Below the pieces are notes generated by a model that was given only the letters and a program-made list of their open reading frames with translations, did not search any database and was not told the DNA's origin. Shown here one piece after another: positions 1-64,000 of a DNA stretch of 64,000 nt. Position numbers and translations under genes: made by a program. Each line of letters starts with the position of its first letter. Positions within the stretch are counted from its first letter, which is position 1. Origin of the DNA: Rubripirellula sp. (GTDB lineage Bacteria > Planctomycetota > Planctomycetia > Pirellulales > Pirellulaceae); the NCBI GenBank assembly GCA_028823035.1, contig JAPKCI010000001.1:62001-126000 (forward strand), given 5' to 3'.

Positions 1-1102
1 CGCCAACAGCGACCCCACCTTTGATGTCACCGCCACCAACCACACAGGACCAGGCACGAGCGAAGTGGTCACGACCTGCGTTCTGGTTGATACGAGGTGT
101 ACGGCCGAACTCGCCCATCCAGATCACAACTGTATCTTTCAGCAATTCCCGCTGGTTGAGATCTTCCACCAGTGCGCTCATGGCACGGTCCAATTGTGGC
201 AATTTCGTGTCCTTGAACAGAGTATGAATACCGTTGTGGTTATCCCATCCACCAAGATCAACCTCAACGAATGGCACACCAGCCTCGACCAGACGTCGAG
301 CCAACAAACAGCCCTGACCGAAGCGGTCAGTACCGTAACGCTCTTTGACTTCCTCTGGCTCCTTCTCGACTCGGAACGCGTCCATCTGGTCGCTGGTCAT
401 CAGATCAAAGGTCTTCTTGAGTACCTTGGCATGCTCGCTGGCTGGAAGGTCACGAGTACGCTGCGAGAATCCAGTTTCAATCGTATCCAACGCTGCCATC
501 CGCTGCAGCAGTCGGTTGTCCTCAAGGTTCATCTTCAGGTTGCGGATTTGGCCATTGCTGGTCACCGAGAAAGGTGACCAAGCCATTCCCAAGAAACCAG
601 GACCGGCACTCGCACCACCGACTGAAACAAAAGGTGGAATCTCGAGTTCCGGACGCTGATTCATCACTTCGTGAGCAATGACCGATCCATAACTCGGATG
701 TTCGATATTCGGGTTCGGCACATATCCGGTGTGCATGTAATAACGGCCGCGATTGTGATCCGCCTCACGGGTCGACATGCTCCGAACAACTGACAGATGC
801 TCCATCTGCTGAGCAACCATCGGCATGTGCTCACAAATCTGCAGGTCGCCAGTAGTCGAAATCGGTTTGAATGGGCCACCGGTAGGAGCTCCCGGCTTGA
901 GATCCCAAATGTCGATCGTGGCTGGTCCGCCACCCATCCACAAAAGGATTGCCGACTTGCGTTTTTTGCGCATCTCGTCGGCGTTGGCCTGAATCGCACC
1001 ACCCATGGTCATTGACGCTGTAGCGACGGCCGATGAACCAGCCAGATGTTGCATGAAATGCCGCCGTGACATTCCGCTCGGTGTTTGCCAATTATTGATC
1101 AT
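1..1102 (-). CDS. DUF1501 family protein (3' end cut by window)
   Basis: The protein begins with a short twin-arginine-like segment (SRRHFMQHLAGSSA, residues 12-25), followed by LLWMGGGPATIDIWDLKPGA and later EVDLGGWDNHNGIHTLF and WMGEFGRTPRIN. These are the hallmarks of DUF1501, an alkaline-phosphatase/sulfatase-like fold very abundant in planctomycetes and usually exported. The ATG at 1102 is chosen because it opens the Tat-like signal; a GAAGG lies about 10 bases upstream. The gene runs off the window start, so its C-terminus is unseen. It lies 77 bases downstream of a DUF1549/DUF1553 gene on the same strand, the standard planctomycete pairing, so the two probably form an operon. The substrate is unknown. 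The family call is strong; the biochemical role is not established. Confidence 0.9.
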   Translation of the reverse strand, partial: MINNWQTPSGMSRRHFMQHLAGSSAVATASMTMGGAIQANADEMRKKRKSAILLWMGGGPATIDIWDLKPGAPTGGPFKPISTTGDLQICEHMPMVAQQMEHLSVVRSMSTREADHNRGRYYMHTGYVPNPNIEHPSYGSVIAHEVMNQRPELEIPPFVSVGGASAGPGFLGMAWSPFSVTSNGQIRNLKMNLEDNRLLQRMAALDTIETGFSQRTRDLPASEHAKVLKKTFDLMTSDQMDAFRVEKEPEEVKERYGTDRFGQGCLLARRLVEAGVPFVEVDLGGWDNHNGIHTLFKDTKLPQLDRAMSALVEDLNQRELLKDTVVIWMGEFGRTPRINQNAGRDHFARAWSCVVGGGDIKGGVAVG

Positions 1103-1179
1103 TTGAAGAAGCCTTCGAGGAAGAGAGTTGTCTTGTTGGTTGATAAAAGTACGTTGGAAATAAAACCGTTTCGCAACAC

Positions 1180-2841
1180 CTAGTGCTGCATGATGAATTC
1201 GTTGCTATTCAGAATCGCCCACCACATATCCTGCAGCATCTCTTTTTCATTGCCCTTACGAGCAAACAACAGTTTGTTCGCGATGGTCATCTCATTCTTA
1301 CTTGGCCGCCGGGCCAATCCAGTAATGAACAAGTCATTGACGCGATCACGTGGCGATTTACCAGTCTTAGTGAGTCGATCAATGAAGCCGCCGTTGGCCG
1401 TGCTGATCGCCTTCTTGGTCAAATCCCCATTGAACAGCATCAGGGCCTGCGGAATGGAACCGTTGAACGTCGTTGCTTCGTCACCCTCATCCGTTCCAAA
1501 AGCAACCACGAACTGCTGCAACCATCGATTGCGTTCCCGCTCCTGCTCTTCGTAACTGCCCTGGGAGGATGCGTCAGTCACAATCACGAGAGACTGGTAC
1601 AGTTGCTCCGCACTCATCTGCCGAAGGTAGAAGCGTGAGAACTTTGGCATCTCGCCGATCGAAGGGTCATCGATTTCGTTATTGGATCCCAGTACTGGAG
1701 CGAGGTTGTAGGACCGACTCAGGGTAATCCAGGTAATCAACTGCTTGAGGTCGTAACTGCTTTTTCGAAACTCTGCGGCCAACTTGCTGAGCAATTCTGG
1801 ATGCGATGCAGGGTTATGGGGACCGAGATCATCCACAGGTTTTGTAAATCCAAACCCGAGGAACATCGACCACATGCGATTGACAGCCATCTTGTCGAGG
1901 TTCTCACTCTCCAACATCATTCGACCGAGTTCCTCTCGGCGATTGACATCGCTGACGTAACCGCTGACCTCGATGGGCTTGCCGTCGGTGAATACCGGGT
2001 AAGCAACCCGAGTCAGACCGTTTCTCAATTCGTAGAAAACCAGTGCATCGCTGGGGTCGCTGGCTTCACCGGCAAAGTCCTGATCGATCAGTTCCGCATG
2101 GTCAATATCCCGCGTACCGTCAACAAAGCGTCGCAGTGACCGCGACTGACGGAAGAACGAATTGAACTCCCAGAACATCTGCTGCTTCCACTGATTGAAT
2201 GGGTGGTTGTGGCACTGGGTGCACTGAACCTGCTGACCAAGAAAGAGTCGCGATGTGCTACTGGTTGCCAGCACACCCTTTTCCTCATTCACCTTGTCGA
2301 TGAGGTAATTGACAGCTCCATTGAAGTTTTCCGTGCCGGGCTTGGTTGAACCGGATGCTGTCACAAGCTCATAGACCATGCTGTTGTAAGGCTTGTTGCG
2401 GGCAAAAGAATCACGCAGGTACTTCTGCATGCCCACACGACTGATCATGGATCTACGATCATTGCCACCCGACTGCCCGATCAGCATGTTGGTCCAAACC
2501 GTCGACCAATGACTTGCATACTCTTCGGTGTATTGATCGTCATGAAGCAGTTGGTCAACGAGGTTGGCCCGCTTGTCTTTATCTTTGACGTCAAGAAAGT
2601 CCTGCAGTTCCTTGTTGGTCGGCACTCGTCCGATGACATCAAGAAAGACTCGACGGCACCAAGTCGAATCATCCACCTCAGGTGCAGGCCGGATCTCGAA
2701 ATCCCGCCAACCTTGCTCAATGATTTCATTGATCATGTTCACTTGGGTTGGAACCGCTGCGTCAGCAGCCCTGGATGCCTGAAGAGGCAGCAGAGATCCC
2801 AATATCAGCAAGACGGGGAGGAGCAGTGAATATCGCTTCAT
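1180..2841 (-). CDS. DUF1549/DUF1553 exported protein with CxxCH motif
   Basis: About 553 residues from the ATG at 2841, which starts a clear signal peptide (MKRYSLLLPVLLILGSLLPL) and has AAGGA about 11 bases upstream; the frame stays open for 64 more codons without signal-like sequence. The N-terminal half carries DUF1549 hallmarks (WCRRVFLDVIGRVPTNKELQ; HWSTVWTNMLIG) and a CTQCHNHPF motif (Cys207, Cys210, His211), a CxxCH that could bind haem c or a metal. The C-terminal half has DUF1553 hallmarks (MAVNRMWSMFLGFGFTKPVD; LARRPSKNEM). Such proteins are predicted periplasmic or surface proteins encoded with DUF1501 partners. This is seen here too: the DUF1501 gene follows directly. Function is unknown; haem binding is an inference from the motif alone. 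Confidence 0.9.
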   Translation of the reverse strand: MKRYSLLLPVLLILGSLLPLQASRAADAAVPTQVNMINEIIEQGWRDFEIRPAPEVDDSTWCRRVFLDVIGRVPTNKELQDFLDVKDKDKRANLVDQLLHDDQYTEEYASHWSTVWTNMLIGQSGGNDRRSMISRVGMQKYLRDSFARNKPYNSMVYELVTASGSTKPGTENFNGAVNYLIDKVNEEKGVLATSSTSRLFLGQQVQCTQCHNHPFNQWKQQMFWEFNSFFRQSRSLRRFVDGTRDIDHAELIDQDFAGEASDPSDALVFYELRNGLTRVAYPVFTDGKPIEVSGYVSDVNRREELGRMMLESENLDKMAVNRMWSMFLGFGFTKPVDDLGPHNPASHPELLSKLAAEFRKSSYDLKQLITWITLSRSYNLAPVLGSNNEIDDPSIGEMPKFSRFYLRQMSAEQLYQSLVIVTDASSQGSYEEQERERNRWLQQFVVAFGTDEGDEATTFNGSIPQALMLFNGDLTKKAISTANGGFIDRLTKTGKSPRDRVNDLFITGLARRPSKNEMTIANKLLFARKGNEKEMLQDMWWAILNSNEFIMQH

Positions 2842-3163
2842 CGTCGCTAGAATCCTTGGCGGAGTTTTTAAACGTCTGTAGGCAGAACGGACAACATCTG
2901 GGCATGTACCCACACCGTAGCTGAGATCAGAGCCTATTCTATTCGAGAACGAATGCCCCCTCAAACAGAGAACCGGTACAGATCCCAAGATAAAACTGCC
3001 CAAAATGCGGGCTTTTCCGGTAAGTCGGTCCAAATCGGGGTCTACCAGCAGGTGAACCTGCCTCGAGACAGCAAAACAGCCCTTTTTTCAAGAAAAGAGT
3101 TCCGTCAGCTCCGAATCACCTCGGCTTCGAAGCCGAAGCCTGACCTCTTGCTCGGGGCTCCGG
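2842..3163. other. Intergenic region upstream of the DUF1549/1553 gene
   Basis: About 320 bases between two minus-strand genes. It must hold the promoter for the DUF1549/1553-DUF1501 pair, but no convincing -35/-10 pair, terminator or small gene was recognised. Reading frames here have no family-like sequence. Confidence 0.4.
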
Positions 3164-3763
3164 CTATGCCTCGCCGACCTTCGAGGCTACCGATTCGATC
3201 AAATCCCAACTGCCACAATCGGTCTCGGCCTTCCAGAGGCCGGAAAGCTCCTCACCACTCAACAAACTCTGCACGACCCAGGCCATCGGGTCCGGGATCA
3301 CAATGGCAATCACTTCTGAGCCACTTTTCCGTACGACCTTTCGGATGGCTTTGATGACCCGTACTTTCGCATCCCGAATCGATTCTCCTCCAGGCGGGCA
3401 AACATCCGAGGGTGAATCCTGACCCTGGCGGTAAACCTTGGGGTGATTCCGACGCACCTCATCGATGAGCTTTCCATGCCACAAACCGTGATCCACATTG
3501 CGGAAGGCATCGATGACCTTGATGCGAACCTCACGTCCCTCAGCGAGTTGCTGGGCGGTCTCGCGAGCGGATTCACAGGGGGCAGTGTAAATCGTTCCCA
3601 CGGCAATTTCAGAAAGCTCCTCAGCCAAAGAACTGACCTGTTGACGGCCTCGTTCGCTCATTGGCATATCGAGGATGCCTTTGATACGGCCCTGATCATC
3701 AAAGTCTGTCGCCCCCGGCCGGATCAGCAACACGCCGGATGCTTGTGGTGTACGGACAATCAT
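3164..3763 (-). CDS. Histidine-phosphatase-fold protein lacking catalytic residues
   Basis: A 199-residue protein with the overall pattern of the phosphoglycerate mutase/histidine phosphatase superfamily: LIRPGATDFDDQGRIKG (residues 13-29), LDMPMSERGRQQ, IYTAPCESARETA, FRNVDHGLWHG, PPGGESI and a late VIAIVIPDP segment. In the active family these positions read RHG, RAxxTA, an acidic residue before the GxWxG and xSHG. Here the nucleophilic His is Pro16, the pocket Arg is Ser, the acidic residue appears as Asn, and the second His is absent (IPDP, 156-159). It is therefore probably a pseudoenzyme. Its ATG overlaps the rpe stop by 4 bases (ATGA), so translation is coupled to rpe. Fold assignment is good; any regulatory or binding role is inference. 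Confidence 0.8.
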   Translation of the reverse strand: MIVRTPQASGVLLIRPGATDFDDQGRIKGILDMPMSERGRQQVSSLAEELSEIAVGTIYTAPCESARETAQQLAEGREVRIKVIDAFRNVDHGLWHGKLIDEVRRNHPKVYRQGQDSPSDVCPPGGESIRDAKVRVIKAIRKVVRKSGSEVIAIVIPDPMAWVVQSLLSGEELSGLWKAETDCGSWDLIESVASKVGEA

Positions 3764-4485
3764 GACGGATCCTCCTGCTTCAGACCTGATGCAAGATTCT
3801 CTGATTCAGAATGGATCCCGGAGTTCAGGTCAGCAATCGAACGAGCGTAATCGTCCTGGCGGAAAATCGCTGAGCCAACAACAAACAAATCGCAGCCTGC
3901 GGCGCGAGCCGCGCCAATCGTGTTGACGTCGATCCCGCCGTCAATCTCGAGCAAAAGGTCAGGGTACTCCTGCCGAAGTGTCCTCAATTTGTCCAGAGCT
4001 ATCGGATTGAATGATTGGCCGCCAAAGCCTGCCTCAACACTCATGACGAGCACCATGTCCACCAGCGAAACCACCTCACCCAAGGATGCCAGTGGCGTAT
4101 CTGGGTTCAAAGCGATACCCACGCCGACACCCAGATCCCTTAATTTTCCTGCCGTTTCAACCGGGTCACGAACCGCTTCAACATGAAACGTCAGCATGTC
4201 AGCACCAGCATCCACCATCGGTTGTGCGTAAGCGAGCGGGTCACTGATCATCAAGTGCACATCCAGCGGCAAATCGGTATGCCGACGTAGCCCCTCTACA
4301 ATCGGCATCCCGTAAGTCAGATTAGGCACGAACCGCCCATCCATGACATCAAGGTGCAATACGCCAACTCCGGCAGCCGACAACTTTGCGACTTCGCCTT
4401 TCAAATCGCCGAAGTCGCACAGCAGAAGACTGGGTAGCACCGCCGGAGCAGCAGATCGTATCGTTTGTATCGCGGCTGTCGCCAT
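3760..4485 (-). CDS. rpe: Ribulose-phosphate 3-epimerase
   Basis: A cytoplasmic TIM-barrel enzyme interconverting ribulose-5-phosphate and xylulose-5-phosphate in the pentose phosphate pathway. The 241 residues match the family length plus a short N-terminal extension. Visible family motifs: PSLLLCDF near the N-terminus, LHLDVMDGRFVPNLTYG (metal-binding His and Asp), DVHLMISDP, VMSVEAGFGGQSF and LEIDGGI followed by GCDLFVVGSAIF (phosphate-binding loop). All expected metal ligands (two His, two Asp) appear present. The stop codon overlaps the start of the downstream histidine-phosphatase-like gene by 4 bases. Confidence 0.96.
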   Translation of the reverse strand: MATAAIQTIRSAAPAVLPSLLLCDFGDLKGEVAKLSAAGVGVLHLDVMDGRFVPNLTYGMPIVEGLRRHTDLPLDVHLMISDPLAYAQPMVDAGADMLTFHVEAVRDPVETAGKLRDLGVGVGIALNPDTPLASLGEVVSLVDMVLVMSVEAGFGGQSFNPIALDKLRTLRQEYPDLLLEIDGGIDVNTIGAARAAGCDLFVVGSAIFRQDDYARSIADLNSGIHSESENLASGLKQEDPS

Positions 4486-4805
4486 GCAGGTCTATCTCAT
4501 TGAGTCTCGATATCTCTGAGGAAGCCGACGCGAGCAATGCTCGAGACCACCCCAGAACCAAATCGGGGCGACAGACTGGCCGCATTGGGTGATGGTTGTC
4601 AATCCTTCAAAATACAACACACACCCCTCCGGAGAGCTATTCCTCAGGTCGGTTTCTCATCAGGAGCGCTATTTTGAAGCGATGATTCCACCGTGAAGGG
4701 TAGCGAATCTGCCATTAAATTTCGCATTTTTCCACAGATCTCGCTTTGCAAAGCCCCGGACAAAACCATTTGCATCCACGACCGCCCATCTCTGGCAGAG
4801 AGAAA
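4486..4805. other. Intergenic region upstream of rpe
   Basis: About 320 bases between the rpe start and the end of the SDR gene, both minus strand. Presumably contains the rpe promoter; no clear promoter hexamers, terminator hairpin with a T-run or small coding frame was found. Confidence 0.4.
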
Positions 4806-5786
4806 CTAGAGATGCTGCTCTTTCAACCAGCGAAAAGCATCATCAATGCTTTGGTCTGCCTGCCGTGACCGATAGCCAAGCTCTTCCTGTGCGCGGGTGC
4901 TGTCGTACCAGTGGAACTGCGCAGACATTTTTATCCCGGCACTGTTGAAACTTGGCTCGGCGGCAAACAAAGCGACCATGTCCCCAAACGCCCCTGTAAC
5001 CCAGCTTTGCATCGGCCCGATTCGCATCAACGGAGCACGCTTGCTGAAACGCCGCGCCATCTCGGTCCACAGTTGCATGTAAGTCATATTTTCGCCGGCG
5101 AGGATAAACTCTCGACCGCTCGGCAGGTCCTTTTCAATGCTGGCGATCGTGGCCGCTGCCACATCCCGCGCATCGCAAACGCTACACCCACCTGCAGGAG
5201 CAAGCACCTTCCAACCTTTACTCATCGCGATCAGCATTCGTCCGCTGCTCGGTTTCCAATCCCAAGGGCCAAGCATGAAACTAGGACACAGAATGACCGC
5301 CTGCAATCCCTGCTCAACACCACGTTTGACTTCTTCTACACCAACCCGCTTGCTAACCACATAACTGCAAGCGATTTGACCGCCGGCATTAGCTAGCCCC
5401 GTCGTTTCATCGGCTGGCTTCTCTGCCGTCCCTACCGCCATTGTATTGACGGTTCCTACATGAATCAGTTTCTTGCGATTCCGCAGACAGGCATCAACTA
5501 TGACTCGAGTACCATCACCGTTGACACGCATCGATTCTTCGAGTCGCTTCCAGCCAATATGAATCAAACCCGCTGCGTGAATCACCGCATCGCAATCTTG
5601 AACCACCGTTCCAATCAGTTTCTCATCCAGCAAATCACCCATTATGAACTCCGTGTCAATTCCCCGGAATACATCGGCATCTGGCTGTTGACGCAACAGT
5701 GTTACGGATTTACATCCTGCATCGGTCAACTGCCGCAGAATGGTATTGCCAAGCAACCCGGTTCCCCCGGTCACGAAGACTCTCAT
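4806..5786 (-). CDS. NAD(P)-dependent epimerase/dehydratase (extended SDR)
   Basis: About 326 residues. The start at 5786 puts the Rossmann motif at the very N-terminus (MRVFVTGGTGLLGNTILRQL, GxxGxxG) and has GAGGGAA just upstream; a 25-codon extension is open but implausible. Further extended-SDR features: DAVIHAAGLIHIGWK, GTRVIVDAC and a catalytic-type YVVSKRVGVEEV (YxxxK). The sequence resembles dihydroflavonol-4-reductase/NAD-dependent epimerase proteins. The substrate cannot be read from sequence; nucleotide sugars, terpenoids or steroid-like compounds are all possible. It stands alone, with about 500 non-coding bases upstream. Confidence 0.88.
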   Translation of the reverse strand: MRVFVTGGTGLLGNTILRQLTDAGCKSVTLLRQQPDADVFRGIDTEFIMGDLLDEKLIGTVVQDCDAVIHAAGLIHIGWKRLEESMRVNGDGTRVIVDACLRNRKKLIHVGTVNTMAVGTAEKPADETTGLANAGGQIACSYVVSKRVGVEEVKRGVEQGLQAVILCPSFMLGPWDWKPSSGRMLIAMSKGWKVLAPAGGCSVCDARDVAAATIASIEKDLPSGREFILAGENMTYMQLWTEMARRFSKRAPLMRIGPMQSWVTGAFGDMVALFAAEPSFNSAGIKMSAQFHWYDSTRAQEELGYRSRQADQSIDDAFRWLKEQHL

Positions 5787-6299
5787 AGAGTTCCCTCGGG
5801 CTGAAAACGTGAAATGAACTGAAAGGCAAATTTTAATTCGACAATCGGGGCAGTGAAGCAAGAGGCCAACGGACGATGATGGAATGCTTGCAATCCTGCT
5901 GTTACCATCCTAATGATCCGTACAGAAATACCCATCCAGAACCAACTGTAACGTGGTGCAGCCTAGTGACATCCTCACCCGTCGTCACAGCATCCATCCT
6001 TTCGGGAGCGTAACTGGACTGGCTGAACAACATTGACACGATGCAGTCTCGCCCGAGAGCGTCGAGCGATTCCTGAGGAAAGTGACTCATGTCCGCACCC
6101 TTCATCGATGGCAGGGCGGTCCACTTATGCAAGCATTGGCGGATAAACGATTTCACCAGCGTCGACGTGAGTCGCAATCCATCGCAATGCCGACTGAATG
6201 GACCCGAATTGGGGGTGGAAAATTCATCTTGCGCCGAAAGCTCCAATATCGCTAGACTCGCGTTGAGCTATCTATTCACGAATCAAATGCGGCGAGGAT
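5787..6299. other. Divergent intergenic region
   Basis: About 510 bases between the SDR gene (minus) and the AsmA-like gene (plus), so it should hold promoters for both. A 114-codon minus-strand frame at 5902-6246 shows no family features and is considered spurious. GGCGAGGAT directly before 6300 is a plausible ribosome-binding site for the plus-strand gene. Confidence 0.4.
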
Positions 6300-9200
6300 A
6301 TGACCGTGACGACTGACGACTTCATCTTGGAGCAGGAAGAACGTTCACAGCGCCAGCAAACCAATCATCGCCGCAGTGAACGTTCCAGACGGCGTCAACT
6401 TATCCTGCTTGTGAGTTTTGCCTGCGGATTGTGTCTGGTGATCCTCGCGCCGAGCATGGTCAGCCACTCATCTATTGGGCGATCCTATTTGGTCGATTCC
6501 TTGGCAAGCCATGGATTGCAGGCCGATGTGAAATCGGTGCGAATCGGCTGGGTCACGCCATTGCAGATCACCGATTTAAAGATCAACGGCAAAGCCGGCA
6601 GCCAACTAGCCATTGAGCAGCTTGATCTCAACTTGACTGTCAGCGATCTGCTGGCCGGACCAGACGATCTTGGTCAGATCAATCTTCGTGGTGTGGCAGT
6701 CGCCTGTTCGATGAGCGATGGAGAGTGCAGTCTGGAGAAAGACTTTGAAACATTTCTGACGTCGAATTCAGAAGGATCTGCCACGTTGGCGAAGGTGCAA
6801 CTTCAGGACGTTTCGATTTCAATCACCGAAAGTTCAACTGGTCATCTTTGGGCGCTGACACAGTCCAACGCTGACTTGATGTTTTCCCAAAACGAAATTC
6901 AAGCTTCGGTGGCCGGAGTATTAAGCGAGCCCAACGGTAATGATGGGTCTCTGCAGGGCACAATCAAGTTGGTTGATGCCACCGGTACGACTTCGGGCAG
7001 CAGTTGGCTGTTGGATCTGTCCTGCGAATCGCTCCCGATATCCATTGCCACGCTATTGCGGAAACGATTCCCGGAAGCCGCGGTCGCTATCCCGAGCAGA
7101 ATTCACGGTGACGCGACTGGATCGATGAGCGTGGCGGGCAACTCAAACGGGACCGTCGAAGCGAATCTGAAAAGTTTCGAGATTCGAAATCTGATGGTAT
7201 CGGACCCTGGGACTCGAGTTTGGAAAAACGAACGGGCCGCATTGAATGGAAAACTGATTTTGGAAGGTGAGCGACTGGTTGGTCGAGAATTACAGGCTCA
7301 CACAGACTTTGGCACGGCAATCATTGACGGCGTATTTTCACGGAAGTTTTCGTTGATGGGCAGTCATGACAATCCACTTCGATGGCTCGATGCGATCGAC
7401 GGCAATGCCTCTGCCAACATTGACCTGCCAGCTCTGGAACGAGCACTGCCGGGACTACTTCCTCTTCGCGAGGGAGCAAAACTGAATTCTGGCCGTGTCT
7501 TGGCTAACCTTGTTTCCATTCCTGATGGCGACCAACAGCGAAAAAAATTGCAACTCAGCTGTGAAGCTCTTCAGGCAGAGTCTCGCGGCAAAGAATTCGT
7601 GATCGATCCCATCACGTTAACGGCGACCGTGTCGAATACTGATGGACGTTTGCAAGCCGAGCACTTTGAATGGAACAGCACATTTGGCTCAGCGATAGGC
7701 AGCGGGAACCTCGAAGCAGGCAGCGCTGATTTCAATATCGACTTCGGCCATCTGACGACGATGCTATTGCCAATCTTTGAAATGACGGACACACGTTTTT
7801 CGGGGAATGCCCAAGGTAAAGTTGCCTGGAAGAGTGGCGACCATGATGTGTGGCAATTGACGGGCGACGGGCAAACGACAAATCTCTTGATCCAATTGCC
7901 AGGCGGACGGAATATCAAACGCAATGCCATGCGTGCCTCAATCGAGGCGGAAGGACGCTGGATGGATCAGTCCCTCAAAGAACTCAGCAAAGCAAGCGTG
8001 GTGATCAACAGTCTGGGTTTGGACATCGAGGCTAAGTTAACCGAACCGGTGACTGAGCTTTCACGCAGTGCACAATTGCCCTTTCTGATTGTGGCTGAGG
8101 GTCGCCTGGATACGCTGGAAGGCATCTTGGATCCGTGGATTCCCGAAAACATCAACAACTTGTCGGGGGCGTTTTCGATGGACGCCCATGCAGCGGTCGG
8201 CCTTTCAGAAACACTTGTCACCAGTACTGCGATCGAGCTCAACGCACCTAAATTGAATTACGGGTCACGAAACTTTCAGCAGCCCTTGGTTAAGATCCAA
8301 TTCGATGGCAACTACCATTGGCCTGCCAATGCCATGCAGGCCCGGTCCATCACCGTAGTGGGTGATGCATTTTCTCTGGCGGTCCACGGTAATGCGACCG
8401 GACAGAGCATTGCGATGGACATCAAGTACCGCGCAAAACTGGACCGGATCCAAGGAAGCGTGCATGAACAGATAGCAGCGAATGAGGTGATTCGACCTGT
8501 CGCCTATCGCCCCAACCAACCTGTGCAATCAGATGCTTGGATGGTGCTTGGTGACTGTGAAGGGGAAGTGTCGCTTCGGTCGCTCAACCAGGAATTGATC
8601 GTCGAATTTTCTTCCACCGGGAAAGACATTGCCGTCCTGCAACCAGCCAAAGAACACGCCACGGTGCAAACGGTGGGTCCATGGCCTCAGCTGGAAACAC
8701 AACAACGGGCAAAAGCGACAGTCGTATGGTCTGAGCCCAATTTGAAGGTAGGCGGAAGACTTCGCTACAAACCTTCCTCTGAAGACATTGTCGCCGAACA
8801 GGTACAAGTCGCCGGCGACTGGTTTGCGACCACCATGTCAGGCAGTGCGACCTGGGCCGCAGACTCACGAGAAATACGCCTGAGCGGACCATCTCGACTG
8901 AAGATGGACGAAGTGACCCAACGTCTCTCGCAGCTCGCAGGCATGGACATTCGAGCCACTGGCATTCATGAGGCAAATCTCAGCATCCACTCCTTTGGCA
9001 AGCCCGATGGCGAGATCGGATTTGTGATCGCAACCGAGATGGGCTGGGAATCAGGTGAAATCGCCGGGATGAATCTTGGTCGATCTGCGATCCCAATCGT
9101 GTTAACGGAAACAAGTGTCGAAGTTGCGCAGACGACGATTCCCATCAGCGAAGGCGATCTTTCGTTCGCAGGCCAGGTACATTACCGACCTGGCCCACTG

Positions 9201-9884
9201 TGGATGCACCTCGAACCCGGAACCACAGCGGACTCGATCCGCCTGACACCGGAGATGACTGATCGGTGGCTCAAATATCTGGCTCCGCTGGTGGCGAATA
9301 CTACACGGATCGAAGGTACTTTGGGGGCACAGATCGACGAAGCGATCATTGTGTTTGATCAACCCGAACAAACTCAGGTTTCGGGTCGGGTCAATATCGG
9401 CAACGTCCAAATGAATGCCGGCCCGCTCGCCTCAGAAATCATTCAGAGCGTCAGCGAATTGAGATCCCTTGCGAACGGATTCGGTAGTCAACCTGCTCCC
9501 GCTGCGCCGACCACGAATCTGGTCACCATGCCGCCACAAACGGTAGACTTCGCCGTGAGACAGGGAGTTGTCAGCCATGAACGACTGTACCTCGAACTGG
9601 ATCGCGTCCAAGTCGTCACCAGCGGTCGCGTCGGTTTTGATGGAAGCCTGAACATGATTGCTCAGGTGCCGCTCGATGCTCGCTGGTTGGGCAATGACAT
9701 ACAGGCTCTGGCTGGTCAGGTCGTGACCCTGCCGATTGATGGTTCCATCTCGCGTCCCAGCCTCGATTCAAGCGGAATTCGGCAGATTGCAACTCAACTT
9801 GGAGTACAAGCCGTGCAGAGCAACGCCGAAAACTACCTGCAACAGCAATTGAACAAGAGCCTCAACAAAATCTTTGGTCGGTAA
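6300..9884 (+). CDS. Large AsmA-like membrane-anchored protein
   Basis: A 1194-residue protein with a basic, Arg/Gln-rich cytoplasmic N-terminus (about 1-32), a single membrane segment (ILLVSFACGLCLVILAPSMV, about 35-54) and a very long, beta-rich extracytoplasmic part. The sequence after the anchor (SLASHGLQADVKSVRIGWVTPLQITDLKING) is typical of the AsmA/TamB/YhdP clan, in which bridge-like beta-groove proteins carry phospholipids between membranes; the C-terminus (LPIDGSISRPSLDSSG) also resembles AsmA C-terminal domains. A role in envelope lipid traffic is inferred from the clan. GCGAGGA precedes the ATG. Transcribed alone; the next gene is convergent. Confidence 0.75.
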   Translation: MTVTTDDFILEQEERSQRQQTNHRRSERSRRRQLILLVSFACGLCLVILAPSMVSHSSIGRSYLVDSLASHGLQADVKSVRIGWVTPLQITDLKINGKAGSQLAIEQLDLNLTVSDLLAGPDDLGQINLRGVAVACSMSDGECSLEKDFETFLTSNSEGSATLAKVQLQDVSISITESSTGHLWALTQSNADLMFSQNEIQASVAGVLSEPNGNDGSLQGTIKLVDATGTTSGSSWLLDLSCESLPISIATLLRKRFPEAAVAIPSRIHGDATGSMSVAGNSNGTVEANLKSFEIRNLMVSDPGTRVWKNERAALNGKLILEGERLVGRELQAHTDFGTAIIDGVFSRKFSLMGSHDNPLRWLDAIDGNASANIDLPALERALPGLLPLREGAKLNSGRVLANLVSIPDGDQQRKKLQLSCEALQAESRGKEFVIDPITLTATVSNTDGRLQAEHFEWNSTFGSAIGSGNLEAGSADFNIDFGHLTTMLLPIFEMTDTRFSGNAQGKVAWKSGDHDVWQLTGDGQTTNLLIQLPGGRNIKRNAMRASIEAEGRWMDQSLKELSKASVVINSLGLDIEAKLTEPVTELSRSAQLPFLIVAEGRLDTLEGILDPWIPENINNLSGAFSMDAHAAVGLSETLVTSTAIELNAPKLNYGSRNFQQPLVKIQFDGNYHWPANAMQARSITVVGDAFSLAVHGNATGQSIAMDIKYRAKLDRIQGSVHEQIAANEVIRPVAYRPNQPVQSDAWMVLGDCEGEVSLRSLNQELIVEFSSTGKDIAVLQPAKEHATVQTVGPWPQLETQQRAKATVVWSEPNLKVGGRLRYKPSSEDIVAEQVQVAGDWFATTMSGSATWAADSREIRLSGPSRLKMDEVTQRLSQLAGMDIRATGIHEANLSIHSFGKPDGEIGFVIATEMGWESGEIAGMNLGRSAIPIVLTETSVEVAQTTIPISEGDLSFAGQVHYRPGPLWMHLEPGTTADSIRLTPEMTDRWLKYLAPLVANTTRIEGTLGAQIDEAIIVFDQPEQTQVSGRVNIGNVQMNAGPLASEIIQSVSELRSLANGFGSQPAPAAPTTNLVTMPPQTVDFAVRQGVVSHERLYLELDRVQVVTSGRVGFDGSLNMIAQVPLDARWLGNDIQALAGQVVTLPIDGSISRPSLDSSGIRQIATQLGVQAVQSNAENYLQQQLNKSLNKIFGR

Positions 9885-9952
9885 CGAATCACCGCCAATT
9901 GCCCTGAGACATTGCTGCTCTGGATAGCGGGCTGAGATCACGCTGTGACCGA

Positions 9953-10954
9953 TCACATCTGCATTTCACAGATCTTCAGCGCATCAACAGCGGTTTGCAC
10001 ATCAAGAATCGCTGACGCCTCTCCTTGATCGACGCACCGGGCAGCCGCATCAATCTCGGCAACAAAAGAGTTGACCGGATCACCATCCCCTAGTTCAGGT
10101 TGTTCGAGACTGCCGTCCCGGTTCATCACTGTAACAGGCAACAAGGTGGTCGATCCATCAGCGTAAGCCGCGAACTCAAAACGAACTGTCGCGTTCTCAA
10201 AACTGACTTCGTAACCGTGAGTAAAACTCCTCGCCGGAGAATCAATCACACCCCCGCCGCAAGCAACCGCCAGATCTTCCTGCTCAAACTCGAATACCGT
10301 TTCGTAGAACATGGGGACACCCTCTTTCTTGCGACTGACAGTGTGGGCTGCGGTGGGCATTCCGAACAAGAGGCGAATCAAGTGCGCATCATGAACATGC
10401 AAATCGACCAAAGGACCGCCGACACTGGATCGATCATAGAAGTCAGGGATCCAATCTGGAGGACCGATCGTCCGCATGAATCGTCCGGCGACAGGTCGTC
10501 CCCACCGCCCATCCTGCTTCGCATCCACCAATAATTTAAATTCCGGCATCAGCGGCAAAATGTGAGCCACCATCAGCTGACCGGGCTTCGCCAGGGTCGC
10601 CAGTGACTCGGCTGTCGCCGCATCGAGTGCCAGAGGTTTCTCGCAAAGCACATGCTTGCCGGCCGCCAAACATTTCTCAATGGCCTGCGGATGCAGACTT
10701 GGGGGAAGACAGATATCGATCAGATCGATCGAATTATCATCGAGCATCCCCTCCAAGGATTCGAAGACACGCATACCCGACGTATCGATCTGCTCACCCG
10801 GAGGCCCAAAATTGCCCTGAATACCTCGCCAGTCTCCAGACCGCTTTTTCGGATCGCGACTCGAAAACGCTGCCATTTCAGCGATTTCGCTGCGCTGATA
10901 GGCCAAGTAATGTATCCAACTCATGAAACCAACGCCGACGATTCCAGCCCGCAT
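9953..10954 (-). CDS. Gfo/Idh/MocA-family oxidoreductase
   Basis: A 333-residue NAD(P)-dependent sugar dehydrogenase-like protein. It has an N-terminal Rossmann motif (GIVGVGFMSWIHY), IDLIDICLPPSLHPQ, AAGKHVLCEKPLALD (the EKP signature, Lys106) and a middle GGPLVDLHVHDAHLIRLLFG segment with the His/Asp-rich substrate-site pattern of the family. There is no signal peptide, so it is probably cytoplasmic, unlike the Tat-exported relative at 61558-62868. The substrate is likely a sugar or cyclitol but is not determined. It is divergent from the PQQ-propeller gene at 11083, sharing a 128-base promoter region. Confidence 0.92.
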   Translation of the reverse strand: MRAGIVGVGFMSWIHYLAYQRSEIAEMAAFSSRDPKKRSGDWRGIQGNFGPPGEQIDTSGMRVFESLEGMLDDNSIDLIDICLPPSLHPQAIEKCLAAGKHVLCEKPLALDAATAESLATLAKPGQLMVAHILPLMPEFKLLVDAKQDGRWGRPVAGRFMRTIGPPDWIPDFYDRSSVGGPLVDLHVHDAHLIRLLFGMPTAAHTVSRKKEGVPMFYETVFEFEQEDLAVACGGGVIDSPARSFTHGYEVSFENATVRFEFAAYADGSTTLLPVTVMNRDGSLEQPELGDGDPVNSFVAEIDAAARCVDQGEASAILDVQTAVDALKICEMQM

Positions 10955-11082
10955 GCCGATTCTCCGATTTATAGCAACTTATGTACTTCCACAGGTTCTA
11001 TTCTTTGACTGGGGTATGATCGTCGATCCTGTCCCGCTAAGAAAGACGGCGTCGGAACTTATCCTAGCCAAGTAGCCATACG

Positions 11083-12384
11083 ATGCATTCAGAAAACCGA
11101 ACTTCATTATTGTCATTTCTCTGCGTTTCAACCTTGCTGTCTCTGACCAGCATTCTGCGGGCCGAAGACTGGCCTGGCTGGCGGGGTGCCAACAGTGATA
11201 ACCACGCTCCCGAAGACACCAATGTACCGATCCGTTGGGACCTTGAATCTGGTTCCAATATTGCCTGGAAGACCGCCATTCCCGGACGAGGTCACTCATC
11301 ACCCATCGTCATTGGGGAGATGATTTTTCTGACGACGGCGGAAGCCGAAAAACAAACCCAGTCGCTCTTGAAATTCGACCGGGAAAGTGGACAGTTGATG
11401 GATCAATGGGTACTGCACCGGGGAACACTGCCACGCCGCATCCATCCGAATAACTCGTATGCTTCACCCACACCTGTCTACGACGGCGAAAATATCTTCG
11501 TTGCCTTTCACACAAACGACGCGATCTGGTTGACTTCCATAACGCCCGCAGGGCAAGAATTATGGAGCGTCCGTGTCTGTGAGTACAAGCCAAACGCGTT
11601 CCAGTTCGGATATGGTGCCAGTCCCGTCATTGAAGATGACTTAGTCATCGTTGCAGCAGAATACGATGGTCCGGAAAGCGGAATCTATGCACTCAATCGC
11701 CACACCGGCAAACAGGTCTGGAAACGCAAGCGACCCCAGAACCTTAACTTTGCCTCTCCCGTTGTGGCAACTATCACAGGCCAGCGACAGTTGTTAATTG
11801 CAGGGGCAAACACCATTATGTCCTATGATCCTCAGACAGGTCGGACAGTTTGGTCGATTGATGCCGGCACCGAAGCGATCTGCGGAACCATCGTGTGGGA
11901 TGGACGACGAGTGCTCATCAGCGGGGGCAACCCCGTCGCAGGCACTTGGTGTGTCAGTGCTGACGGATCACAGAAATTGCTGTGGGACAACCCGGTTATG
12001 TGCTACGAACAGTCCCTGCTAACCATCAAGAACTACGTCTTTGCTATTGCCGACAATGGAGTTGTCTACTGTTGGCGCACCCGCGATGGAACCGAAATGT
12101 GGAAGAAACGGCTGTTCTCAGGACGGGTCAGCGCATCACCTCTGTTGGTTGATGATCGAATCTACATCGCCGCTCAAGACGGTACAGTCTATGTCATTTC
12201 GGCCATACCCGACCGTTTTGATCTGCTGGCCGAAAATCGCAATGGCGACTCGATGTTCGCCAGTCCTGTGGCTGTCGATGACATGCTGTACCTGAGATGT
12301 GCCACTGGAGTTGGCGAAAAACGCCAGGAGTATCTGGTGGCAACCGGTGAAGTCGCCCTCGGAAATTCAAGGCCCGGAAACTGA
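11083..12384 (+). CDS. Exported PQQ-like beta-propeller protein
   Basis: A 433-residue protein with a signal peptide (SLLSFLCVSTLLSLTSILRA, about 7-26) followed by EDWPGWRGANSDN, the typical N-terminus of planctomycete outer-membrane-assembly-BamB/PQQ-propeller proteins. Repeated blade motifs of the form GxxxW are visible (SLLKFDRESGQLMDQW, IYALNRHTGKQVWKRK, IMSYDPQTGRTVWSID, VVYCWRTRDGTEMWKKR, GTVYVISA). About 7-8 blades are expected. No catalytic dehydrogenase motif is visible, so a binding/scaffold role is more likely than PQQ-dependent oxidation. The gene lies about 180 bases upstream of the alkaline phosphatase gene on the same strand. Confidence 0.87.
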   Translation: MHSENRTSLLSFLCVSTLLSLTSILRAEDWPGWRGANSDNHAPEDTNVPIRWDLESGSNIAWKTAIPGRGHSSPIVIGEMIFLTTAEAEKQTQSLLKFDRESGQLMDQWVLHRGTLPRRIHPNNSYASPTPVYDGENIFVAFHTNDAIWLTSITPAGQELWSVRVCEYKPNAFQFGYGASPVIEDDLVIVAAEYDGPESGIYALNRHTGKQVWKRKRPQNLNFASPVVATITGQRQLLIAGANTIMSYDPQTGRTVWSIDAGTEAICGTIVWDGRRVLISGGNPVAGTWCVSADGSQKLLWDNPVMCYEQSLLTIKNYVFAIADNGVVYCWRTRDGTEMWKKRLFSGRVSASPLLVDDRIYIAAQDGTVYVISAIPDRFDLLAENRNGDSMFASPVAVDDMLYLRCATGVGEKRQEYLVATGEVALGNSRPGN

Positions 12385-12565
12385 ATATCGGATCAACTAT
12401 CCGGAAAATCTGACAATCGAGGACGCCCACGAGGCAGGTCGCGAAGCACGCACCCACGTCTATCCCACGTCTGGCTGCCGGGGCATCTCGGATGAAACCG
12501 CAGCCGATGCCTCCTGTTTTCGCTGGCTCTCAACTATCCTATCAACCATTGGTTTATGAGTCCGC

Positions 12566-14368
12566 ATGCCCGCACCAAAGCCATCCGCTTTAAGATGCAG
12601 GTATTCAGGCATTGTCTGTCTCCACACACAAAAATCGCTGCTGATGTCCCGATGTTTCATGACTCTGATTATCTTTATGCAGCTGATCGATTCCGGTTAC
12701 TGCAACGAAGACGAATCCAAAGCACAAGCTGCGACAGAATCAAAACCAACAGGCACGCAGACTAGCAAGGATGTTGCGGGGGAATCCGACAACGACGACC
12801 CGCTACGGGCAATGCAACGACTGGCGATCGAAGAACAGACAGCTTCGTGGGGCCATTGGGGTGATCAGCCTGAGAAATACGGTACCTGGGACCAGCACAG
12901 CAATCGACTCGTCCCTATCTACACCTTTGGGATTACTTTGGATGACCTGCGAGCTGAGGGCAGCGCGTATACGAATCCGGAACGACTGAAACAGATCTAC
13001 GGTCACGTGCCAAAGGGAACACTCAACCCAACGGCACTGTACTTCGACCAAACTGATATCTATCGACTTCAAAAAGCAGCTTTGGATGCGGGGTACACCA
13101 ATATCATCTTGATGGTATTCGATGGCATGGACTGGCAAACCACTCAGGCCACCAGTCTTTACAAGCAACACCGTTACAACAGCGGTCGTGGTACGGGGCT
13201 TTCCTTTCAGGATGATCGTCGAGTCGGCACGGACTTTGGGTTGATCTGCACCAGTCCGAAATCGGAGATCTTGAAATTTGATGTCGATGCTCAAACGGTA
13301 TTGGATTGGAACGGGGAAACCACCGGTGGATACGATGCCAGCCGAGGAGGTGAGGCACCGTGGTTCGAGCAGAGCAACCGCAATTATCTGTTGGGGAAGG
13401 ATCGTGAACAGCCGCACACCGTAACTGATTCCGCTGCCTCAGCGACAAGCATGATGTCCGGTCACAAAACCTACAACGCGGCCATTAATGTGCTGGTGGA
13501 TGGAACACAGGTCACCCCAATCGGGCGTTCGCTGCAAGCTGACGAGAATTTCAAGGTAGGAGTGGTAACCAGCGTACCTATCACCCATGCGACAGTGGCC
13601 TGCACTTATGCCAACAATGTCACTCGAAAAGACTATCAGGATATCGGTCGCGACCTGCTGGGATTGCCGTCCGCTGCACATCGCAACGAGCCACTACAGG
13701 GCGTTGATGTCCTGCTAGGTGGAGGCTGGGGCGAACACAAGGATGCCGACACAATACAAGGCACTAATTTTTTGCCTGGCAATCCTTATCTACACGAAGA
13801 GGACATCCACCGCGCTGATATTCAGCATGGCGGCAAATATGTTGTTGCCCAACGAGCAGCGGGCAAATCAGGAAAACAGCACTTGATGAAAGCAGCTAAG
13901 AAAGCGGTCGAGGAAGATCAACGGCTGCTCGGATTCTTCGGGACCACCAGGGGCCATCTGCCATTTCAAACGGCAGACGGCCAATTCAATCCTACGGTCG
14001 ATATCAAAGAGCAGGAAACCTACACACAAGCAGATATCGAGGAGAACCCAACGCTTGCGGAAATGACACGAGCAGCTCTTTTGGTTCTCGAGCAAGCCGT
14101 TGATGGTTTCTGGTTACTGGTCGAGGCGGGAGACATCGACTGGGCGAATCACGCGAACAACGTCGACAATGCCATTGGAGCCGTTCTCAGCGGTGACGAG
14201 GCTTTTCGGGTCGTTCTGGACTGGGTCGACGAAAACGATGCGTGGCAACACACAGCTGTGATCGTGACCGCCGATCACGGCCATTATTTAGTCATCGATG
14301 ATGCCGATCGCTTCGTCGAAGCGGGAAAACAAGCGACAGAAGCAACCGCCAAGCGCAAACAGGACTGA
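12566..14368 (+). CDS. Alkaline phosphatase (PhoA superfamily)
   Basis: Hydrolyses phosphomonoesters, normally outside the cytoplasm for phosphate scavenging. The nucleophile motif VTDSAASATSMMSGHKT is intact (Ser289 counting from 12566). Metal-site motifs LMVFDGMDW (Asp186), VEAGDIDWANHANN and VTADHGHY (Asp570, His571) are present; the family consensus for the last is TADHS. The start is uncertain: the frame opens at 12566, but the ATG at 12644 would start a hydrophobic export signal (MSRCFMTLIIFMQLIDSGYC), and neither has a strong ribosome-binding site. A charged low-complexity stretch follows the signal. No Pho box was identified. Confidence 0.9.
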   Translation: MPAPKPSALRCRYSGIVCLHTQKSLLMSRCFMTLIIFMQLIDSGYCNEDESKAQAATESKPTGTQTSKDVAGESDNDDPLRAMQRLAIEEQTASWGHWGDQPEKYGTWDQHSNRLVPIYTFGITLDDLRAEGSAYTNPERLKQIYGHVPKGTLNPTALYFDQTDIYRLQKAALDAGYTNIILMVFDGMDWQTTQATSLYKQHRYNSGRGTGLSFQDDRRVGTDFGLICTSPKSEILKFDVDAQTVLDWNGETTGGYDASRGGEAPWFEQSNRNYLLGKDREQPHTVTDSAASATSMMSGHKTYNAAINVLVDGTQVTPIGRSLQADENFKVGVVTSVPITHATVACTYANNVTRKDYQDIGRDLLGLPSAAHRNEPLQGVDVLLGGGWGEHKDADTIQGTNFLPGNPYLHEEDIHRADIQHGGKYVVAQRAAGKSGKQHLMKAAKKAVEEDQRLLGFFGTTRGHLPFQTADGQFNPTVDIKEQETYTQADIEENPTLAEMTRAALLVLEQAVDGFWLLVEAGDIDWANHANNVDNAIGAVLSGDEAFRVVLDWVDENDAWQHTAVIVTADHGHYLVIDDADRFVEAGKQATEATAKRKQD

Positions 14369-14764
14369 TCGCAAACCGACGCCCGGCGGTAATCACGCGA
14401 CCAGTGAGAGCACCTGACACAAAGCTTGGCAGGGTCGTTGACAAAGAGGCTGGCGTTAGACAACCTCCTTGTCCTGAGATCTTACGCTACCCCCCTGATT
14501 GATAGCATCACAACAGCAAATCGAATCCTATTCAATCTCGACAAACGCCGGTAGAATAGATCTCGAGTCGCTCACCGGCGTTCGAGTTGTCACCGAGGAA
14601 GGGATGGTCACGACCATTACCTGAAAAGGATCAACCCGACCGCCGACGTGTGACATCAGTCCCCTGCTAATGCCAGGCCCCGTAATGGACGAACGCGAAT
14701 CAATCGGAGTTTGATTTGCGGCTTCTAGATTCGGGCCCGGTCGCCTGTTGCCCCTGGTCACACC
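14369..14764. other. Intergenic region upstream of rnc
   Basis: About 396 bases between the alkaline phosphatase and RNase III genes. A 77-codon minus-strand frame at 14528-14761 begins next to the rnc start but has no recognisable features and is judged unlikely to be real. No terminator or promoter could be assigned. Confidence 0.4.
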
Positions 14765-15595
14765 GTGAATCCATCGGATCCCCGATCAACCGATGCCGCC
14801 ATCGCTATCCACTTGGTGGATGGAACGGGCGATATTGATGGCACCGACCAAGGTTCCAAGCTTGACCGCTGCCAGGACATCGTTCGCTACCGGTTTCAAG
14901 ACGAATCACTATTGCTTTCCGCCCTGACTCATGCGTCTGGCGCGTCACACCGCCTGGCAAGTAACGAAAGACTGGAATTTCTTGGGGACGCCGTGCTTGG
15001 ATTAACCGTCTGTCAGTGGTTGTACGAAGATTATCCGGAGTACAACGAGGGTGACCTGACCAAGATCAAGTCGGCCGTCGTCAGCCGAAGGTCCTGTGGG
15101 AAGGCTGCATGCGCATTGGGACTCGATCGATGCCTAATTGTCGGCCGTGGCGTTACACGCAACCGCAGTTTCCCAAAGTCGCTGGTCAGTGACGTCTTCG
15201 AGTCAGTCGTAGCGGCTCTCTACCTGGACGGTGGTAGCGACGTGGTAACAGCGCGGATCAAAGAATGGCTATCAGAGGAAGTTCGCACCGCGGTCGAGAA
15301 TCAGGGCGCCAATAACTATAAGTCATCGTTGCAGCAGTACGCCCAACGCGAACTGTCCAACACCCCGATTTATCGTCTGGTTCGTGAATCGGGTCCTGAC
15401 CATCGCAAATCTTTTCTGATTTCGGCTGTGATCGCCGATCGTCAATTTTCTGCGGCCTGGGGCAGCAACAAGAAAGATGCCGAGCAGCGGGCTGCATCCA
15501 ATGCGCTGGCCGAACTGCACAGTCAACCCTTGCCATTCCCAAGCGAATCACCAACGAAAGAATTGCCTGGTGAGGAATCACTCGACAGCGAATAA
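14765..15595 (+). CDS. rnc: Ribonuclease III
   Basis: Cytoplasmic endonuclease cleaving double-stranded RNA in rRNA and mRNA processing. The 276 residues begin with a GTG and have a roughly 30-residue extension before the catalytic domain. The signature NERLEFLGDAVLGL (residues 67-80, with Glu71 and Asp75) and the second acidic pair in SDVFESVVAALYLDGG are present, followed by a double-stranded RNA-binding domain from about 180 to 255 (NYKSSLQQYAQ ... GSNKKDAEQRAASNALAEL). Transcribed alone; the opposite-strand terminator at 15594-15620 lies directly at its stop codon. Confidence 0.96.
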   Translation: MNPSDPRSTDAAIAIHLVDGTGDIDGTDQGSKLDRCQDIVRYRFQDESLLLSALTHASGASHRLASNERLEFLGDAVLGLTVCQWLYEDYPEYNEGDLTKIKSAVVSRRSCGKAACALGLDRCLIVGRGVTRNRSFPKSLVSDVFESVVAALYLDGGSDVVTARIKEWLSEEVRTAVENQGANNYKSSLQQYAQRELSNTPIYRLVRESGPDHRKSFLISAVIADRQFSAAWGSNKKDAEQRAASNALAELHSQPLPFPSESPTKELPGEESLDSE

Positions 15596-15620
15596 AAAAA
15601 CGCATCCGCCGAGGCGAATG
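15594..15620 (-). terminator. Rho-independent terminator of the TPR lipoprotein gene
   Basis: Read on the minus strand, a 10-base-pair stem (15601-15610 with 15611-15620, including one G-U pair and almost no loop, so the innermost pairs likely open) is followed by a run of T residues (15594-15600). It lies 30 bases after the TPR lipoprotein stop and abuts the convergent rnc stop, so it may act on both transcripts. Confidence 0.75.
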
Positions 15621-15650
15621 CGTCTTGTATTCTCAATGCGTTGAAGCAGA

Positions 15651-16889
15651 TTACTTGCCGGCAGGCAGTTGCGGCAGCGACAGCGAGTTTGGCGAGCCAC
15701 CAACCGGGGTGGATGGTGTCGTCAACGGCAGATTGTTACCAGGATTAAAACCTTGACCAAGAGCCGTTCCAGTCCCCAAAGTTACACTGGATGTGGCTAT
15801 CGGACTGGCTGACTGGGCAGGAGCAATCGGTGCAACACCGGTGCCTGGGCGTCCAATCTGGCTGGTCTGCTGCACTGGCGGCTGTGTTTTCAGAAACCCG
15901 CCTCCGGCGATGGTCGCCTGAGGAGCAGCCTGTGCAACCGGCCCGAGACTGGCATCAATCTGGACCAGTAAACTGCGTGAGCGATCCACTGCCAATTTCA
16001 CAGCAGCATCGGCTGCGCCCTGATTTTGATACTCAAGAGCTTGACCAAGGTAACCTCGAGCCTTCGTCAGTTCGCCGTTGCTGTAGTGCAAATAGGCCAT
16101 GTTATAGTTGGCGATCGCGGGCTTGTTGTTGGCAAGGAGCACCTGATAGGCCGATATTGAATCGCCGCCACCAAATTTGACACTCGCCAGACTGTTGGCG
16201 TATTTCGATGTCCCGGGCGCCAGTTCCAGCGATCTCTCGAGCGAACTCACTGCCATCGGATAGTCACCTGCGGCATTCAGCGTCAAACCGAGCTCGTTGT
16301 ACAATCCTGCATCCTCAGGTGCTTCAGCAATGGCTTGCTGGAAATACTGCACTGCCAGTTTTTGATTTCCCTGCCGGTGATGCAGCCGAGCAATGCTGGC
16401 CAAAGCCTCTGGGTTACCTGCTTCACTTTGAAGTGCTTTGCTGTAGCTTTCCATGGCCTTTGAATTGTCGCCAGTCGACTCCCAAAGTCGACCGTTGGCA
16501 ACATAAACCTCAGGACCAACGCGAGCTGGCCTGTTGGCCAGACTGAGTGGATCGGTGATGCTTTCTTCGTGGACAGCATCATCGCCGCCAAAACCGAAAA
16601 CACCCGTCACAGCATTGGTGGTCTTTGAGAATGCTTTTTTGGCGCTGCCACCAAAAGAAGCCAACTGGCTCTTGGTCCCTGAGGTAGTAGAGGCAATGGC
16701 CTCACTAATCCCCGGGGCCTTTTCGATCGGTGCTTCCTGTTTTGAAAACGGATTCATCGACGAAAGGGATAACCCCCCGCTGGTGCAGCCGGTCGACGCT
16801 ATCGTCGTTCCAACAACAAGACTCGTAAAGAGAACGCGTCGAACTTTGGTCACAGATTTCACGGCTCGTATTTTTCTCCCCCGCCTCAC
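15651..16889 (-). CDS. TPR-repeat lipoprotein
   Basis: A 412-residue protein with a basic N-terminus, a hydrophobic segment and a lipobox-like IASTGC (Cys at about 35), suggesting a membrane-anchored lipoprotein. Tetratricopeptide repeats run from about residue 125 to 290 (RLWESTGDNSKAMESYSKAL, LHHRQGNQKLAVQYFQQAI, ELGLTLNAAGDYPMAVSSLE). The tail after about 320 is rich in Pro, Gln, Ser and Gly and probably disordered. TPR lipoproteins act as scaffolds in envelope or secretion complexes; no specific partner is suggested here. The gene is monocistronic with a strong terminator at 15594-15620. Confidence 0.85.
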   Translation of the reverse strand: MRRGRKIRAVKSVTKVRRVLFTSLVVGTTIASTGCTSGGLSLSSMNPFSKQEAPIEKAPGISEAIASTTSGTKSQLASFGGSAKKAFSKTTNAVTGVFGFGGDDAVHEESITDPLSLANRPARVGPEVYVANGRLWESTGDNSKAMESYSKALQSEAGNPEALASIARLHHRQGNQKLAVQYFQQAIAEAPEDAGLYNELGLTLNAAGDYPMAVSSLERSLELAPGTSKYANSLASVKFGGGDSISAYQVLLANNKPAIANYNMAYLHYSNGELTKARGYLGQALEYQNQGAADAAVKLAVDRSRSLLVQIDASLGPVAQAAPQATIAGGGFLKTQPPVQQTSQIGRPGTGVAPIAPAQSASPIATSSVTLGTGTALGQGFNPGNNLPLTTPSTPVGGSPNSLSLPQLPAGK

Positions 16890-17006
16890 ACCGGTGCATT
16901 TCGCCGGCGGAAATGGATTGATGGATTGATCCCAACCTTCTTACAATCAGATCGACCGCTTTGACCGTTAAACTTTAACTCAATCCGTAAAACTGAATCA
17001 GCAACG

Positions 17007-17038
17007 AAAAAAGGGCAGTTCCACTATCGGAACTGCCC
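17007..17038 (-). terminator. Rho-independent terminator
   Basis: A perfect 10-base-pair stem (17013-17022 with 17029-17038, six-base loop) is followed on the minus strand by six T residues (17007-17012). It lies about 65 bases after the stop of the secreted-protein gene at 17105-17671 and separates it from the TPR lipoprotein gene. Confidence 0.88.
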
Positions 17039-17104
17039 TACTTACGTGTTTCACGACTTTTGCCACCGGCTGTTCAGAGTCAGCCGCCACGGGTCAACCC
17101 GGAC

Positions 17105-17671
17105 TCACTGATTTGTTACCCCAGCGGTTCCGCCCGCGCTGCTTGACGGCAAGCGAGGCGAGGCAAGATTCTGCAACCACTCACGGTTGATCTTGGTCGC
17201 CCACGCACCCGAAGAGTGATGAGGCTCGACGTTGGTGACTTGAACCTGAGGGACCGGGCCCTTCAAAGCGAGTCGGTTGATTGTGTCCTGAACCGCTTTT
17301 ACGCGTGCAGCGGTCTCGCTTTCACTAACACCACGCAGTACAAACACCGTGCGACGCGAGACCGGAGCCTGGGTCGCGATCCAGTAGACGCGTTTGTTGC
17401 CCGAAGCCATCAGGGCTCCGTCGTCGGAGCGGAACAATTCGTGCCCAATCGTGTTGTGCATCCGCCAACCATTGGCCTTCATGATCTCGAAGGGTGCCAC
17501 GACGTTCATCGCGTCTGCCTCGTTGAACGGGGCAGGCCAAGCATTGTTGCGATGGTATCCGACATGCACATTATGCCAGAAATGATTCCAGTCGGCTGAA
17601 ACCGTTGTCCCGGTCGTTACCACCACGACAATTGCAATGACCGCTTGGGTCAACTTTTTATTGAGTTTCAT
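17105..17671 (-). CDS. Secreted protein of unknown function
   Basis: About 188 residues from the ATG at 17671, chosen because it opens a good signal peptide (KLTQAVIAIVVVVTTGTTVSA) and has AAGGAA nine bases upstream; the frame is open further upstream but would overlap the S4 gene. The mature part starts DWNHFWHNVHVGYHRNNAWP and contains a 'HNTIGHELFRSDDGAL' block and a 'VFVLRGVSESETAARVKAVQ' block that looks like a small alpha/beta domain. I do not recognise the family. The tail is Ser/Gly-rich. It has its own terminator and is probably monocistronic. Confidence 0.8.
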   Translation of the reverse strand: MKLNKKLTQAVIAIVVVVTTGTTVSADWNHFWHNVHVGYHRNNAWPAPFNEADAMNVVAPFEIMKANGWRMHNTIGHELFRSDDGALMASGNKRVYWIATQAPVSRRTVFVLRGVSESETAARVKAVQDTINRLALKGPVPQVQVTNVEPHHSSGAWATKINREWLQNLASPRLPSSSAGGTAGVTNQ

Positions 17672-17846
17672 GACAGGCAGTTCCTTCCGCCTAGCTCGCG
17701 GGCAGACATGGTAGTCTGCTGTGAATGGAATGATCGAGTCAACGGTAAATGCACAGATCACCGTCTTTCCTGTATCATCGGACACATCACAATACTGGCT
17801 GTTCAAACGCTCCGAACTTCCATTCATTCGGCAAAATCGGAAAAGT

Positions 17847-18062
17847 TTAATCCTCAAACGGTGTGACTGTCAGGACTTCGCCCAACAGCTCAATCTTGTC
17901 ACCGAGAGTCAGTTGCTTTCGACGGCGTGTTTCGACCATGCCATTGACGGTCACATCCCCAGCCTGAATGTACATTTTTGCCTCCCCGCCCGTCCCCACC
18001 AAACCGCTTCGTTTGATAAAGTCGTCGAGTCGAATCACGGAATCGTCGGCTTGCTTCGTCAT
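17847..18062 (-). CDS. S4-domain RNA-binding protein (YbcJ-like)
   Basis: A 71-residue protein consisting of one S4 fold: IRLDDFIKRSGLVGTGGEAKMYIQAGDVTVNG, then TRRRKQLTLGDKIELLG. The pattern matches the small stand-alone S4 family (YbcJ/YaaA-like), which binds structured RNA, probably ribosomal. Cytoplasmic. Located about 175 bases upstream of the secreted-protein gene on the same strand. Confidence 0.88.
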   Translation of the reverse strand: MTKQADDSVIRLDDFIKRSGLVGTGGEAKMYIQAGDVTVNGMVETRRRKQLTLGDKIELLGEVLTVTPFED

Positions 18063-18341
18063 GAACGCTTGTATCTCGATTGGACTGAATTGTTGGCACT
18101 GAGCTGGTCCACCTGAATGAGTCCAGCTGAATCGGGTTCAGGAACGGAGCTGAGGATGAGCGGATTCAGGATCGGCAACTCGCATTCAGGGTCACTGCAG
18201 ATGGAAGTCGTAAAACGGGCTTGCTACACAGATACACCCGCGGAACACCGTTGCCCCACAGCACAATCCAAACTTGGTCTGACAACGATTCGCCTGTCAT
18301 GATCAAGCGTTACCCCTCAGCAACCGATTGTCCGGCGATCA

Positions 18342-18548
18342 GCGGTTAAAAAAAGTTAAAATCGGTGTGGCGATCAGGTCATCCGGATGACTTACACCGA
18401 CCACATCACGAACAACTCAGTTGGCCCGCACAAACTGACCCTTGGCATCCTTGATGTACATCTTGATATACATGTAGACGCCGGGAATGTTGTCAAACAA
18501 ACCCAGCAACCTCCCGGGACGTGAAAGTTGCTTGAAGAATTGATCCTG
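18342..18548 (-). pseudogene. Decayed N-terminal PAS fragment of an AraC-type regulator (likely)
   Basis: Reading the minus strand from 18548, one frame gives QDQFFKQLSRPGRLLGLFDN, then IPGVYMYIKMYIKDAKGQFV, RAN, a TGA stop (18417-18419) and, still in the same frame, VVRDVVGVSHPDDLIATPIL and TFFNR before a second stop. This resembles the PAS domain that opens many planctomycete AraC-family regulators (a LFDxLPxVYFYIKDxxGRFV pattern followed by LIGxTDxxFF). An upstream in-frame stop sits directly before the fragment, no start codon fits, and a near-duplication of 12 bases produces MYIKMYIK. No DNA-binding domain is present. I interpret it as a gene remnant; it could be chance, but the homology-like pattern continues across the stop. 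Confidence 0.5.
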
Positions 18549-18710
18549 TCACAGCCGTGGATTGCGAGAATTTTCATCCCTGCAGGAAATGTACAATTTT
18601 CCGCGTGGTACCTGCAAGACGGCAGGCAAAGACGCAACGATAATTATCCCTCAAGATGAGATGGTTCGAGTTCGAGCCAAACTGCCGTCAAACCAATATC
18701 TGCTTTCCAT

Positions 18711-18790
18711 ACCACCCCTGAATACGACCACCCCTGAATACGACCACCCAAGAATACGACCACCCAAGAATACGACCACCCAAGAATACG
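18711..18790 (+). repeat. Five tandem 16-bp repeats
   Basis: Five head-to-tail 16-base units with no spacers: two copies reading accacccctgaatacg (18711-18742) and three reading accacccaagaatacg (18743-18790). The unit length is not a multiple of three, so a peptide read through it does not repeat in phase. The array ends five bases before the likely start codon at 18796. Confidence 0.95.
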
Positions 18791-18795
18791 CCTCG

Positions 18796-20223
18796 ATGAA
18801 ACTACGAATCCATCGGTTTGAGTTCCACCGGCTCGACATGAGTACGCGATTTCCGTTCCGTTACGGTATCGCAAGCATGTCCGATGTGCCACATCTGTTT
18901 GTGCGGGCGCACGTGGAAATTGACCAACAAATGTGTCAGGGAACGGCATCCGAGGGTTTGCCTCCGAAGTGGTTCACCAAGAATCCTCATACCGACTTCG
19001 AACAAGACGACCTGCCCGAAATGCTGGGCGTGATCAGACAGGCAGCGAACTTAGCGGTTGATTCAAAAACCCACCTCAGCTTTTTTTCATGGTGGATGGG
19101 TCTCTACGAACAACAGGCTGCCTGGGCTCGAGAAACAAAACATCCACCACTGTTAGCCAATCTCGGCGTCAGCCTGATGGAGCGGGCTGTTCTGGATGCC
19201 ACCTGCCGGCAACAGCAATCAACTCTATCAACAATCCTTCGCCAGAATCGCTTGGGCATTGAACTTGCCGCGATTCGTCCAGAATTGGAGGGATTGGAAG
19301 TCGCTAACCTGCTACCCCCTCGACCACTCAGACAGGTTCAACTACGGCACACCATCGGTCTTTCTGACGCGGTGACCGATGCGGATATCCAACCTGCTGA
19401 CCGGACTGATGATGGTTTGCCTCATTCCCTGATTAGCAACATCGAGGCCTATGGCCTCCATTGTTTCAAAATCAAGCTGTCAGGGAATATCGATGCTGAT
19501 GTTGCCCGCATGAAGGACTTGTCATCCCTGCTCAGAACGCAGGTGGGTGACAAGCTGCGATTCACGCTGGATGGCAACGAGCAGTACGAAACAATGGCAT
19601 GCTTTCGGGATCACTGGGAACAACTGTGTTCGGAAACATCCATCCGTCGAATGGTCAAGCAATCGTTGCTGTTTGTAGAACAACCCATCCACCGCGACGC
19701 TGCCCTACAAGAGGAGGTAAAACAGACCATCCAGAACTGGCACGATGCCCCACCGCTCATCATCGACGAGTCGGATGCCGAACTCGATTCACTACCGACT
19801 GCCCTGGCATTGGGGTACTCCGGCACAAGTCACAAAAACTGCAAGGGGATCATCAAGAGCGTTGCTGCGTTGGGCACGATTCAACAGTCACAGACAACCA
19901 GAAATCGATTGATCCTGTCGGCTGAGGACCTCGGAAATATTGGCCCGATCGCGCTGCTACAGGATCTAGCTGTTGTTGCCGCCTTGGGGATCGATCACGT
20001 TGAACGAAATGGGCATCACTATTTCGCCGGTTTAAATATGTTTCCAAAGTCGATTCAGGAAAAAACGGCGGCAGACCACCCCGATCTCTATCAATGGAAC
20101 CAAGGTGGATTCGTAGCTTTGCAACCTGTCCATGGAGAACTACGACTTGATTCTGTCAACGCTGCGCCCATGGGGGTGTCGCAAGCGATCGATCTGACAT
20201 CCTTTAAACTGTGGGATCTGTGA
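18796..20223 (+). CDS. Enolase-superfamily enzyme (mandelate racemase/muconate lactonizing type)
   Basis: About 475 residues from the ATG at 18796; the frame is open upstream through the 16-bp repeats but that part has no domain sequence, and no good ribosome-binding site precedes 18796. The C-terminal barrel has the expected metal ligands in order: Asp259 (FTLDGNEQY), Glu295 (FVEQPI) and Asp324 (IIDESDAE), with Lys347/Lys350 (KNCKG) and a KxK motif near HCFKIKLSGN as candidate catalytic lysines. The enzyme would act by metal-assisted proton abstraction alpha to a carboxylate; the substrate cannot be named. A capping domain occupies about 1-160. Neighbours do not define a pathway. Confidence 0.8.
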   Translation: MKLRIHRFEFHRLDMSTRFPFRYGIASMSDVPHLFVRAHVEIDQQMCQGTASEGLPPKWFTKNPHTDFEQDDLPEMLGVIRQAANLAVDSKTHLSFFSWWMGLYEQQAAWARETKHPPLLANLGVSLMERAVLDATCRQQQSTLSTILRQNRLGIELAAIRPELEGLEVANLLPPRPLRQVQLRHTIGLSDAVTDADIQPADRTDDGLPHSLISNIEAYGLHCFKIKLSGNIDADVARMKDLSSLLRTQVGDKLRFTLDGNEQYETMACFRDHWEQLCSETSIRRMVKQSLLFVEQPIHRDAALQEEVKQTIQNWHDAPPLIIDESDAELDSLPTALALGYSGTSHKNCKGIIKSVAALGTIQQSQTTRNRLILSAEDLGNIGPIALLQDLAVVAALGIDHVERNGHHYFAGLNMFPKSIQEKTAADHPDLYQWNQGGFVALQPVHGELRLDSVNAAPMGVSQAIDLTSFKLWDL

Positions 20224-20311
20224 CGCGACGATACGGAGTACCGCGTTGCACGCGTATGCCTCGTCGTCCACACTATGGTGGCCCACTGAACCTCCCTACC
20301 CAGCCAATCCC

Positions 20312-21664
20312 ATGACAGATTCACCAAGTTCAAGTCTCCCGTGGTACCAACGCATTGGACCCGGACTGATCACCGCCTGCGTTGTGATTGGCCCCGGCAG
20401 CATCATGACGAGTTCGATCGTGGGAGCGAACGAGGGCTATTCAAAACTATGGATCGTGCTTGTGTCCGTGGCTTTCATGCTGGTGTACATGACACTGGGA
20501 GCGAAACTTGGGGCAGTTGCCAACACTTCGCCTGGCAACTTGATTCGCCAAAAAGCGGGTAGTTGGCTTGCAATCCTCGTTGGATGCTCGGTCTTTTTCA
20601 TTTCTGCTGCTTTCCAGTCGGGAAATAACCTCGGGGTTGCGGCCGCATTTGAAGCATTCGTTGAATCCAAAACCCTCGTCGCCTGCCTCGTTGTCGCGTT
20701 CAATCTGTTAGCCATCTGTTTTCTTTTTGCCTTCCGGAATCTGTATCGCGTGCTGGAGCGACTCATGATGGCCTTTGTCGGGCTGATGTTGATCAGTTTC
20801 GCCATCAACCTGGTTGCACTCCGCCCCAATCTCATTGAACTTGCACAAGGTTTCATTCCTTCATTGGGAACGACCCATAGTGACGCGACCCCAAAAGACA
20901 CGCTCGACAGTCTGATTGCGTTGCTCGGCTTGATTGGCACTACCTTTGTGATCACCGCGGCTTTTTATCAGGCCTATCTCGTTCGTCAAAAGGGCTGGGA
21001 TCAGAAAGAGGTTCGTAACGGCATACTGGATGCCCGCATCGGAGCAGTGATCATGACTTTGATCACGGTGATGTTGATGTCGACGGCAGCGGCTGGACTC
21101 TACAACGGATCGGTAGTCAAACTGGCCAACCCCGTACAGGTAGCCGAGGCGTTGGAACCTACTTTTGGCACCTTTGGCAAAGTCATTTTTTGCCTTGGTC
21201 TTTTCTCGGCAGCATTCTCATCATTCCTGATCAACTCCATGATTGGTGGCTTTATCGTTTCTGACTGCCTTGGCATGGGTAGCGATCCGCATGATCGTGC
21301 ACCACGCGTGATGACCACAATCGCATTACTGACCGGCATGACGATTGCTCTGGCCGCCTTGATTCTGGATTTTGATCGGACACCAACAATCATTGCTGCC
21401 CAAGCGGTGACTGTGGTCGGAGCACCGCTGGTAGCTGGCGTCCTATTTTGGCTGGCCAGCAGCAAAGATGTGATGGGTTCATTTGCTGCTAAAGGGTTCA
21501 CGAAAGTTTTTGCTGGACTTGGCTTGATCCTGCTTCTTGCAATGGCAGGCAATACGGCAATCAACACGTTACCGGCCAAGATCGAACAATACCTTGATCG
21601 TCAGCCTGCGACCGTGAACGAAGGTGCAACAACCCTTCCGAACGGCATCCCAGCCACAGATTAA
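20312..21664 (+). CDS. Nramp-like (SLC11) transporter with divergent metal site
   Basis: About 450 residues from the ATG at 20312, with around 11 hydrophobic segments. The N-terminal IGPGLITACVVIGPGSIMTS matches Nramp TM1, but the metal-binding DPGN is GPGS (27-30). In TM6 the canonical MPHN is AFYQ (217-220), followed by the conserved-looking AYLVRQKGW. The fold assignment is fairly sure; loss of Asp, Asn, Met and His ligands argues against classical Mn/Fe transport. Starts further upstream at 20246 are possible but add unrelated sequence. Located 88 bases after the enolase-superfamily gene on the same strand. Confidence 0.8.
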   Translation: MTDSPSSSLPWYQRIGPGLITACVVIGPGSIMTSSIVGANEGYSKLWIVLVSVAFMLVYMTLGAKLGAVANTSPGNLIRQKAGSWLAILVGCSVFFISAAFQSGNNLGVAAAFEAFVESKTLVACLVVAFNLLAICFLFAFRNLYRVLERLMMAFVGLMLISFAINLVALRPNLIELAQGFIPSLGTTHSDATPKDTLDSLIALLGLIGTTFVITAAFYQAYLVRQKGWDQKEVRNGILDARIGAVIMTLITVMLMSTAAAGLYNGSVVKLANPVQVAEALEPTFGTFGKVIFCLGLFSAAFSSFLINSMIGGFIVSDCLGMGSDPHDRAPRVMTTIALLTGMTIALAALILDFDRTPTIIAAQAVTVVGAPLVAGVLFWLASSKDVMGSFAAKGFTKVFAGLGLILLLAMAGNTAINTLPAKIEQYLDRQPATVNEGATTLPNGIPATD

Positions 21665-21778
21665 ACTTGGTCAGTGGATTGAAAAACTGAGGCTGGGCAG
21701 ATCATCGCCACCATCGTCCTGCCGAACTCGAGTCCTCAAGCTGTAATTTCAAGACCTCGTTATTCGGGAGTGTTTCCA

Positions 21779-22528
21779 ATGTGCAAGCATGCCCTCGATC
21801 GGCAACAGCTAGATGAATTCCGCCAGACCGGGCACCTGACCGTTCACAGTCTCTTTGACGCCCATACCATCGAATCTGTTCTGGATGACCTAATGATCTG
21901 GAGTGCAGAATTCATGGAATCGCTGACTGAAGAAAAACAACGCTGGTTTGTCGAGCGAAATGGTGACGCGACAAATGTACTTAGAAAACTTGATAACCCT
22001 GCTTTCCACCGTGAACCATTTGCCAAACTGGCAACTCACCCATCATTGGTTCCCATGATCCAGCAATTGATCGGTGAGGAAATTCATTTGTTCTTCGGTC
22101 AGGTGTTCATGAAACCACCGGAAGTTGGTGGCCCCAAACCCATCCATCAGGACAATTACTATTTTGGACCCGATGATCTGAACGCCACGTTGACTGTCTG
22201 GATTGCTCTCGACGATGCGACCACCTCCAACGGTTGCCTTCACTATTGCAACCAGCACCAGGACCACATCCTGCCTCATGTTGCGCCAGTTGACGAGCCT
22301 TTTAATCTGCAAATCAGCGGGGACGTCAGTGACGCATGCGAGATGCATCCCGCTCCGATCAAAAGCGGCGGCGTGTCTTTTCACCACGGAAACACGCCCC
22401 ACTTTTCCGCCGAAAACCGGAGCCGGAAACCACGCCGCGCTGTTGCATTTCATTACCTCCGCAATGACGCACGCTTAGTCAACTCCGGGCTCAGTTATGA
22501 CCCCGCAATGAGAATCGCGATCTCATGA
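21779..22528 (+). CDS. Phytanoyl-CoA dioxygenase (PhyH) family protein
   Basis: About 250 residues. The ATG at 21779 is preferred over the in-frame GTG at 21770 because GGGAG lies about nine bases upstream of it. The Fe(II)/2-oxoglutarate site is visible: HQD (His123, Asp125 in KPIHQDNYYF) and the distal His in SFHHGNTPHFSAENRS, with a likely 2-oxoglutarate-binding Arg in RKPRRAVAF. The family hydroxylates small molecules, lipids or natural products; planctomycetes carry many paralogues. The substrate is unknown. The GNAT gene follows after 76 bases on the same strand. Confidence 0.9.
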   Translation: MCKHALDRQQLDEFRQTGHLTVHSLFDAHTIESVLDDLMIWSAEFMESLTEEKQRWFVERNGDATNVLRKLDNPAFHREPFAKLATHPSLVPMIQQLIGEEIHLFFGQVFMKPPEVGGPKPIHQDNYYFGPDDLNATLTVWIALDDATTSNGCLHYCNQHQDHILPHVAPVDEPFNLQISGDVSDACEMHPAPIKSGGVSFHHGNTPHFSAENRSRKPRRAVAFHYLRNDARLVNSGLSYDPAMRIAIS

Positions 22529-22604
22529 TCGCTGACCATACACCGCAGCAAATGCTTAGCACCTGGATGATCTCATCCAGAAGAGTCTTGATCCGGAGAT
22601 CGCG

Positions 22605-23426
22605 GTGAAACATAAAGTCAGACCACTAACATCAGAAGATATCCCCGGGGCACTCGCTCTGTGCCAAATGTCTGGCTGGAATCAATTAACAACTGACTGG
22701 GACCGGCTGCTGAAACATGAACCGCAAGGTTGCTTTGCGGTAGAGGCCAACCGAGAAATCATTGCCACAGTCACAACGACCTGCTACGGGCGTGACTTGG
22801 CATGGATCGGCATGATGTTGGTTCATGAAAACTATCGACGGCAGGGTATCGCGGGCGCGTTGATTGCCAAGTGCCTGGAACATTTGCGTTCACGGAACAT
22901 TCGCTGCATCAAACTGGATGCAACGCCGGCGGGAAAACTCGTCTACAGCCAAATGGGATTCCGGGATGAATGGTCGTTTCATCGCTGGAAGCGCGACGGC
23001 GATTCGGAAGCCACAAGACGAAACTTGAATCTTGGTACGGTGCACGGCGAATGGAACCATGAACTCGATCAGATTGCTTTTGGTGTTGATCGTCGCGAGT
23101 GGCTCAATCGACTGGCCGCACATTCCTGCTCTGTCAATTACAAAGAGGGTTGCGGCATGATACGCGAGGGTCATCTCGCCAGTTACATCGGACCCATGAT
23201 TGCAGGTACCGCCAAAACCGCCGCTCAGGTCATCGATGCATTGCTACTCATCACCAGCAGAACCACTTTCTGGGATGTGCCCCAACCAAATCAAGACGCA
23301 GTCGCTCTGGCGGAGGAAAATGGTTTTCAACCGGTGAGGGATCTGACTCGAATGTGGACCGGCGTTGAGCTGATTCCCTGTGACCTGAGCCTCCAATACG
23401 CTCTTTCTGATCCCGGCACTGGCTAA
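22605..23426 (+). CDS. GNAT-family N-acetyltransferase, two-domain type
   Basis: A 273-residue protein starting at GTG with GGAG upstream. The N-terminal GNAT domain (about 1-130) has the acetyl-CoA-binding motif HENYRRQGIAGALIAKCLEH and a following LDATPAGKLVYSQMGF strand-helix typical of the fold. The C-terminal half (about 140-273) resembles the second GNAT-like domain found in YitH/HolE-type proteins (GMIREGHLASYIGPMIAGT; WDVPQPNQDAVALAEENGF). The acceptor substrate is unknown. Probably co-transcribed with the PhyH gene upstream. Confidence 0.9.
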   Translation: MKHKVRPLTSEDIPGALALCQMSGWNQLTTDWDRLLKHEPQGCFAVEANREIIATVTTTCYGRDLAWIGMMLVHENYRRQGIAGALIAKCLEHLRSRNIRCIKLDATPAGKLVYSQMGFRDEWSFHRWKRDGDSEATRRNLNLGTVHGEWNHELDQIAFGVDRREWLNRLAAHSCSVNYKEGCGMIREGHLASYIGPMIAGTAKTAAQVIDALLLITSRTTFWDVPQPNQDAVALAEENGFQPVRDLTRMWTGVELIPCDLSLQYALSDPGTG

Positions 23427-23464
23427 GATATAACAATCGCTGCCAACTGCACGGCCGTTTATTG

Positions 23465-26038
23465 ATGGATATCATCCTGATGAACCGACTATTCGCCCTG
23501 ATCGCTTTCGCCATACTGTCATCCCATGACGGACTCAGTGCGGAACCTCCACTGGATCGAAAACGACCCAACATTGTCTTCATTCTGCTCGATAACGTGG
23601 GCAAAGACTGGCTGAGATGTTATGGGAGTCAGGAAAACCAGACCCCCAACATCGATCGTCTCTGCGCAACCGGAATGAAGTTTCGCAACTTCTATGTCAC
23701 ACCCGTGTGCAGTACTACACGAACCATGCTGCTGACAGGACGGTACCCGTTTCGTACCGGATGGCACACACACCATGATTCAGCAATCTACGGTGGTGGA
23801 TTTCTCGACTGGAATCGTGAGGTCTGTTTCCCTCGCTTGCTGCGTGATTCAGGATACAAGACCTGCATCTCGGGAAAGTGGCAGATCAATGATCTATTCG
23901 ATCCCGAGCAGAAGAACGCTTTGGCAGAACACGGATTTCAAGAACACTGCATCTGGCCAGAGGCAAAACCTGGTTTACTTGCTCACAAGAAGCGTTACTG
24001 GGACCCCTACGTCATTCGCGACGGTGAACGTATCGAAACCGTGGGTAAATTTGGTCCGGATGTGTTCACGGATTACTCCATCGACTTCATGAAGCGACAT
24101 CGGAATGAACCATTCATTCTTTATCAGTCCGCGATCCTGACCCACATTCCAGTCACCACAACACCGCTCAGCACCGATCCAGGCGCCTCACCCAGAGACA
24201 AATTTGCCGGCATGTTGCATTACGCGGATCACCTGATCGGGCGAATGACCAAAGCAATCGAGGAACTGGGACTCCGGGACAACACGCTGATTTTTATTGC
24301 CACTGACAACGGTACCGACAACGGGTCGGATCAGGGAATGCCGGAAAGTCTGGGAGGCATGCGAAATGGCCGGATTTCGGATGAAGGGATTTATTCGCTG
24401 ACAGAGCGGGGCATCAACATGCCTTTCATTGTGAATTGCCCCGGATGGATCTCGAAAGGTGCCGAAAGTGACGCATTACTGAATGCGTCCGACGTGCTTC
24501 CGACGCTGCTCGATCTCGCAAACGTCTCAGTACCATCGACGCTGCAAGTCGATGGCAATAGCTTTGCCGACATCCTGCGACAGCAATCTGATGCCTCATG
24601 GACACGAAGATGGACGTTCTCACAATACGCGCAGGACCGGGTTGTTCGGGATCTCCGGTACAAGCTTTATTCCTCGGGTAAGTTCTTCGACCTGGCTGCG
24701 GATCCACTCGAACGGAACCCCATTCCAGCGGTACGACAAACTGAATTTGAAGGGAAACGAAAGCAGGACTTGCAGCGGTTACTCGATGACTTGCCAGCAA
24801 ACGCAAAATGGCCGTGGAATTTCCGAAGCATCTCAGCACGTAAAGCCCGCATTGCGACCGATGCAACCAGAAGGGCAGAGTGGATCACAACAGATCTCGC
24901 GCCACCATCCACTCTGGCCTCGTTCTTCCAATGCCCACGTGAGTACCAAGGTCAGATGGGTGACTATCGCTCACCTCTGGAAAAGCAGAATGGAACGATG
25001 ATCACGACCCCTCGCGAGTGGCAGAACCGGCGTGCTGAAATCCTCAAGACCTGGCAGGACATTCTGGGACCATGGCCAGAACTGTTTGCCAAACCCGCCG
25101 TCCAAGCGGGCAAAATCACCCGACGAGAGGACATTACCCAGCGGCAACTCAAACTGGGAATCGGGATAGGTGGTGAAATGGTCGACGCCTTCATGTTGAT
25201 CCCCGATGGCGACGGCCCTTTTCCTGCGGTTGTCGTTCCCTATTACGACGCCCAGACGGGTGTTGGCTTAGGTGTTGAGCTCCGCGATTTTGGCTGGCAA
25301 CTGGCCAAACGCGGATTCGTTACCCTTTCCATTGGCAAACCCAACTCGGGCGTGAACTTTGAAAATCCACGCGAGGCGGGTCATCGGGGCCAGTACTTTG
25401 GCACCGAAGGCGAACCCGTCAAAACTCAACCCTTAGCAGCACTTGCCTTTGCTGCTGCCAATGCACATACATTTCTTGCTTCCCGCCCCGAAGTCTACCC
25501 GGATCGAATTGGCATTGTGGGTCACTCGTTTGGAGGCAAATGGTCTCTCTTTGCTTCCTGCCTGTATGAAAAATTTGCCTGCGCCGTTTGGTCCGACGCA
25601 GGAATCGTTTTTGATGAACGAGACCGCCGAAAAGAGAACCCCGGCGGGACGGTAAATTATTGGGATCGCTGGTATCTTGGTTTTGAACTCGGTGAAGTGA
25701 ATGGACTGGTTGAGTCACAGAGGTTTCGCAAGCTCCCCAGCGAGGGAGAACCACGTACTGGCTCTTACAAAAAGTTGATCGAAGGTGATCATGACCTTGT
25801 CGAACTTCATGCCTTGATGGCACCGCGACCATTACTGGTTTCCGGTGGAACCGCCGATCGGCCTGAACGCTGGTCAGCCTTGAATCATCTGGTTTCTGTC
25901 AATCAGATACTGGGCTATAACGACCGTGTGGCCATGACCAACCGTGATACACATGGGCCGAATGCTGAGTCCAATCAGCAAATCTACGATTTCTTTACAT
26001 GGTGGCTGCTGGAATCCAAAAGCGACGTGAAACATTGA
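23465..26038 (+). CDS. Sulfatase fused to an alpha/beta-hydrolase esterase
   Basis: About 858 residues in one uninterrupted frame. A signal peptide (NRLFALIAFAILSSHDGLSA) could start at the ATG at 23465 or at 23480. Residues about 35-450 are a sulfatase: NIVFILLDNVG, CSTTRTMLLTGRYP (83-96), SGKWQIND, LTHIPV and ATDNGTDNG. The modification motif reads CSTTR rather than C-x-P-S-R, the first metal pair is DN instead of DD, and GKWH is GKWQ. Residues about 540-855 are an alpha/beta hydrolase with GHSFGG (Ser688) and a late His (DTHG, His830), resembling dienelactone-hydrolase/acetyl-esterase proteins. A plausible role is combined de-sulfation and de-acylation of a marine polysaccharide, inferred only. 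Confidence 0.88.
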   Translation: MDIILMNRLFALIAFAILSSHDGLSAEPPLDRKRPNIVFILLDNVGKDWLRCYGSQENQTPNIDRLCATGMKFRNFYVTPVCSTTRTMLLTGRYPFRTGWHTHHDSAIYGGGFLDWNREVCFPRLLRDSGYKTCISGKWQINDLFDPEQKNALAEHGFQEHCIWPEAKPGLLAHKKRYWDPYVIRDGERIETVGKFGPDVFTDYSIDFMKRHRNEPFILYQSAILTHIPVTTTPLSTDPGASPRDKFAGMLHYADHLIGRMTKAIEELGLRDNTLIFIATDNGTDNGSDQGMPESLGGMRNGRISDEGIYSLTERGINMPFIVNCPGWISKGAESDALLNASDVLPTLLDLANVSVPSTLQVDGNSFADILRQQSDASWTRRWTFSQYAQDRVVRDLRYKLYSSGKFFDLAADPLERNPIPAVRQTEFEGKRKQDLQRLLDDLPANAKWPWNFRSISARKARIATDATRRAEWITTDLAPPSTLASFFQCPREYQGQMGDYRSPLEKQNGTMITTPREWQNRRAEILKTWQDILGPWPELFAKPAVQAGKITRREDITQRQLKLGIGIGGEMVDAFMLIPDGDGPFPAVVVPYYDAQTGVGLGVELRDFGWQLAKRGFVTLSIGKPNSGVNFENPREAGHRGQYFGTEGEPVKTQPLAALAFAAANAHTFLASRPEVYPDRIGIVGHSFGGKWSLFASCLYEKFACAVWSDAGIVFDERDRRKENPGGTVNYWDRWYLGFELGEVNGLVESQRFRKLPSEGEPRTGSYKKLIEGDHDLVELHALMAPRPLLVSGGTADRPERWSALNHLVSVNQILGYNDRVAMTNRDTHGPNAESNQQIYDFFTWWLLESKSDVKH

Positions 26039-26187
26039 CGTGTCAAACCATCACGACATCCGACTGACACCACCAAAGACGACTTGCCTGACCTTTACTG
26101 TACCTCAGTCATGATGCTGTATATGATCCTGCCAGTCTGGCTCGACGGTTGCCAGCATCAGGCTTTGATGTCACAGGAAAACTCTGA

Positions 26188-27168
26188 GTGATGCCCCAGA
26201 ATTCGATGGATGGACAAGAATCTGTTTCCTACAGATCGTTGGTTCAGGACTCCATTGTTCTGACTGGGCCAACGGCTTCGGGCAAGAGTTCCATTGCCCT
26301 TTGTCTGGCTCAAATCATTGGTGGCGAAGTACTTTCACTTGATTCGATTGCAGTCTACCGGGGCATGGACATCGGCTCGGCCAAGCCATCTCGACAAGAT
26401 CTGCGGGCGGTTCCACATCACCTGATCGACATGGTAGACCCCACCGAGGAATTCAGTGTCGCGTGCTATCTGGCGGCGGCGCACGATGCCGTTGAACAAA
26501 TACAAAAACGCGGCCGTCGAGCTATTTTTGTCGGTGGAACGCCAATGTTTCTCAAGGCAGTCGTGCGAGGATTTGACCCGGGGCCACCTGCCGACTGGGC
26601 GTTCCGCAAGGCTGTCGAGTCGGATCTGGAACAGCATGGCATCGAAGCCTTGAGACAACGCGTACAACAGGTTGATCCATTAGCTGCCCACCGAATTGGA
26701 TCCAACGATGCCCGACGAATGATTCGAGCTCTGGAAGTCGCCTACCATACGGGCACGCCGATCAGCCACCGCCAAGTTCAATTTGATCATCATCAAGATC
26801 CGGATAAATGCAACGTATTTGCATTGCAATGGCAACGACCGCAACTCCATGACCGCATCAACCGTCGGGTGAAACAGATGTTTGAAGATGGTTTCATTGC
26901 CGAAGTGCAAAGTTTGTTGGACCAACATGGGGAACTTTCACGGACGGCAAACCAAGCACTGGGCTATCGTGAAATAAGCGAATGGATCGAGCGAGGCGAG
27001 TCCGAAACAGACGTCTTGATTGAAGAGGTGTCAGCGCACACCCGTCAATTGGCTCGGCGTCAGGAGACCTGGTTGCGCTCATTCAATGAACGGCGTACCA
27101 TCGACGTTTCCGATCCCCATGAACCTGCTCAGGTTGCCCAGCAGATTGCCGCCAGTATTGTCCCCTGA
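26188..27168 (+). CDS. miaA: tRNA dimethylallyltransferase
   Basis: Transfers a dimethylallyl group to A37 of tRNAs reading UNN codons. The 326 residues contain the P-loop LTGPTASGKSSIA, the DSIAVYRGMDIGSAKPS substrate motif, HHLIDMVDP, AIFVGGTPMFLKAVVRG and NQALGYREI, all characteristic of MiaA. The start is GTG at 26188 or the adjacent ATG at 26191; AGGA lies 9-12 bases before them. Cytoplasmic. It ends 70 bases from the convergent ABC transporter gene. Confidence 0.96.
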   Translation: MMPQNSMDGQESVSYRSLVQDSIVLTGPTASGKSSIALCLAQIIGGEVLSLDSIAVYRGMDIGSAKPSRQDLRAVPHHLIDMVDPTEEFSVACYLAAAHDAVEQIQKRGRRAIFVGGTPMFLKAVVRGFDPGPPADWAFRKAVESDLEQHGIEALRQRVQQVDPLAAHRIGSNDARRMIRALEVAYHTGTPISHRQVQFDHHQDPDKCNVFALQWQRPQLHDRINRRVKQMFEDGFIAEVQSLLDQHGELSRTANQALGYREISEWIERGESETDVLIEEVSAHTRQLARRQETWLRSFNERRTIDVSDPHEPAQVAQQIAASIVP

Positions 27169-27238
27169 ACAGGCAAAGACCAACACCGACGGATCAAGGA
27201 TCGACCACTCATTTTTAAGCCGCAGAAGCTGTCGAGAC

Positions 27239-28165
27239 TTAAGTGACCAAACCCTTGGTCACCGTCATAAAAACGTCTTCCAGGGTTGGATCGCGGTCGT
27301 TGAATGACTTCATTCTGACACCTGCGTTAAGCAATTCCTCCATCAGACTTGCCAGCCCTTGATCGTCTGTCTCCAGTTCAGCCACCACGACAGTCGGTGC
27401 CATCTCGAGGGACCTCAAATGGGGACTGCTACGAAGGATGGACAACCCCGTCTCTTCACCAGCAATGAACTGAATTTCGACAATTCGATTGCGGCGTATC
27501 TGGCGATACACGCTATCGATAGGTCCGTGCATCAATAATTGTCCCCGCTCGATAATCCCAATCGAGGTACAGCAATCAGCGAGTTCGGTCAGAATATGAC
27601 TGCTAATCAAAATGGTCTTGCCCATCTTTCGCAACTCTTTGAGTAGCGCTTTGACCTCCACTCTGGCACGAGGGTCCAGACCGCTGGCGGGTTCATCAAG
27701 GATAAGAACCGGTGGGTCATGCACCAGTGTTTTCGCCAAACAAAGCCGCTGTTTCATTCCACGGGACAAGCCATTGACGAAGTCATCCCGCTTATGGGTG
27801 AGATCGAGTAATTCCAGCACATTATCGATAATTTTTTTCCGCTCCACGCGACCAATACGATAGGCGACGGCAAAGAAATCGAGAAATTCCCATACTCGCA
27901 TACCATCGTAGACGCCAAAGTTATCTGGCATGTAGCCCACGGACTGCCGTACGCCCACAGGATCACCCATGACGTCACAGCCAGCCACCTCTCCGCGACC
28001 ACGGCTTGCCCTCAGCAGCGTCGCGAGAAATCGAATCGTCGTACTTTTACCAGCGCCATTGGGTCCGATGAATCCAAACGTTTCACCAGCAGCAATGTGC
28101 AAGTCGATTGAATCGACCGCCGTAAAGTCGCCGTAGTCTTTCCCGAAACCTTTGAGTGTGATCAT
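27239..28165 (-). CDS. ABC transporter ATP-binding protein (ABC-2 / Gld-like)
   Basis: A 308-residue ATPase with Walker A GFIGPNGAGKSTT, a signature motif LSRGMKQRLCLAK, Walker B VLILDEPASGLDP and switch HILTEL. The length and C-terminal extension (VDD-like domain from about 220) match the ATPases of ABC-2-type exporters such as GldA/CcmA-like proteins. It starts nine bases after the stop of the 794-residue membrane protein on the same strand, so the two form an operon. No separate ABC-2 permease is seen in the window. The substrate is unknown. Confidence 0.93.
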   Translation of the reverse strand: MITLKGFGKDYGDFTAVDSIDLHIAAGETFGFIGPNGAGKSTTIRFLATLLRASRGRGEVAGCDVMGDPVGVRQSVGYMPDNFGVYDGMRVWEFLDFFAVAYRIGRVERKKIIDNVLELLDLTHKRDDFVNGLSRGMKQRLCLAKTLVHDPPVLILDEPASGLDPRARVEVKALLKELRKMGKTILISSHILTELADCCTSIGIIERGQLLMHGPIDSVYRQIRRNRIVEIQFIAGEETGLSILRSSPHLRSLEMAPTVVVAELETDDQGLASLMEELLNAGVRMKSFNDRDPTLEDVFMTVTKGLVT

Positions 28166-28174
28166 GAGCCTTAT

Positions 28175-30559
28175 TTACTGTTCCAAAATTGCATTGGGAT
28201 AAAGATCGGCATCATTCAACACCGGTTTATTCTCTTTTCTGAGATTCACATCAGGTTTAGGTACTGGCCATGGGGCGTACTCAAGGTGAGCAAGGACCAC
28301 CGTTTTAGAGGTTGCTTGAGTCGTTGAGGGGGTAATGCTCATTCCGGGCAAAGGCTCGCTAATGTGTGCGACTAGCCTGGTTGATCCAAGCGGCACCACT
28401 TGTGTTGCCACGAGCATCATTTTCAATTCAGATGCTTCTTCAGACATGGTCTCCTTGATGGTTTCATCCGTCGCAGGACGGAAGCGAAGAATCTTATTGG
28501 ATTGCCTTGGACAGGGTCCAACATTAGCTACTTCGAGTGCCCCCGAGAGATCTCTTCGGACGACGAATGCATCGAACAACTCATGATCAGTCTCGTTCAC
28601 AAGTTTGCCGTTGGCATCCATCGTTAGGGAACCTCCGAGCGAAAACATCTGCTCGGCGTGCACCATGCTCACCTGATTACTGCCGATAACCATGCCCGAG
28701 AGAATTGGGCCGGCGGCAACGCCCGTCCGAAACACTGCTGAGACGGCCTCCCTTCCACCTTGTTGAATTGGCATGGCTGCCGCATCGATCGTGTCAAATT
28801 CAATGTCGTAGGTACTGGAAAGCGAATTGTAAATCGCCACGACCCGAGTCAAATGAGCCCGATCACAACCCGATTGAACTTCCAATAAACCAAGCTCTGT
28901 CTGTGATCGAGCAAAACCAATGTCGAGGCGGGCCTCGTGGGCAACCCAAACTGCACCACCTATCGCAATCACCGGTACAGCAAGCCATGCATATTCGAGC
29001 CGGCCGATGATCCTAAACACCAGGTAGTTCAATGGAACCAAAATCAACAGGTAACAACCGAGTGACCGAAATACCAAAGAGGAATCAGGGATCTCTATCC
29101 CCGACTTTGCTCGCAAACTTGCCCGGCACAAATGGATCACATCGCTGGTGTCGGACCAACCGCCAATTCCTGAGACAGCATCCACACTGGTTTGCGGCTC
29201 ATAACCGCTGGCGATGGCCCCGGACTGGCCCTCCCACGATCTTGAGTCCAAGGGCAGATACGCGTCGCGTGCAGCAATCCGAAAACGTGTATTGATGGCC
29301 GAATCAGCCGACTGCAACTCAGTATCTGGCAGAACATAGGTCTGCTGGTAAAACTTAGTCAATTCATCGCCACTCGTCTTAACTTTCAGTCTTCTTGGCG
29401 GTCGCAGCAACAAGACGGAATTCACAAAGCTGTCATATGACTTCCATGTCATCAGCCAATCGCTGGTGAGATCGAAACGCGACTGCAAGACTCTTCCGCT
29501 TCCAGCACGACGGGTCAACAACAGGTTTCCGCTGTCTGCCAAACTCTCTGCATCAGCCGCAGCGATGCCATCAACTGCAACACGACTGGTCTGACTCTTC
29601 AACAAAGCAACCTGCTTCTCAGTCGACGGATCCTGCGGAACCTGCCACCCCTTGAGCAACTCGACCGCTGCATCGGTGTCCAACTGAATATTGCTGGTGG
29701 GTTTGAGTGGCAATAAATCAACCAAACCTGTATTGGCAATGGAATTAGCAGCAGCCGCTCCATTGACAATCAACTGCCCGCCATAATGCACCCAATCAGC
29801 AAGAGCTGTTTGTTGTTGCGGGGTCAAAGCTTCAGGTGGCAAGTCGTCCCAGAAAACGACTGCCGTGCTGGTCCAGTCCAACATCGTTTCAGCCAGAGGC
29901 AAAACACCGGCGGCAGGTGGCGCTACGATGCGATAATTAATCAACGGGACCGTGGCTGCAAATTCACCCTCATTCCTCGGTGGTTTGGCCCAGTCAGACA
30001 CCTGAAATCTGGTAAATCGTTGTGGTCTTTCTGTCAGCACCACCATGAAGTACTCCGCTGAACCCATCGTTTGGAATGGGGACGCACCTGTTGCAAAGAA
30101 CTCTGAGCGCTCTGATGAAACAAATCGACTACTCAGAAAACACTTTGGATTTTTGCCAGCAAAACGATTCGGAACACGCGTTCTGTAATCGAATTTTCGA
30201 GACTGCCCCTTTGGCATCACAACAGGACGGACCGTCAGCATGCTGCCGGTTTCCAATGTTTGTGAATCACTCCATTTGCTTTTTCTCTGGACCACGTCCG
30301 ACAGACTATTCAAATCACCACGGGAATCAGCATTATTGCTTTTGAGAGACTGGGACGCGGTAAGCCAATGGCCGGGTTTGATTCCAGATGCAAGCGGGCT
30401 CTCGCCGGATGGATAGGGCATCGGTATCCCGGCAGTGAAATCCTGCGCACTCAACACAGAGCCATCGGATGGTTTTTGTGCCGGATCGCTGCGACATCCT
30501 TCACAACCCACAATCAATGGAGTGCAAAGAACCGCGAGAAGAAAAGAGAAACGCGGCAT
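28175..30559 (-). CDS. Large membrane-anchored lipoprotein-like partner of the ABC ATPase
   Basis: A 794-residue protein. It begins with a lipoprotein-type signal (SFLLAVLCTPLIVGC, lipobox IVGC). A Rossmann-like segment near 230-290 (WDDLPPEALTPQQQTALADW, YGGQLIVNGAAA) resembles the glutamine-amidotransferase-like domains of GldG and BatA proteins. Two adjacent membrane helices occur at about 515-572 (CYLLILVPLNYLVFRIIG; AVPVIAIGGAVWVA), followed by a beta-rich C-terminal domain. I do not recognise a named family. Tight spacing with the ABC ATPase gene suggests a joint export or envelope function. Both membrane signals put most of the chain outside the cytoplasm. Confidence 0.8.
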   Translation of the reverse strand: MPRFSFLLAVLCTPLIVGCEGCRSDPAQKPSDGSVLSAQDFTAGIPMPYPSGESPLASGIKPGHWLTASQSLKSNNADSRGDLNSLSDVVQRKSKWSDSQTLETGSMLTVRPVVMPKGQSRKFDYRTRVPNRFAGKNPKCFLSSRFVSSERSEFFATGASPFQTMGSAEYFMVVLTERPQRFTRFQVSDWAKPPRNEGEFAATVPLINYRIVAPPAAGVLPLAETMLDWTSTAVVFWDDLPPEALTPQQQTALADWVHYGGQLIVNGAAAANSIANTGLVDLLPLKPTSNIQLDTDAAVELLKGWQVPQDPSTEKQVALLKSQTSRVAVDGIAAADAESLADSGNLLLTRRAGSGRVLQSRFDLTSDWLMTWKSYDSFVNSVLLLRPPRRLKVKTSGDELTKFYQQTYVLPDTELQSADSAINTRFRIAARDAYLPLDSRSWEGQSGAIASGYEPQTSVDAVSGIGGWSDTSDVIHLCRASLRAKSGIEIPDSSLVFRSLGCYLLILVPLNYLVFRIIGRLEYAWLAVPVIAIGGAVWVAHEARLDIGFARSQTELGLLEVQSGCDRAHLTRVVAIYNSLSSTYDIEFDTIDAAAMPIQQGGREAVSAVFRTGVAAGPILSGMVIGSNQVSMVHAEQMFSLGGSLTMDANGKLVNETDHELFDAFVVRRDLSGALEVANVGPCPRQSNKILRFRPATDETIKETMSEEASELKMMLVATQVVPLGSTRLVAHISEPLPGMSITPSTTQATSKTVVLAHLEYAPWPVPKPDVNLRKENKPVLNDADLYPNAILEQ

Positions 30560-30635
30560 CAGTTATCGCGACTGAAAAGTTGAGGAATTGAACCTTGTCT
30601 CTGAAGTATTCTACCCGAAAAGGGGGGAGTGACGG

Positions 30636-30962
30636 TCACCAGCCCATGACCATGTTCGATTCAATCGCTTTTCTAGCGACTTCGAGATCGCTGCCGGTTT
30701 CCATGCGATACAGCCGAATCGCGTTCACTTTATCGCCAGCGGAACGGCTCAGACAATCACGGGCGACAGTACAAGGATCGAGTTTGGTTGTAGTCAACCC
30801 GAGTGCTCCCTTGCTGATCACCCACGTATCACGTGGTCGTTTCGTCAAACGAACGACTTCGTCGCTTGGATACGCATCGACAACCACATTCTTGGCAGCT
30901 GCCTCATCATCCGCCCAAGTGATGATGATGTGTGAGTCTGTCTCAATTTCAAATAACGGCAT
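30636..30962 (-). CDS. Small protein with L7/L12-like C-terminal segment
   Basis: About 108 residues from the ATG at 30962, which has a strong AGGAG seven bases upstream; the longer frame from 31025 lacks one. The first half (MPLFEIETDSHIIITWADDE) is a beta-rich segment of unknown type. The C-terminal DKVNAIRLYRMETGSDLEVA plus RKAIE closely resembles the helix-turn-helix of ribosomal protein L7/L12 C-terminal domains, the part that recruits translation GTPases. It is not the ribosomal protein itself, which has a dimerising N-domain and an Ala-rich hinge. Function is unknown; interaction with a GTPase is speculative. Confidence 0.75.
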   Translation of the reverse strand: MPLFEIETDSHIIITWADDEAAAKNVVVDAYPSDEVVRLTKRPRDTWVISKGALGLTTTKLDPCTVARDCLSRSAGDKVNAIRLYRMETGSDLEVARKAIESNMVMGW

Positions 30963-31485
30963 CGTCTGGCTCCTGCAGCATTTTTGACGGGGAGAACCAT
31001 CCGGAAAAGATGACCACGGGGCCATGATACCGGTGGTTTCTCAAGGTGCAAAACCTTTTCCAAGTTCACCTGCTCATTTCGGTCACATCTCGCCTTAATG
31101 TAATCGGCAGGAAAACTGCACGCTCGGAGCATCATTCATCGCTAGAGAGAAGATATTTCAATCAAAACTTCCGGCAATGAACCGTGATCGGGCCACCCAG
31201 TTTGGACCGAGAGTTGCGGACGCGAATCAGCGGATACGATTTAGAAATGCATTCAGAACCAATGCACTGTAGAGGCTAAAGGGGATTCAATTCAGATTGG
31301 CAACATCGCCAATCGCGGGTTCGATTCAAACGATTCAACCGCAGGCTAGTAAAACACCGGCAATTCAGAAGAGGGTCAGCATGGGAACGAAAGATGATCT
31401 GCCGTCGCCAGCGACCTTGCAGCATGATTGCTGGAGAACTGTTACCACGATGCCTGAGAAGGAGATACCTGAGAAGGAGCATCGT
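30963..31485. other. Intergenic region without convincing genes
   Basis: About 520 bases. Overlapping frames on both strands (for example 31276-31482 minus and 31297-31548 plus) have no family-like sequence. Near 31452-31480 a cctgagaaggag unit occurs twice. No terminator with a T-run was found for the genes on either side. Confidence 0.4.
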
Positions 31486-31659
31486 TCAATGATGGCGGAT
31501 TCCGTTGCCTTTCAGACAGAGAAATCCAAAAGCAACCGCACTCGCTGAGACTACCCCCCACTGGGTGATACTCATGCTATGGAAATAACGAACCAGTTCG
31601 GCCCACGCTTCAAAGAACCAAGTCGTCAGCGATTGATTGGCAATAATCATTTCGAGCAT
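31486..31659 (-). CDS. Small single-span membrane protein
   Basis: A 57-codon frame from the ATG at 31659 to the TGA at 31486. The peptide starts MLEMIIANQSLTTWFFEAWA, passes through ELVRYFHSMSITQWGV, has a hydrophobic helix VVSASAVAFGFLCL and ends KGNGIRHH. This layout (amphipathic helix, one membrane helix, short basic tail) looks like a real small membrane protein, and similar short proteins are common in planctomycetes. The ribosome-binding site is weak, and an internal ATG exists three codons in. Function unknown. Confidence 0.5.
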   Translation of the reverse strand: MLEMIIANQSLTTWFFEAWAELVRYFHSMSITQWGVVSASAVAFGFLCLKGNGIRHH

Positions 31660-31890
31660 GGTGAACTCACTTTTAGCTGTTCTACGCTGTGTTTTCTTCA
31701 GGCCTTTTCAGGAAAACCGCTAGCCTACACCTGAACAGATGAAGAGTTGTTTTCAAACCCTAGGACAGTAATTGACCCCGTTGGCAAGGAAAATGGTGTT
31801 CCATTTGCCAATTCTTGCCGATGACACCCGTGCAACCGACAAAGTAGATCAACCTGTAAAATTGGTCGCCTTAACCCCCTCTGGAAGGCC

Positions 31891-31918
31891 TTGTTTGTCT
31901 TGGGGGGGTCGATATAAT
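31891..31918 (+). promoter_or_regulatory. Sigma70-type promoter of tRNA-Asp
   Basis: TTGTTT at 31891-31896 and a perfect TATAAT at 31913-31918 are separated by 16 bases, and the tRNA begins 16 bases after the -10 element. This gives a very short leader, as expected for a tRNA gene. Confidence 0.75.
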
Positions 31919-31933
31919 CCTCCAAATTGCCAA

Positions 31934-32007
31934 GGCGCGGTAGCTCAATTGGTTAGAGTCCCGGACTGTCGATCCGGAGGTTGCGGGTTCGAGTCCCGTC
32001 CGCGTCG
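31934..32007 (+). tRNA. tRNA-Asp (GTC anticodon)
   Basis: A full cloverleaf can be drawn: acceptor 31934-31940 with 32000-32006 (one G-U), D-arm GCTC/GAGT, anticodon stem 31961-31965 with 31973-31977, loop CTGTCGA with anticodon GTC at 31968-31970, and T-arm GCGGG/CCCGT around TTCGAGT. The discriminator base is G, the Asp identity base. CCA is not encoded. A promoter lies directly upstream. Confidence 0.96.
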
Positions 32008-32184
32008 CTTCTTGCGAGCTCACGCTCTCTACATCTTCATCGCGTGAGAACTGCCCCAGTGGAACAATGATTCACCCCAGATTGGGGGATTCTGTCGACG
32101 TAGGTTCATCCCAGCGGTTTTGGGTCTGACAACGATCCGGGGCATTCTGCCCCACCGGGGCAAATGGCAACAACTGCATCCATT

Positions 32185-32211
32185 AAAAAGCCGACGAAAC
32201 ACGGGCTTTTT
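32185..32211 (+). terminator. Likely bidirectional intrinsic terminator
   Basis: AAAAAGCC (32185-32192) pairs with GGCTTTTT (32204-32211) around an 11-base loop, giving an A-rich 5' arm and T-rich 3' arm that could stop transcription in either direction. It lies about 180 bases after tRNA-Asp and before the small gene at 32315. Confidence 0.6.
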
Positions 32212-32314
32212 GCAACTTTTTCGATTCTGGCACACGCTGTGCATTGCCAACTAAGCACGCGAGTTTCGCAGCGTGCTTAACTCCCTTACCAATGTCTTCA
32301 GTCGGGAGAGGCTC

Positions 32315-32515
32315 ATGTCCAACAAATCGAAACCTTTTGAGCGTGAAACATTTGATCCGACGCCGGACGAGATTCGCAAGCGATCTGCAGAGGTACGCAG
32401 AGGTTGGAGCAAACGCGTCGCAGCAAGACGCCAAGCCTGGGCGGAGCCAACTTGGACTCCACCCTTGGTGATGACGGTCGAGCTGATTCGCGAAATCAAT
32501 GCCCGGCAGGACTGA
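32315..32515 (+). CDS. Small basic protein of unknown function
   Basis: About 66 residues from the ATG at 32315, with GGGAGAGG upstream; an upstream in-frame ATG at 32273 lacks such a site. The sequence has a charged, Arg-rich helix (DPTPDEIRKRSAEVRRGWSK, then RVAARRQAW) followed by EPTWTPPLVMTVELIREINA. The pattern 'TPxEIRxRxAxIRxxWS' is familiar from many short planctomycete proteins, but I know no function. HtrA follows 92 bases downstream on the same strand. Confidence 0.7.
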   Translation: MSNKSKPFERETFDPTPDEIRKRSAEVRRGWSKRVAARRQAWAEPTWTPPLVMTVELIREINARQD

Positions 32516-32607
32516 GTGCCGGCACACTCAACAATGTCCCGTGGGGTATGCGGCCAACCAACGCAAATCTCCCCGATAGCAAGAAATGAACTTGGAGGAT
32601 AACCATC

Positions 32608-34149
32608 ATGAAAATTAGAAATCCCGGAGCATGGGCTTCGACGAGCTTGGCAACAATCGCTGCCGCAGGTCTCCTTTCCGGAGCAGCGTGGGTCAATGCT
32701 GATCAGTCTCGAGAATCACCCTTGGGGAACCTGAGCCCTCAGCAGCAAGAGGCCATCGACTCGGCGTATCATCTATCCAGTGCGTTTCGCACTGTTGCTG
32801 AGGAATTGCTGCCTTCGGTGGTTTCGATTGAAAATCGACCGGCCGTTGCAGCAGCATGGAATTCAACTGGAAAGGCACAACCCTCACAGGATGGCATGCG
32901 GAACGAGAATCCTTTCAAAGGCACTCCCTTTGAAGATATGTTTCGGGGACGCGGTCCGAACATGAGCCCAGGACGTTCGGCCCCTGCACCCCAGGGTGGA
33001 ATTGGTTCTGGCGTCATCATTGATTCCTCAGGTGTCATCCTAACCAACAATCATGTGGTCGCTGGGGGCGGTGAAGTCACCGTACGCACGCATGATGGTC
33101 GCGAATTCGTAGCAACGAACGTTTGGACCGATCCCAAAACCGACCTTGCCGTGGTCAAGGTAGATGCAACCGAACTGGTCGCAGCGACGCTAGGCGACAG
33201 TGACCGCATTTCCATTGGCGATTGGGTGATGGCACTCGGACAGCCGTTCGGGCTGGAGAGTACAGTGACCGCTGGCATCATCAGTGCGAAACATCGTGGC
33301 ATTGGCATCACCGCCCGCGAGAACTTCCTGCAGACAGACGCGGCAATCAATCCGGGCAACAGCGGCGGCCCGTTGGTAAACCTTCGAGGTGAAGTGGTTG
33401 GTATCAATACCGCTATTCACTCACGCAGTGGTGGGAATGAAGGAATCGGCTTTGCCGTACCTTCCAACCTAGCTCGCTGGGTCGGCGATCAGCTGGTGAG
33501 CGGTGGATCGGTCAAGCGAGCCTACTTGGGGGTTGGCATCCAACCAGTAACTCCTGAGCTGGCAAAGGAACTGAGCGTCAAGCCTCGCGGCGGCGTGATT
33601 GTGACTGATGTCTATCCCGATACTCCTGCTGCAAAATCGGGTCTCGAATCGGGTGACGTCATTGTTCGCTTTGGCGAGAAAACGGTAACCACCCCTCAAG
33701 CGTTGCAACTCGCCGTGGAACGTTCACCGTTTGGCAAAGAGTTGATGATCGAGATCGTCCGCGGTGGCAAGGTGATGAAACTCGGCTACGAGGCTGAAAT
33801 GCAGCCGACCGATTTCGGAACTAAAACCAGCGAGGAAAAAGGCCGGACCGGGAAGCGGATGGAAGGCCTGGGGCTGGAAATCGCTCCTCTGGATAGTGCC
33901 GTCGCCAAACAGCTCGGAATGGAAGGCATCGAGGGTGTTGTGATTACCTCGGTACGAGAGCAAAGTCCAGCTGCGAAAGCGGGATTGGCCCCCGGAATCG
34001 TCATTCGGGAAGTTAATCGACAAAAAGTATCGTCGGTCGCAGATTTTGAACGGCTGATGGCCGAGCATCGCAAGGATGACTCGGCGGAAGGCATCCTCCT
34101 GTTGGTCCGTAGCGAGAAAGGATCACGATTCATCGTTTTGGATTCGTGA
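32608..34149 (+). CDS. HtrA/DegP-type serine protease with two PDZ domains
   Basis: A 513-residue exported or membrane-tethered protease for envelope protein quality control. It has a signal/anchor near residues 8-30 (GAWASTSLATIAAAGLLSGA), then a trypsin-like domain with the full triad: His149 (LTNNHVVAGG), Asp179 (DPKTDLAVVKVD) and Ser252 (NPGNSGGPLVN). PDZ1 spans about 295-385 (RAYLGVGIQPV ... GVIVTDVYPDTPAAKSGL) and PDZ2 about 410-510 (GVVITSVREQSPAAKAGL). The start has AGGA eight to eleven bases upstream. A strong terminator follows at 34193-34238. Confidence 0.96.
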   Translation: MKIRNPGAWASTSLATIAAAGLLSGAAWVNADQSRESPLGNLSPQQQEAIDSAYHLSSAFRTVAEELLPSVVSIENRPAVAAAWNSTGKAQPSQDGMRNENPFKGTPFEDMFRGRGPNMSPGRSAPAPQGGIGSGVIIDSSGVILTNNHVVAGGGEVTVRTHDGREFVATNVWTDPKTDLAVVKVDATELVAATLGDSDRISIGDWVMALGQPFGLESTVTAGIISAKHRGIGITARENFLQTDAAINPGNSGGPLVNLRGEVVGINTAIHSRSGGNEGIGFAVPSNLARWVGDQLVSGGSVKRAYLGVGIQPVTPELAKELSVKPRGGVIVTDVYPDTPAAKSGLESGDVIVRFGEKTVTTPQALQLAVERSPFGKELMIEIVRGGKVMKLGYEAEMQPTDFGTKTSEEKGRTGKRMEGLGLEIAPLDSAVAKQLGMEGIEGVVITSVREQSPAAKAGLAPGIVIREVNRQKVSSVADFERLMAEHRKDDSAEGILLLVRSEKGSRFIVLDS

Positions 34150-34192
34150 TAACGCTCCAGCCTCTGCCGCAAGGAGGCGACGGACCTACAAT

Positions 34193-34238
34193 GCGGTCAG
34201 CGTCGGTGTTCGCCACTCGACGCTGACCGCTCTTTTTA
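34193..34238 (+). terminator. Rho-independent terminator of htrA-like gene
   Basis: A perfect 13-base-pair stem (34193-34205 with 34218-34230, 12-base loop) is followed by tcttttta. It lies about 45 bases after the protease stop codon and about 90 before the histidine kinase start. Confidence 0.93.
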
Positions 34239-34329
34239 TAGGGCAGCTACAATATTGCCTGCAGGCAGTCTGAATTCGCAGTGGTAATTGCCTGCCATCC
34301 CGCTCTCAACAATCCTGAAAGACCAGTCG

Positions 34330-35829
34330 ATGCGACTTGCTGCCAAACTCGTCCTACTGTTTCTGACAGGTCTGTTGCTGGTTGTCGGGCTGTTCTCGTA
34401 CCTGACCATTCAGCAAGAACGGATGGCGCGGGCTGAGCATCAGCGTTTTGCCTCGGAATTGGTTGAGTCGCTGCAACCGACGATCGAGCGAGCGATTCGT
34501 GAAAATCGAGTCCCCGAAATACCCAAGCCTATGCAGGTATCATCGCGTTTGCGGCAGGTGACCATGCGATGGGTGGAAGTCACATCATCAAGCGACATCA
34601 ATCGCCAACCCTCACCGTTAAAGCTGATTATCGCTGAACGCGAAATCACCATGCTCAGTATGCCGGATCGGTCAGGCGAACAAGTCGTCTACACCTATGT
34701 TCCTTTCACCAGTCGTGGACCAGAGGGAACCAAGGCAGGCAAGATTGAGGTGGCAGTCCCCGATGCTGGTATGAATACACGCTTTCAACACTCGCTGCTG
34801 ACATCTTTGATCGCAATGGCGGGTGTCGCAACCCTGTCAGGGTTCGTCATTCTCGTTGGCGGGATCAAAATGGTGGGCAAACCACTCAACCAACTCATCG
34901 ACAAGGTCCACCGGGTCGGCGAAGGGGATTTCAGTGGCCCCGTGACAATCAAATCTGAAGATGAATTGGGACGCTTGGGTAAAGCCCTGAACGATATGTG
35001 TGATCAACTGGTTCAACAGCGTCATGAACTGGAGACAGCGACTGCCTCGAGAATCGAGACTGTCGAGCAACTGCGCCACGCAGAGCGATTGACCACGGTG
35101 GGAAGAATGGCCGCCGGTCTGGCGCATGAAATCGGCACGCCTCTGAATGTCGTGACCGGCCGAGCGGAATTGCTGGCCAGTGGCAAACTAGATGTCGAGA
35201 CGGCCCACAGCAGCGCAGTGGCCATTCAATCGGAAGCCCAACGAATCACCAAAATAGTCCGTGAACTACTCGATTTTGCTCGACAGAACACACCGCAAAG
35301 ATCCAACCAGAATCTCAATGAGCTCATCACCGTGACCGTCGATTTAATGGAAACCGTGGCAGCAAAGCACCACACCCACCTGCACGCGACACTTCCGCAA
35401 GAACCGTTGGTAGCCAACATCGATGCAAGCCAGATCCAGCAGGTCCTGACGAATTTGATCGTCAATGCGATCCAAACCGCCGGCAATGCTGGAAATGTCA
35501 CAATCACCCTCTGCGACAGTCACTGCAAACCACCTGGAAATGATGGTGCAGCAGCAGAAAAGTATCGACGAATCAGCATTACTGATGACGGAGAGGGAAT
35601 TTCCCCGAATGATCGGGCTCACATTTTCGAGCCCTTTTTCACGACCAAGGATGTCGGTGAAGGTACTGGTTTAGGATTATCGATCTCACACGGCATCATT
35701 CAGGAACATGGCGGCTGGATTGAAGTGGACACTACCGAAGGGAAGGGCAGCAAATTCTCGATTTACCTGCCTGCCAAGGACGACAGCAACCAACCGGACG
35801 GCAATGATCTCAGGGAGTTACGCTCATGA
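34330..35829 (+). CDS. Sensor histidine kinase (NtrB/ZraS-like)
   Basis: About 499 residues from the ATG at 34330, which begins directly at TM1 (LVLLFLTGLLLVVGLFSYLT); the frame is open from 34288. A periplasmic sensor of about 130 residues is followed by TM2 (about 155-178), a HAMP domain, a HisKA domain with the phospho-acceptor His266 in MAAGLAHEIGTPLNVV, and an HATPase domain with NLIVNAIQTA (N box), DDGEGISP (G1) and GEGTGLGLSIS (G2). Its stop overlaps the start of the response regulator (ATGA), so the pair is co-translated. The signal sensed is unknown. Confidence 0.95.
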   Translation: MRLAAKLVLLFLTGLLLVVGLFSYLTIQQERMARAEHQRFASELVESLQPTIERAIRENRVPEIPKPMQVSSRLRQVTMRWVEVTSSSDINRQPSPLKLIIAEREITMLSMPDRSGEQVVYTYVPFTSRGPEGTKAGKIEVAVPDAGMNTRFQHSLLTSLIAMAGVATLSGFVILVGGIKMVGKPLNQLIDKVHRVGEGDFSGPVTIKSEDELGRLGKALNDMCDQLVQQRHELETATASRIETVEQLRHAERLTTVGRMAAGLAHEIGTPLNVVTGRAELLASGKLDVETAHSSAVAIQSEAQRITKIVRELLDFARQNTPQRSNQNLNELITVTVDLMETVAAKHHTHLHATLPQEPLVANIDASQIQQVLTNLIVNAIQTAGNAGNVTITLCDSHCKPPGNDGAAAEKYRRISITDDGEGISPNDRAHIFEPFFTTKDVGEGTGLGLSISHGIIQEHGGWIEVDTTEGKGSKFSIYLPAKDDSNQPDGNDLRELRS

Positions 35830-37196
35830 AGGGCCAAGTACTGATTGTCGATGATGACAAGGCAATGTGCGAACTGATCGACACGTCCCTGACAATGAAA
35901 GGGTATGCAACCGTCTGGTGTCAGAGCGCCGCCGAGGCGAGTGAACTGATCCACAACACTGAATTTGATGTGGTGCTGACGGATGTAAAAATGCCGGGAA
36001 CGACTGGTCTTCAGCTCTGTCAACAAATCAGTTCCAGCCGTCCTGACATCCCCGTGGTCGTCATGACAGCTTTTGGGACGTTGGATACGGCCGTGGCCAC
36101 CATTCGCAGCGGAGCTTATGACTTTCTTACCAAACCGGTTGAACTGGAGGTCCTGTCACTGACCATTGCGCGTGCTGTTGAACGACGTCAATTGACGCGC
36201 CAAATCCACTTACTGGAACAGCAAACTCGCAACGAAAACCATTTTGGAGAACTGCTGGGCGAAAGCCTGCCCATGCAGCGGCTTTACGATCAGATGAAGC
36301 GAATTGGGCCGTCAGATGCCGCTCTGCTGATCACAGGTGAGAGTGGCACCGGTAAAGAACTGGTGGCACGGTCAATTCATCAACTCAGCAATCGTTCGCA
36401 CCACCCCTTCGTCGCAGTCAATTGTGCAGCTCTTTCAGAGACACTCTTGGAGAGTGAGCTTTTCGGGCATGTACGCGGAGCATTCACGGACGCCCGCAGT
36501 GAACGCAAAGGGCTGTTCCTTGAGGCTGAGGAAGGAACCTTGCTGCTGGACGAAATGGGCGACATGCCGAAGTCCATGCAGGTCAAGTTGCTTCGGGCGT
36601 TGGAAGAAAAACGAATTCGACCAGTCGGAAGTGATCAGGAAATCGAATTCAATGTGCGTGTCCTTGCCGCCACTCATCGAGATCTGGAAACCGCTGTCGA
36701 AGACGGTTTGTTCCGGCAGGATTTGTTCTACCGCATCAACGTCATCCAACTTCATCTTCCCCCTCTGCGATCGCGTGGTGTAGACATTCTTGCGATTGCG
36801 TCCCATTACATCGATCAGTTCGCCGAACGTTCGGGAAAAAAAGTCGCAGGAATTTCAGAGACAGCGGCAGAAAAATTACTTGCCTACTCATGGCCGGGTA
36901 ACGTTCGTGAATTACGGAACGTCATGGAACGGGCTCTGGCGCTGACCCGATATGACTCCATCACCATCGAGGATCTTCCGGACAAGATTCGTGATCATCA
37001 AGGTGGCACCGTATTCATCGGCGGCGAGGATCCCACGGAATTGGTTTCCCTCGAAGAAATCGAGCGGCGTTACATCGAACATGTACTCAAGGCAGTCGAT
37101 CAAAATCGAACTCAGGCTGCCCGAATCCTGGGGTTCGACCGCAAGACCCTCTACCGAAAACTCAAGTCCGATTCTGATCCTGACAGCACGACATGA
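35826..37196 (+). CDS. Sigma54-dependent response regulator (NtrC family)
   Basis: A 456-residue regulator: receiver domain (about 1-120) with acidic DDD near the N-terminus, phospho-acceptor Asp53 (VVLTDVKMPGTTG) and Lys in FLTKPVEL; an AAA+ domain (about 140-370) with Walker A GESGTGKELVA, Walker B GTLLLDEMGDMP and arginine-finger region; and a C-terminal Fis-type helix-turn-helix (QAARILGFDRKTLYRKL). The sigma54-contacting loop reads GAFTDA instead of GAFTGA, a variant I recall from other regulators. It should activate RpoN promoters on phosphorylation by the overlapping kinase. Confidence 0.95.
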   Translation: MKGQVLIVDDDKAMCELIDTSLTMKGYATVWCQSAAEASELIHNTEFDVVLTDVKMPGTTGLQLCQQISSSRPDIPVVVMTAFGTLDTAVATIRSGAYDFLTKPVELEVLSLTIARAVERRQLTRQIHLLEQQTRNENHFGELLGESLPMQRLYDQMKRIGPSDAALLITGESGTGKELVARSIHQLSNRSHHPFVAVNCAALSETLLESELFGHVRGAFTDARSERKGLFLEAEEGTLLLDEMGDMPKSMQVKLLRALEEKRIRPVGSDQEIEFNVRVLAATHRDLETAVEDGLFRQDLFYRINVIQLHLPPLRSRGVDILAIASHYIDQFAERSGKKVAGISETAAEKLLAYSWPGNVRELRNVMERALALTRYDSITIEDLPDKIRDHQGGTVFIGGEDPTELVSLEEIERRYIEHVLKAVDQNRTQAARILGFDRKTLYRKLKSDSDPDSTT

Positions 37197-37552
37197 TCGA
37201 TCCGCCAGCAAGTACTTCGATGATCCGCCGCGGATCATGACGCAGCAAAGCTCGCGCTGGATTATCCGCGTCATTCCAATCGTCGATCGTTGGTGACTTT
37301 ACGCGGCCTGAGCCCTCTTCGGAAGACGTAAACACATGCGTTTATTCCGATTCGACCCTTGACAATGACACCCAGCAGCAAGCGAGTGAGTGACTTCACG
37401 GGCAGGATTACTGATGACATTGCAGGACGCTTCAAACAAGATCCGGTGATGCTGGGCTGGTCATAACGGCATCCATAGCGGGCCATGTGATCCAACGGAT
37501 GACCATCGTGCGGGAATCAGTCGCGGAACAGTCTTGATCCACAGCGAGCCAA
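37197..37552. other. Convergent intergenic region with a short palindrome
   Basis: About 356 bases between the response regulator and the end of the FtsK-like gene. An 8-base-pair perfect palindrome with a three-base loop (37220-37238) lies just after the regulator stop but lacks a T-run. A 75-codon minus frame at 37271-37495 has no recognisable features. Confidence 0.4.
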
Positions 37553-40500
37553 CTAGTCCGTCAGCCAATCCTTGACAGCTTCAGCATCGGGCAAGTCGCA
37601 TTGCCTGAACTTGGCAATGCGTCCATCAGAATCGTCATACACCAGCATGGTCGCCGCCGAGAGGTCGGAAGCAAGCGGGGAATCGATCAACAGGGCTGAA
37701 TCGGACTGATTCATTTGGCCAAGGATTCGTATTTCGAGGTCATGCTGGGATGCCCTTGGCAGCCAGCGGGACACGGTTTCGACCGATCCAGCAACCAAGA
37801 CCACAAAGACATTTGCCGGCGGTCCATCTCGCAAAACAGACTGCAATGCTGCGCCGCCACCCTGCGGACCTGACGACGAATCGAGAGAGAAATTAAAGGA
37901 ATCATCCTGTCGCAAGTCACGGAATCTCTCCAAGGGATCGACAACCACGACGATTGGTGGGGCATCTGGGGCGTCGTCGCCTCGCTCACGGATCATCTCA
38001 CTCAAACGGTTCATTTCCGCTTCACCATCACGAATTTTGATTTTCCTTGTCCTGATACCAGCCTGCTCAAGCCATGGCATCAGGGACTCGTAATCATCCG
38101 TCCGCGCACCATCGAAATAGACGATTTCCAAACGCGGATCTGATTTCGCCATTCCGGAAAGACTCGAAGCAAGCAGCGCTTGACGCGAATCCTGACCCGT
38201 AATCAGCAGGATATTTCGACCCGGATCCCGCCCCAGTTTCAGTTGCTGGGGAGGTCCGATTTCAACCGATTCTCCCAATAGTCCCTGCAGCACGCCTCGT
38301 TTTTCACCGTCGATCACTGAATTCGCCATCGCAGGGGTCCAACGACAGGGTCGGTTCCCCTCAAACACTACCGGCGGTGTTAACTCTTGATGATATGACT
38401 CATCCCGATCGGCAATGGAAACCAGCATGTCACGGTGGTTTGCGGAAGACAGCCATGCCACTTGAAACGGCTGATTACCTTCCACGAGTCCACCCGCATC
38501 GTTGTAAATGGCTTCACCTGGACGACTGATTAGTCGGGCAGCTGTATTCTCGTCAGAAAGGATCAGCGCAGCATCTGAGTCACTGCATTGCATGGCGATG
38601 CGAACTGCCATCTGACCCAGCGTCGCACGGGGTAACGAATACGCGCCCGCAAGTGACTGACTGCTGAGAACAACGTGCATACCGAACGAACGACCCTGCC
38701 GCACCAGCCGATCCAGCAACATCGTACAATCGCCAGCCAAGCGGTCATCACGAACAAACAGTTCCTGAAATTCATCCACGACCAACATGATACGGGGCAT
38801 CGAATCGCCCGTACCTGTCAGGTACTCACCAAGTTCCTGCACTCCTGCAGCCCTGAACTTTTCGCCTCGCTGCTGCAGTTCTTCATCCAAACACTGCAAA
38901 ACACTACGACCAAATTCACGCTCACTTTCAATGCCGATCACACGGGCATGCGGCAAGCCATGCTCCGCATACGGTTTGAACTCAACACCCTTCTTGAAAT
39001 CTAGCAGGTAAAACTGCAACTGATCGGGTCGATAACGATAAGCACCCGAGGTGATGATCGAATGCAGTAGCGTACTTTTGCCGGAACCGGTTTTCCCGGC
39101 GATAAGCACATGCTGTTGCACTCCCTGCCCCAGATGGAGACAAAGTGAACGATTTGCGCCCTGACTGCCGATCGGGATCTCAATGTCTTTTCCCGTTTCG
39201 CCAGTGGCCTGTTCATAGTCGGTCAAAACATTGGGGAGTGGGATTTCGACGCTTGAGGCAGCGACGGCGGCAATCCCGATTTTCTGCACAAGATCGTCGC
39301 GCAGTGCTGCTGGCGGGGAAGCGGCCGGTGTGAATGGCAAGTTTTCCAATCCAGCAGATTTCAAATGCCACTCGCCATCCTCGTCAATGCTCAAACGAAT
39401 TATCTTTTCACTCTCCGGCAGCGGTGTTTCTGGTGGCCAAGGCTTGTCTCTGTCACACACCAGGATCGTGAAAATGCCGCATCGCAATCCACTTTCCAGT
39501 AGTGCTTGCAAATGCCGGTAACTCTCACGGGTCAGAGCGTCGGGAAATCCAACCGCAGCGACCGCCCTGTAGGGCTCCGCCATCGAACCGGCTACTTCGT
39601 TGTAATCTTCAATCCGCTCAAAACGATCGCGAAGGCTCGATTGCAAGACATCCTCAACGTGATCCGCAAGTTCGCTCACACGACTTTCGATCTTTGCATC
39701 AGTCGTCCAGACCCGATGTCCAACCAAACTAGGATCGTGATCCGCCAAGGCCATGAAACTGGTAAAGTTTTGCCCTCGCCCCGTTGGGTCAATCAGAGTC
39801 AGCTTGGCTTGAGCGGGTGGTGCCCCCGTAAGCAAACGCCACAGCACCTGATGCGCCAGATCGATCGCCTGTCCCATGTGTGTTTCGGAACACTCGATCA
39901 CAAGCCCGCTATGCAAGCGACGGTGCAAGACCACAGGCAACATTTGCGGTATTTGCACCTCTTCAAGCAACGCAGACATGCGTTCAGCGGACAATCCTTC
40001 TTGCGGACCGGTTCCATTGCTCTGCGTCGTTGCTGATTCCTGATCCGGAACAGAATTCAACATCTGGCGCAGACTGTCTTCAACTCGCAGCCATCCCAGA
40101 GGCAGGCAATCCATTCTGGAGGTATCGGCCCCCGTTGCCTGCAACACCTCGCTCCAATCGGGAAACCGCACCAACATTTGTTCTTGTGCAGATTTGATTC
40201 TTGCCAAACCTTGCGTCACGCCTTCTTTCAATCGGTTGGCAAGGTATCGCACTTCGCTTTGCCACTGCGCAGCCTGCTCGTCCCGCTGCTGCTGGATGCT
40301 CTGGTCTGCTTCCATTAACTCCTGTGAAATATTGTGGGCGACGACATCTGCTTTGGCACGCATTTCGTTACCTACACGATTTACTTTCTCCCCGTATTCA
40401 ACATCAGTTTTCTGAAGTGTTTCCGACAGACTCAGCCGTTTCTTTTCCTGTTCAACCTCGAGGCGTTGCTTCATCTCATCGGTCTGTTCTTTCTTCCATC

Positions 40501-41503
40501 GCTCAGCAGCTGCCAGATGTGCCTCGCGCCGCTCAACAAGTTCTTCAGAAGCAGCAGCGGCAATTTTGCTCGAGAAGTTCCTGCCGCTAGCCGCATACTC
40601 ATCCGCAGTGAGCCCGATCAACACTACCTGGGGATAGATTCGCCGCGTCATTCGCTTCAAAGGCCAGAGCAGCACCAGATAGGCTGTGATCCCGAGCAAG
40701 CCAGCCGGAATCGTCCCGCCTCCAATCCATATCCACTTCTCGGTAGGCGGGTAATCTTGCGTAATGAAGTAAGCAACGCTTGCCCAAACCACGACAAAAA
40801 GTGCCACAGCCGCCGGAAGGTAAAACGAGTCTACAATCTTGGACGCGGCACCCGAATGTAGTTCAACTCTCAGCTTCTCGCACTTCCTTGACAGACGTCC
40901 AATCGCTTCGACTGTATCCTTGACCGATTCAGGCTTTGATTCGCGGTGATCATTGATCCGTTCGTCAGAGGATGAAACATCCGGCAGTCCATCGAGTCGA
41001 CGTATCGTCAAATCCTTTACCAGTGCGATTTGCTCAGCGAGCGGCAGCAGAGCTTCATCGATCTGCTTGACTTCTTTGCGGTTCTGTTGACCGGGTTGGT
41101 TTTTGCGATTTTCGTATTGCTCCATGACCGCCTGACACCGCAACTGAACTTTCTGCTTGATCACTGCGAGGTCTTCGATCGCTTTTTGACGAAACGCCTG
41201 AGCCAGCCGATTGAGGTCCATGCGATTGCGAATCGCGGTTTCCTCGTAATGCCTTGTCAGTTTTTCCTCAGCTTCGTCCCACATCGCAAGCATTTCCCTG
41301 CGTTGCGTTCGACAAGCTTCCGTCGTGGCAGCACGACTGATCCCATACTCATGTTCTTTTTCACCCCGTTGCCTGGCGTGAACAACCTGCAACTCTGCTT
41401 GCTGCTTCGAACAATTTTGAAATCGCTTGGACAAACCGTCGAGAAGTTGCTGCTGGCGATGTGTATCAAGAAGCCCTGCGGGACTGACTGATGTGTCTTT
41501 CAT
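37553..41503 (-). CDS. FtsK/SpoIIIE-type ATPase, EccC-like (type VII secretion-like)
   Basis: A 1316-residue membrane ATPase. Residues 1-220 are mostly charged coiled coil; two membrane helices lie at about 227-247 and 258-280; a second coiled coil spans about 310-430. Three FtsK-like modules follow. The first (about 510-700) has no P-loop; the central one (about 780-1010) has Walker A GKTGSGKST (803-811) and Walker B MLVVDEFQELF (Asp910, Glu911), plus DFKKGVEFKPY and LVRQGRSFGMHVVLSSQSL; the third (about 1090-1300) shows a degenerate ITGQDSRQALLASS loop. The three-module order is that of EccC/YukB secretion motors rather than single-module DNA pumps. It follows a WXG100-like gene by 38 bases. 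Confidence 0.88.
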   Translation of the reverse strand: MKDTSVSPAGLLDTHRQQQLLDGLSKRFQNCSKQQAELQVVHARQRGEKEHEYGISRAATTEACRTQRREMLAMWDEAEEKLTRHYEETAIRNRMDLNRLAQAFRQKAIEDLAVIKQKVQLRCQAVMEQYENRKNQPGQQNRKEVKQIDEALLPLAEQIALVKDLTIRRLDGLPDVSSSDERINDHRESKPESVKDTVEAIGRLSRKCEKLRVELHSGAASKIVDSFYLPAAVALFVVVWASVAYFITQDYPPTEKWIWIGGGTIPAGLLGITAYLVLLWPLKRMTRRIYPQVVLIGLTADEYAASGRNFSSKIAAAASEELVERREAHLAAAERWKKEQTDEMKQRLEVEQEKKRLSLSETLQKTDVEYGEKVNRVGNEMRAKADVVAHNISQELMEADQSIQQQRDEQAAQWQSEVRYLANRLKEGVTQGLARIKSAQEQMLVRFPDWSEVLQATGADTSRMDCLPLGWLRVEDSLRQMLNSVPDQESATTQSNGTGPQEGLSAERMSALLEEVQIPQMLPVVLHRRLHSGLVIECSETHMGQAIDLAHQVLWRLLTGAPPAQAKLTLIDPTGRGQNFTSFMALADHDPSLVGHRVWTTDAKIESRVSELADHVEDVLQSSLRDRFERIEDYNEVAGSMAEPYRAVAAVGFPDALTRESYRHLQALLESGLRCGIFTILVCDRDKPWPPETPLPESEKIIRLSIDEDGEWHLKSAGLENLPFTPAASPPAALRDDLVQKIGIAAVAASSVEIPLPNVLTDYEQATGETGKDIEIPIGSQGANRSLCLHLGQGVQQHVLIAGKTGSGKSTLLHSIITSGAYRYRPDQLQFYLLDFKKGVEFKPYAEHGLPHARVIGIESEREFGRSVLQCLDEELQQRGEKFRAAGVQELGEYLTGTGDSMPRIMLVVDEFQELFVRDDRLAGDCTMLLDRLVRQGRSFGMHVVLSSQSLAGAYSLPRATLGQMAVRIAMQCSDSDAALILSDENTAARLISRPGEAIYNDAGGLVEGNQPFQVAWLSSANHRDMLVSIADRDESYHQELTPPVVFEGNRPCRWTPAMANSVIDGEKRGVLQGLLGESVEIGPPQQLKLGRDPGRNILLITGQDSRQALLASSLSGMAKSDPRLEIVYFDGARTDDYESLMPWLEQAGIRTRKIKIRDGEAEMNRLSEMIRERGDDAPDAPPIVVVVDPLERFRDLRQDDSFNFSLDSSSGPQGGGAALQSVLRDGPPANVFVVLVAGSVETVSRWLPRASQHDLEIRILGQMNQSDSALLIDSPLASDLSAATMLVYDDSDGRIAKFRQCDLPDAEAVKDWLTD

Positions 41504-41541
41504 GGTCGCGTAGAGGGGCGAGAGGAGAGAAGCGAACGTCT

Positions 41542-41799
41542 CTAGTTTAACCCGTCCGACACCGCGCGATCATCCTTCAATTCAATATCTGCCTTTCGAA
41601 CAGCATCACAGAATTCATGGAGTGTCCGAGAAAAACGACTCAGGCTGGGCCCAAGCGTGAAAAGATGTTCCTGCTCAAACTTCCGACACCGATCATCGAG
41701 CCAATCCTCACGAACATTGGCCCAAAGCCTCGCAAACTCCGTGAAATCACGCTGAATACGGGCTTCACCGTCCGCTACACGACCGAGATGAAATGACAT
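41542..41799 (-). CDS. WXG100-like small helical protein
   Basis: An 85-residue, nearly all-helical protein with an excellent GGAGG ribosome-binding site seven bases before the ATG. Two helices (about 8-30 and 40-72) are joined by EDWLDDRCRKFEQEHL. The spacing W33-x-D35-x5-F41 reproduces the W-x-G-x5-F pattern of WXG100/ESAT-6 proteins with Gly replaced by Asp, and size and helix layout fit. There is no signal peptide. Placed directly before an EccC-like ATPase, the natural partner of such substrates. The assignment is inferred from pattern and context; a generic helical adaptor is the alternative. Confidence 0.6.
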   Translation of the reverse strand: MSFHLGRVADGEARIQRDFTEFARLWANVREDWLDDRCRKFEQEHLFTLGPSLSRFSRTLHEFCDAVRKADIELKDDRAVSDGLN

Positions 41800-41823
41800 G
41801 CTGAACCTCCCTAATGGGGGATA

Positions 41824-43353
41824 TCAGGAATGGGAATTGAACGTTCGCAACATTTTTCTGCCTTTATATAGATTAAATAAATCATTAACCGAAAGGGGCC
41901 TCAAACGGCCAGAAATCGGATGATCAATGGTCTCCAGACTATCTGTGACCACGACGCATTCGGTGGTTTCCCGCAATGCGGTGAAAATTCCTGCCTGCTC
42001 GTCCAGGAAAATTCCCAACATCGCTGGCTTGATCGAGCGATAGCCAAGGTGTTCCAGATGCTTTGAAAACGACTCCATCACGCGAGACTGCGCGTCGTTA
42101 AACTGGTCTGCAGCAACCGTAAAAATCTCATCATGTTCGACATGCCAGCCAGCGTAGATGGCGTAGATATCATCGACTGGAAGATTGGCAACATCGGTTG
42201 ACATTGCAAAGCTGACCGGGCCTGTCATGCCAACATTACTGTAAGTCCGCTCACCCATGCTGTATTCAAAACGAACAAGGAAAACATCAACAAGATCATT
42301 AAAACTCGGCCATAACAAACGCCGGCAGTCAATGACTTCTACCGACGTGGGAGTCACCCCCATCTGCTGCGGTTGAGTCAGCCACAATGCCATTTCGGCT
42401 TCTGCTGTCGCGTGGTCGCCCCGATCATCCTCATTGACTAGATCACCGATACCAATCTCATCGGCATAGTAAATAGCGCGTAAGCGGGCTGCTGGTTCCG
42501 CTGTCAGATCCACCAACCTCTTCTTGCCACCTTCGTCTCCCAACTTGGCAAGCGCGCCCGCTGCTTCGCATTGAACTCGTCGGTGCCGAAGCTCGATAGT
42601 CTGATTCAGCTTGCCAATCGAGGTCGCATCACCAATCAAACCAACCGTATCGCAAAGTGACACCGCCAACGCCACAGCCTCACCCAAAGTTGCCTGAACC
42701 GTCTCGACATCATCGCCAAAAGACCTCGGGTTTTCCTCGAACAGACTTAACCTTCCGCTGACTTCACCCAACAAGTGATTCAACATTGGCAATCGATCTA
42801 TCGCAGGGTGGGTCTCTACACGGCCTTCCCGAAAAAGGTAATTTGCCAAGTCCAGGAGCGGGGAAGCCAGAGCAACATGCTGTAAAGCATCCAACAACGC
42901 CGGATAAACAGAGCCGACCGACCAGTCGGCATGCTGCATCAGCGGACTCAAGACCTGCGCGGCCTCCATCCATTGCTTGGGTGGTGACTCGTCCAGTAGC
43001 ATGACCAATCTGCACAAAGCATCGTCGCTGCGGATCATCGCCAATAGCTGCAACAGCAAATAGCGATTGGTCGTCTTGCTAGGCAAAGCTTCAGTGATCG
43101 CTTGAATTCGCTCTGGGTCTAGCTTGGCAAGGGCAGCAGGGCCTGACTTTAAAACGACTGTGTGAAGCACGCGAAGCATGCCGCCCAGAATGGCGGGATC
43201 GGAAGCCGACAATTCATCACAGTGACTTGCGATCTCGGCTACCAGAATGGCTCCCTGACCATCAGCTGCCTCTGCTAGCTGCCGCAATTGCCATCCGGCT
43301 GCAACAGGATCAGCCGACGGTCCGAGTAGTGGCTGGATTTTTTCTTCAAACAC
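41824..43353 (-). CDS. HEAT-like repeat protein in the FtsK/WXG-like operon
   Basis: A 509-residue protein starting at GTG. Residues about 1-310 are helical repeats (RYLLLQLLAMIRSDDALCRL, VQCEAAGALAKLGDEGGKKR), typical of HEAT/ARM scaffolds. The C-terminal third (about 330-509) changes character: VEVIDCRRLLWPSFNDLVDV, VRFEYSMGERTYSNVGMTGP and IKPAMLGIFLDEQAGIFTAL suggest a compact alpha/beta domain I do not recognise. No signal or membrane segment. Only 24 bases separate it from the WXG100-like gene, so it is part of the same operon and may be a chaperone or scaffold for that system; this is inference. Confidence 0.75.
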   Translation of the reverse strand: MFEEKIQPLLGPSADPVAAGWQLRQLAEAADGQGAILVAEIASHCDELSASDPAILGGMLRVLHTVVLKSGPAALAKLDPERIQAITEALPSKTTNRYLLLQLLAMIRSDDALCRLVMLLDESPPKQWMEAAQVLSPLMQHADWSVGSVYPALLDALQHVALASPLLDLANYLFREGRVETHPAIDRLPMLNHLLGEVSGRLSLFEENPRSFGDDVETVQATLGEAVALAVSLCDTVGLIGDATSIGKLNQTIELRHRRVQCEAAGALAKLGDEGGKKRLVDLTAEPAARLRAIYYADEIGIGDLVNEDDRGDHATAEAEMALWLTQPQQMGVTPTSVEVIDCRRLLWPSFNDLVDVFLVRFEYSMGERTYSNVGMTGPVSFAMSTDVANLPVDDIYAIYAGWHVEHDEIFTVAADQFNDAQSRVMESFSKHLEHLGYRSIKPAMLGIFLDEQAGIFTALRETTECVVVTDSLETIDHPISGRLRPLSVNDLFNLYKGRKMLRTFNSHS

Positions 43354-43432
43354 GGGATCTCTGTTCTGTTCGAGACTTTATGACACCAAAAGTGATGCTG
43401 TTATCAAACCGATTGACCGACTGGAAAACCAT

Positions 43433-43996
43433 TCAGGACTCCATCGCCTGTTTCGCAGAACGCGACACTGTCACGCCGCAACGTCTCTCAACAATGGCAA
43501 GATGATGATGCAAATGCCCAGCGGCAAGCCATGCGATTGCGCGTACGGTAAAGCTAGAACCATTAGCCTCTGCCACATAATCCCATGATGCAGGAACGAT
43601 CCGCCGTAACAACAGCAGATTTGCCTGTCGCAGGAAACCAAATTCCGCAATCAAACCACTGAAATTACCGAGCCCAAAACGACTGTCGGCGTAAGCATTC
43701 TCATCCCAACCTGGTAAAGGCGTTTTGTCACCAGCAGCAATCCGTAGCATGCGATAACCAAATACCCGTTCCGCGTCGACACAATGTTCGAATACCTGAC
43801 GGACAGTCCATTCATACGGGGCGTGCACCTTGTCGATCTGCTCGGAACACAAATGGCTTGCCAACTCACAGGCCCAGTAGAGCTGATCCTCCAAAGCCAT
43901 CAAGGAACAATTGCCATCCAACTGATCTATCAGACCCTGCTGATATTCATTACCAACTTCAGTGGTTTTCGGGCGTCGGCTGGCAATTCTAGTCAT
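43433..43996 (-). CDS. DinB-like fold protein
   Basis: A 187-residue protein with the four-helix pattern of the DinB/YfiT superfamily. Three histidine ligands are likely: VRQVFEHCVDAERVFGYRML (first His) and the pair in GHLHHHLAIVE near the C-terminus, with the middle region NAYADSRFGLGNFSGLI typical of DinB_2 proteins. Family members bind a divalent metal and include thiol-dependent transferases; the reaction here is unknown. It lies 79 bases upstream of the HEAT-like gene on the same strand and may be the first gene of that operon or an independent gene. Confidence 0.85.
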   Translation of the reverse strand: MTRIASRRPKTTEVGNEYQQGLIDQLDGNCSLMALEDQLYWACELASHLCSEQIDKVHAPYEWTVRQVFEHCVDAERVFGYRMLRIAAGDKTPLPGWDENAYADSRFGLGNFSGLIAEFGFLRQANLLLLRRIVPASWDYVAEANGSSFTVRAIAWLAAGHLHHHLAIVERRCGVTVSRSAKQAMES

Positions 43997-44350
43997 CAGT
44001 GATTGCTTTTAGTAGGAAACTGACTCAGAACGAGTGGGACTGTTAAGCAGTCGGGTCTACAAACCACCCGAAGGAAAAATATTGAAAATCATGTGATCGT
44101 TCATTCGCAACCGGGGACCCAAGCCGATCAATTTCAGCCCTTGGAGGAGTTTTCCGGGACAGAAATCGAGCCATTTCATCAGAAAGACCGCATCGCGGGC
44201 GTGGAGCAAGAAATACACTGGAATGCCTTCCCAACCTAGCAGCGAACTTGCCGACCCCTGATAATTCCTGCGTTTTAGGGTAGCAGCCAATAATCATGTC
44301 GGGAATACACTCAATCGAAGGCGGTCCATGGGGAGTCATGGTGAGTCCAA
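43997..44350. other. Divergent intergenic region
   Basis: About 350 bases between the DinB-like gene (minus) and the LemA-like gene (plus). A 77-codon minus frame at 44057-44290 begins only with TTG and lacks a ribosome-binding site; it is left unannotated as doubtful. No other signal seen. Confidence 0.4.
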
Positions 44351-44923
44351 ATGGCGTATCTATTCATATTGATATCTCTGGTGGCAATTTGGCAGTTGTG
44401 GCTTCGATACCGACGATCCGAGCGGCTCGAATCACTTTCCAACCGCAGCACGATTGAACTGCGCGAACTGAAGCGACTGTTCACCAATCGCCATTTGATC
44501 ATTTCCCACCTGGCGGATTCACTTCCCAAATCGTTCGATCCAAACTTTGGACGGCAAAAGCTGCGAGAAATGGGGCAAGATGCCGCTACAAGCCTGTCGA
44601 ACATCGATCCGCAAAACCCGTCTGCGAACAAAATCCTCGAATTTACATTGCGGGAACGTGAGTTCATCCAGGTCACCCGTAAATTGGTCGACTGCATCGC
44701 AACCGACAGTTCTGTCAATCGAATCCATCTGGTTGCGAGTTGCATAGAGGGTCTGCAGAAAACCAACGTACAGATTGGCAACTGCACATCGATTTACAAT
44801 ACGTCTGCGATTGCCTATCGGAGTTTGCACGAAGCCTCATTGCTGAAGGCTCACCGACCGACCGACCAATTTGCGATTATTAATATTGAGGACTGGACGA
44901 ATGACCGTTCTTTGGCCTCATGA
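44351..44923 (+). CDS. LemA-like membrane protein
   Basis: A 190-residue protein with an N-terminal membrane segment (MAYLFILISLVAIWQLWL) followed by an all-helical domain. The ends of the domain resemble LemA: an early ELRELKRLFTNRHLIISHLA helix and a late SIYNTSAIAYRSLHEAS, matching the YNxxVxxYN motif of the family only loosely. LemA proteins have no clear function but are common beside envelope proteases. The match is moderate. It converges on the carboxylesterase gene, and the two coding regions overlap by six bases at their ends. Confidence 0.6.
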   Translation: MAYLFILISLVAIWQLWLRYRRSERLESLSNRSTIELRELKRLFTNRHLIISHLADSLPKSFDPNFGRQKLREMGQDAATSLSNIDPQNPSANKILEFTLREREFIQVTRKLVDCIATDSSVNRIHLVASCIEGLQKTNVQIGNCTSIYNTSAIAYRSLHEASLLKAHRPTDQFAIINIEDWTNDRSLAS

Positions 44924-45652
44924 GACTGCGAGTTTCCGCAGCAACTCGGCTGTTCTTGTCACCGATTCAACATCGATAGTGTGTGGACCTTCGAACGAAT
45001 GGAAGCTGGCGTTCACGCCGGCAGTCCGCATCATTTCACTGAGAGTACTCGCACTGGCGTAGGGCAAAACCGGATCGATCGTTCCGTGGGACTGGAACAC
45101 GGTGGTGTCAGACAATCGACTCATAGCCGCTTGCCATTGCGGACGACAGATCACTGTCCCCGAGAACTGGATCAACAGGTTGGGAGCGGAAACGTCGCCT
45201 CTGAGTGCCGTGTCCATCGCCAGCATGGCACCTTGGGAAAAACCACCCAGTACCAAAGGTGTCGTATCTGCACCCAAATCTTTCTTGACCGACTTGATTG
45301 CAGCTGAGAGGGCCGACCGGGCTTCAGTGATTCCCGGAGGTTCATGGTCATGTAATTCTTCAAAATCCGCGGCCTCAACTGCCTCTGCTAACCGAGACAT
45401 GTTGATCGGCCACCAAGCACGTCCGGACGGCATGCCAAGCTCAGCGAGCGAGTTAGGTGCATCGGGGAATACAAAACGAAACTTTTCGGCCTGCTCTCCC
45501 AACAAACCAATCCACTCGTTTGAGAGCCCCGCCAAATCTTCGTAGGACGCACCGTAGCCGTGGCATATCACCACCCCAATGCTGGGTGAGGCCCCGCCAT
45601 CCACAACGATGCAATCAAGAGAGTCAAACCGGGTCCGGCGTGCATCGGGCAT
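44918..45652 (-). CDS. Phospholipase/carboxylesterase family hydrolase
   Basis: A 244-residue alpha/beta hydrolase hydrolysing carboxylic esters. Visible features: IGVVICHGYGASYEDL (oxyanion region), FVFPDAP, RAWWPINM, the nucleophile motif LGGFSQGAMLAMD, HGTIDPVLPY (catalytic Asp) and FEGPHTIDVES (catalytic His). The order and length match the acyl-protein thioesterase/YpfH-like esterase family. No signal peptide, so cytoplasmic. Its 3' end overlaps the convergent LemA-like gene by six bases. Confidence 0.93.
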   Translation of the reverse strand: MPDARRTRFDSLDCIVVDGGASPSIGVVICHGYGASYEDLAGLSNEWIGLLGEQAEKFRFVFPDAPNSLAELGMPSGRAWWPINMSRLAEAVEAADFEELHDHEPPGITEARSALSAAIKSVKKDLGADTTPLVLGGFSQGAMLAMDTALRGDVSAPNLLIQFSGTVICRPQWQAAMSRLSDTTVFQSHGTIDPVLPYASASTLSEMMRTAGVNASFHSFEGPHTIDVESVTRTAELLRKLAVS

Positions 45653-45740
45653 GTGCAGTCTCAGGGCAGGAAGGGGAATACAGCAAAAATCGCAAATTCT
45701 GCCTCAACCACCAAGCCGAAATGCAGAAGCGTCCATCATT

Positions 45741-45799
45741 CGCCAGTGAACGCTGCTCCGCAACCCGCCAGTGAACGCTGCTCCGCAACCCGCCGGTGC
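45741..45799. repeat. 25-bp tandem repeat, two full copies and a partial third
   Basis: The 25-base unit starting cgccagtgaacgctgctccg is present exactly twice (45741-45765 and 45766-45790) and a third copy begins at 45791 but diverges after about nine bases. It lies in the 298-base gap between the esterase and msrA genes; no gene was found there. Confidence 0.9.
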
Positions 45800-45950
45800 A
45801 TGCAGCTTTCAATCCACCAGACGCGAAAGAGGTACCGAGACTCGAAAAGGCAGTCCGACCTGACAGGTACGCATCAAGCAAAATAAGCTCTCACCAACCA
45901 GCGGGCTGTACTCAGGGAGGAACTAATGCGTTGAGCCTGTTAGGAATGCG

Positions 45951-46610
45951 TCATGGTTGACCCGCTTTCTGACCCCAAACCACTTTCAGTCGGGCATCGC
46001 GACCACAGTTCCAACGATAAAATTTGTACTTGGTCGGATTCTTTCTGTAGTAGTCCTGGTGATAGTCCTCAGCTGGATAGAACCGGCCTGCTGCGACTAT
46101 TTGCGTTGCAATGCGTTTCCCCAGTTCGTCGCCCACACGCTTTTGGGTCGACTGGGCGATTTGCTGCTGATCCTGATTGTGAACGAAAATCACCGTACGA
46201 TACTGATTGCCTTTATCACAGAATTGCCCGTTGACCTGAGTTGGATCAACGTTGTGCCAAAACAACCAAACCAGTTCTTCGTAGGACACACGACTTGGGT
46301 CAAAGCGTACCTGCATCGATTCGATATGCCCGGTCTTGCCAGTCGTGACCTGCTCATAGGTCGGATTCTTTGTCCGCCCACCCGTGTAGCCCGATGTTGT
46401 TGAAATCACACCATCGAGTTTGTCGAAAGCAGGTTCCATGCACCAGAAACAGCCACCAGCAAAAGTAGCTAGCTGGTCGGTGGTATCGGCCGCCCGTGTG
46501 GACTGCCCCAGAGTTTCTGTTTTGGAATCCTCGGCGGTGTTTGGCAGCGCCCAGAACACAAGCAACGCGATCGCCATGAAACCCATCGAACGTTGCATAA
46601 ATCGCGTCAT
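45951..46610 (-). CDS. msrA: Exported peptide-methionine (S)-S-oxide reductase
   Basis: Repairs methionine S-sulfoxide in proteins. About 219 residues from the ATG at 46610, which has a near-perfect GGAGGTGA site upstream and begins a signal/anchor segment (RSMGFMAIALLVFWALP); the longer frame from 46676 is not favoured. The catalytic motif AGGCFWCMEP (Cys54) is intact, followed by VISTTSGYTGGRTKNPTYEQ and EDYHQDYYRKNP, all MsrA hallmarks. The N-terminal hydrophobic segment predicts export, so it would protect envelope proteins. It lies 110 bases downstream of recJ on the same strand. Confidence 0.95.
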   Translation of the reverse strand: MTRFMQRSMGFMAIALLVFWALPNTAEDSKTETLGQSTRAADTTDQLATFAGGCFWCMEPAFDKLDGVISTTSGYTGGRTKNPTYEQVTTGKTGHIESMQVRFDPSRVSYEELVWLFWHNVDPTQVNGQFCDKGNQYRTVIFVHNQDQQQIAQSTQKRVGDELGKRIATQIVAAGRFYPAEDYHQDYYRKNPTKYKFYRWNCGRDARLKVVWGQKAGQP

Positions 46611-46720
46611 CAAATCACCTCCAACCAGCCGTGAGGAACCCAAGAGCAACCCCTGTATTTTACTCTCCGCGGCCAATGATGGTCAAATTCGCATCATGTG
46701 CGATCGCTAGGCGAGAACAA

Positions 46721-48481
46721 TCAGACGGGGGCAAGGGTGGTTGCTGGTCGCCAATCGACCAAATGAATCTCGACTTTTCTATATCCCCGAAAGTCATTGA
46801 CCACTGGACGATAAGCGATTTCAATCGGTCCTTCAGTTGCATTGAGTTCATCACACCAATCACCAGCACTGAAGGCAACACCGCGGATCACTTTCTTTCC
46901 CTGACGAAGATTCACAGTCAGATGCCGTTCGCCACCACCCATCCGACGTGCGGGTTCCTCTAGCTCAACATCTCGGCAATACAACACGGGCCTCGGATTT
47001 CCGGCACCAAACGGTGCAAGCATGTCCATCTGCTTTAAAACTTCAAGATTCAGCTGACCCAGTGTTGCTTCTGCGTCAATTACGATCTCGGGAACGATTT
47101 TCTTATCAGCCCATTGCTTGGAAACTGCCTCGTAAAAGTCTCCGCGAAAGGCCTCGATTTCCTGCTCTCGGATTGTCAAGCCAGCAGCAGCCTTGTGTCC
47201 CCCGAAACGCACCAATCGGTGGTCACACTCACAAAGCGCTTCGTACAGGTCGATATTGGTACCACCAACTCGGCCCGATCCGACGGCTTCGACTTTACCC
47301 GCAGCATCCAGCGAAATAACAAAAACCGGCTTCGCATATTTGTCGGCCAAGCGGCCAGCGACGACTCCAATGACACCTTGATGCCAGCCAACGCCAGCAA
47401 GCACGAGCGCCGGATCACCCTCGGCGTCAAACTCAGATTTAGCTTGTTTGTCGGCGGCCAGATAGACACTTCGTTGCAGACTGTCGCGCGTTATATTTAA
47501 CTGATGGATGTATTCAGCCAATTGAGTTGCTCTGTCCCCGGCAGAGATGGTCAACAACTCAACGGCCAATTGCGCCTGCCCCAGACGTCCAGCTGCATTC
47601 AGTCTGGGAGCGATGTTGAAACCGATGCTCTCTGTGTTCAGGCTCGCCGCCTGATCGAGCTTGGTCACCTTCATCAGCTCAGTCAGACCAGGCAGCGGTT
47701 CCGCTCGCAGCATACGAATTCCGTGTTCGACAAGAATTCGATTTTCGTCAAGCAGGGGAACCACATCGGCCACGGTTCCGATCGCAGCCAAAGACAACGA
47801 CTGCATCAAATAGCGGCGCATCGGCTCAGTGACTTTCTTTGCACCACTGATCGATTGGCAAAGCGACCATGCCAACTTGAACGCGACGCCGGCGCCACAA
47901 AGTTCACCAAACGGATACGCCGTTCCCGGCAAACGCGGATGCACGATAGCATCGGCATCGGGCAATTCGCGTCCGATGGTATGGTGATCCGTGATCACCA
48001 ACTTGACCCCTAATTTCTTGCACAATTCGGCGTGCGCAACACTGGTAATGCCGCAGTCAACCGAAACGATGAGCTTCTTTCCGCGTTGGGCCAGCTTTCG
48101 GATTGCCTCTTCGTTCAAACCATAACCGTCTTCCAGACGATTGGGGACGTGATAGCTCACGTCGGCTCCAAACATCCGCAATCCGTTAACAAGGATGGCT
48201 GTTCCCGTCATGCCATCACAATCGTAGTCCCCATAAATCACGATGGGGGTCTTATCGCCGATCGCCTCAACAAGAATCTCGGTGGCCTTCGGGATCCCGG
48301 GCAGTTCCTGCGGATCCCTCAAACCCATCAACTTGGTATCAAGAAACCGGGAAGCATCCTCGGCAGTGTAGATCCCGCGGCTCACAAGAAGCTGGGCCAC
48401 AACGGCAGGCAAGCCTGCCGCCTGCATGAGACTCTCGACGCGACCTGCGTCATGGGGAACGATTCTCCACTCTCGCTTCAT
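46721..48481 (-). CDS. recJ: Single-stranded-DNA-specific exonuclease RecJ
   Basis: A 586-residue 5'-3' exonuclease of recombination and mismatch repair. The DHH-family motifs are present: VIYGDYDCDGMTGTA (83-97), SVDCGITS, TDHH (near 165) and a DHHA1-type C-terminal region with GFNIAPRLNAAGRLG and VRFGGHKAAAGLTI. The length and motif order match RecJ. The ATG is directly preceded by AAGG. Cytoplasmic. Co-directional with msrA. Confidence 0.96.
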   Translation of the reverse strand: MKREWRIVPHDAGRVESLMQAAGLPAVVAQLLVSRGIYTAEDASRFLDTKLMGLRDPQELPGIPKATEILVEAIGDKTPIVIYGDYDCDGMTGTAILVNGLRMFGADVSYHVPNRLEDGYGLNEEAIRKLAQRGKKLIVSVDCGITSVAHAELCKKLGVKLVITDHHTIGRELPDADAIVHPRLPGTAYPFGELCGAGVAFKLAWSLCQSISGAKKVTEPMRRYLMQSLSLAAIGTVADVVPLLDENRILVEHGIRMLRAEPLPGLTELMKVTKLDQAASLNTESIGFNIAPRLNAAGRLGQAQLAVELLTISAGDRATQLAEYIHQLNITRDSLQRSVYLAADKQAKSEFDAEGDPALVLAGVGWHQGVIGVVAGRLADKYAKPVFVISLDAAGKVEAVGSGRVGGTNIDLYEALCECDHRLVRFGGHKAAAGLTIREQEIEAFRGDFYEAVSKQWADKKIVPEIVIDAEATLGQLNLEVLKQMDMLAPFGAGNPRPVLYCRDVELEEPARRMGGGERHLTVNLRQGKKVIRGVAFSAGDWCDELNATEGPIEIAYRPVVNDFRGYRKVEIHLVDWRPATTLAPV

Positions 48482-48500
48482 CCTTGACCCCTGTGGGACC

Positions 48501-48545
48501 GCAAAACTGTGTATCGCAAACCTGTGTGCCGCAAACCTGTGTACC
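48501..48545. repeat. Three tandem 15-bp repeats upstream of recJ
   Basis: Three 15-base units: gcaaaactgtgtatc, gcaaacctgtgtgcc and gcaaacctgtgtacc, in direct succession 20 bases upstream of the recJ start. The unit is a multiple of three but no convincing reading frame covers it. Confidence 0.85.
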
Positions 48546-48707
48546 TAAACCGTCTGGACGATGCTTCCCTAAAACAATCGGCACGCGTTCTGATCGATGC
48601 TGGTATTGACACGGCGAAGTGACACGAACCAATGGGAAAGCAAAAAGGCATCTCACTCAGGCCGCCGGTGTGCGAGCGGGGACCCAAGCAGGCAGGCGTT
48701 TAGCCGA

Positions 48708-48872
48708 CTACTTTTTCTTTTCGGCGTGGAAGGTGTGCTTACGCAAACGGGCGCAGTACTTCTTCACGCGGAGTTTTTCGCCACCGGGCTTTCTTTTGAG
48801 CGAGTAGTTGTAGTCACCGCATTCTTCGCACACGAGGAAAATCGTTTCAGCTTTCTTCTTACTTCTGGCCAT
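48708..48872 (-). CDS. rpmG: 50S ribosomal protein L33
   Basis: A 54-residue protein: [20 protein letters not shown], then [34 protein letters not shown]. This is L33, including the [15 protein letters not shown] core and the KKYCxRLRKHTxH end. The first zinc-type pair CEEC is complete; the second pair has only one Cys (YCAR). Part of the large ribosomal subunit near the E site. No strong ribosome-binding site is visible. A strong hairpin lies upstream at 48942-48971. Confidence 0.96.
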
Positions 48873-48941
48873 CGGAGGAGCTCGTTTTATCGGCTATTTC
48901 GGTCAATATCGGTATATTCGAGAGTCGATTATTGCAGCAGA

Positions 48942-48971
48942 GGCCCCATTTCGGCAAGTAGAAATGGGGCC
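48942..48971 (-). promoter_or_regulatory. Perfect hairpin between the DUF4159-like gene and rpmG
   Basis: An 11-base-pair perfect stem (48942-48952 with 48961-48971) around an eight-base loop, GC-rich at its base. There is no T-run on either side, so it is not a canonical terminator; it may end the upstream gene in another way or form an rpmG leader structure. Confidence 0.5.
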
Positions 48972-49040
48972 GTTGACCGCGAATCTTGCTTCAACGGTCC
49001 CTGAAAGGAACCAGCGACACCGGTCTGGCACACTCAGCGG

Positions 49041-51500
49041 CTACTGCTGAAGGGAATACAGCACAAGATTTGCCACGATATTGGCGGCATCTTCGGTGCT
49101 ATAACCGGGACATTGGACTGAATTCGGGCTTTCCAGAGCACAACTCAAGTCCAACGGAGAAAAAAAGACTCCTACCAGGTCGTCCACCATGGCCGTTTCC
49201 AAAACTGGCGGCCCCTTCCTTCGGGAAAGCTGCTGTCCGCCGCTGGCCGGCGTCCGAATCGTAACTCCGCGAAGGTCGAATCCCCCTGAAGCCCGTAGTG
49301 CCGGGTGATCCGGGGCCATGATGTTGAGCGGCGCATCGGGCAGCGTCTTAGCCATTTCGCGCCGGAACGCATCGGCGAAGGCCTGACTGCCGCAAACCGC
49401 TGACCCAAGGATGACCCCGCCATTCTTCACGTATTCGCGGAGCACTTCTCGCTGGGAGTCACTCCAAGTGAAGTCCGTCCGACCATGAATCCACAGAAAA
49501 GGCACATCACGGAGTTGCTGTGAATCAAAGCCAACCGGCTGAGGTATCGCCGTGAGCGAAATCGGCACGCGAGCGGCAATCAGCGCAGTTGCATTGGGAA
49601 GTGCCCGACGGGCCTCCTGTCCGCCCGCATCAAGCGACAACATCGCCACCTGAATCGTATCGCGCGGAGCATCGACTAATTGGCTGGCTGGCAGAATGGT
49701 TGGTTGCTCCAGCTTGTCCTTTAATTCACGTCCCGTGGCGTAAGCAATCAGGTTCTCACCGACTCGAATCGCTGCTTGCACCTGCTGACGCAGCGGCTTT
49801 CCACCACGATCCCGATGAAACAACAGATCGCCATATTCCCATCGGCAGGACAAGCTTTGGGGCACATAAAAGACAGCAGTGCGGCAACAGGCTTGAACAC
49901 CATACACCCAGAAATCGGGCCCGATCAAAGCAGGATCGGTTTTGTGCTGTGCTGACCAAATGGGGTGTCCCGGGGGTAATCGCTCAAGCCCCGCTCCCTC
50001 AAACCAACTTTGACACAACTGTTTCACGCTACGTTCAAAGCCACTGGCATCCCCACATCCATCGCCCCCCTCGCCCTCAAACAGGATGCAACCACCCTGA
50101 TCCACATACTGCTTCAGTCGTTCAGAAAATTCGGGTTGCAGTTGAATTGCTTCAGTCCCGCTTATCACAAGAACGGGTGTCTGAAGCAGGTCGTTCAGAC
50201 TGGCAGTGTTGGCATCGATGGTTTGCCAAGTCAGGTCCCGCCCCCAGTCTTGCTCAACATGTCGTACCAGTTGTCGCAGCCCATCGGGATGCTGCTGCCA
50301 CTGGGATTCCAGATCAGAGTTTCCGTACTTGAGTCGGCCAGCCACTACCTGGCGTTTCCCCTTGCTGAGAAACAACAACGCGAAAGAAGTCGCGATGTTA
50401 CCGCTTTCCATCGCACCAACGTTGGACCAGAAGCCCTGAAATTTGTCCTGAATATTGATCAAGTATTCTGCACCCTCACGGTACCAATCATGTTCACCAA
50501 TAAAACGTCGACCTGATAACCGACCAACACGCTCCACGGCATACAGGTAGTAGAAGTAGGTCATGGAATCCCCGCCAGGATTGGTCTCCAGTGTGAATTT
50601 ACTGCCCAGCCATTGAATTCCCTTCTCAATGGCTTGTTCATCAGCTGTGTTCGCACCACAACATTGAATCTGATTACTTCCAACATCCGAGTCCAGGCGA
50701 CTGCCTGCAATGATGACCGAAGCAATCCCAGCACAGGTCATACTGCCAGATGTCCGCCGACCACTACCATACGCCCAGCCACCATTGGATTGCTGGCGAT
50801 TGACCCAGTAATCGTGAGCTCGCTTGAAAACGATGGCATCAATCGCAATCCCTCGGTCCTGAGCCGCCCCGAGTGCCAACAGCGCAAACTGTGCATTGGA
50901 CGGGTCACCACTGCCACGCCGGCTGCCATAGTCCCAGCTGCCAATTCGATCAGCAGCACCAGCAAGTTTTTGACCTTTAACAAGCCACTGAACATTACGA
51001 CGAATGCGGGGCAGATCACCAGCAGCCCCCAACTGGCAATAAACCAGCGTCTGTAAAGCGACCGAATAGGTCTCATTGGGCTCAAAAGTTCTCAAATATC
51101 GGATCGCACGTACGATATCGGCGTCTTCTCGGGAAACCGATGCATTGAGCATCGCAAGAGTACACAGGGCAGAGAGGCCGCATGACTGACCACCGAATTC
51201 TTCCCAGCCACCGCGAGTATTTTGAGTTTTGCGAAGATAGGCAATTCCGCGGTCGATTGATCGTTGAACCGCCCTTGCATCCACCTCTGCCCGGGCCTGA
51301 CCCTGAGGCATCAGCACCAGACAGAGGCCAAACAGGACGATCCATGAGTGGCCCCCCTTTCCCGCTATCTGCCTCAGCGGTCTAAGATAGCGGTAGCAAC
51401 TAGCGAATCGGCTGACTGCCCGCGCAACACCCAGCGACCTCGATGCAACCACCAATGGCATCCGTCGTGTTTCCGCAAAGGATTGTTTCTTTTCCATCAT
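49041..51500 (-). CDS. Alpha/alpha-toroid protein with C-terminal DUF4159-like domain
   Basis: Up to 819 residues; the first 50 are poorly typed and a start at 51461 or later is possible before the signal (SWIVLFGLCLVLMPQGQARA). The N-terminal half (about 75-400) carries repeats of squalene-cyclase/prenyltransferase toroids (GIAYLRKTQNTRGGWEEFGG, YWVNRQQSNGGWAYGSG, GNIATSFALLFLSKGKR). The C-terminal half resembles DUF4159/GATase-like domains (LLQTPVLVISGTEAIQLQ, LREYVKNGGVILGSAVCGSQ, ENLIAYATGRELKDKL). No catalytic DxDD is visible, so a binding role is likely. Encoded divergently beside MoxR/DUF58/BatA genes, where such proteins are typical in planctomycetes. Confidence 0.82.
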   Translation of the reverse strand: MMEKKQSFAETRRMPLVVASRSLGVARAVSRFASCYRYLRPLRQIAGKGGHSWIVLFGLCLVLMPQGQARAEVDARAVQRSIDRGIAYLRKTQNTRGGWEEFGGQSCGLSALCTLAMLNASVSREDADIVRAIRYLRTFEPNETYSVALQTLVYCQLGAAGDLPRIRRNVQWLVKGQKLAGAADRIGSWDYGSRRGSGDPSNAQFALLALGAAQDRGIAIDAIVFKRAHDYWVNRQQSNGGWAYGSGRRTSGSMTCAGIASVIIAGSRLDSDVGSNQIQCCGANTADEQAIEKGIQWLGSKFTLETNPGGDSMTYFYYLYAVERVGRLSGRRFIGEHDWYREGAEYLINIQDKFQGFWSNVGAMESGNIATSFALLFLSKGKRQVVAGRLKYGNSDLESQWQQHPDGLRQLVRHVEQDWGRDLTWQTIDANTASLNDLLQTPVLVISGTEAIQLQPEFSERLKQYVDQGGCILFEGEGGDGCGDASGFERSVKQLCQSWFEGAGLERLPPGHPIWSAQHKTDPALIGPDFWVYGVQACCRTAVFYVPQSLSCRWEYGDLLFHRDRGGKPLRQQVQAAIRVGENLIAYATGRELKDKLEQPTILPASQLVDAPRDTIQVAMLSLDAGGQEARRALPNATALIAARVPISLTAIPQPVGFDSQQLRDVPFLWIHGRTDFTWSDSQREVLREYVKNGGVILGSAVCGSQAFADAFRREMAKTLPDAPLNIMAPDHPALRASGGFDLRGVTIRTPASGGQQLSRRKGPPVLETAMVDDLVGVFFSPLDLSCALESPNSVQCPGYSTEDAANIVANLVLYSLQQ

Positions 51501-52569
51501 GAGCGGTTCTCCTCCACCACCATCCCCGAAGCAACCACCGGCGGGCCAAACAGCCTCGCGGAATCTCGGTGATGTCTTACGCGAATTCTCCGATCACCAG
51601 CAAACCATGCGATCAGAGTTAGCGAAAGTCATCATTGGCCAAAGTGATACCATTGAGCAACTTTTGGCTGCCATCTTCACTCGCGGCCACTGCCTTCTTG
51701 AAGGTGTACCCGGACTGGCAAAGACCCTGATGGTCAGTACCTTGGCAGATATCCTCGACGTCTCCTTCAAGCGTGTTCAGTTTACTCCCGATTTGATGCC
51801 TTCAGATATCACAGGGACACAAATTTTAGAGGAAGACGAACAGGGTCGCCGGAGTTTTCGGTTTGTGGAAGGCCCTATTTTCGCTAATATTTTGCTGGCC
51901 GACGAAATTAATCGGACACCACCCAAAACACAAGCCGCCCTGCTTGAGGCAATGCAAGAACGGCAGGTCACGGTGGGTCGCGAAACCTATCAATTACCCG
52001 CACCGTTCTTCACCATTGCCACCCAGAACCCGATTGAACAGGAAGGCACCTATCCACTGCCCGAAGCACAACTCGACCGCTTCATGTTCAACATCAAAGT
52101 GGGCTATCCATCAGCCGACGAAGAAGAGCAAATACTGACGGCAACCACACGTGGCGAGTCGATAAACGTCAACAAGGTGCTTTCCTCTCGTGCGATTCTT
52201 AACATACAGAAACTGGTCTCCAGCATCGCCGTCAATCCGTATGTCATTCGCTATGCAGCTCAACTGGTGCGAGCAACGCGTCCCAAAGATCCCTCGGCAC
52301 CTGAATATGTTCAGGAACTGGTGGACTGGGGTGCTGGGCCCCGGGCGGGTCAAAATCTGATCGCAGGTGCGAAAGCCATCGCTGCCATGGACGGCCGGTT
52401 CAGCATTGACCCCGATGACATCAGGCGGATTGCACTGCCTGTCCTGAGGCACCGTGTCGCGACCAACTTTCAGGCACAGGCCGAGGGCATGGATACCGAT
52501 GCAATCGTGATGAGATTACTGGATGAGATTCAACCGCCCGAACCCGAAAAACTGGCTCGTGCGACCTGA
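51499..52569 (+). CDS. MoxR-family AAA+ ATPase
   Basis: A 356-residue chaperone-like ATPase with a Pro-rich N-terminus, Walker A EGVPGLAKT, LMPSDITGTQIL, Walker B ILLADEINRTPPKTQ, sensor 1 TIATQNPIEQEGTYPLPEAQ and the MoxR-type DRFMFNI. MoxR proteins act with VWA-domain partners on envelope or cofactor-bearing proteins; here a DUF58 gene follows 29 bases downstream. Its ATG overlaps that of the divergent toroid gene, so at most a minimal promoter lies between them; the real start of one gene may be further inside. Confidence 0.95.
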   Translation: MSGSPPPPSPKQPPAGQTASRNLGDVLREFSDHQQTMRSELAKVIIGQSDTIEQLLAAIFTRGHCLLEGVPGLAKTLMVSTLADILDVSFKRVQFTPDLMPSDITGTQILEEDEQGRRSFRFVEGPIFANILLADEINRTPPKTQAALLEAMQERQVTVGRETYQLPAPFFTIATQNPIEQEGTYPLPEAQLDRFMFNIKVGYPSADEEEQILTATTRGESINVNKVLSSRAILNIQKLVSSIAVNPYVIRYAAQLVRATRPKDPSAPEYVQELVDWGAGPRAGQNLIAGAKAIAAMDGRFSIDPDDIRRIALPVLRHRVATNFQAQAEGMDTDAIVMRLLDEIQPPEPEKLARAT

Positions 52570-52598
52570 GAACGGATCGCCCAAACACCAATCCCTGC

Positions 52599-53504
52599 AT
52601 GACAGCACTGCTTTCACCCGAATCGCTGCAACAGATCAAACGCCTCGATTTGCGCGCGCGAATGGTCGTGCGGGGTTTTTTGCAAGGTTTGCATTCCAGC
52701 CCCTTCCACGGGTTTTCTGTTCAGTTCAGTGAACATCGCCGCTACAACCGTGGTGACGATCCGAAACTGATTGACTGGTTGGTTTACGCAAAAACAGACA
52801 AATACTTTGTCAAACGGTTTGAATCCGAAACCAATCTGACAGCCTATCTGGTGATTGACCTGTCCAAATCGATGGGATTCACCGAACAGCAGACAATGAC
52901 AAAATTCGAGTACTGCACATGCCTTGCAGCGTCATTGACCTACCTGATGACCATGCAGCAGGATCCAGTAGGCCTGATCACCTTTGACGAAAAAATGCAG
53001 GCCCGACTGCCGGCTCGCAGTCGTCGCGGTCATTTGGGTGAAGTCCTTGGCCAGCTTTCCAAGCTGCAACCAACCGGAAAAACCGACTTGGCTGCTTGCA
53101 TTACACAGGTGGCAGCGATGCTTAAACAGCATTCGCTCGTGATTCTGTTTTCCGATCTGCTGCCGACGTCCGATGACGCAGGGGGACCAGAAGAAATCCT
53201 CGCCGCCTTGGCTCGCCTGAGACACAGTGGCAACGACGTGATCGTGTTCCATGTCATGGACGAAGCCGAAATTCATTTTCCCTATGAAGGACCGGTGCAA
53301 TTCGAAGACTCGGAAAGTGGAGAAACTGTCTCAGTCGATGCAACAGGATTCCGCGATGACTACCTGCAGCAAGTAGAGACATTTCGAGAAGCCTACCGCG
53401 AAGGCTGCAACAACCTGCGAGTTGATTATGTCCCATTGGATACAAGTATGCCGTTCGACAAAGCTTTGACCGAATACCTGATTCAACGCCAAAGCCGTTT
53501 TTAA
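52599..53504 (+). CDS. DUF58 (VWA-like) protein
   Basis: A 301-residue protein with the DUF58 core RRYNRGDDPKLIDWLVYAKT followed by a VWA-type domain whose metal site reads LVIDLSKSMGF (D-x-S-x-S variant). Such proteins are the constant partner of MoxR ATPases. No membrane segment is evident. It begins 29 bases after the MoxR stop. The usual next gene, the BatA-type membrane protein, is found only after a 1.35-kb interval. Confidence 0.93.
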   Translation: MTALLSPESLQQIKRLDLRARMVVRGFLQGLHSSPFHGFSVQFSEHRRYNRGDDPKLIDWLVYAKTDKYFVKRFESETNLTAYLVIDLSKSMGFTEQQTMTKFEYCTCLAASLTYLMTMQQDPVGLITFDEKMQARLPARSRRGHLGEVLGQLSKLQPTGKTDLAACITQVAAMLKQHSLVILFSDLLPTSDDAGGPEEILAALARLRHSGNDVIVFHVMDEAEIHFPYEGPVQFEDSESGETVSVDATGFRDDYLQQVETFREAYREGCNNLRVDYVPLDTSMPFDKALTEYLIQRQSRF

Positions 53505-54032
53505 AGATTCAACCTGACTTTGCCCGATGAATCGCGGCAGCACCATCATTTCGCCAAGACAAGGGCCTGGTGTGCGACCTTTGTGGTGTGAAATGCACGA
53601 CGAGCGTTTCCCGGCGAACAAGATTCGGGCACATCGATTTCCTATCGGGTTCGGTCGAGCATCCATTTGACTCCTCTGTGAAAATGGCATGCTTTCCAGT
53701 CATTCCCGCCGTTTATCTGGAATCGAGAATGGGAACTGATCTCTGTTTGCATTACGAACAATTGCTGGCTGCAAATGGCTCCCTGAATCCATTGATCGAA
53801 TACCTGACCCCAATGGCCGAAAATGCCATTCAATGGCAAACAGCAGATTCGGACATATTCACTCGCGGGATGGGTTTAATCCGATGCAGCGAGGCAACCT
53901 GACAACGGATGAACAAGGAGTTATAAATAGACGGGCTGGCTTACTACGCCCGTTCATGTCAACACGCGGTTGGTATCCTAGGAGGTTCTGTCCATTAAAC
54001 GGTCAACACCCGTCAATCAGGATCACGAATTC
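53505..54032. other. Interval between DUF58 and the orphan membrane gene
   Basis: About 530 bases. A 110-codon plus frame at 53570-53902 shows no family features and no good start; an imperfect small hairpin occurs near 53931-53955. No gene is supported. Confidence 0.4.
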
Positions 54033-54425
54033 ATGGTAATACGAAACCTCTTGGCTATCGATGTTTCGACTGCAGATGCTGTCACCATGGCGAAGCACGC
54101 ATTTGAATCACGTGACTGCCTGATCCAGAATACGGCTGACGATGATGTCTTGGTGTTTGATGGACTCAAAGCAACTTCTGTAATCGTCAGCGGAAGCGGA
54201 CAAATTGCACTCGTCGGCACTAGCACAGGAACGGAAATTCGGATTGGCCTTGATGTATCGTTGACAATCATTGGCATCGTGGTCGCCATCCTATCGTTGA
54301 TCGCCTCTATAGTTCTTCTCGGGTTGCCATTGCTTGGCTTTTGGCTCCTGTATGATCAGGCGTGTATCGCTTTGACTTATGAATTCGATAAGACTTTCGA
54401 AGAAATTTCGAGAAGAACGAACTGA
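54033..54425 (+). CDS. Small membrane protein of unknown function
   Basis: A 130-residue protein with AGGAT nine bases before the ATG. The N-terminal half (MVIRNLLAIDVSTADAVTMA, SRDCLIQNTADDDVLVFDGL) is soluble and the C-terminal half has one long or two short membrane helices (LTIIGIVVAILSLIASIVLL, GLPLLGFWLLY) ending in a charged tail. I do not recognise it. It sits inside the MoxR-DUF58-BatA cluster, which normally has no such gene there. Confidence 0.55.
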   Translation: MVIRNLLAIDVSTADAVTMAKHAFESRDCLIQNTADDDVLVFDGLKATSVIVSGSGQIALVGTSTGTEIRIGLDVSLTIIGIVVAILSLIASIVLLGLPLLGFWLLYDQACIALTYEFDKTFEEISRRTN

Positions 54426-54562
54426 GCAAGGTCACCAGCACGGGGCGGACAGAACAACGCGATCAGCACGAAGTCGCCGAGGCCTGACCAGAGACTTGGG
54501 CTGATTGCTGGTGAACTTGGGCGTCATACCGCAACGAAACACTGTGTTTGAGAAAATATCCA

Positions 54563-54841
54563 ATGCCAATCAAATTCCTGTTTCTGGTAACCACAGTGTT
54601 CGCAATGTCTTTCGCGCCCCGTGCGGTGCGATCTGATGACGAACGCCTGGAGGGCATCGAACGGCTGGCAGCAGCCGATCCGAAGCCGTTTGTGCTTGTC
54701 GAAGCGCGCGGTGAGGGAAGCGTAACCAGAGGACAAGGCGTCGTGATCACAGCGCAGGGGCACGAGCTTTCCGCCGGACATGCCCACCGGCATCCAGGTC
54801 CCCCCCGCACCAGCAACTTCCACCCTTCGAACCGCCCGTAA
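54563..54841 (+). pseudogene. Truncated trypsin-like protease N-terminus
   Basis: From the ATG at 54563 a signal peptide (PIKFLFLVTTVFAMSFAPRA) is followed by LVEARGEGSVTRGQGVVITA and QGHELSAGHA, the start of an HtrA/trypsin-like domain up to its catalytic His. Immediately after, the sequence becomes Pro/His-rich and stops (TAA at 54841); the Asp and Ser of a triad never appear. I read it as a truncated remnant fused to unrelated sequence; a functional short protein is less likely. Confidence 0.55.
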
Positions 54842-54853
54842 CTGCCACGCCCC

Positions 54854-57259
54854 GTGACGTTCCTGAATGCAACCCTACTGTTCGGTCTGGCGGCGATAGC
54901 CGTTCCGGTCTTGCTACATCTAATCGCCCGGCGTGAGCCTCGAAAAGTTGTTTTTCCCTCGATCCGTTTTCTGACCAAACGTGTTGAATCAAATCGCAGC
55001 CGCCTGCGGGTACGCCGCTGGTGGTTGCTGGCCCTGCGAATCTTGGCGGTAGGCATGCTCGCGATTGCACTCGCCCGACCGGCAATCCACCAGTCCTTAT
55101 CGATCACCTGGCTGACTATCGGGTTATGTTCGCTACTGGGAATCGTTTTGCTACTGATGGCAACCGTTGCACTTTCCCGAGGGCAAGCCAAAACCACTAC
55201 CTATGGACTTGGCGCTGCCGCCGCAGCGGTTCTGTTAATCTCGCTGATTTGGGGAAGCTACACCTATGCTTCAGGACCCGCGCCATCAATCGACACGACT
55301 GAACCTGTCGCGATCGCGATCATTCTGGATAATTCACCCACTTCGGCCTGGAATAGCGCGGATGACAATCGAATCAGCCGCATGAAGGATGTGGCAACGT
55401 GGATGGTGACTCGGTTACCTCGCACCAGCCGCGTTGCGATTATCGATCGGTCTTCTCAAGTGGCGTCGTTCTCCATGGACACGACGAATGCGGTTTCCAA
55501 GATTGAACAACTTCAGGCGCTCGATACAACCCAGTCGATCACATCACGACTGGATGCTGCCGCACGTCTGGTGCGAACCAGCGAATTGCCCAATCGGCAA
55601 ATTCTGTTGCTGAGCGACTTGACTGAGTCAACGTGGGCTGACGTAGTGAATGACAGCAGCATGGTCACATTGCTGGACGAAAAACCCTCGATCGCACTGA
55701 CGATCTTTGACCTCGGGGATTTTGAAGGATTCAATCGGTCACTTTCGATCCCAAAGTTTGCTGATAACACACCGCCCCGAGGCTCACCCATCTCGGTATC
55801 GACTACACTTGATTTCGATTCGTTCGACGCCACTGAAAATGATTCTGTCACCGCAGAACTTCAGATGTATGACCGCGACCCGGCCCTGCCGGTGATCCGC
55901 GACGGGGCTGTCATCCTGCCTAAATTCCAGAGTTTCGACCGAACAAGTGTTCGAGTGGCAAATGGCGGATCGAGTGAACTGCTACTGACGATTCCCGCGC
56001 TCGATACAGGTACTCACCACGGACGAATAAAACTGGTGGGTGACGACGGAATCGCGGTTGATGATTGCCGCTATTTCACCCTGCAAGTTTTGCCGCCCTC
56101 CAAGGTACTACTGGTCTGTGATGATACTGACGAGTCACGTGTCATCAGCCAAACCATGACTGCATCCACCGGATTAGGCGATGAAGAAAATGCAGAGTTC
56201 CGGGTCGAAAGAATCGGATTTACTGACCTGTCGGCAGTACGACTCACAGACTTCAAATCCATCCTCCTGCTCAACCCCACAAACGAAGTTCTTCAAGACT
56301 CAACCATTGCTGAATACACCGCGACCGGGGGCGGAGTCTTTGTCTCTTTAGGACCAGCGGCAACCGGTTCCAACATTGAGTCGGGATACACACCAACGCT
56401 GATGCGGCGGTGGCGAGTACCAGCACCGGGTACCTTTTTCCAAATCACGCCCACTAGCAACCCGGTCACTTCCGTACTCGCTAACAACACCCCATGGAGC
56501 GATTTTCGCGTGCAGCAGTACTGGCAGTTGAAGCCAGCCGAGAATGACGCGGTCCTGATTCAATACGCCGGTACTGATCATCCGGCCATGACATCGAGAA
56601 TCGTACCCAACGAATCGGGCGGAACCTCTGGTCGTGTGCTGGTCGTGAGTACACCGATCCCCGGTTTGTCGGCCGATTCCCGAAACTGGAACACGCTGTT
56701 CGGTACCGACCCTTGGCCGGCGTGGTTGCTGACGCGGCAGAGCATCGAATATTTGACACAACGGGGAAACAACGAATCGATGTTGCTTGTTGGCAGACCC
56801 AAAGTCATCGCCACTGAACCACTTGACCAGAACCGCAGTTTGAATGCGACAAGGGATGAATCGAACCAGACGCTGCGAATCCAAATCTTTCCACCTGACG
56901 ATCAACCTCCCATTCCACTCAACGTCGCTCCCAACGCGAAGCAAGTCACCTTTTACGACACGTCACGGGTCGGAATCTACTGGATTCGTGGACGACAGCC
57001 AGGCGAAGGTTTCTCCACCAATCTGCCTCCCAATGCGATTTCGCTCGCCAGAATTGGCGGAGACGAACTGGACCAGATTTTTGCACCTGAACGATACGAT
57101 CTGGTAACGGACCGTGAAGGCATCGAGTTTGCCGAAAACAAGGCTACCCAACGTGTATCGTTACACTCACCGGCGATTCTGTTCGCGTTGGCTCTGTTTC
57201 TGTTGGAACAGATCTTGGGAAATCGTTTTTATCGCTCGCGAAATACCTCTGCTCCCTGA
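54854..57259 (+). CDS. BatA-type VWA-containing membrane protein
   Basis: An 801-residue protein beginning at a GTG. The N-terminus (FLNATLLFGLAAIAVPVLLH, LIARREPRKVVFPSIRFL) is the BatA/aerotolerance-regulator domain, with membrane helices at about 4-24, 57-77 and 85-145. A VWA-like domain follows (AIAIILDNSPTSAWNSADDN; QILLLSDLTEST), then a beta-sandwich and a GATase-like region (KVLLVCDDTDESRVISQTMT; TATGGGVFVSLGPAATG), and a C-terminal helix (ILFALALFLLEQILG). It would work with the MoxR and DUF58 proteins upstream. Confidence 0.9.
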   Translation: MTFLNATLLFGLAAIAVPVLLHLIARREPRKVVFPSIRFLTKRVESNRSRLRVRRWWLLALRILAVGMLAIALARPAIHQSLSITWLTIGLCSLLGIVLLLMATVALSRGQAKTTTYGLGAAAAAVLLISLIWGSYTYASGPAPSIDTTEPVAIAIILDNSPTSAWNSADDNRISRMKDVATWMVTRLPRTSRVAIIDRSSQVASFSMDTTNAVSKIEQLQALDTTQSITSRLDAAARLVRTSELPNRQILLLSDLTESTWADVVNDSSMVTLLDEKPSIALTIFDLGDFEGFNRSLSIPKFADNTPPRGSPISVSTTLDFDSFDATENDSVTAELQMYDRDPALPVIRDGAVILPKFQSFDRTSVRVANGGSSELLLTIPALDTGTHHGRIKLVGDDGIAVDDCRYFTLQVLPPSKVLLVCDDTDESRVISQTMTASTGLGDEENAEFRVERIGFTDLSAVRLTDFKSILLLNPTNEVLQDSTIAEYTATGGGVFVSLGPAATGSNIESGYTPTLMRRWRVPAPGTFFQITPTSNPVTSVLANNTPWSDFRVQQYWQLKPAENDAVLIQYAGTDHPAMTSRIVPNESGGTSGRVLVVSTPIPGLSADSRNWNTLFGTDPWPAWLLTRQSIEYLTQRGNNESMLLVGRPKVIATEPLDQNRSLNATRDESNQTLRIQIFPPDDQPPIPLNVAPNAKQVTFYDTSRVGIYWIRGRQPGEGFSTNLPPNAISLARIGGDELDQIFAPERYDLVTDREGIEFAENKATQRVSLHSPAILFALALFLLEQILGNRFYRSRNTSAP

Positions 57260-57729
57260 ATATCCCGTCACCGACGGCAGCACGGGTACCAAGAATGCGG
57301 GCACCGACAAAGCCAGGGCCACAAAGCAATTGCTGTCACAAGAACGGTATCTTTCGAGAATAAACGGGGTTCGGGTTAGAAAAACCGACTCCTTCAGCGC
57401 TGCCACAAATCGATCCGCAACCATTTTGGTTGGGAATCAGACCATTTGTAGCCCCAATCTGCAGGCTAACCCGATCTCTAGAGCGAGTCATTTAGCCAAT
57501 TCAGGTACGATGAAGCGGATGAGTTCCGCCAGTAGGGTCAAGACGAATCGCTTTTTCCGTTGCGAGCAAGCCAAAAATGCCTGTAAACTGACCGTGATCC
57601 GAACATTCGACAAATGGAATGCCATTGGGTGAGGCGGTGAAGCCGTTTGAAGTAGACCACTCGAGTCATCAGCGGTAATTTACCGTCTAACAACACCCCA
57701 CATCGAAACCGAGTCGCTTCCGTCGGCTC
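57260..57729. other. Intergenic region before the RND-type gene
   Basis: About 470 bases. Frames here (for example 57114-57632 plus, 57167-57424 minus) have no recognisable sequence. No terminator or promoter could be assigned. Confidence 0.4.
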
Positions 57730-60700
57730 ATGCAACTAGCGTCCTCCATGAATCAACGTCCACTGCTTGAGCGACGTAGCCCATTGAGGATCAATTATGC
57801 GCTGCTCATTCTGGTTGCATTCTTCTTTCTCCTGCCATCGGGCTTTCGGGCTGCAAGGCTGAGCCTGAGCCAAAAAGAAAACGATGTAAAAGACTGGTTG
57901 CCCAGTGACTTTCCTGAAACTGCCGAACTGGAGTGGTTTGCCGATCACTTTGCGGGCGAGAGTTTCGTATTGGCCACTTGGCCCGGATGTGTCAGTGGCG
58001 ACCAGCGACTGAAGTTGCTCGAGCAGAAATTATTGCACGAGAGTGACACCTTTGACCCATCTGCCGATTTCCCGCTGGAACTTGCTGAAAGCTACCGACG
58101 GGCCAAGCAGGTCGGCAATGAGTTGCAACTGCTGCTCGCTGGCAGTGATTTTTACAACTGGGGTGGCGAAGAGGAAAAATGGCTCAGCACGCCGGATGGA
58201 CAATGGTACTACATCAAGCCGAACGGCCATCTCTATCGCTGGGACGAAGCCAGTAATGGTCCGGCAGCCATTGGTCGCCAAATTCGAAAGTCGCTGGGCA
58301 ACTACAAACTCAACGGTACCTTCGTGACTGGCTTCGGCGAGCCACCCAGTGAGACGCAGTTCACGAATCCTTTCTACAACAATCCCTCAATCATTTGTGC
58401 GACTCTGTTTCACTCGGTCCAAACGGGTGATTCGATCCTCGATGAATTGGCTCGCGAGGGTGGTCCATTATGGCCCATCGATCTGACGGACCAAGACCGC
58501 AGGTCAACTGTAGCGCGGCGTCGCGCCATGGAACGACTCACTGGGACACTTTTTGCGCCTGCGATCAACGTCGATTTCGAATGGACAGCCGAAGCATTCC
58601 GCAATGCCCTTCCCGAAAGTCAACAAGAACAATTACCGGAAGCGTTTGATGACTTGGTGCAATTCCACCTCAACGAGATTCTGGCAAAGGACTTTGAAGC
58701 GTCACTGGACCAACTGAAACAGGCACCACTGAAGGTCAGAACGGACGCCTGGTACGCTATTCATGATGCGATTGAAGTCCAACCGCCTCCGCGATTGACA
58801 TGCGTCCTGATCACGCTGACTGATTTGGCGAAAGACAATCTCGGGTACGCTCTGGGTCGGGGAATCATGGGCCAACCGCGTGGTCGCCTGTTGACTCTGG
58901 CAGCAGAATCAGGTGTGCAGCCTCCCGCACCGCCTTCGATGGCCCCTCCACCTTTCAATCGAGCGCCCGTCGAATCGGTTGACGGTAAACCACCCCTGCG
59001 AATTGGTGGCCCCCCGGTCGACAACACAGCAATCGATGAAGAGGGAACTGTCACGCTGGTACGGTTGGTCGGCTACAGCATCGTGCTGGGAATTGTGCTG
59101 TCTTATATCTGCTTCGGCAGCGTCAAAATCACCTTAATGGTCTTCATTGTCGGTGGTTGCTCAGCGATGCTCAGCATGGCAATGGTCTGGTGGACCTCAG
59201 GCAAAGTCGACGCGATCTTGTTGAGCATGCCTTCACTTGTGTATGTGCTCGGGATCTCGGGGGCAATTCACGTCGTCAACTATTACCGTGACGAGGTGCG
59301 GATCCGCGGAAAAGCTGGCGCTCCTGGGCGAGCATTGCGACATGCACTGCTACCTTGCACACTGGCTTCGATCACCACTGCGATCGGTCTGGCATCGCTG
59401 TTCACCAGCAACCTGGCACCGATCAGCAACTTTGGTTTCTATTCAGCGATCGGCGTGATCATGACGCTGGCCGTCCTGTTCTCTTACTTGCCGGCCGCTC
59501 TACAGGTTTTTGCACCAAAATTTGAAGGGTCAGATGAAACGGTATCGACTTCGCCGCCCGAAAGTCGCCTGTCGGACTGGTGGGCTGCGGTTGGTCGCTG
59601 GATCACCTCACACCATGCCATGGTCAGCAGTGCGTGCCTGCTGCTGCTTGCGGTTTGCTCACTCGGACTCCTGAACATCAAGACGTCCGTTCAATTGTTG
59701 AAGTTATTCGATCCCGATTCAAGAATCATCCATGACTACGGTTGGCTGGAAGACAATTTTGGCAAACTGGTCCCAATGGAACTCATTGTTCGTGTGCCGC
59801 CCTCAATGCAAGCCGAGTATTCGGTAGACGGCACTGAAAACACCGGTAATGACAACTCGAAAGCCAGTGAACCCTCTATCCAGTCTTTGACAATGCTGGA
59901 ACGCGTTGAAGCTATCTCGCGAATTCGAACCGTAGTGAATCGGACTCTCGGTGAGCCAGGCCGCGGCGTGGTCGGGCAGGTCACAAGTGCCAATACCGTG
60001 CTGCCACCGCTGCCCGCACCGAGCAACAGCTACAGTCCGATCCGAGCCAAGTTCAATCGCGAGTTGCTGGCCGGACGACAAGACCTGCGTGACAACGACT
60101 ATTTGAGGCTGGAAAAATCTGATGGACCCGCCGAAAGCGAACTCTGGAGGATCAGCCTGCGGGTCGCCGCACTTTCAGATGTGGACTACGGATACTTCAT
60201 TTCGACTCTGCGGGAATCTGTCGAACCTGTTCTGCGAGCCTACGATACACGGGACGAAATCCTTCAGCGGCTCACCACCGATCAAGACGGTGAACCGAAG
60301 AAACTCGATTCGAAATCACGGATTTTAGTGGTTAGCGAGGACCGTCCGGCAACGCTTCTTAACGCTGAACTGATTTATCCCGATGGTCAGATCAATCGCA
60401 AAGCGACCTACAACGCAACGCTCGCTGAGCTGCTCAATGGTGAGAGACTCGAAGCCCCCAGTTGGCTCAATGTATCAGCGGAAAAAGCAGAGGCCCTGAC
60501 CTCCAATCCGAAATGGTCTGATTCCTTGAAAAAATTCGACGCGATTGTCTGGCTCGGCAGCGACGTTTTCAAGAAAGAAGATTTTGAAGCCTCGGGCAAT
60601 TTCATTGACGCGACGAGCATTCGCGACAAAGTCATTACGCCAAAACTTACGTCGGAACGAATTCCCGATGTGATCGGAAGCGGTCCGATCCAGGTCATCT

Positions 60701-61491
60701 ACACAGGAGTCGTTCCTGTTGTCTACAAGGCGCAACGAACGCTTTTGACCAGCTTGACTCACTCGATCGCGATGGCATTCGTCCTGATTGCTCTGGTGAT
60801 GATTTGGCTACTCAATCCAGGCCGCCTGCCCGTTGGATGGATGAAACCCAGCAATCTGGGAAATGGATTGGCAGCAGGACTCATCTCAATGATTCCAAAC
60901 GTCTTTCCTGTTTTGATTGTCTTTGGCGTGATGTGCCATTTGAACATCGAAATTGACATCGGAACCATGATGACCGCATCCGTCGCAATGGGCGTTGCCG
61001 TCGATGACACCATTCACTTCCTATCGTGGTTCCGTGCCCATCTCGATGAGGGGATGAGTCGCGTGGAAGCTGTGATTCAGTCGTATCGCAGGGTCGGCCC
61101 CGCCATGACACAAACGACAATCGTCGGAGGACTGGGGCTGTTTGTATTTGCTCTGTCAACCTTCACTCCGACACAACGTTTCGGCACTTTGATGCTGGTG
61201 ATGTTGTTAGCCGCCTTGGTTGGCGACCTGATCCTGCTGCCAGCGTTGTTGGCAGGTCCGGCTGGTCGCTTCTTCAAGCCACGCGATCAACGACGTGCAA
61301 AACCAACTGACTCTGTCAAAACAACCGCTACACAGCAGCACGATTCTGTTGAGATGGAGGTTGTCACACCCAATACCGCCAAAACGCCGTCCAACGCACC
61401 TGCAGCCGCCGAAGAAGACGATGCTGTGCCTCACCTGCGGTTGCACTTTCCCCGCAAAGACCCGGCTCACCGGATCAAGCGCAGGCAATAA
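57730..61491 (+). CDS. Large RND/MMPL-type membrane transporter
   Basis: A 1253-residue protein of the RND superfamily. One N-terminal helix (ALLILVAFFFLLPSGFRA, about 25-42) is followed by a long extracytoplasmic domain, including a Pro-rich stretch near 395-420; then five to six helices at about 440-600 (GYSIVLGIVLSYICFGSV; TLMVFIVGGCSAMLSMAMV), a second extracytoplasmic domain, and helices at about 1010-1180 with the charged motif MGVAVDDTIHFLSWFRAHLD (proton-relay-type Asp pair) and PAMTQTTIVGGLGLFVFALS. The organisation is that of MMPL/hopanoid-type exporters of lipidic molecules. Substrate unknown. The start could be the in-frame ATG at 57748. Confidence 0.88.
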   Translation: MQLASSMNQRPLLERRSPLRINYALLILVAFFFLLPSGFRAARLSLSQKENDVKDWLPSDFPETAELEWFADHFAGESFVLATWPGCVSGDQRLKLLEQKLLHESDTFDPSADFPLELAESYRRAKQVGNELQLLLAGSDFYNWGGEEEKWLSTPDGQWYYIKPNGHLYRWDEASNGPAAIGRQIRKSLGNYKLNGTFVTGFGEPPSETQFTNPFYNNPSIICATLFHSVQTGDSILDELAREGGPLWPIDLTDQDRRSTVARRRAMERLTGTLFAPAINVDFEWTAEAFRNALPESQQEQLPEAFDDLVQFHLNEILAKDFEASLDQLKQAPLKVRTDAWYAIHDAIEVQPPPRLTCVLITLTDLAKDNLGYALGRGIMGQPRGRLLTLAAESGVQPPAPPSMAPPPFNRAPVESVDGKPPLRIGGPPVDNTAIDEEGTVTLVRLVGYSIVLGIVLSYICFGSVKITLMVFIVGGCSAMLSMAMVWWTSGKVDAILLSMPSLVYVLGISGAIHVVNYYRDEVRIRGKAGAPGRALRHALLPCTLASITTAIGLASLFTSNLAPISNFGFYSAIGVIMTLAVLFSYLPAALQVFAPKFEGSDETVSTSPPESRLSDWWAAVGRWITSHHAMVSSACLLLLAVCSLGLLNIKTSVQLLKLFDPDSRIIHDYGWLEDNFGKLVPMELIVRVPPSMQAEYSVDGTENTGNDNSKASEPSIQSLTMLERVEAISRIRTVVNRTLGEPGRGVVGQVTSANTVLPPLPAPSNSYSPIRAKFNRELLAGRQDLRDNDYLRLEKSDGPAESELWRISLRVAALSDVDYGYFISTLRESVEPVLRAYDTRDEILQRLTTDQDGEPKKLDSKSRILVVSEDRPATLLNAELIYPDGQINRKATYNATLAELLNGERLEAPSWLNVSAEKAEALTSNPKWSDSLKKFDAIVWLGSDVFKKEDFEASGNFIDATSIRDKVITPKLTSERIPDVIGSGPIQVIYTGVVPVVYKAQRTLLTSLTHSIAMAFVLIALVMIWLLNPGRLPVGWMKPSNLGNGLAAGLISMIPNVFPVLIVFGVMCHLNIEIDIGTMMTASVAMGVAVDDTIHFLSWFRAHLDEGMSRVEAVIQSYRRVGPAMTQTTIVGGLGLFVFALSTFTPTQRFGTLMLVMLLAALVGDLILLPALLAGPAGRFFKPRDQRRAKPTDSVKTTATQQHDSVEMEVVTPNTAKTPSNAPAAAEEDDAVPHLRLHFPRKDPAHRIKRRQ

Positions 61492-61531
61492 AAAACGCCT
61501 CTGGATCGGCCATTCGCCAATCCAGAGACGC
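61490..61531 (-). terminator. Rho-independent terminator of the oxidoreductase gene
   Basis: Read on the minus strand, an 11-base-pair stem with one G-U pair (61496-61506 with 61520-61530) is followed by a T-run (complement of 61490-61495). It lies just after the oxidoreductase stop at 61558 and at the very end of the convergent RND-type gene. Confidence 0.85.
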
Positions 61532-61557
61532 TGTTGTTGTCAAAGCTACCGCAGCAA

Positions 61558-62868
61558 TCAGGAAGCAAACGGATCGTACTCGCCTGGGACTGGTACGGGG
61601 TACAAGCCGTCTTCACCTGGCAGGGTTGGGGGTGGTGTGTCCAACTTGTAGTTGTCAATTCCTGGTGCCAACTCACGGCCACGTGCCAACAAGTCGTCCC
61701 ACTTCAAAACCTTGCCGCTGTAGCAGGCTTCGCGACCAAGAATCGCCGTGAAGGTCGATTTAGCACCGTACTCGCCCTCGTTGTAGATCTCACCTCTCAT
61801 GAGAGCCTCGATCAGATCGTGCTGTTCCTGCTGGTGACCATTCGGGCTGTTTCCAGTGAATTTCCAGCTGGTTTCACCCTCAATCGATCCGCTTGGGTTT
61901 GCAGTACCCTTGGTACCGTGAACCGCTTCACCAACCTTGTTCCAGGCACCACGCAGGTGACGACCCTGACTGAACATTTTCGTTCCATCAGAGAAGGTGT
62001 ACTCACAGAAGGTATGGTCGAAAATCTGTGATTTCGACGCATCACCACCCATTCTCATTTCACGTCCACCCATGCCGTTGCACTCAACAGGATACTCACC
62101 TTTGACCCAGCAACCGACATCGAGATTATGGATGTGTTGCTCACAAATCTGGTCACCTGACAACCAGTTGAAGTGATACCAGTTATTGGTCTGGAACTGC
62201 ATTTCGCTCATCTCGGGAGTCCGGTTGCGATACCAGATGCCCCCGCCATTCCAATAAACCCGTTGAGCAATGACGTCACCGATCGCTCCGTCATGAATCC
62301 GATCGATCGTCTCCATGTACCGGGGCTCGTGGCGGCGCTGCAAGCCAATGCCCACCATCAGTTTTTTCTTCTTGGATTCTTCAACCGCGTCCAGAACGCG
62401 GCGTATTCCAACGGCGTCCGCAGCAACCGGCTTTTCCATGAAAATATGGCGGCCCTTGCTGACGGCGTATTCAAACTGCTGTGGTTTGTAACCCGGAGGG
62501 GTTGCGATGATCACCAGATCACAATCAACATCAATTGCTTTCTTGTATCCGTCCAGCCCACCAAAGATCCGCTCATCGGGAACGTCAACCTTGTCCTTAT
62601 TGTCGCCTTTGCCCAGTCGGGAAATTGCACTTTTGGCTTTTGCTTCAAATGGATCAGCGACAGCAACCAGCTTGACATTTCCTTTGGTATTCATGATCTG
62701 TGCCGCAGCTCCACTACCACGCCCGCCGCAACCGATCAGCACGAAGCGAATCGTATCGCTACCAGCTGCGTGGGCGGTCTTGGCGATGGTGCTAGTCAAC
62801 GCGGCACCTGCTGCAGCAGCCGTTGATGACTTCAGGAAAGTTCGCCGATTAGAATCGTTTTGCGTCAT
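61558..62868 (-). CDS. Tat-exported Gfo/Idh/MocA-family oxidoreductase
   Basis: A 436-residue protein starting with a twin-arginine signal (SNRRTFLKSSTAAAAGAALT; cleavage expected near AHA-A). The mature enzyme has a Rossmann motif (RFVLIGCGGRGSGAAAQIM), DLVIIATPPGYKPQQ and GRHIFMEKPVAADAVG (the EKP signature). Downstream GIGLQRRHEPRYMETIDRIH and HIHNLDVGCW are typical of the planctomycete exported branch. These fold with NAD(P) before Tat export; the substrate is probably a sugar or polyol. Monocistronic, with a terminator at 61490-61531. Confidence 0.94.
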   Translation of the reverse strand: MTQNDSNRRTFLKSSTAAAAGAALTSTIAKTAHAAGSDTIRFVLIGCGGRGSGAAAQIMNTKGNVKLVAVADPFEAKAKSAISRLGKGDNKDKVDVPDERIFGGLDGYKKAIDVDCDLVIIATPPGYKPQQFEYAVSKGRHIFMEKPVAADAVGIRRVLDAVEESKKKKLMVGIGLQRRHEPRYMETIDRIHDGAIGDVIAQRVYWNGGGIWYRNRTPEMSEMQFQTNNWYHFNWLSGDQICEQHIHNLDVGCWVKGEYPVECNGMGGREMRMGGDASKSQIFDHTFCEYTFSDGTKMFSQGRHLRGAWNKVGEAVHGTKGTANPSGSIEGETSWKFTGNSPNGHQQEQHDLIEALMRGEIYNEGEYGAKSTFTAILGREACYSGKVLKWDDLLARGRELAPGIDNYKLDTPPPTLPGEDGLYPVPVPGEYDPFAS

Positions 62869-63043
62869 TTATATCCTCGAAGGGGTTGAGGTTGGATACA
62901 GAGGGGGAAAGGAGGAATTCGTTTGATTTACCTGAATTGTAAACAGGGATAGTCAAAAAATGGGGATGGGTCCGCCCGGTTTTCGGCAATTTGCCACTGA
63001 TCGAACCGAGAACCATACCCTGACAAGATGCCCCACCAGCCAG

Positions 63044-64000
63044 TCACAAAGCCAAAATTCTGGTGCAAACATGCTGCATCCTCGGTAAATGGAAGGGTCC
63101 TTTCCACAAGTTACCCTTCAATGTCGAGGTCACGCGGCCGGTACGGTCAAGGTAACCAAACCATTCACCATGCTCGGGATCGGGAAAGTGCTGGTATGCC
63201 CACTGATGAATCTGTTGATGCCAATCGGCATACTTTTGATTCCCCGTGAGCCGATACGCCAGCAACGTGGCAATGATCGCCTCGCACTGGGGCCACCAGA
63301 ATTTCATGTCATGCCAGTACTCCTGTACAGGATGCCCGTGCAAGTCCACGAAATAGAGGATTCCACCATACTCGGCATCCCAACCCCGCTGCCACATCCA
63401 ATCCAGCATTTGGCAACCCATATCGATCAGGGACGAATCTTCTCGGTGAGCCCCTTCCCACATCAAAAACCAGGCACCTTCGATCGCATGCCCCGGGTTC
63501 AGCGTCCGGCCATCAAAATGGTCAATCACCTGTCCCTCAAGGCCCACAGTCTCCATGACACAATTCAGCTCGGGCTTGAGATGAAATCTCTGAATCGTCT
63601 CGATACTCTTATCAATCCAATGATCTGCGTCGTCCAGCCCGATAGAATCCCTCAGCTCCTGTGCCGTGGCGATGGTAATCATCGGAAAACCAATGGATCT
63701 TGTTGGCCGGTGATCGGTGAATTTTGGCGGTGTGTCAACGGGATCGAGATTGTGCTGTAAAAACTGCTGAAAAGCTTTGGAGGCACGGTCGGCGTAGTCC
63801 TGGTTCCCGGTCGCCTTGGCAAGTTCTCCAAAGGCTATCGCGGCAAAACTCTCACTGAATGCATATCTGCGTTTTCGAATGGGGGTGCCATCTCGGGTGA
63901 CATGGAACCACATGCGATGATCGGTAGGATCAAAGCAATGTTCAGTAAGAAACTCTGCTCCGTGACACGCCAGTTCCAGCCACTCATCACGAGCTTCCAG
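63044..64000 (-). CDS. AGE-family (N-acylglucosamine 2-epimerase-like) epimerase, 5' end cut
   Basis: The frame continues to the window end, so the N-terminus is missing; the visible part is about 318 residues. It matches the alpha6/alpha6-barrel AGE family: HRMWFHVTRDG, RRYAFSESFAAIAFGELAKA, LNPGHAIEGAWFLMWEGA (catalytic His region), EYWHDMKFWWPQCEAIIAT and HGEWFGYLDRTGRV (second catalytic His region). Such enzymes epimerise N-acylglucosamine, mannose or cellobiose at C2. The exact sugar cannot be decided. Located about 175 bases upstream of the exported oxidoreductase gene on the same strand. Confidence 0.9.
   Translation of the reverse strand: MEARDEWLELACHGAEFLTEHCFDPTDHRMWFHVTRDGTPIRKRRYAFSESFAAIAFGELAKATGNQDYADRASKAFQQFLQHNLDPVDTPPKFTDHRPTRSIGFPMITIATAQELRDSIGLDDADHWIDKSIETIQRFHLKPELNCVMETVGLEGQVIDHFDGRTLNPGHAIEGAWFLMWEGAHREDSSLIDMGCQMLDWMWQRGWDAEYGGILYFVDLHGHPVQEYWHDMKFWWPQCEAIIATLLAYRLTGNQKYADWHQQIHQWAYQHFPDPEHGEWFGYLDRTGRVTSTLKGNLWKGPFHLPRMQHVCTRILAL

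What the first reader, a model, noticed from the sequence alone, without database searches (positions are those of the whole stretch)
37553..43353. Candidate minimal type VII-like secretion module: HEAT-like protein, WXG100-like protein and EccC-like ATPase
Three same-strand genes separated by 24 and 38 bases encode a HEAT-like scaffold with an unrecognised C-terminal domain, an 85-residue WXG100-like helical hairpin and a 1316-residue three-module FtsK-type ATPase with its own two membrane helices and coiled coils. In known ESX systems the EccC-type motor recognises WXG100 substrates; here none of the usual membrane partners (EccB/D/E, EssB, YukD) is visible nearby. This could be a streamlined export system, or an ATPase complex with another task, specific to planctomycetes.
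Basis: partly seen in the sequence, partly recalled or inferred. Interest (0 to 1): 0.85.

Follow-up and report, generated by a model that had tools for sequence, protein, structure and literature searches.

The report
Split planctomycete type VII-like motor module
Two of the three reported genes (a membrane-anchored pumping enzyme and a small hairpin protein) are half of a four-gene set, related to type VII protein export, that other planctomycete bacteria keep as one operon but this bacterium keeps in two places; the kind is known from other bacteria, and I found no description of the planctomycete form.

Summary
The three genes exist as described. The reading is partly right. The ATPase is an EccC/EssC relative with two hydrophobic segments and one intact ATP site, in the middle of three modules; the 85-residue protein is predicted to fold as a WXG100 hairpin. 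But the trio is not the conserved unit: the HEAT gene stands beside them only in this genus and one near genome. The unit is four genes: a true WXG100 protein (PF06013), a long-hairpin protein (c5), the small protein and the ATPase. 40 of 80 fetched loci hold all four together; in this genome WXG100-c5 sits on another contig. WXG100, c5 and small genes occur in the same 46 of 60 relatives, the ATPase in 45 of them; of 294 planctomycetes 54 have the ATPase and all 54 a WXG100 match. A like set is in print for CoCoNuT-linked operons and in part for Helicobacter, so this is a membrane-anchored, stand-alone variant of a known kind. Most likely it exports or positions the hairpin proteins across the inner membrane: on one plasmid relative the gene in c5's place encodes a WHH nuclease beside a SUKH-type gene. 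Export itself is unproven.

The parts
37553..41503 (-). EccC/EssC-like FtsK-type ATPase, 1316 aa
40763..40819 (-). first hydrophobic (membrane) segment, residues 229-247
   Evidence: Kyte-Doolittle scan
40658..40714 (-). second hydrophobic segment, residues 264-282 (mean 1.68, just over the threshold of 1.6)
39248..39961 (-). first module, residues 515-752, no P-loop, FtsK fold only weakly supported
38354..39247 (-). middle, canonical FtsK module, residues 753-1050
39074..39097 (-). Walker A GKTGSGKS, residues 803-810, invariant in 30 of 30 sequences
38756..38776 (-). Walker B region DEFQELF, residues 910-916
37556..38296 (-). third, degenerate FtsK module, residues 1070-1316
41542..41799 (-). 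85-aa WXG100-like helical hairpin (WLD at residues 33-35, W and D invariant in 54 rows)
41824..43353 (-). HEAT-like protein, 509 aa; genus-level neighbour, not part of the conserved module

Best explanation
The ATPase and the 85-aa protein are two of four parts of a stand-alone type VII-like module. SHOWN by sequence: an EccC-like ATPase with hydrophobic segments and one intact ATP site; a WXG100 protein; a second, divergent protein predicted to be a WXG100-like hairpin; a protein predicted to be a very long two-helix hairpin (c5); co-occurrence of all four; one operon in many planctomycetes, two loci here. INFERRED: the three hairpin proteins bind one another as helical bundles and are presented to the ATPase, in the way that an LXG effector is brought to EssC by the WXG100-like factors Lap1 and Lap2; the ATPase, anchored in the inner membrane as a ring, uses ATP at the middle module to push c5 (with or without a C-terminal cargo domain) and its partners across that membrane. 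In most planctomycetes seen c5 has no recognised cargo domain, so there the product would be the hairpin assembly itself.
For: Nearest solved relatives of the ATPase: 4nh0 (E 5e-35, named FtsK/SpoIIIE; recalled as an actinobacterial EccC), EccC5 (2.9e-25), YukB (2.3e-19); best NCBIfam match EccCa, 108.5 bits, far below its cut-off of 509. At least one hydrophobic segment before the modules in 30 of 30 homologues, two separate ones in 26 by my reading of the scan. c7: 36 of 36 aligned rows (of 43 found) match PF06013, this genome's own at 40.2 bits. Small protein: the top three of the 7 chains aligned are WXG100 proteins, HP0062 (Z 8.9, rmsd 1.6, 81 aligned), EsxA (Z 7.8), CFP10/ESAT6 (Z 7.4). 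Co-occurrence: c7, c5 and small in the same 46 of 60 genomes, ATPase in 45 of these; across the phylum WXG100 matches in 54 of 54 genomes with the ATPase against 2 of 240 without. Operon: 36 of 54 keep c7 upstream of the ATPase on the same strand within 3.5 kb; 40 of 80 loci hold all four, and c5 and small overlap by 4 bases in 20 of 49 loci. Place of c5 in plasmid relatives: in Helicobacter pNHP190012_1 a 340-aa protein with a WHH nuclease domain (44.6 bits) next to a SMI1_KNR4 (SUKH) protein; in Rhodococcus a 314-aa protein with a weakly c5-like start (19.4 bits) and a further C-terminal part; in Caballeronia a 436-aa protein, coiled coil plus a part that I read by eye as D-ExK.
Against: No secretion data. 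EssB over cut-off 0 of 60; YukD in 8 of 60, of which 3 lack the module; I know of no T7SS that works with so few membrane parts. The YxxxD/E export arm is not conserved in the c7, c5 or small alignments (by eye; c5 row L062 alone was seen to have it), although a tyrosine near the C-terminus is invariant in c7 and in c5. The plasmid ATPases of Caballeronia and Deinococcus show no hydrophobic segment, those of Rhodococcus and Helicobacter one marginal one each, and the CoCoNuT relatives lack membrane helices, so the module type need not be a membrane exporter. One WXG100 over cut-off per relative: no expanded set of substrates. Kinship of the small family with WXG100 is weak by sequence: 1 of 54 rows matches PF06013, E 4e-4, hhalign 38.9%, Foldseek best E 3.3. 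The Helicobacter and Caballeronia proteins in c5's place do not match the c5 profiles convincingly, so their equivalence rests on gene order. The Deinococcus set has a 326-aa c5-like protein (17.4 bits) that looks coiled coil throughout and was not searched for domains.
Confidence: 0.55

Rival explanations
1. A cytosolic or membrane-bound conflict (defence) module that does not export: the ATPase ring and the hairpin proteins sense or gate, and where c5 carries a nuclease it acts inside the cell.
For: Relatives sit inside CoCoNuT/TerY-P operons and their ATPases lack membrane helices (passages of PMC11090510); Caballeronia has VWA, CARF, PP2C and kinase genes around the set.
Against: Planctomycete copies carry hydrophobic segments, are mostly single copy and mostly have no recognised nuclease part. 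The authors of PMC11090510 themselves favour secretion.
Confidence: 0.21
2. A planctomycete role in the cell envelope: the motor places the long hairpin proteins as structural parts at or across the inner membrane, without release.
For: Mostly single copy and present in many families; c5 mostly without a recognised cargo domain; long coiled coils of the ATPase.
Against: Not found in 14 of 60 close and 240 of 294 sampled planctomycetes (the second search scored two candidates per genome), so not essential to the phylum.
Confidence: 0.15
3. A DNA translocase of the FtsK/SpoIIIE kind, with the small proteins as accessory factors.
For: FtsK_SpoIIIE domain.
Against: Closest to T7SS motors; the DNA translocase FtsK model gives only 28 bits; no FtsK gamma domain among the matches; tied to WXG100 proteins.
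Confidence: 0.05

Closest known systems
CoCoNuT-associated WXG100/EssC-like module (PMC11090510, passages read)
   Same: EssC-like ATPase with three modules of which only the middle is intact; long N-terminal coiled coil; two WXG100-type proteins, one with and one without the motif; a coiled-coil protein, there fused to a D-ExK nuclease.
   Different: In the window none of the neighbours searched is a VWA, Ser/Thr kinase, CARF or McrBC gene (neighbours in other loci were not searched by domain); ATPase has hydrophobic segments; c5 mostly without a nuclease; split in two loci in this genus.
Helicobacter pylori HP0062/HP0066 'WXG100 secretion system' (PMC4978471 and PMC3397514, passages)
   Same: WXG100-like protein with WRD motif clustered with an FtsK-type ATPase gene; a nuclease of the HNH/ENDO VII superfamily listed with the FtsK gene.
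   Different: No second small protein named in the passages read; a Helicobacter plasmid relative of the ATPase has 823 aa against 1316 here.
Solo WXG with distinct YueA-like ATPase, 'mobile versions of T7SS' (PMC3482391, table footnote, passage)
   Same: This ATPase type, with planctomycetes named.
   Different: Called mobile; here mostly single copy per genome. Two further genes (c5, small) belong to the set.
T7SSb of Bacillota with LXG effectors and Lap1/Lap2 (PMC9600955, abstract and outline; PMC11217815, passages)
   Same: EssC-like motor; WXG100-type small proteins; by analogy a long helical effector N-terminus.
   Different: No EssB or YukD match in this genome; no FHA domain matched on the ATPase; no LXG match among 39 c5 proteins.
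T7SSa (ESX)
   Same: EccC-like motor with two hydrophobic segments; two WXG100-type proteins.
   Different: Only the middle module is intact; no EccB match (search without a ringing control).

Membership tests
WXG100 (PF06013): the window's 85-aa protein | Pfam match over the curated cut-off | tested here: not met
   no family for the window protein; 1 of 54 homologues matches, E 4e-4
WXG100 (PF06013): the window's 85-aa protein | helical hairpin of about 100 residues with W-x-G or a like motif at the bend | tested here: met
   hairpin model, WLD with W and D invariant, top fold rows HP0062, EsxA, CFP10/ESAT6; a predicted, not solved, fold
WXG100 (PF06013): c7, encoded elsewhere in this genome | Pfam match over the curated cut-off | tested here: met
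   40.2 bits against 27.3
Type VII secretion system (a or b) | EccC/EssC ATPase related to FtsK, with two membrane segments | tested here: met
   but the NCBIfam cut-offs for EccC and EssC are not reached
Type VII secretion system (a or b) | EssB and YukD (type b) | tested here: not met
   EssB 0 of 60 over cut-off, YukD 0 of 22 in this genus; the B. subtilis control rang for both
Type VII secretion system (a or b) | EccB (type a) | tested here: inconclusive
   0 of 60, but no control rang
Type VII secretion system (a or b) | EccD membrane part, EccE, EssA, EsaA, mycosin | not tested
   no search made
Type VII secretion system (a or b) | conserved YxxxD/E export arm on a substrate | tested here: not met
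   by eye on alignments A2-A4: not conserved (c5 row L062, seen, has it); only the tyrosine is invariant in c7 and c5
Type VII secretion system (a or b) | ATP-dependent export of WXG100 proteins | not testable with these tools
   needs a secretion assay
WXG100/EssC-like module of PMC11090510 and PMC3482391 | three ATPase modules with only the middle one intact | tested here: met
   (the first module's fold is only weakly supported)
WXG100/EssC-like module of PMC11090510 and PMC3482391 | two WXG100-type proteins plus a coiled-coil protein | tested here: met
WXG100/EssC-like module of PMC11090510 and PMC3482391 | coiled-coil protein fused to a nuclease | tested here: not met
   no nuclease domain matched in this genome's 163-aa c5; among 9 long c5 proteins of other loci only L136 looks D-ExK-like, by eye
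LXG effector | Pfam LXG match of c5 | tested here: not met
   no LXG among the families listed for 39 c5 members

The most novel reading that the evidence does not exclude
A type VII-like exporter of two-membrane bacteria in which the EccC-like motor alone forms the inner-membrane passage, with no other dedicated membrane subunit, and whose main product in planctomycetes is not a toxin but an assembly of helical hairpins.
Probability: 0.35. Interest if true: 0.75.

Novelty: new variant of a known kind. Interest (0 to 1): 0.55.

Why it matters
T7SS are described for Actinomycetota and Bacillota, where EccC/EssC and EsxA are the only parts common to types a and b (PMC11217815, passages). This module holds relatives of just those two plus two further hairpin proteins, in a phylum whose members have two membranes (recalled), and was found in 54 of 294 evenly drawn planctomycete genomes. 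If it exports, it shows how little the type VII motor needs, and culturable planctomycetes would be a simple test system. Genomes that have broken the operon but kept all four genes are good evidence that the four work together.

Tried and rejected
HEAT protein as part of the machine: rejected, beside the ATPase in only 12 of 35 fetched loci, all of the genus or G034, and presence not associated with the module. Small protein fused to the ATPase in Rhodopirellula-type loci with long ATPases (L084, L087, L096): checked, no fusion. In L084, L087, L096, L097, L127 and L137 no small gene was found beside the ATPase although 1.9 kb or more of upstream DNA is held; L097 seems to be the contig of G044 (same length), whose small gene lies on another contig; the other five were not followed. 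Second WXG100-like hit in this genome (C150, below cut-off): by its sequence a GGDEF-type protein, chance coiled coil. PADLOC hits on the ATPase (SspH, mad8, HerA, and weakly ZorA on the coils) I take as generic. YukD in 8 of 60 genomes: 3 of the 8 lack the module, so not part of it. c5 fold search: only long-helix proteins, Foldseek best E 0.02, best Z 11.2, nothing specific. Solved-structure search with the small-family profile: first row a spike coiled coil (3e-4), EsxA next (0.0012), so weak. End of L136: no match in Pfam, NCBIfam or solved structures. Paper searches; the FtsK-HerA paper of 2004 is not held, and Anantharaman 2012 was seen only as a citation.

Counts and rows dropped: the tally is 46 of 60; I do not count G032 (24% identity over residues 46-397), and G013 lacks the ATPase where its small gene stands about 200 bases from a contig end. 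With the single window sequence the small gene is found in 35 of 60; the 46 come from a profile, and the profiles A2 and A4 hold rows from some of the same genomes. Of the 54 phylum genomes with the ATPase, 50 WXG100 matches are over the cut-off; one of the other four (G287) is in a 503-aa frame and may not be the true gene. The two extra WXG100 genomes (G080, G249) are below the cut-off in long frames. The 80 named loci are the best of 515. Gene positions come from my own longest-ORF picks, so some starts are too early and the start order in L141, L143 and L154 is disturbed. Of 66 small, 49 c5 and 43 c7 rows in those loci I aligned 53, 39 and 36. The HMMs were iterated and merged c7 with the small family; I do not use that merging as evidence. 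The middle of the output was cut and not seen; its E-values are for a set of 28 proteins, so I give bits. Only 4 of 530 plasmid records with a match were opened.

Full report
OBSERVATION. The three genes are present at the stated places on the minus strand, with gaps of 24 and 38 bases. A DinB-type gene (43433-43996) ends 79 bases before the HEAT gene; beyond the ATPase the next gene is convergent (35826-37196). The window lies in G000 contig C484; the nearest named relatives of the ATPase are from Rhodopirellula, Rubripirellula and other Planctomycetaceae.

THE ATPASE. Residues 776-951 match FtsK_SpoIIIE at 97.5 bits. The nearest solved sequences are 4nh0 (named FtsK/SpoIIIE; recalled as an actinobacterial EccC), EccC5 and YukB. 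NCBIfam gives EccCa 108.5 bits, well below its cut-off, so it is a relative, not a standard EccC. Across 30 homologues the P-loop GKTGSGKS of the middle module is invariant. The third module aligns to the middle one with hhalign probability 96.8%; the first has no P-loop, 0.9% to the middle and 91% to the third. At least one hydrophobic segment precedes the modules in 30 of 30; I count two separate ones in 26 and one in L024, L035, L037 and L044.

THE SMALL PROTEIN. No Pfam match. In a 54-row alignment W33 and D35 are invariant. AlphaFold2 predicts a hairpin (mean pLDDT 89.5). Foldseek gave 6 matches, none better than E 3.3. Of the 7 chains aligned by VIA the top three are HP0062, EsxA and CFP10/ESAT6 (Z 8.9, 7.8, 7.4); such Z values are common for helical proteins, so the weight lies in all three being WXG100 proteins. 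Sequence evidence of kinship is weak: hhalign with c7 13% and 39%, EsxA at E 0.0012 below a spike coiled coil.

THE REAL UNIT. In distant genera the ATPase gene follows three genes in one direction: c7 (about 90 aa), c5 (about 160-390 aa), small, ATPase. c7 is a true WXG100 protein (36 of 36 rows; nearest solved relative HP0062, E 3.9e-11). c5 is predicted as two long antiparallel helices, residues 10-77 and 87-164, mean pLDDT 91. Of 80 named loci (the best of 515), 40 hold all four, 6 lack c7, 17 hold small + ATPase, 14 the ATPase alone, and 3 hold c7, c5 and small with no ATPase frame found; a number are cut by contig ends. c5 and small overlap by 4 bases in 20 of 49.

TWO LOCI HERE. In the window's genus the HEAT gene stands upstream of the small gene (22 of 22 genomes, and G034), and c7-c5 lie elsewhere: in G000 on contig C219 (L056, 9810-10576). 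A TPR-protein gene stands just upstream of c7 in 15 of the 17 loci that hold both c7 and c5 (not L068 and L069); its profile found nothing in the loci L021-L055 and L076-L155. An ATPase tree puts the window's genus, G034, G027 and G031, all with c7 away from the ATPase, in one clade (99/99) on a long branch, though the place of the long row G031 is unsure; G036, also dispersed, falls with G025, which is intact (99/96), so the operon seems to have broken more than once. On descent the tree says little: only two families have more than one row, f7 (together, 100/100) and f1 (two clades, one origin not excluded).

CO-OCCURRENCE. c7, c5 and small are found in the same 46 of 60 relatives; the ATPase in 45 of these, the exception being near a contig end in G013. 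The HEAT gene is in 49 of 60, including 9 of the 14 without the module. In 294 planctomycetes 54 have the ATPase; 54 of 54 have a WXG100 match, against 2 of 240 without (Fisher 3e-57); over the curated cut-off 50 of 54 against 0 of 240. Relatedness of the genomes is not corrected for, and the ATPase search scored two candidates per genome. 36 of 54 keep c7 upstream within 3.5 kb on the same strand. Co-retention where the operon is broken argues for joint function rather than mere linkage.

RELATIVES ELSEWHERE. Four plasmid loci were opened. Caballeronia: VWA, WXG100 (79 bits to the c7 profile), 436 aa, 113 aa, 76 aa, ATPase 927 aa, CARF, VWA, PP2C, kinase. Helicobacter sp.: WXG100 (51 bits), 340 aa with WHH nuclease, SMI1_KNR4 protein, 77 aa, ATPase 823 aa. 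Rhodococcus: ATPase 1322 aa, 314 aa with c5-like start (19.4 bits), 73 aa, WXG100 87 aa (44 bits). Deinococcus: ATPase 947 aa, 88 aa (28 bits to c7), 94 aa, 326 aa (17.4 bits to c5), 144 aa (19.7 bits to small). The 76- and 77-aa proteins match the small family poorly (E 0.58 and 0.04), so their equivalence rests on place and size; the same holds for the 340- and 436-aa proteins and c5. In the named loci 4 of 9 long c5 proteins have an Imm33-like C-terminus (L100, L103, L125, L133); L136, from a MAG labelled Thermoflexales, ends in a stretch that looks D-ExK-like by eye.

PRINT. A 2012 table footnote lists solo WXG with a three-module ATPase, only the middle active, for planctomycetes and other groups, as mobile T7SS (PMC3482391, passages). 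A 2016 paper calls WxG and FtsK a minimal T7SS set and names HP0062 and HP0066 of H. pylori as paralogues (PMC4978471, passages). A 2024 paper describes the four-part set with CoCoNuTs (PMC11090510, passages). My searches for planctomycetes with WXG100, T7SS or ESAT-6 listed no paper on the planctomycete system; the library holds only open-licence papers.

MECHANISM. See Best explanation. The analogy with Lap1, Lap2 and LXG rests on the abstract of PMC9600955. Export is inferred from kinship, hydrophobic segments and the nuclease-bearing protein in c5's place in relatives.

VERDICT. New variant of a known kind: the WXG100-ATPase core in planctomycetes was known from a footnote and the four-part set from other bacteria; the four-gene planctomycete form and its split state I did not find in print.

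Noticed in passing
L056:8890-9768 (G000 contig C219): TPR-protein gene just upstream of the WXG100 gene in 15 of 17 loci with c7 and c5 (genus, G034, G027); a possible chaperone.
   Followed up: partly
L133:3675-4736, L100:3044-4222, L103:3119-4222, L125:3852-4832: Imm33-like domain (PF24719) at the end of c5, over its cut-off in 4 of 9 long c5 proteins.
   Followed up: partly
L136:716-1894: c5 with a hydrophobic stretch and a C-terminal part that looks like a D-ExK nuclease by eye; no database match.
   Followed up: partly
L159:6111-6539: Deinococcus plasmid: a 142-aa protein with one hydrophobic segment at its end stands just before an ATPase without any, as if the anchor were a separate gene.
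   Followed up: no
window 43433-43996: DinB-type gene (PF12867) 79 bases upstream of the HEAT gene; a gene of similar size (cluster c4, not tested for DinB) stands upstream in 10 of 11 genus loci.
   Followed up: no
G032:C1:553972-555012: 354-aa frame matching only part of the N-terminal coiled region of the ATPase (24% identity) in a genome without the module.
   Followed up: no
window 32608-37196: HtrA-like protease with PDZ domains, then a histidine kinase and a sigma-54 response regulator, all on the plus strand.
   Followed up: no
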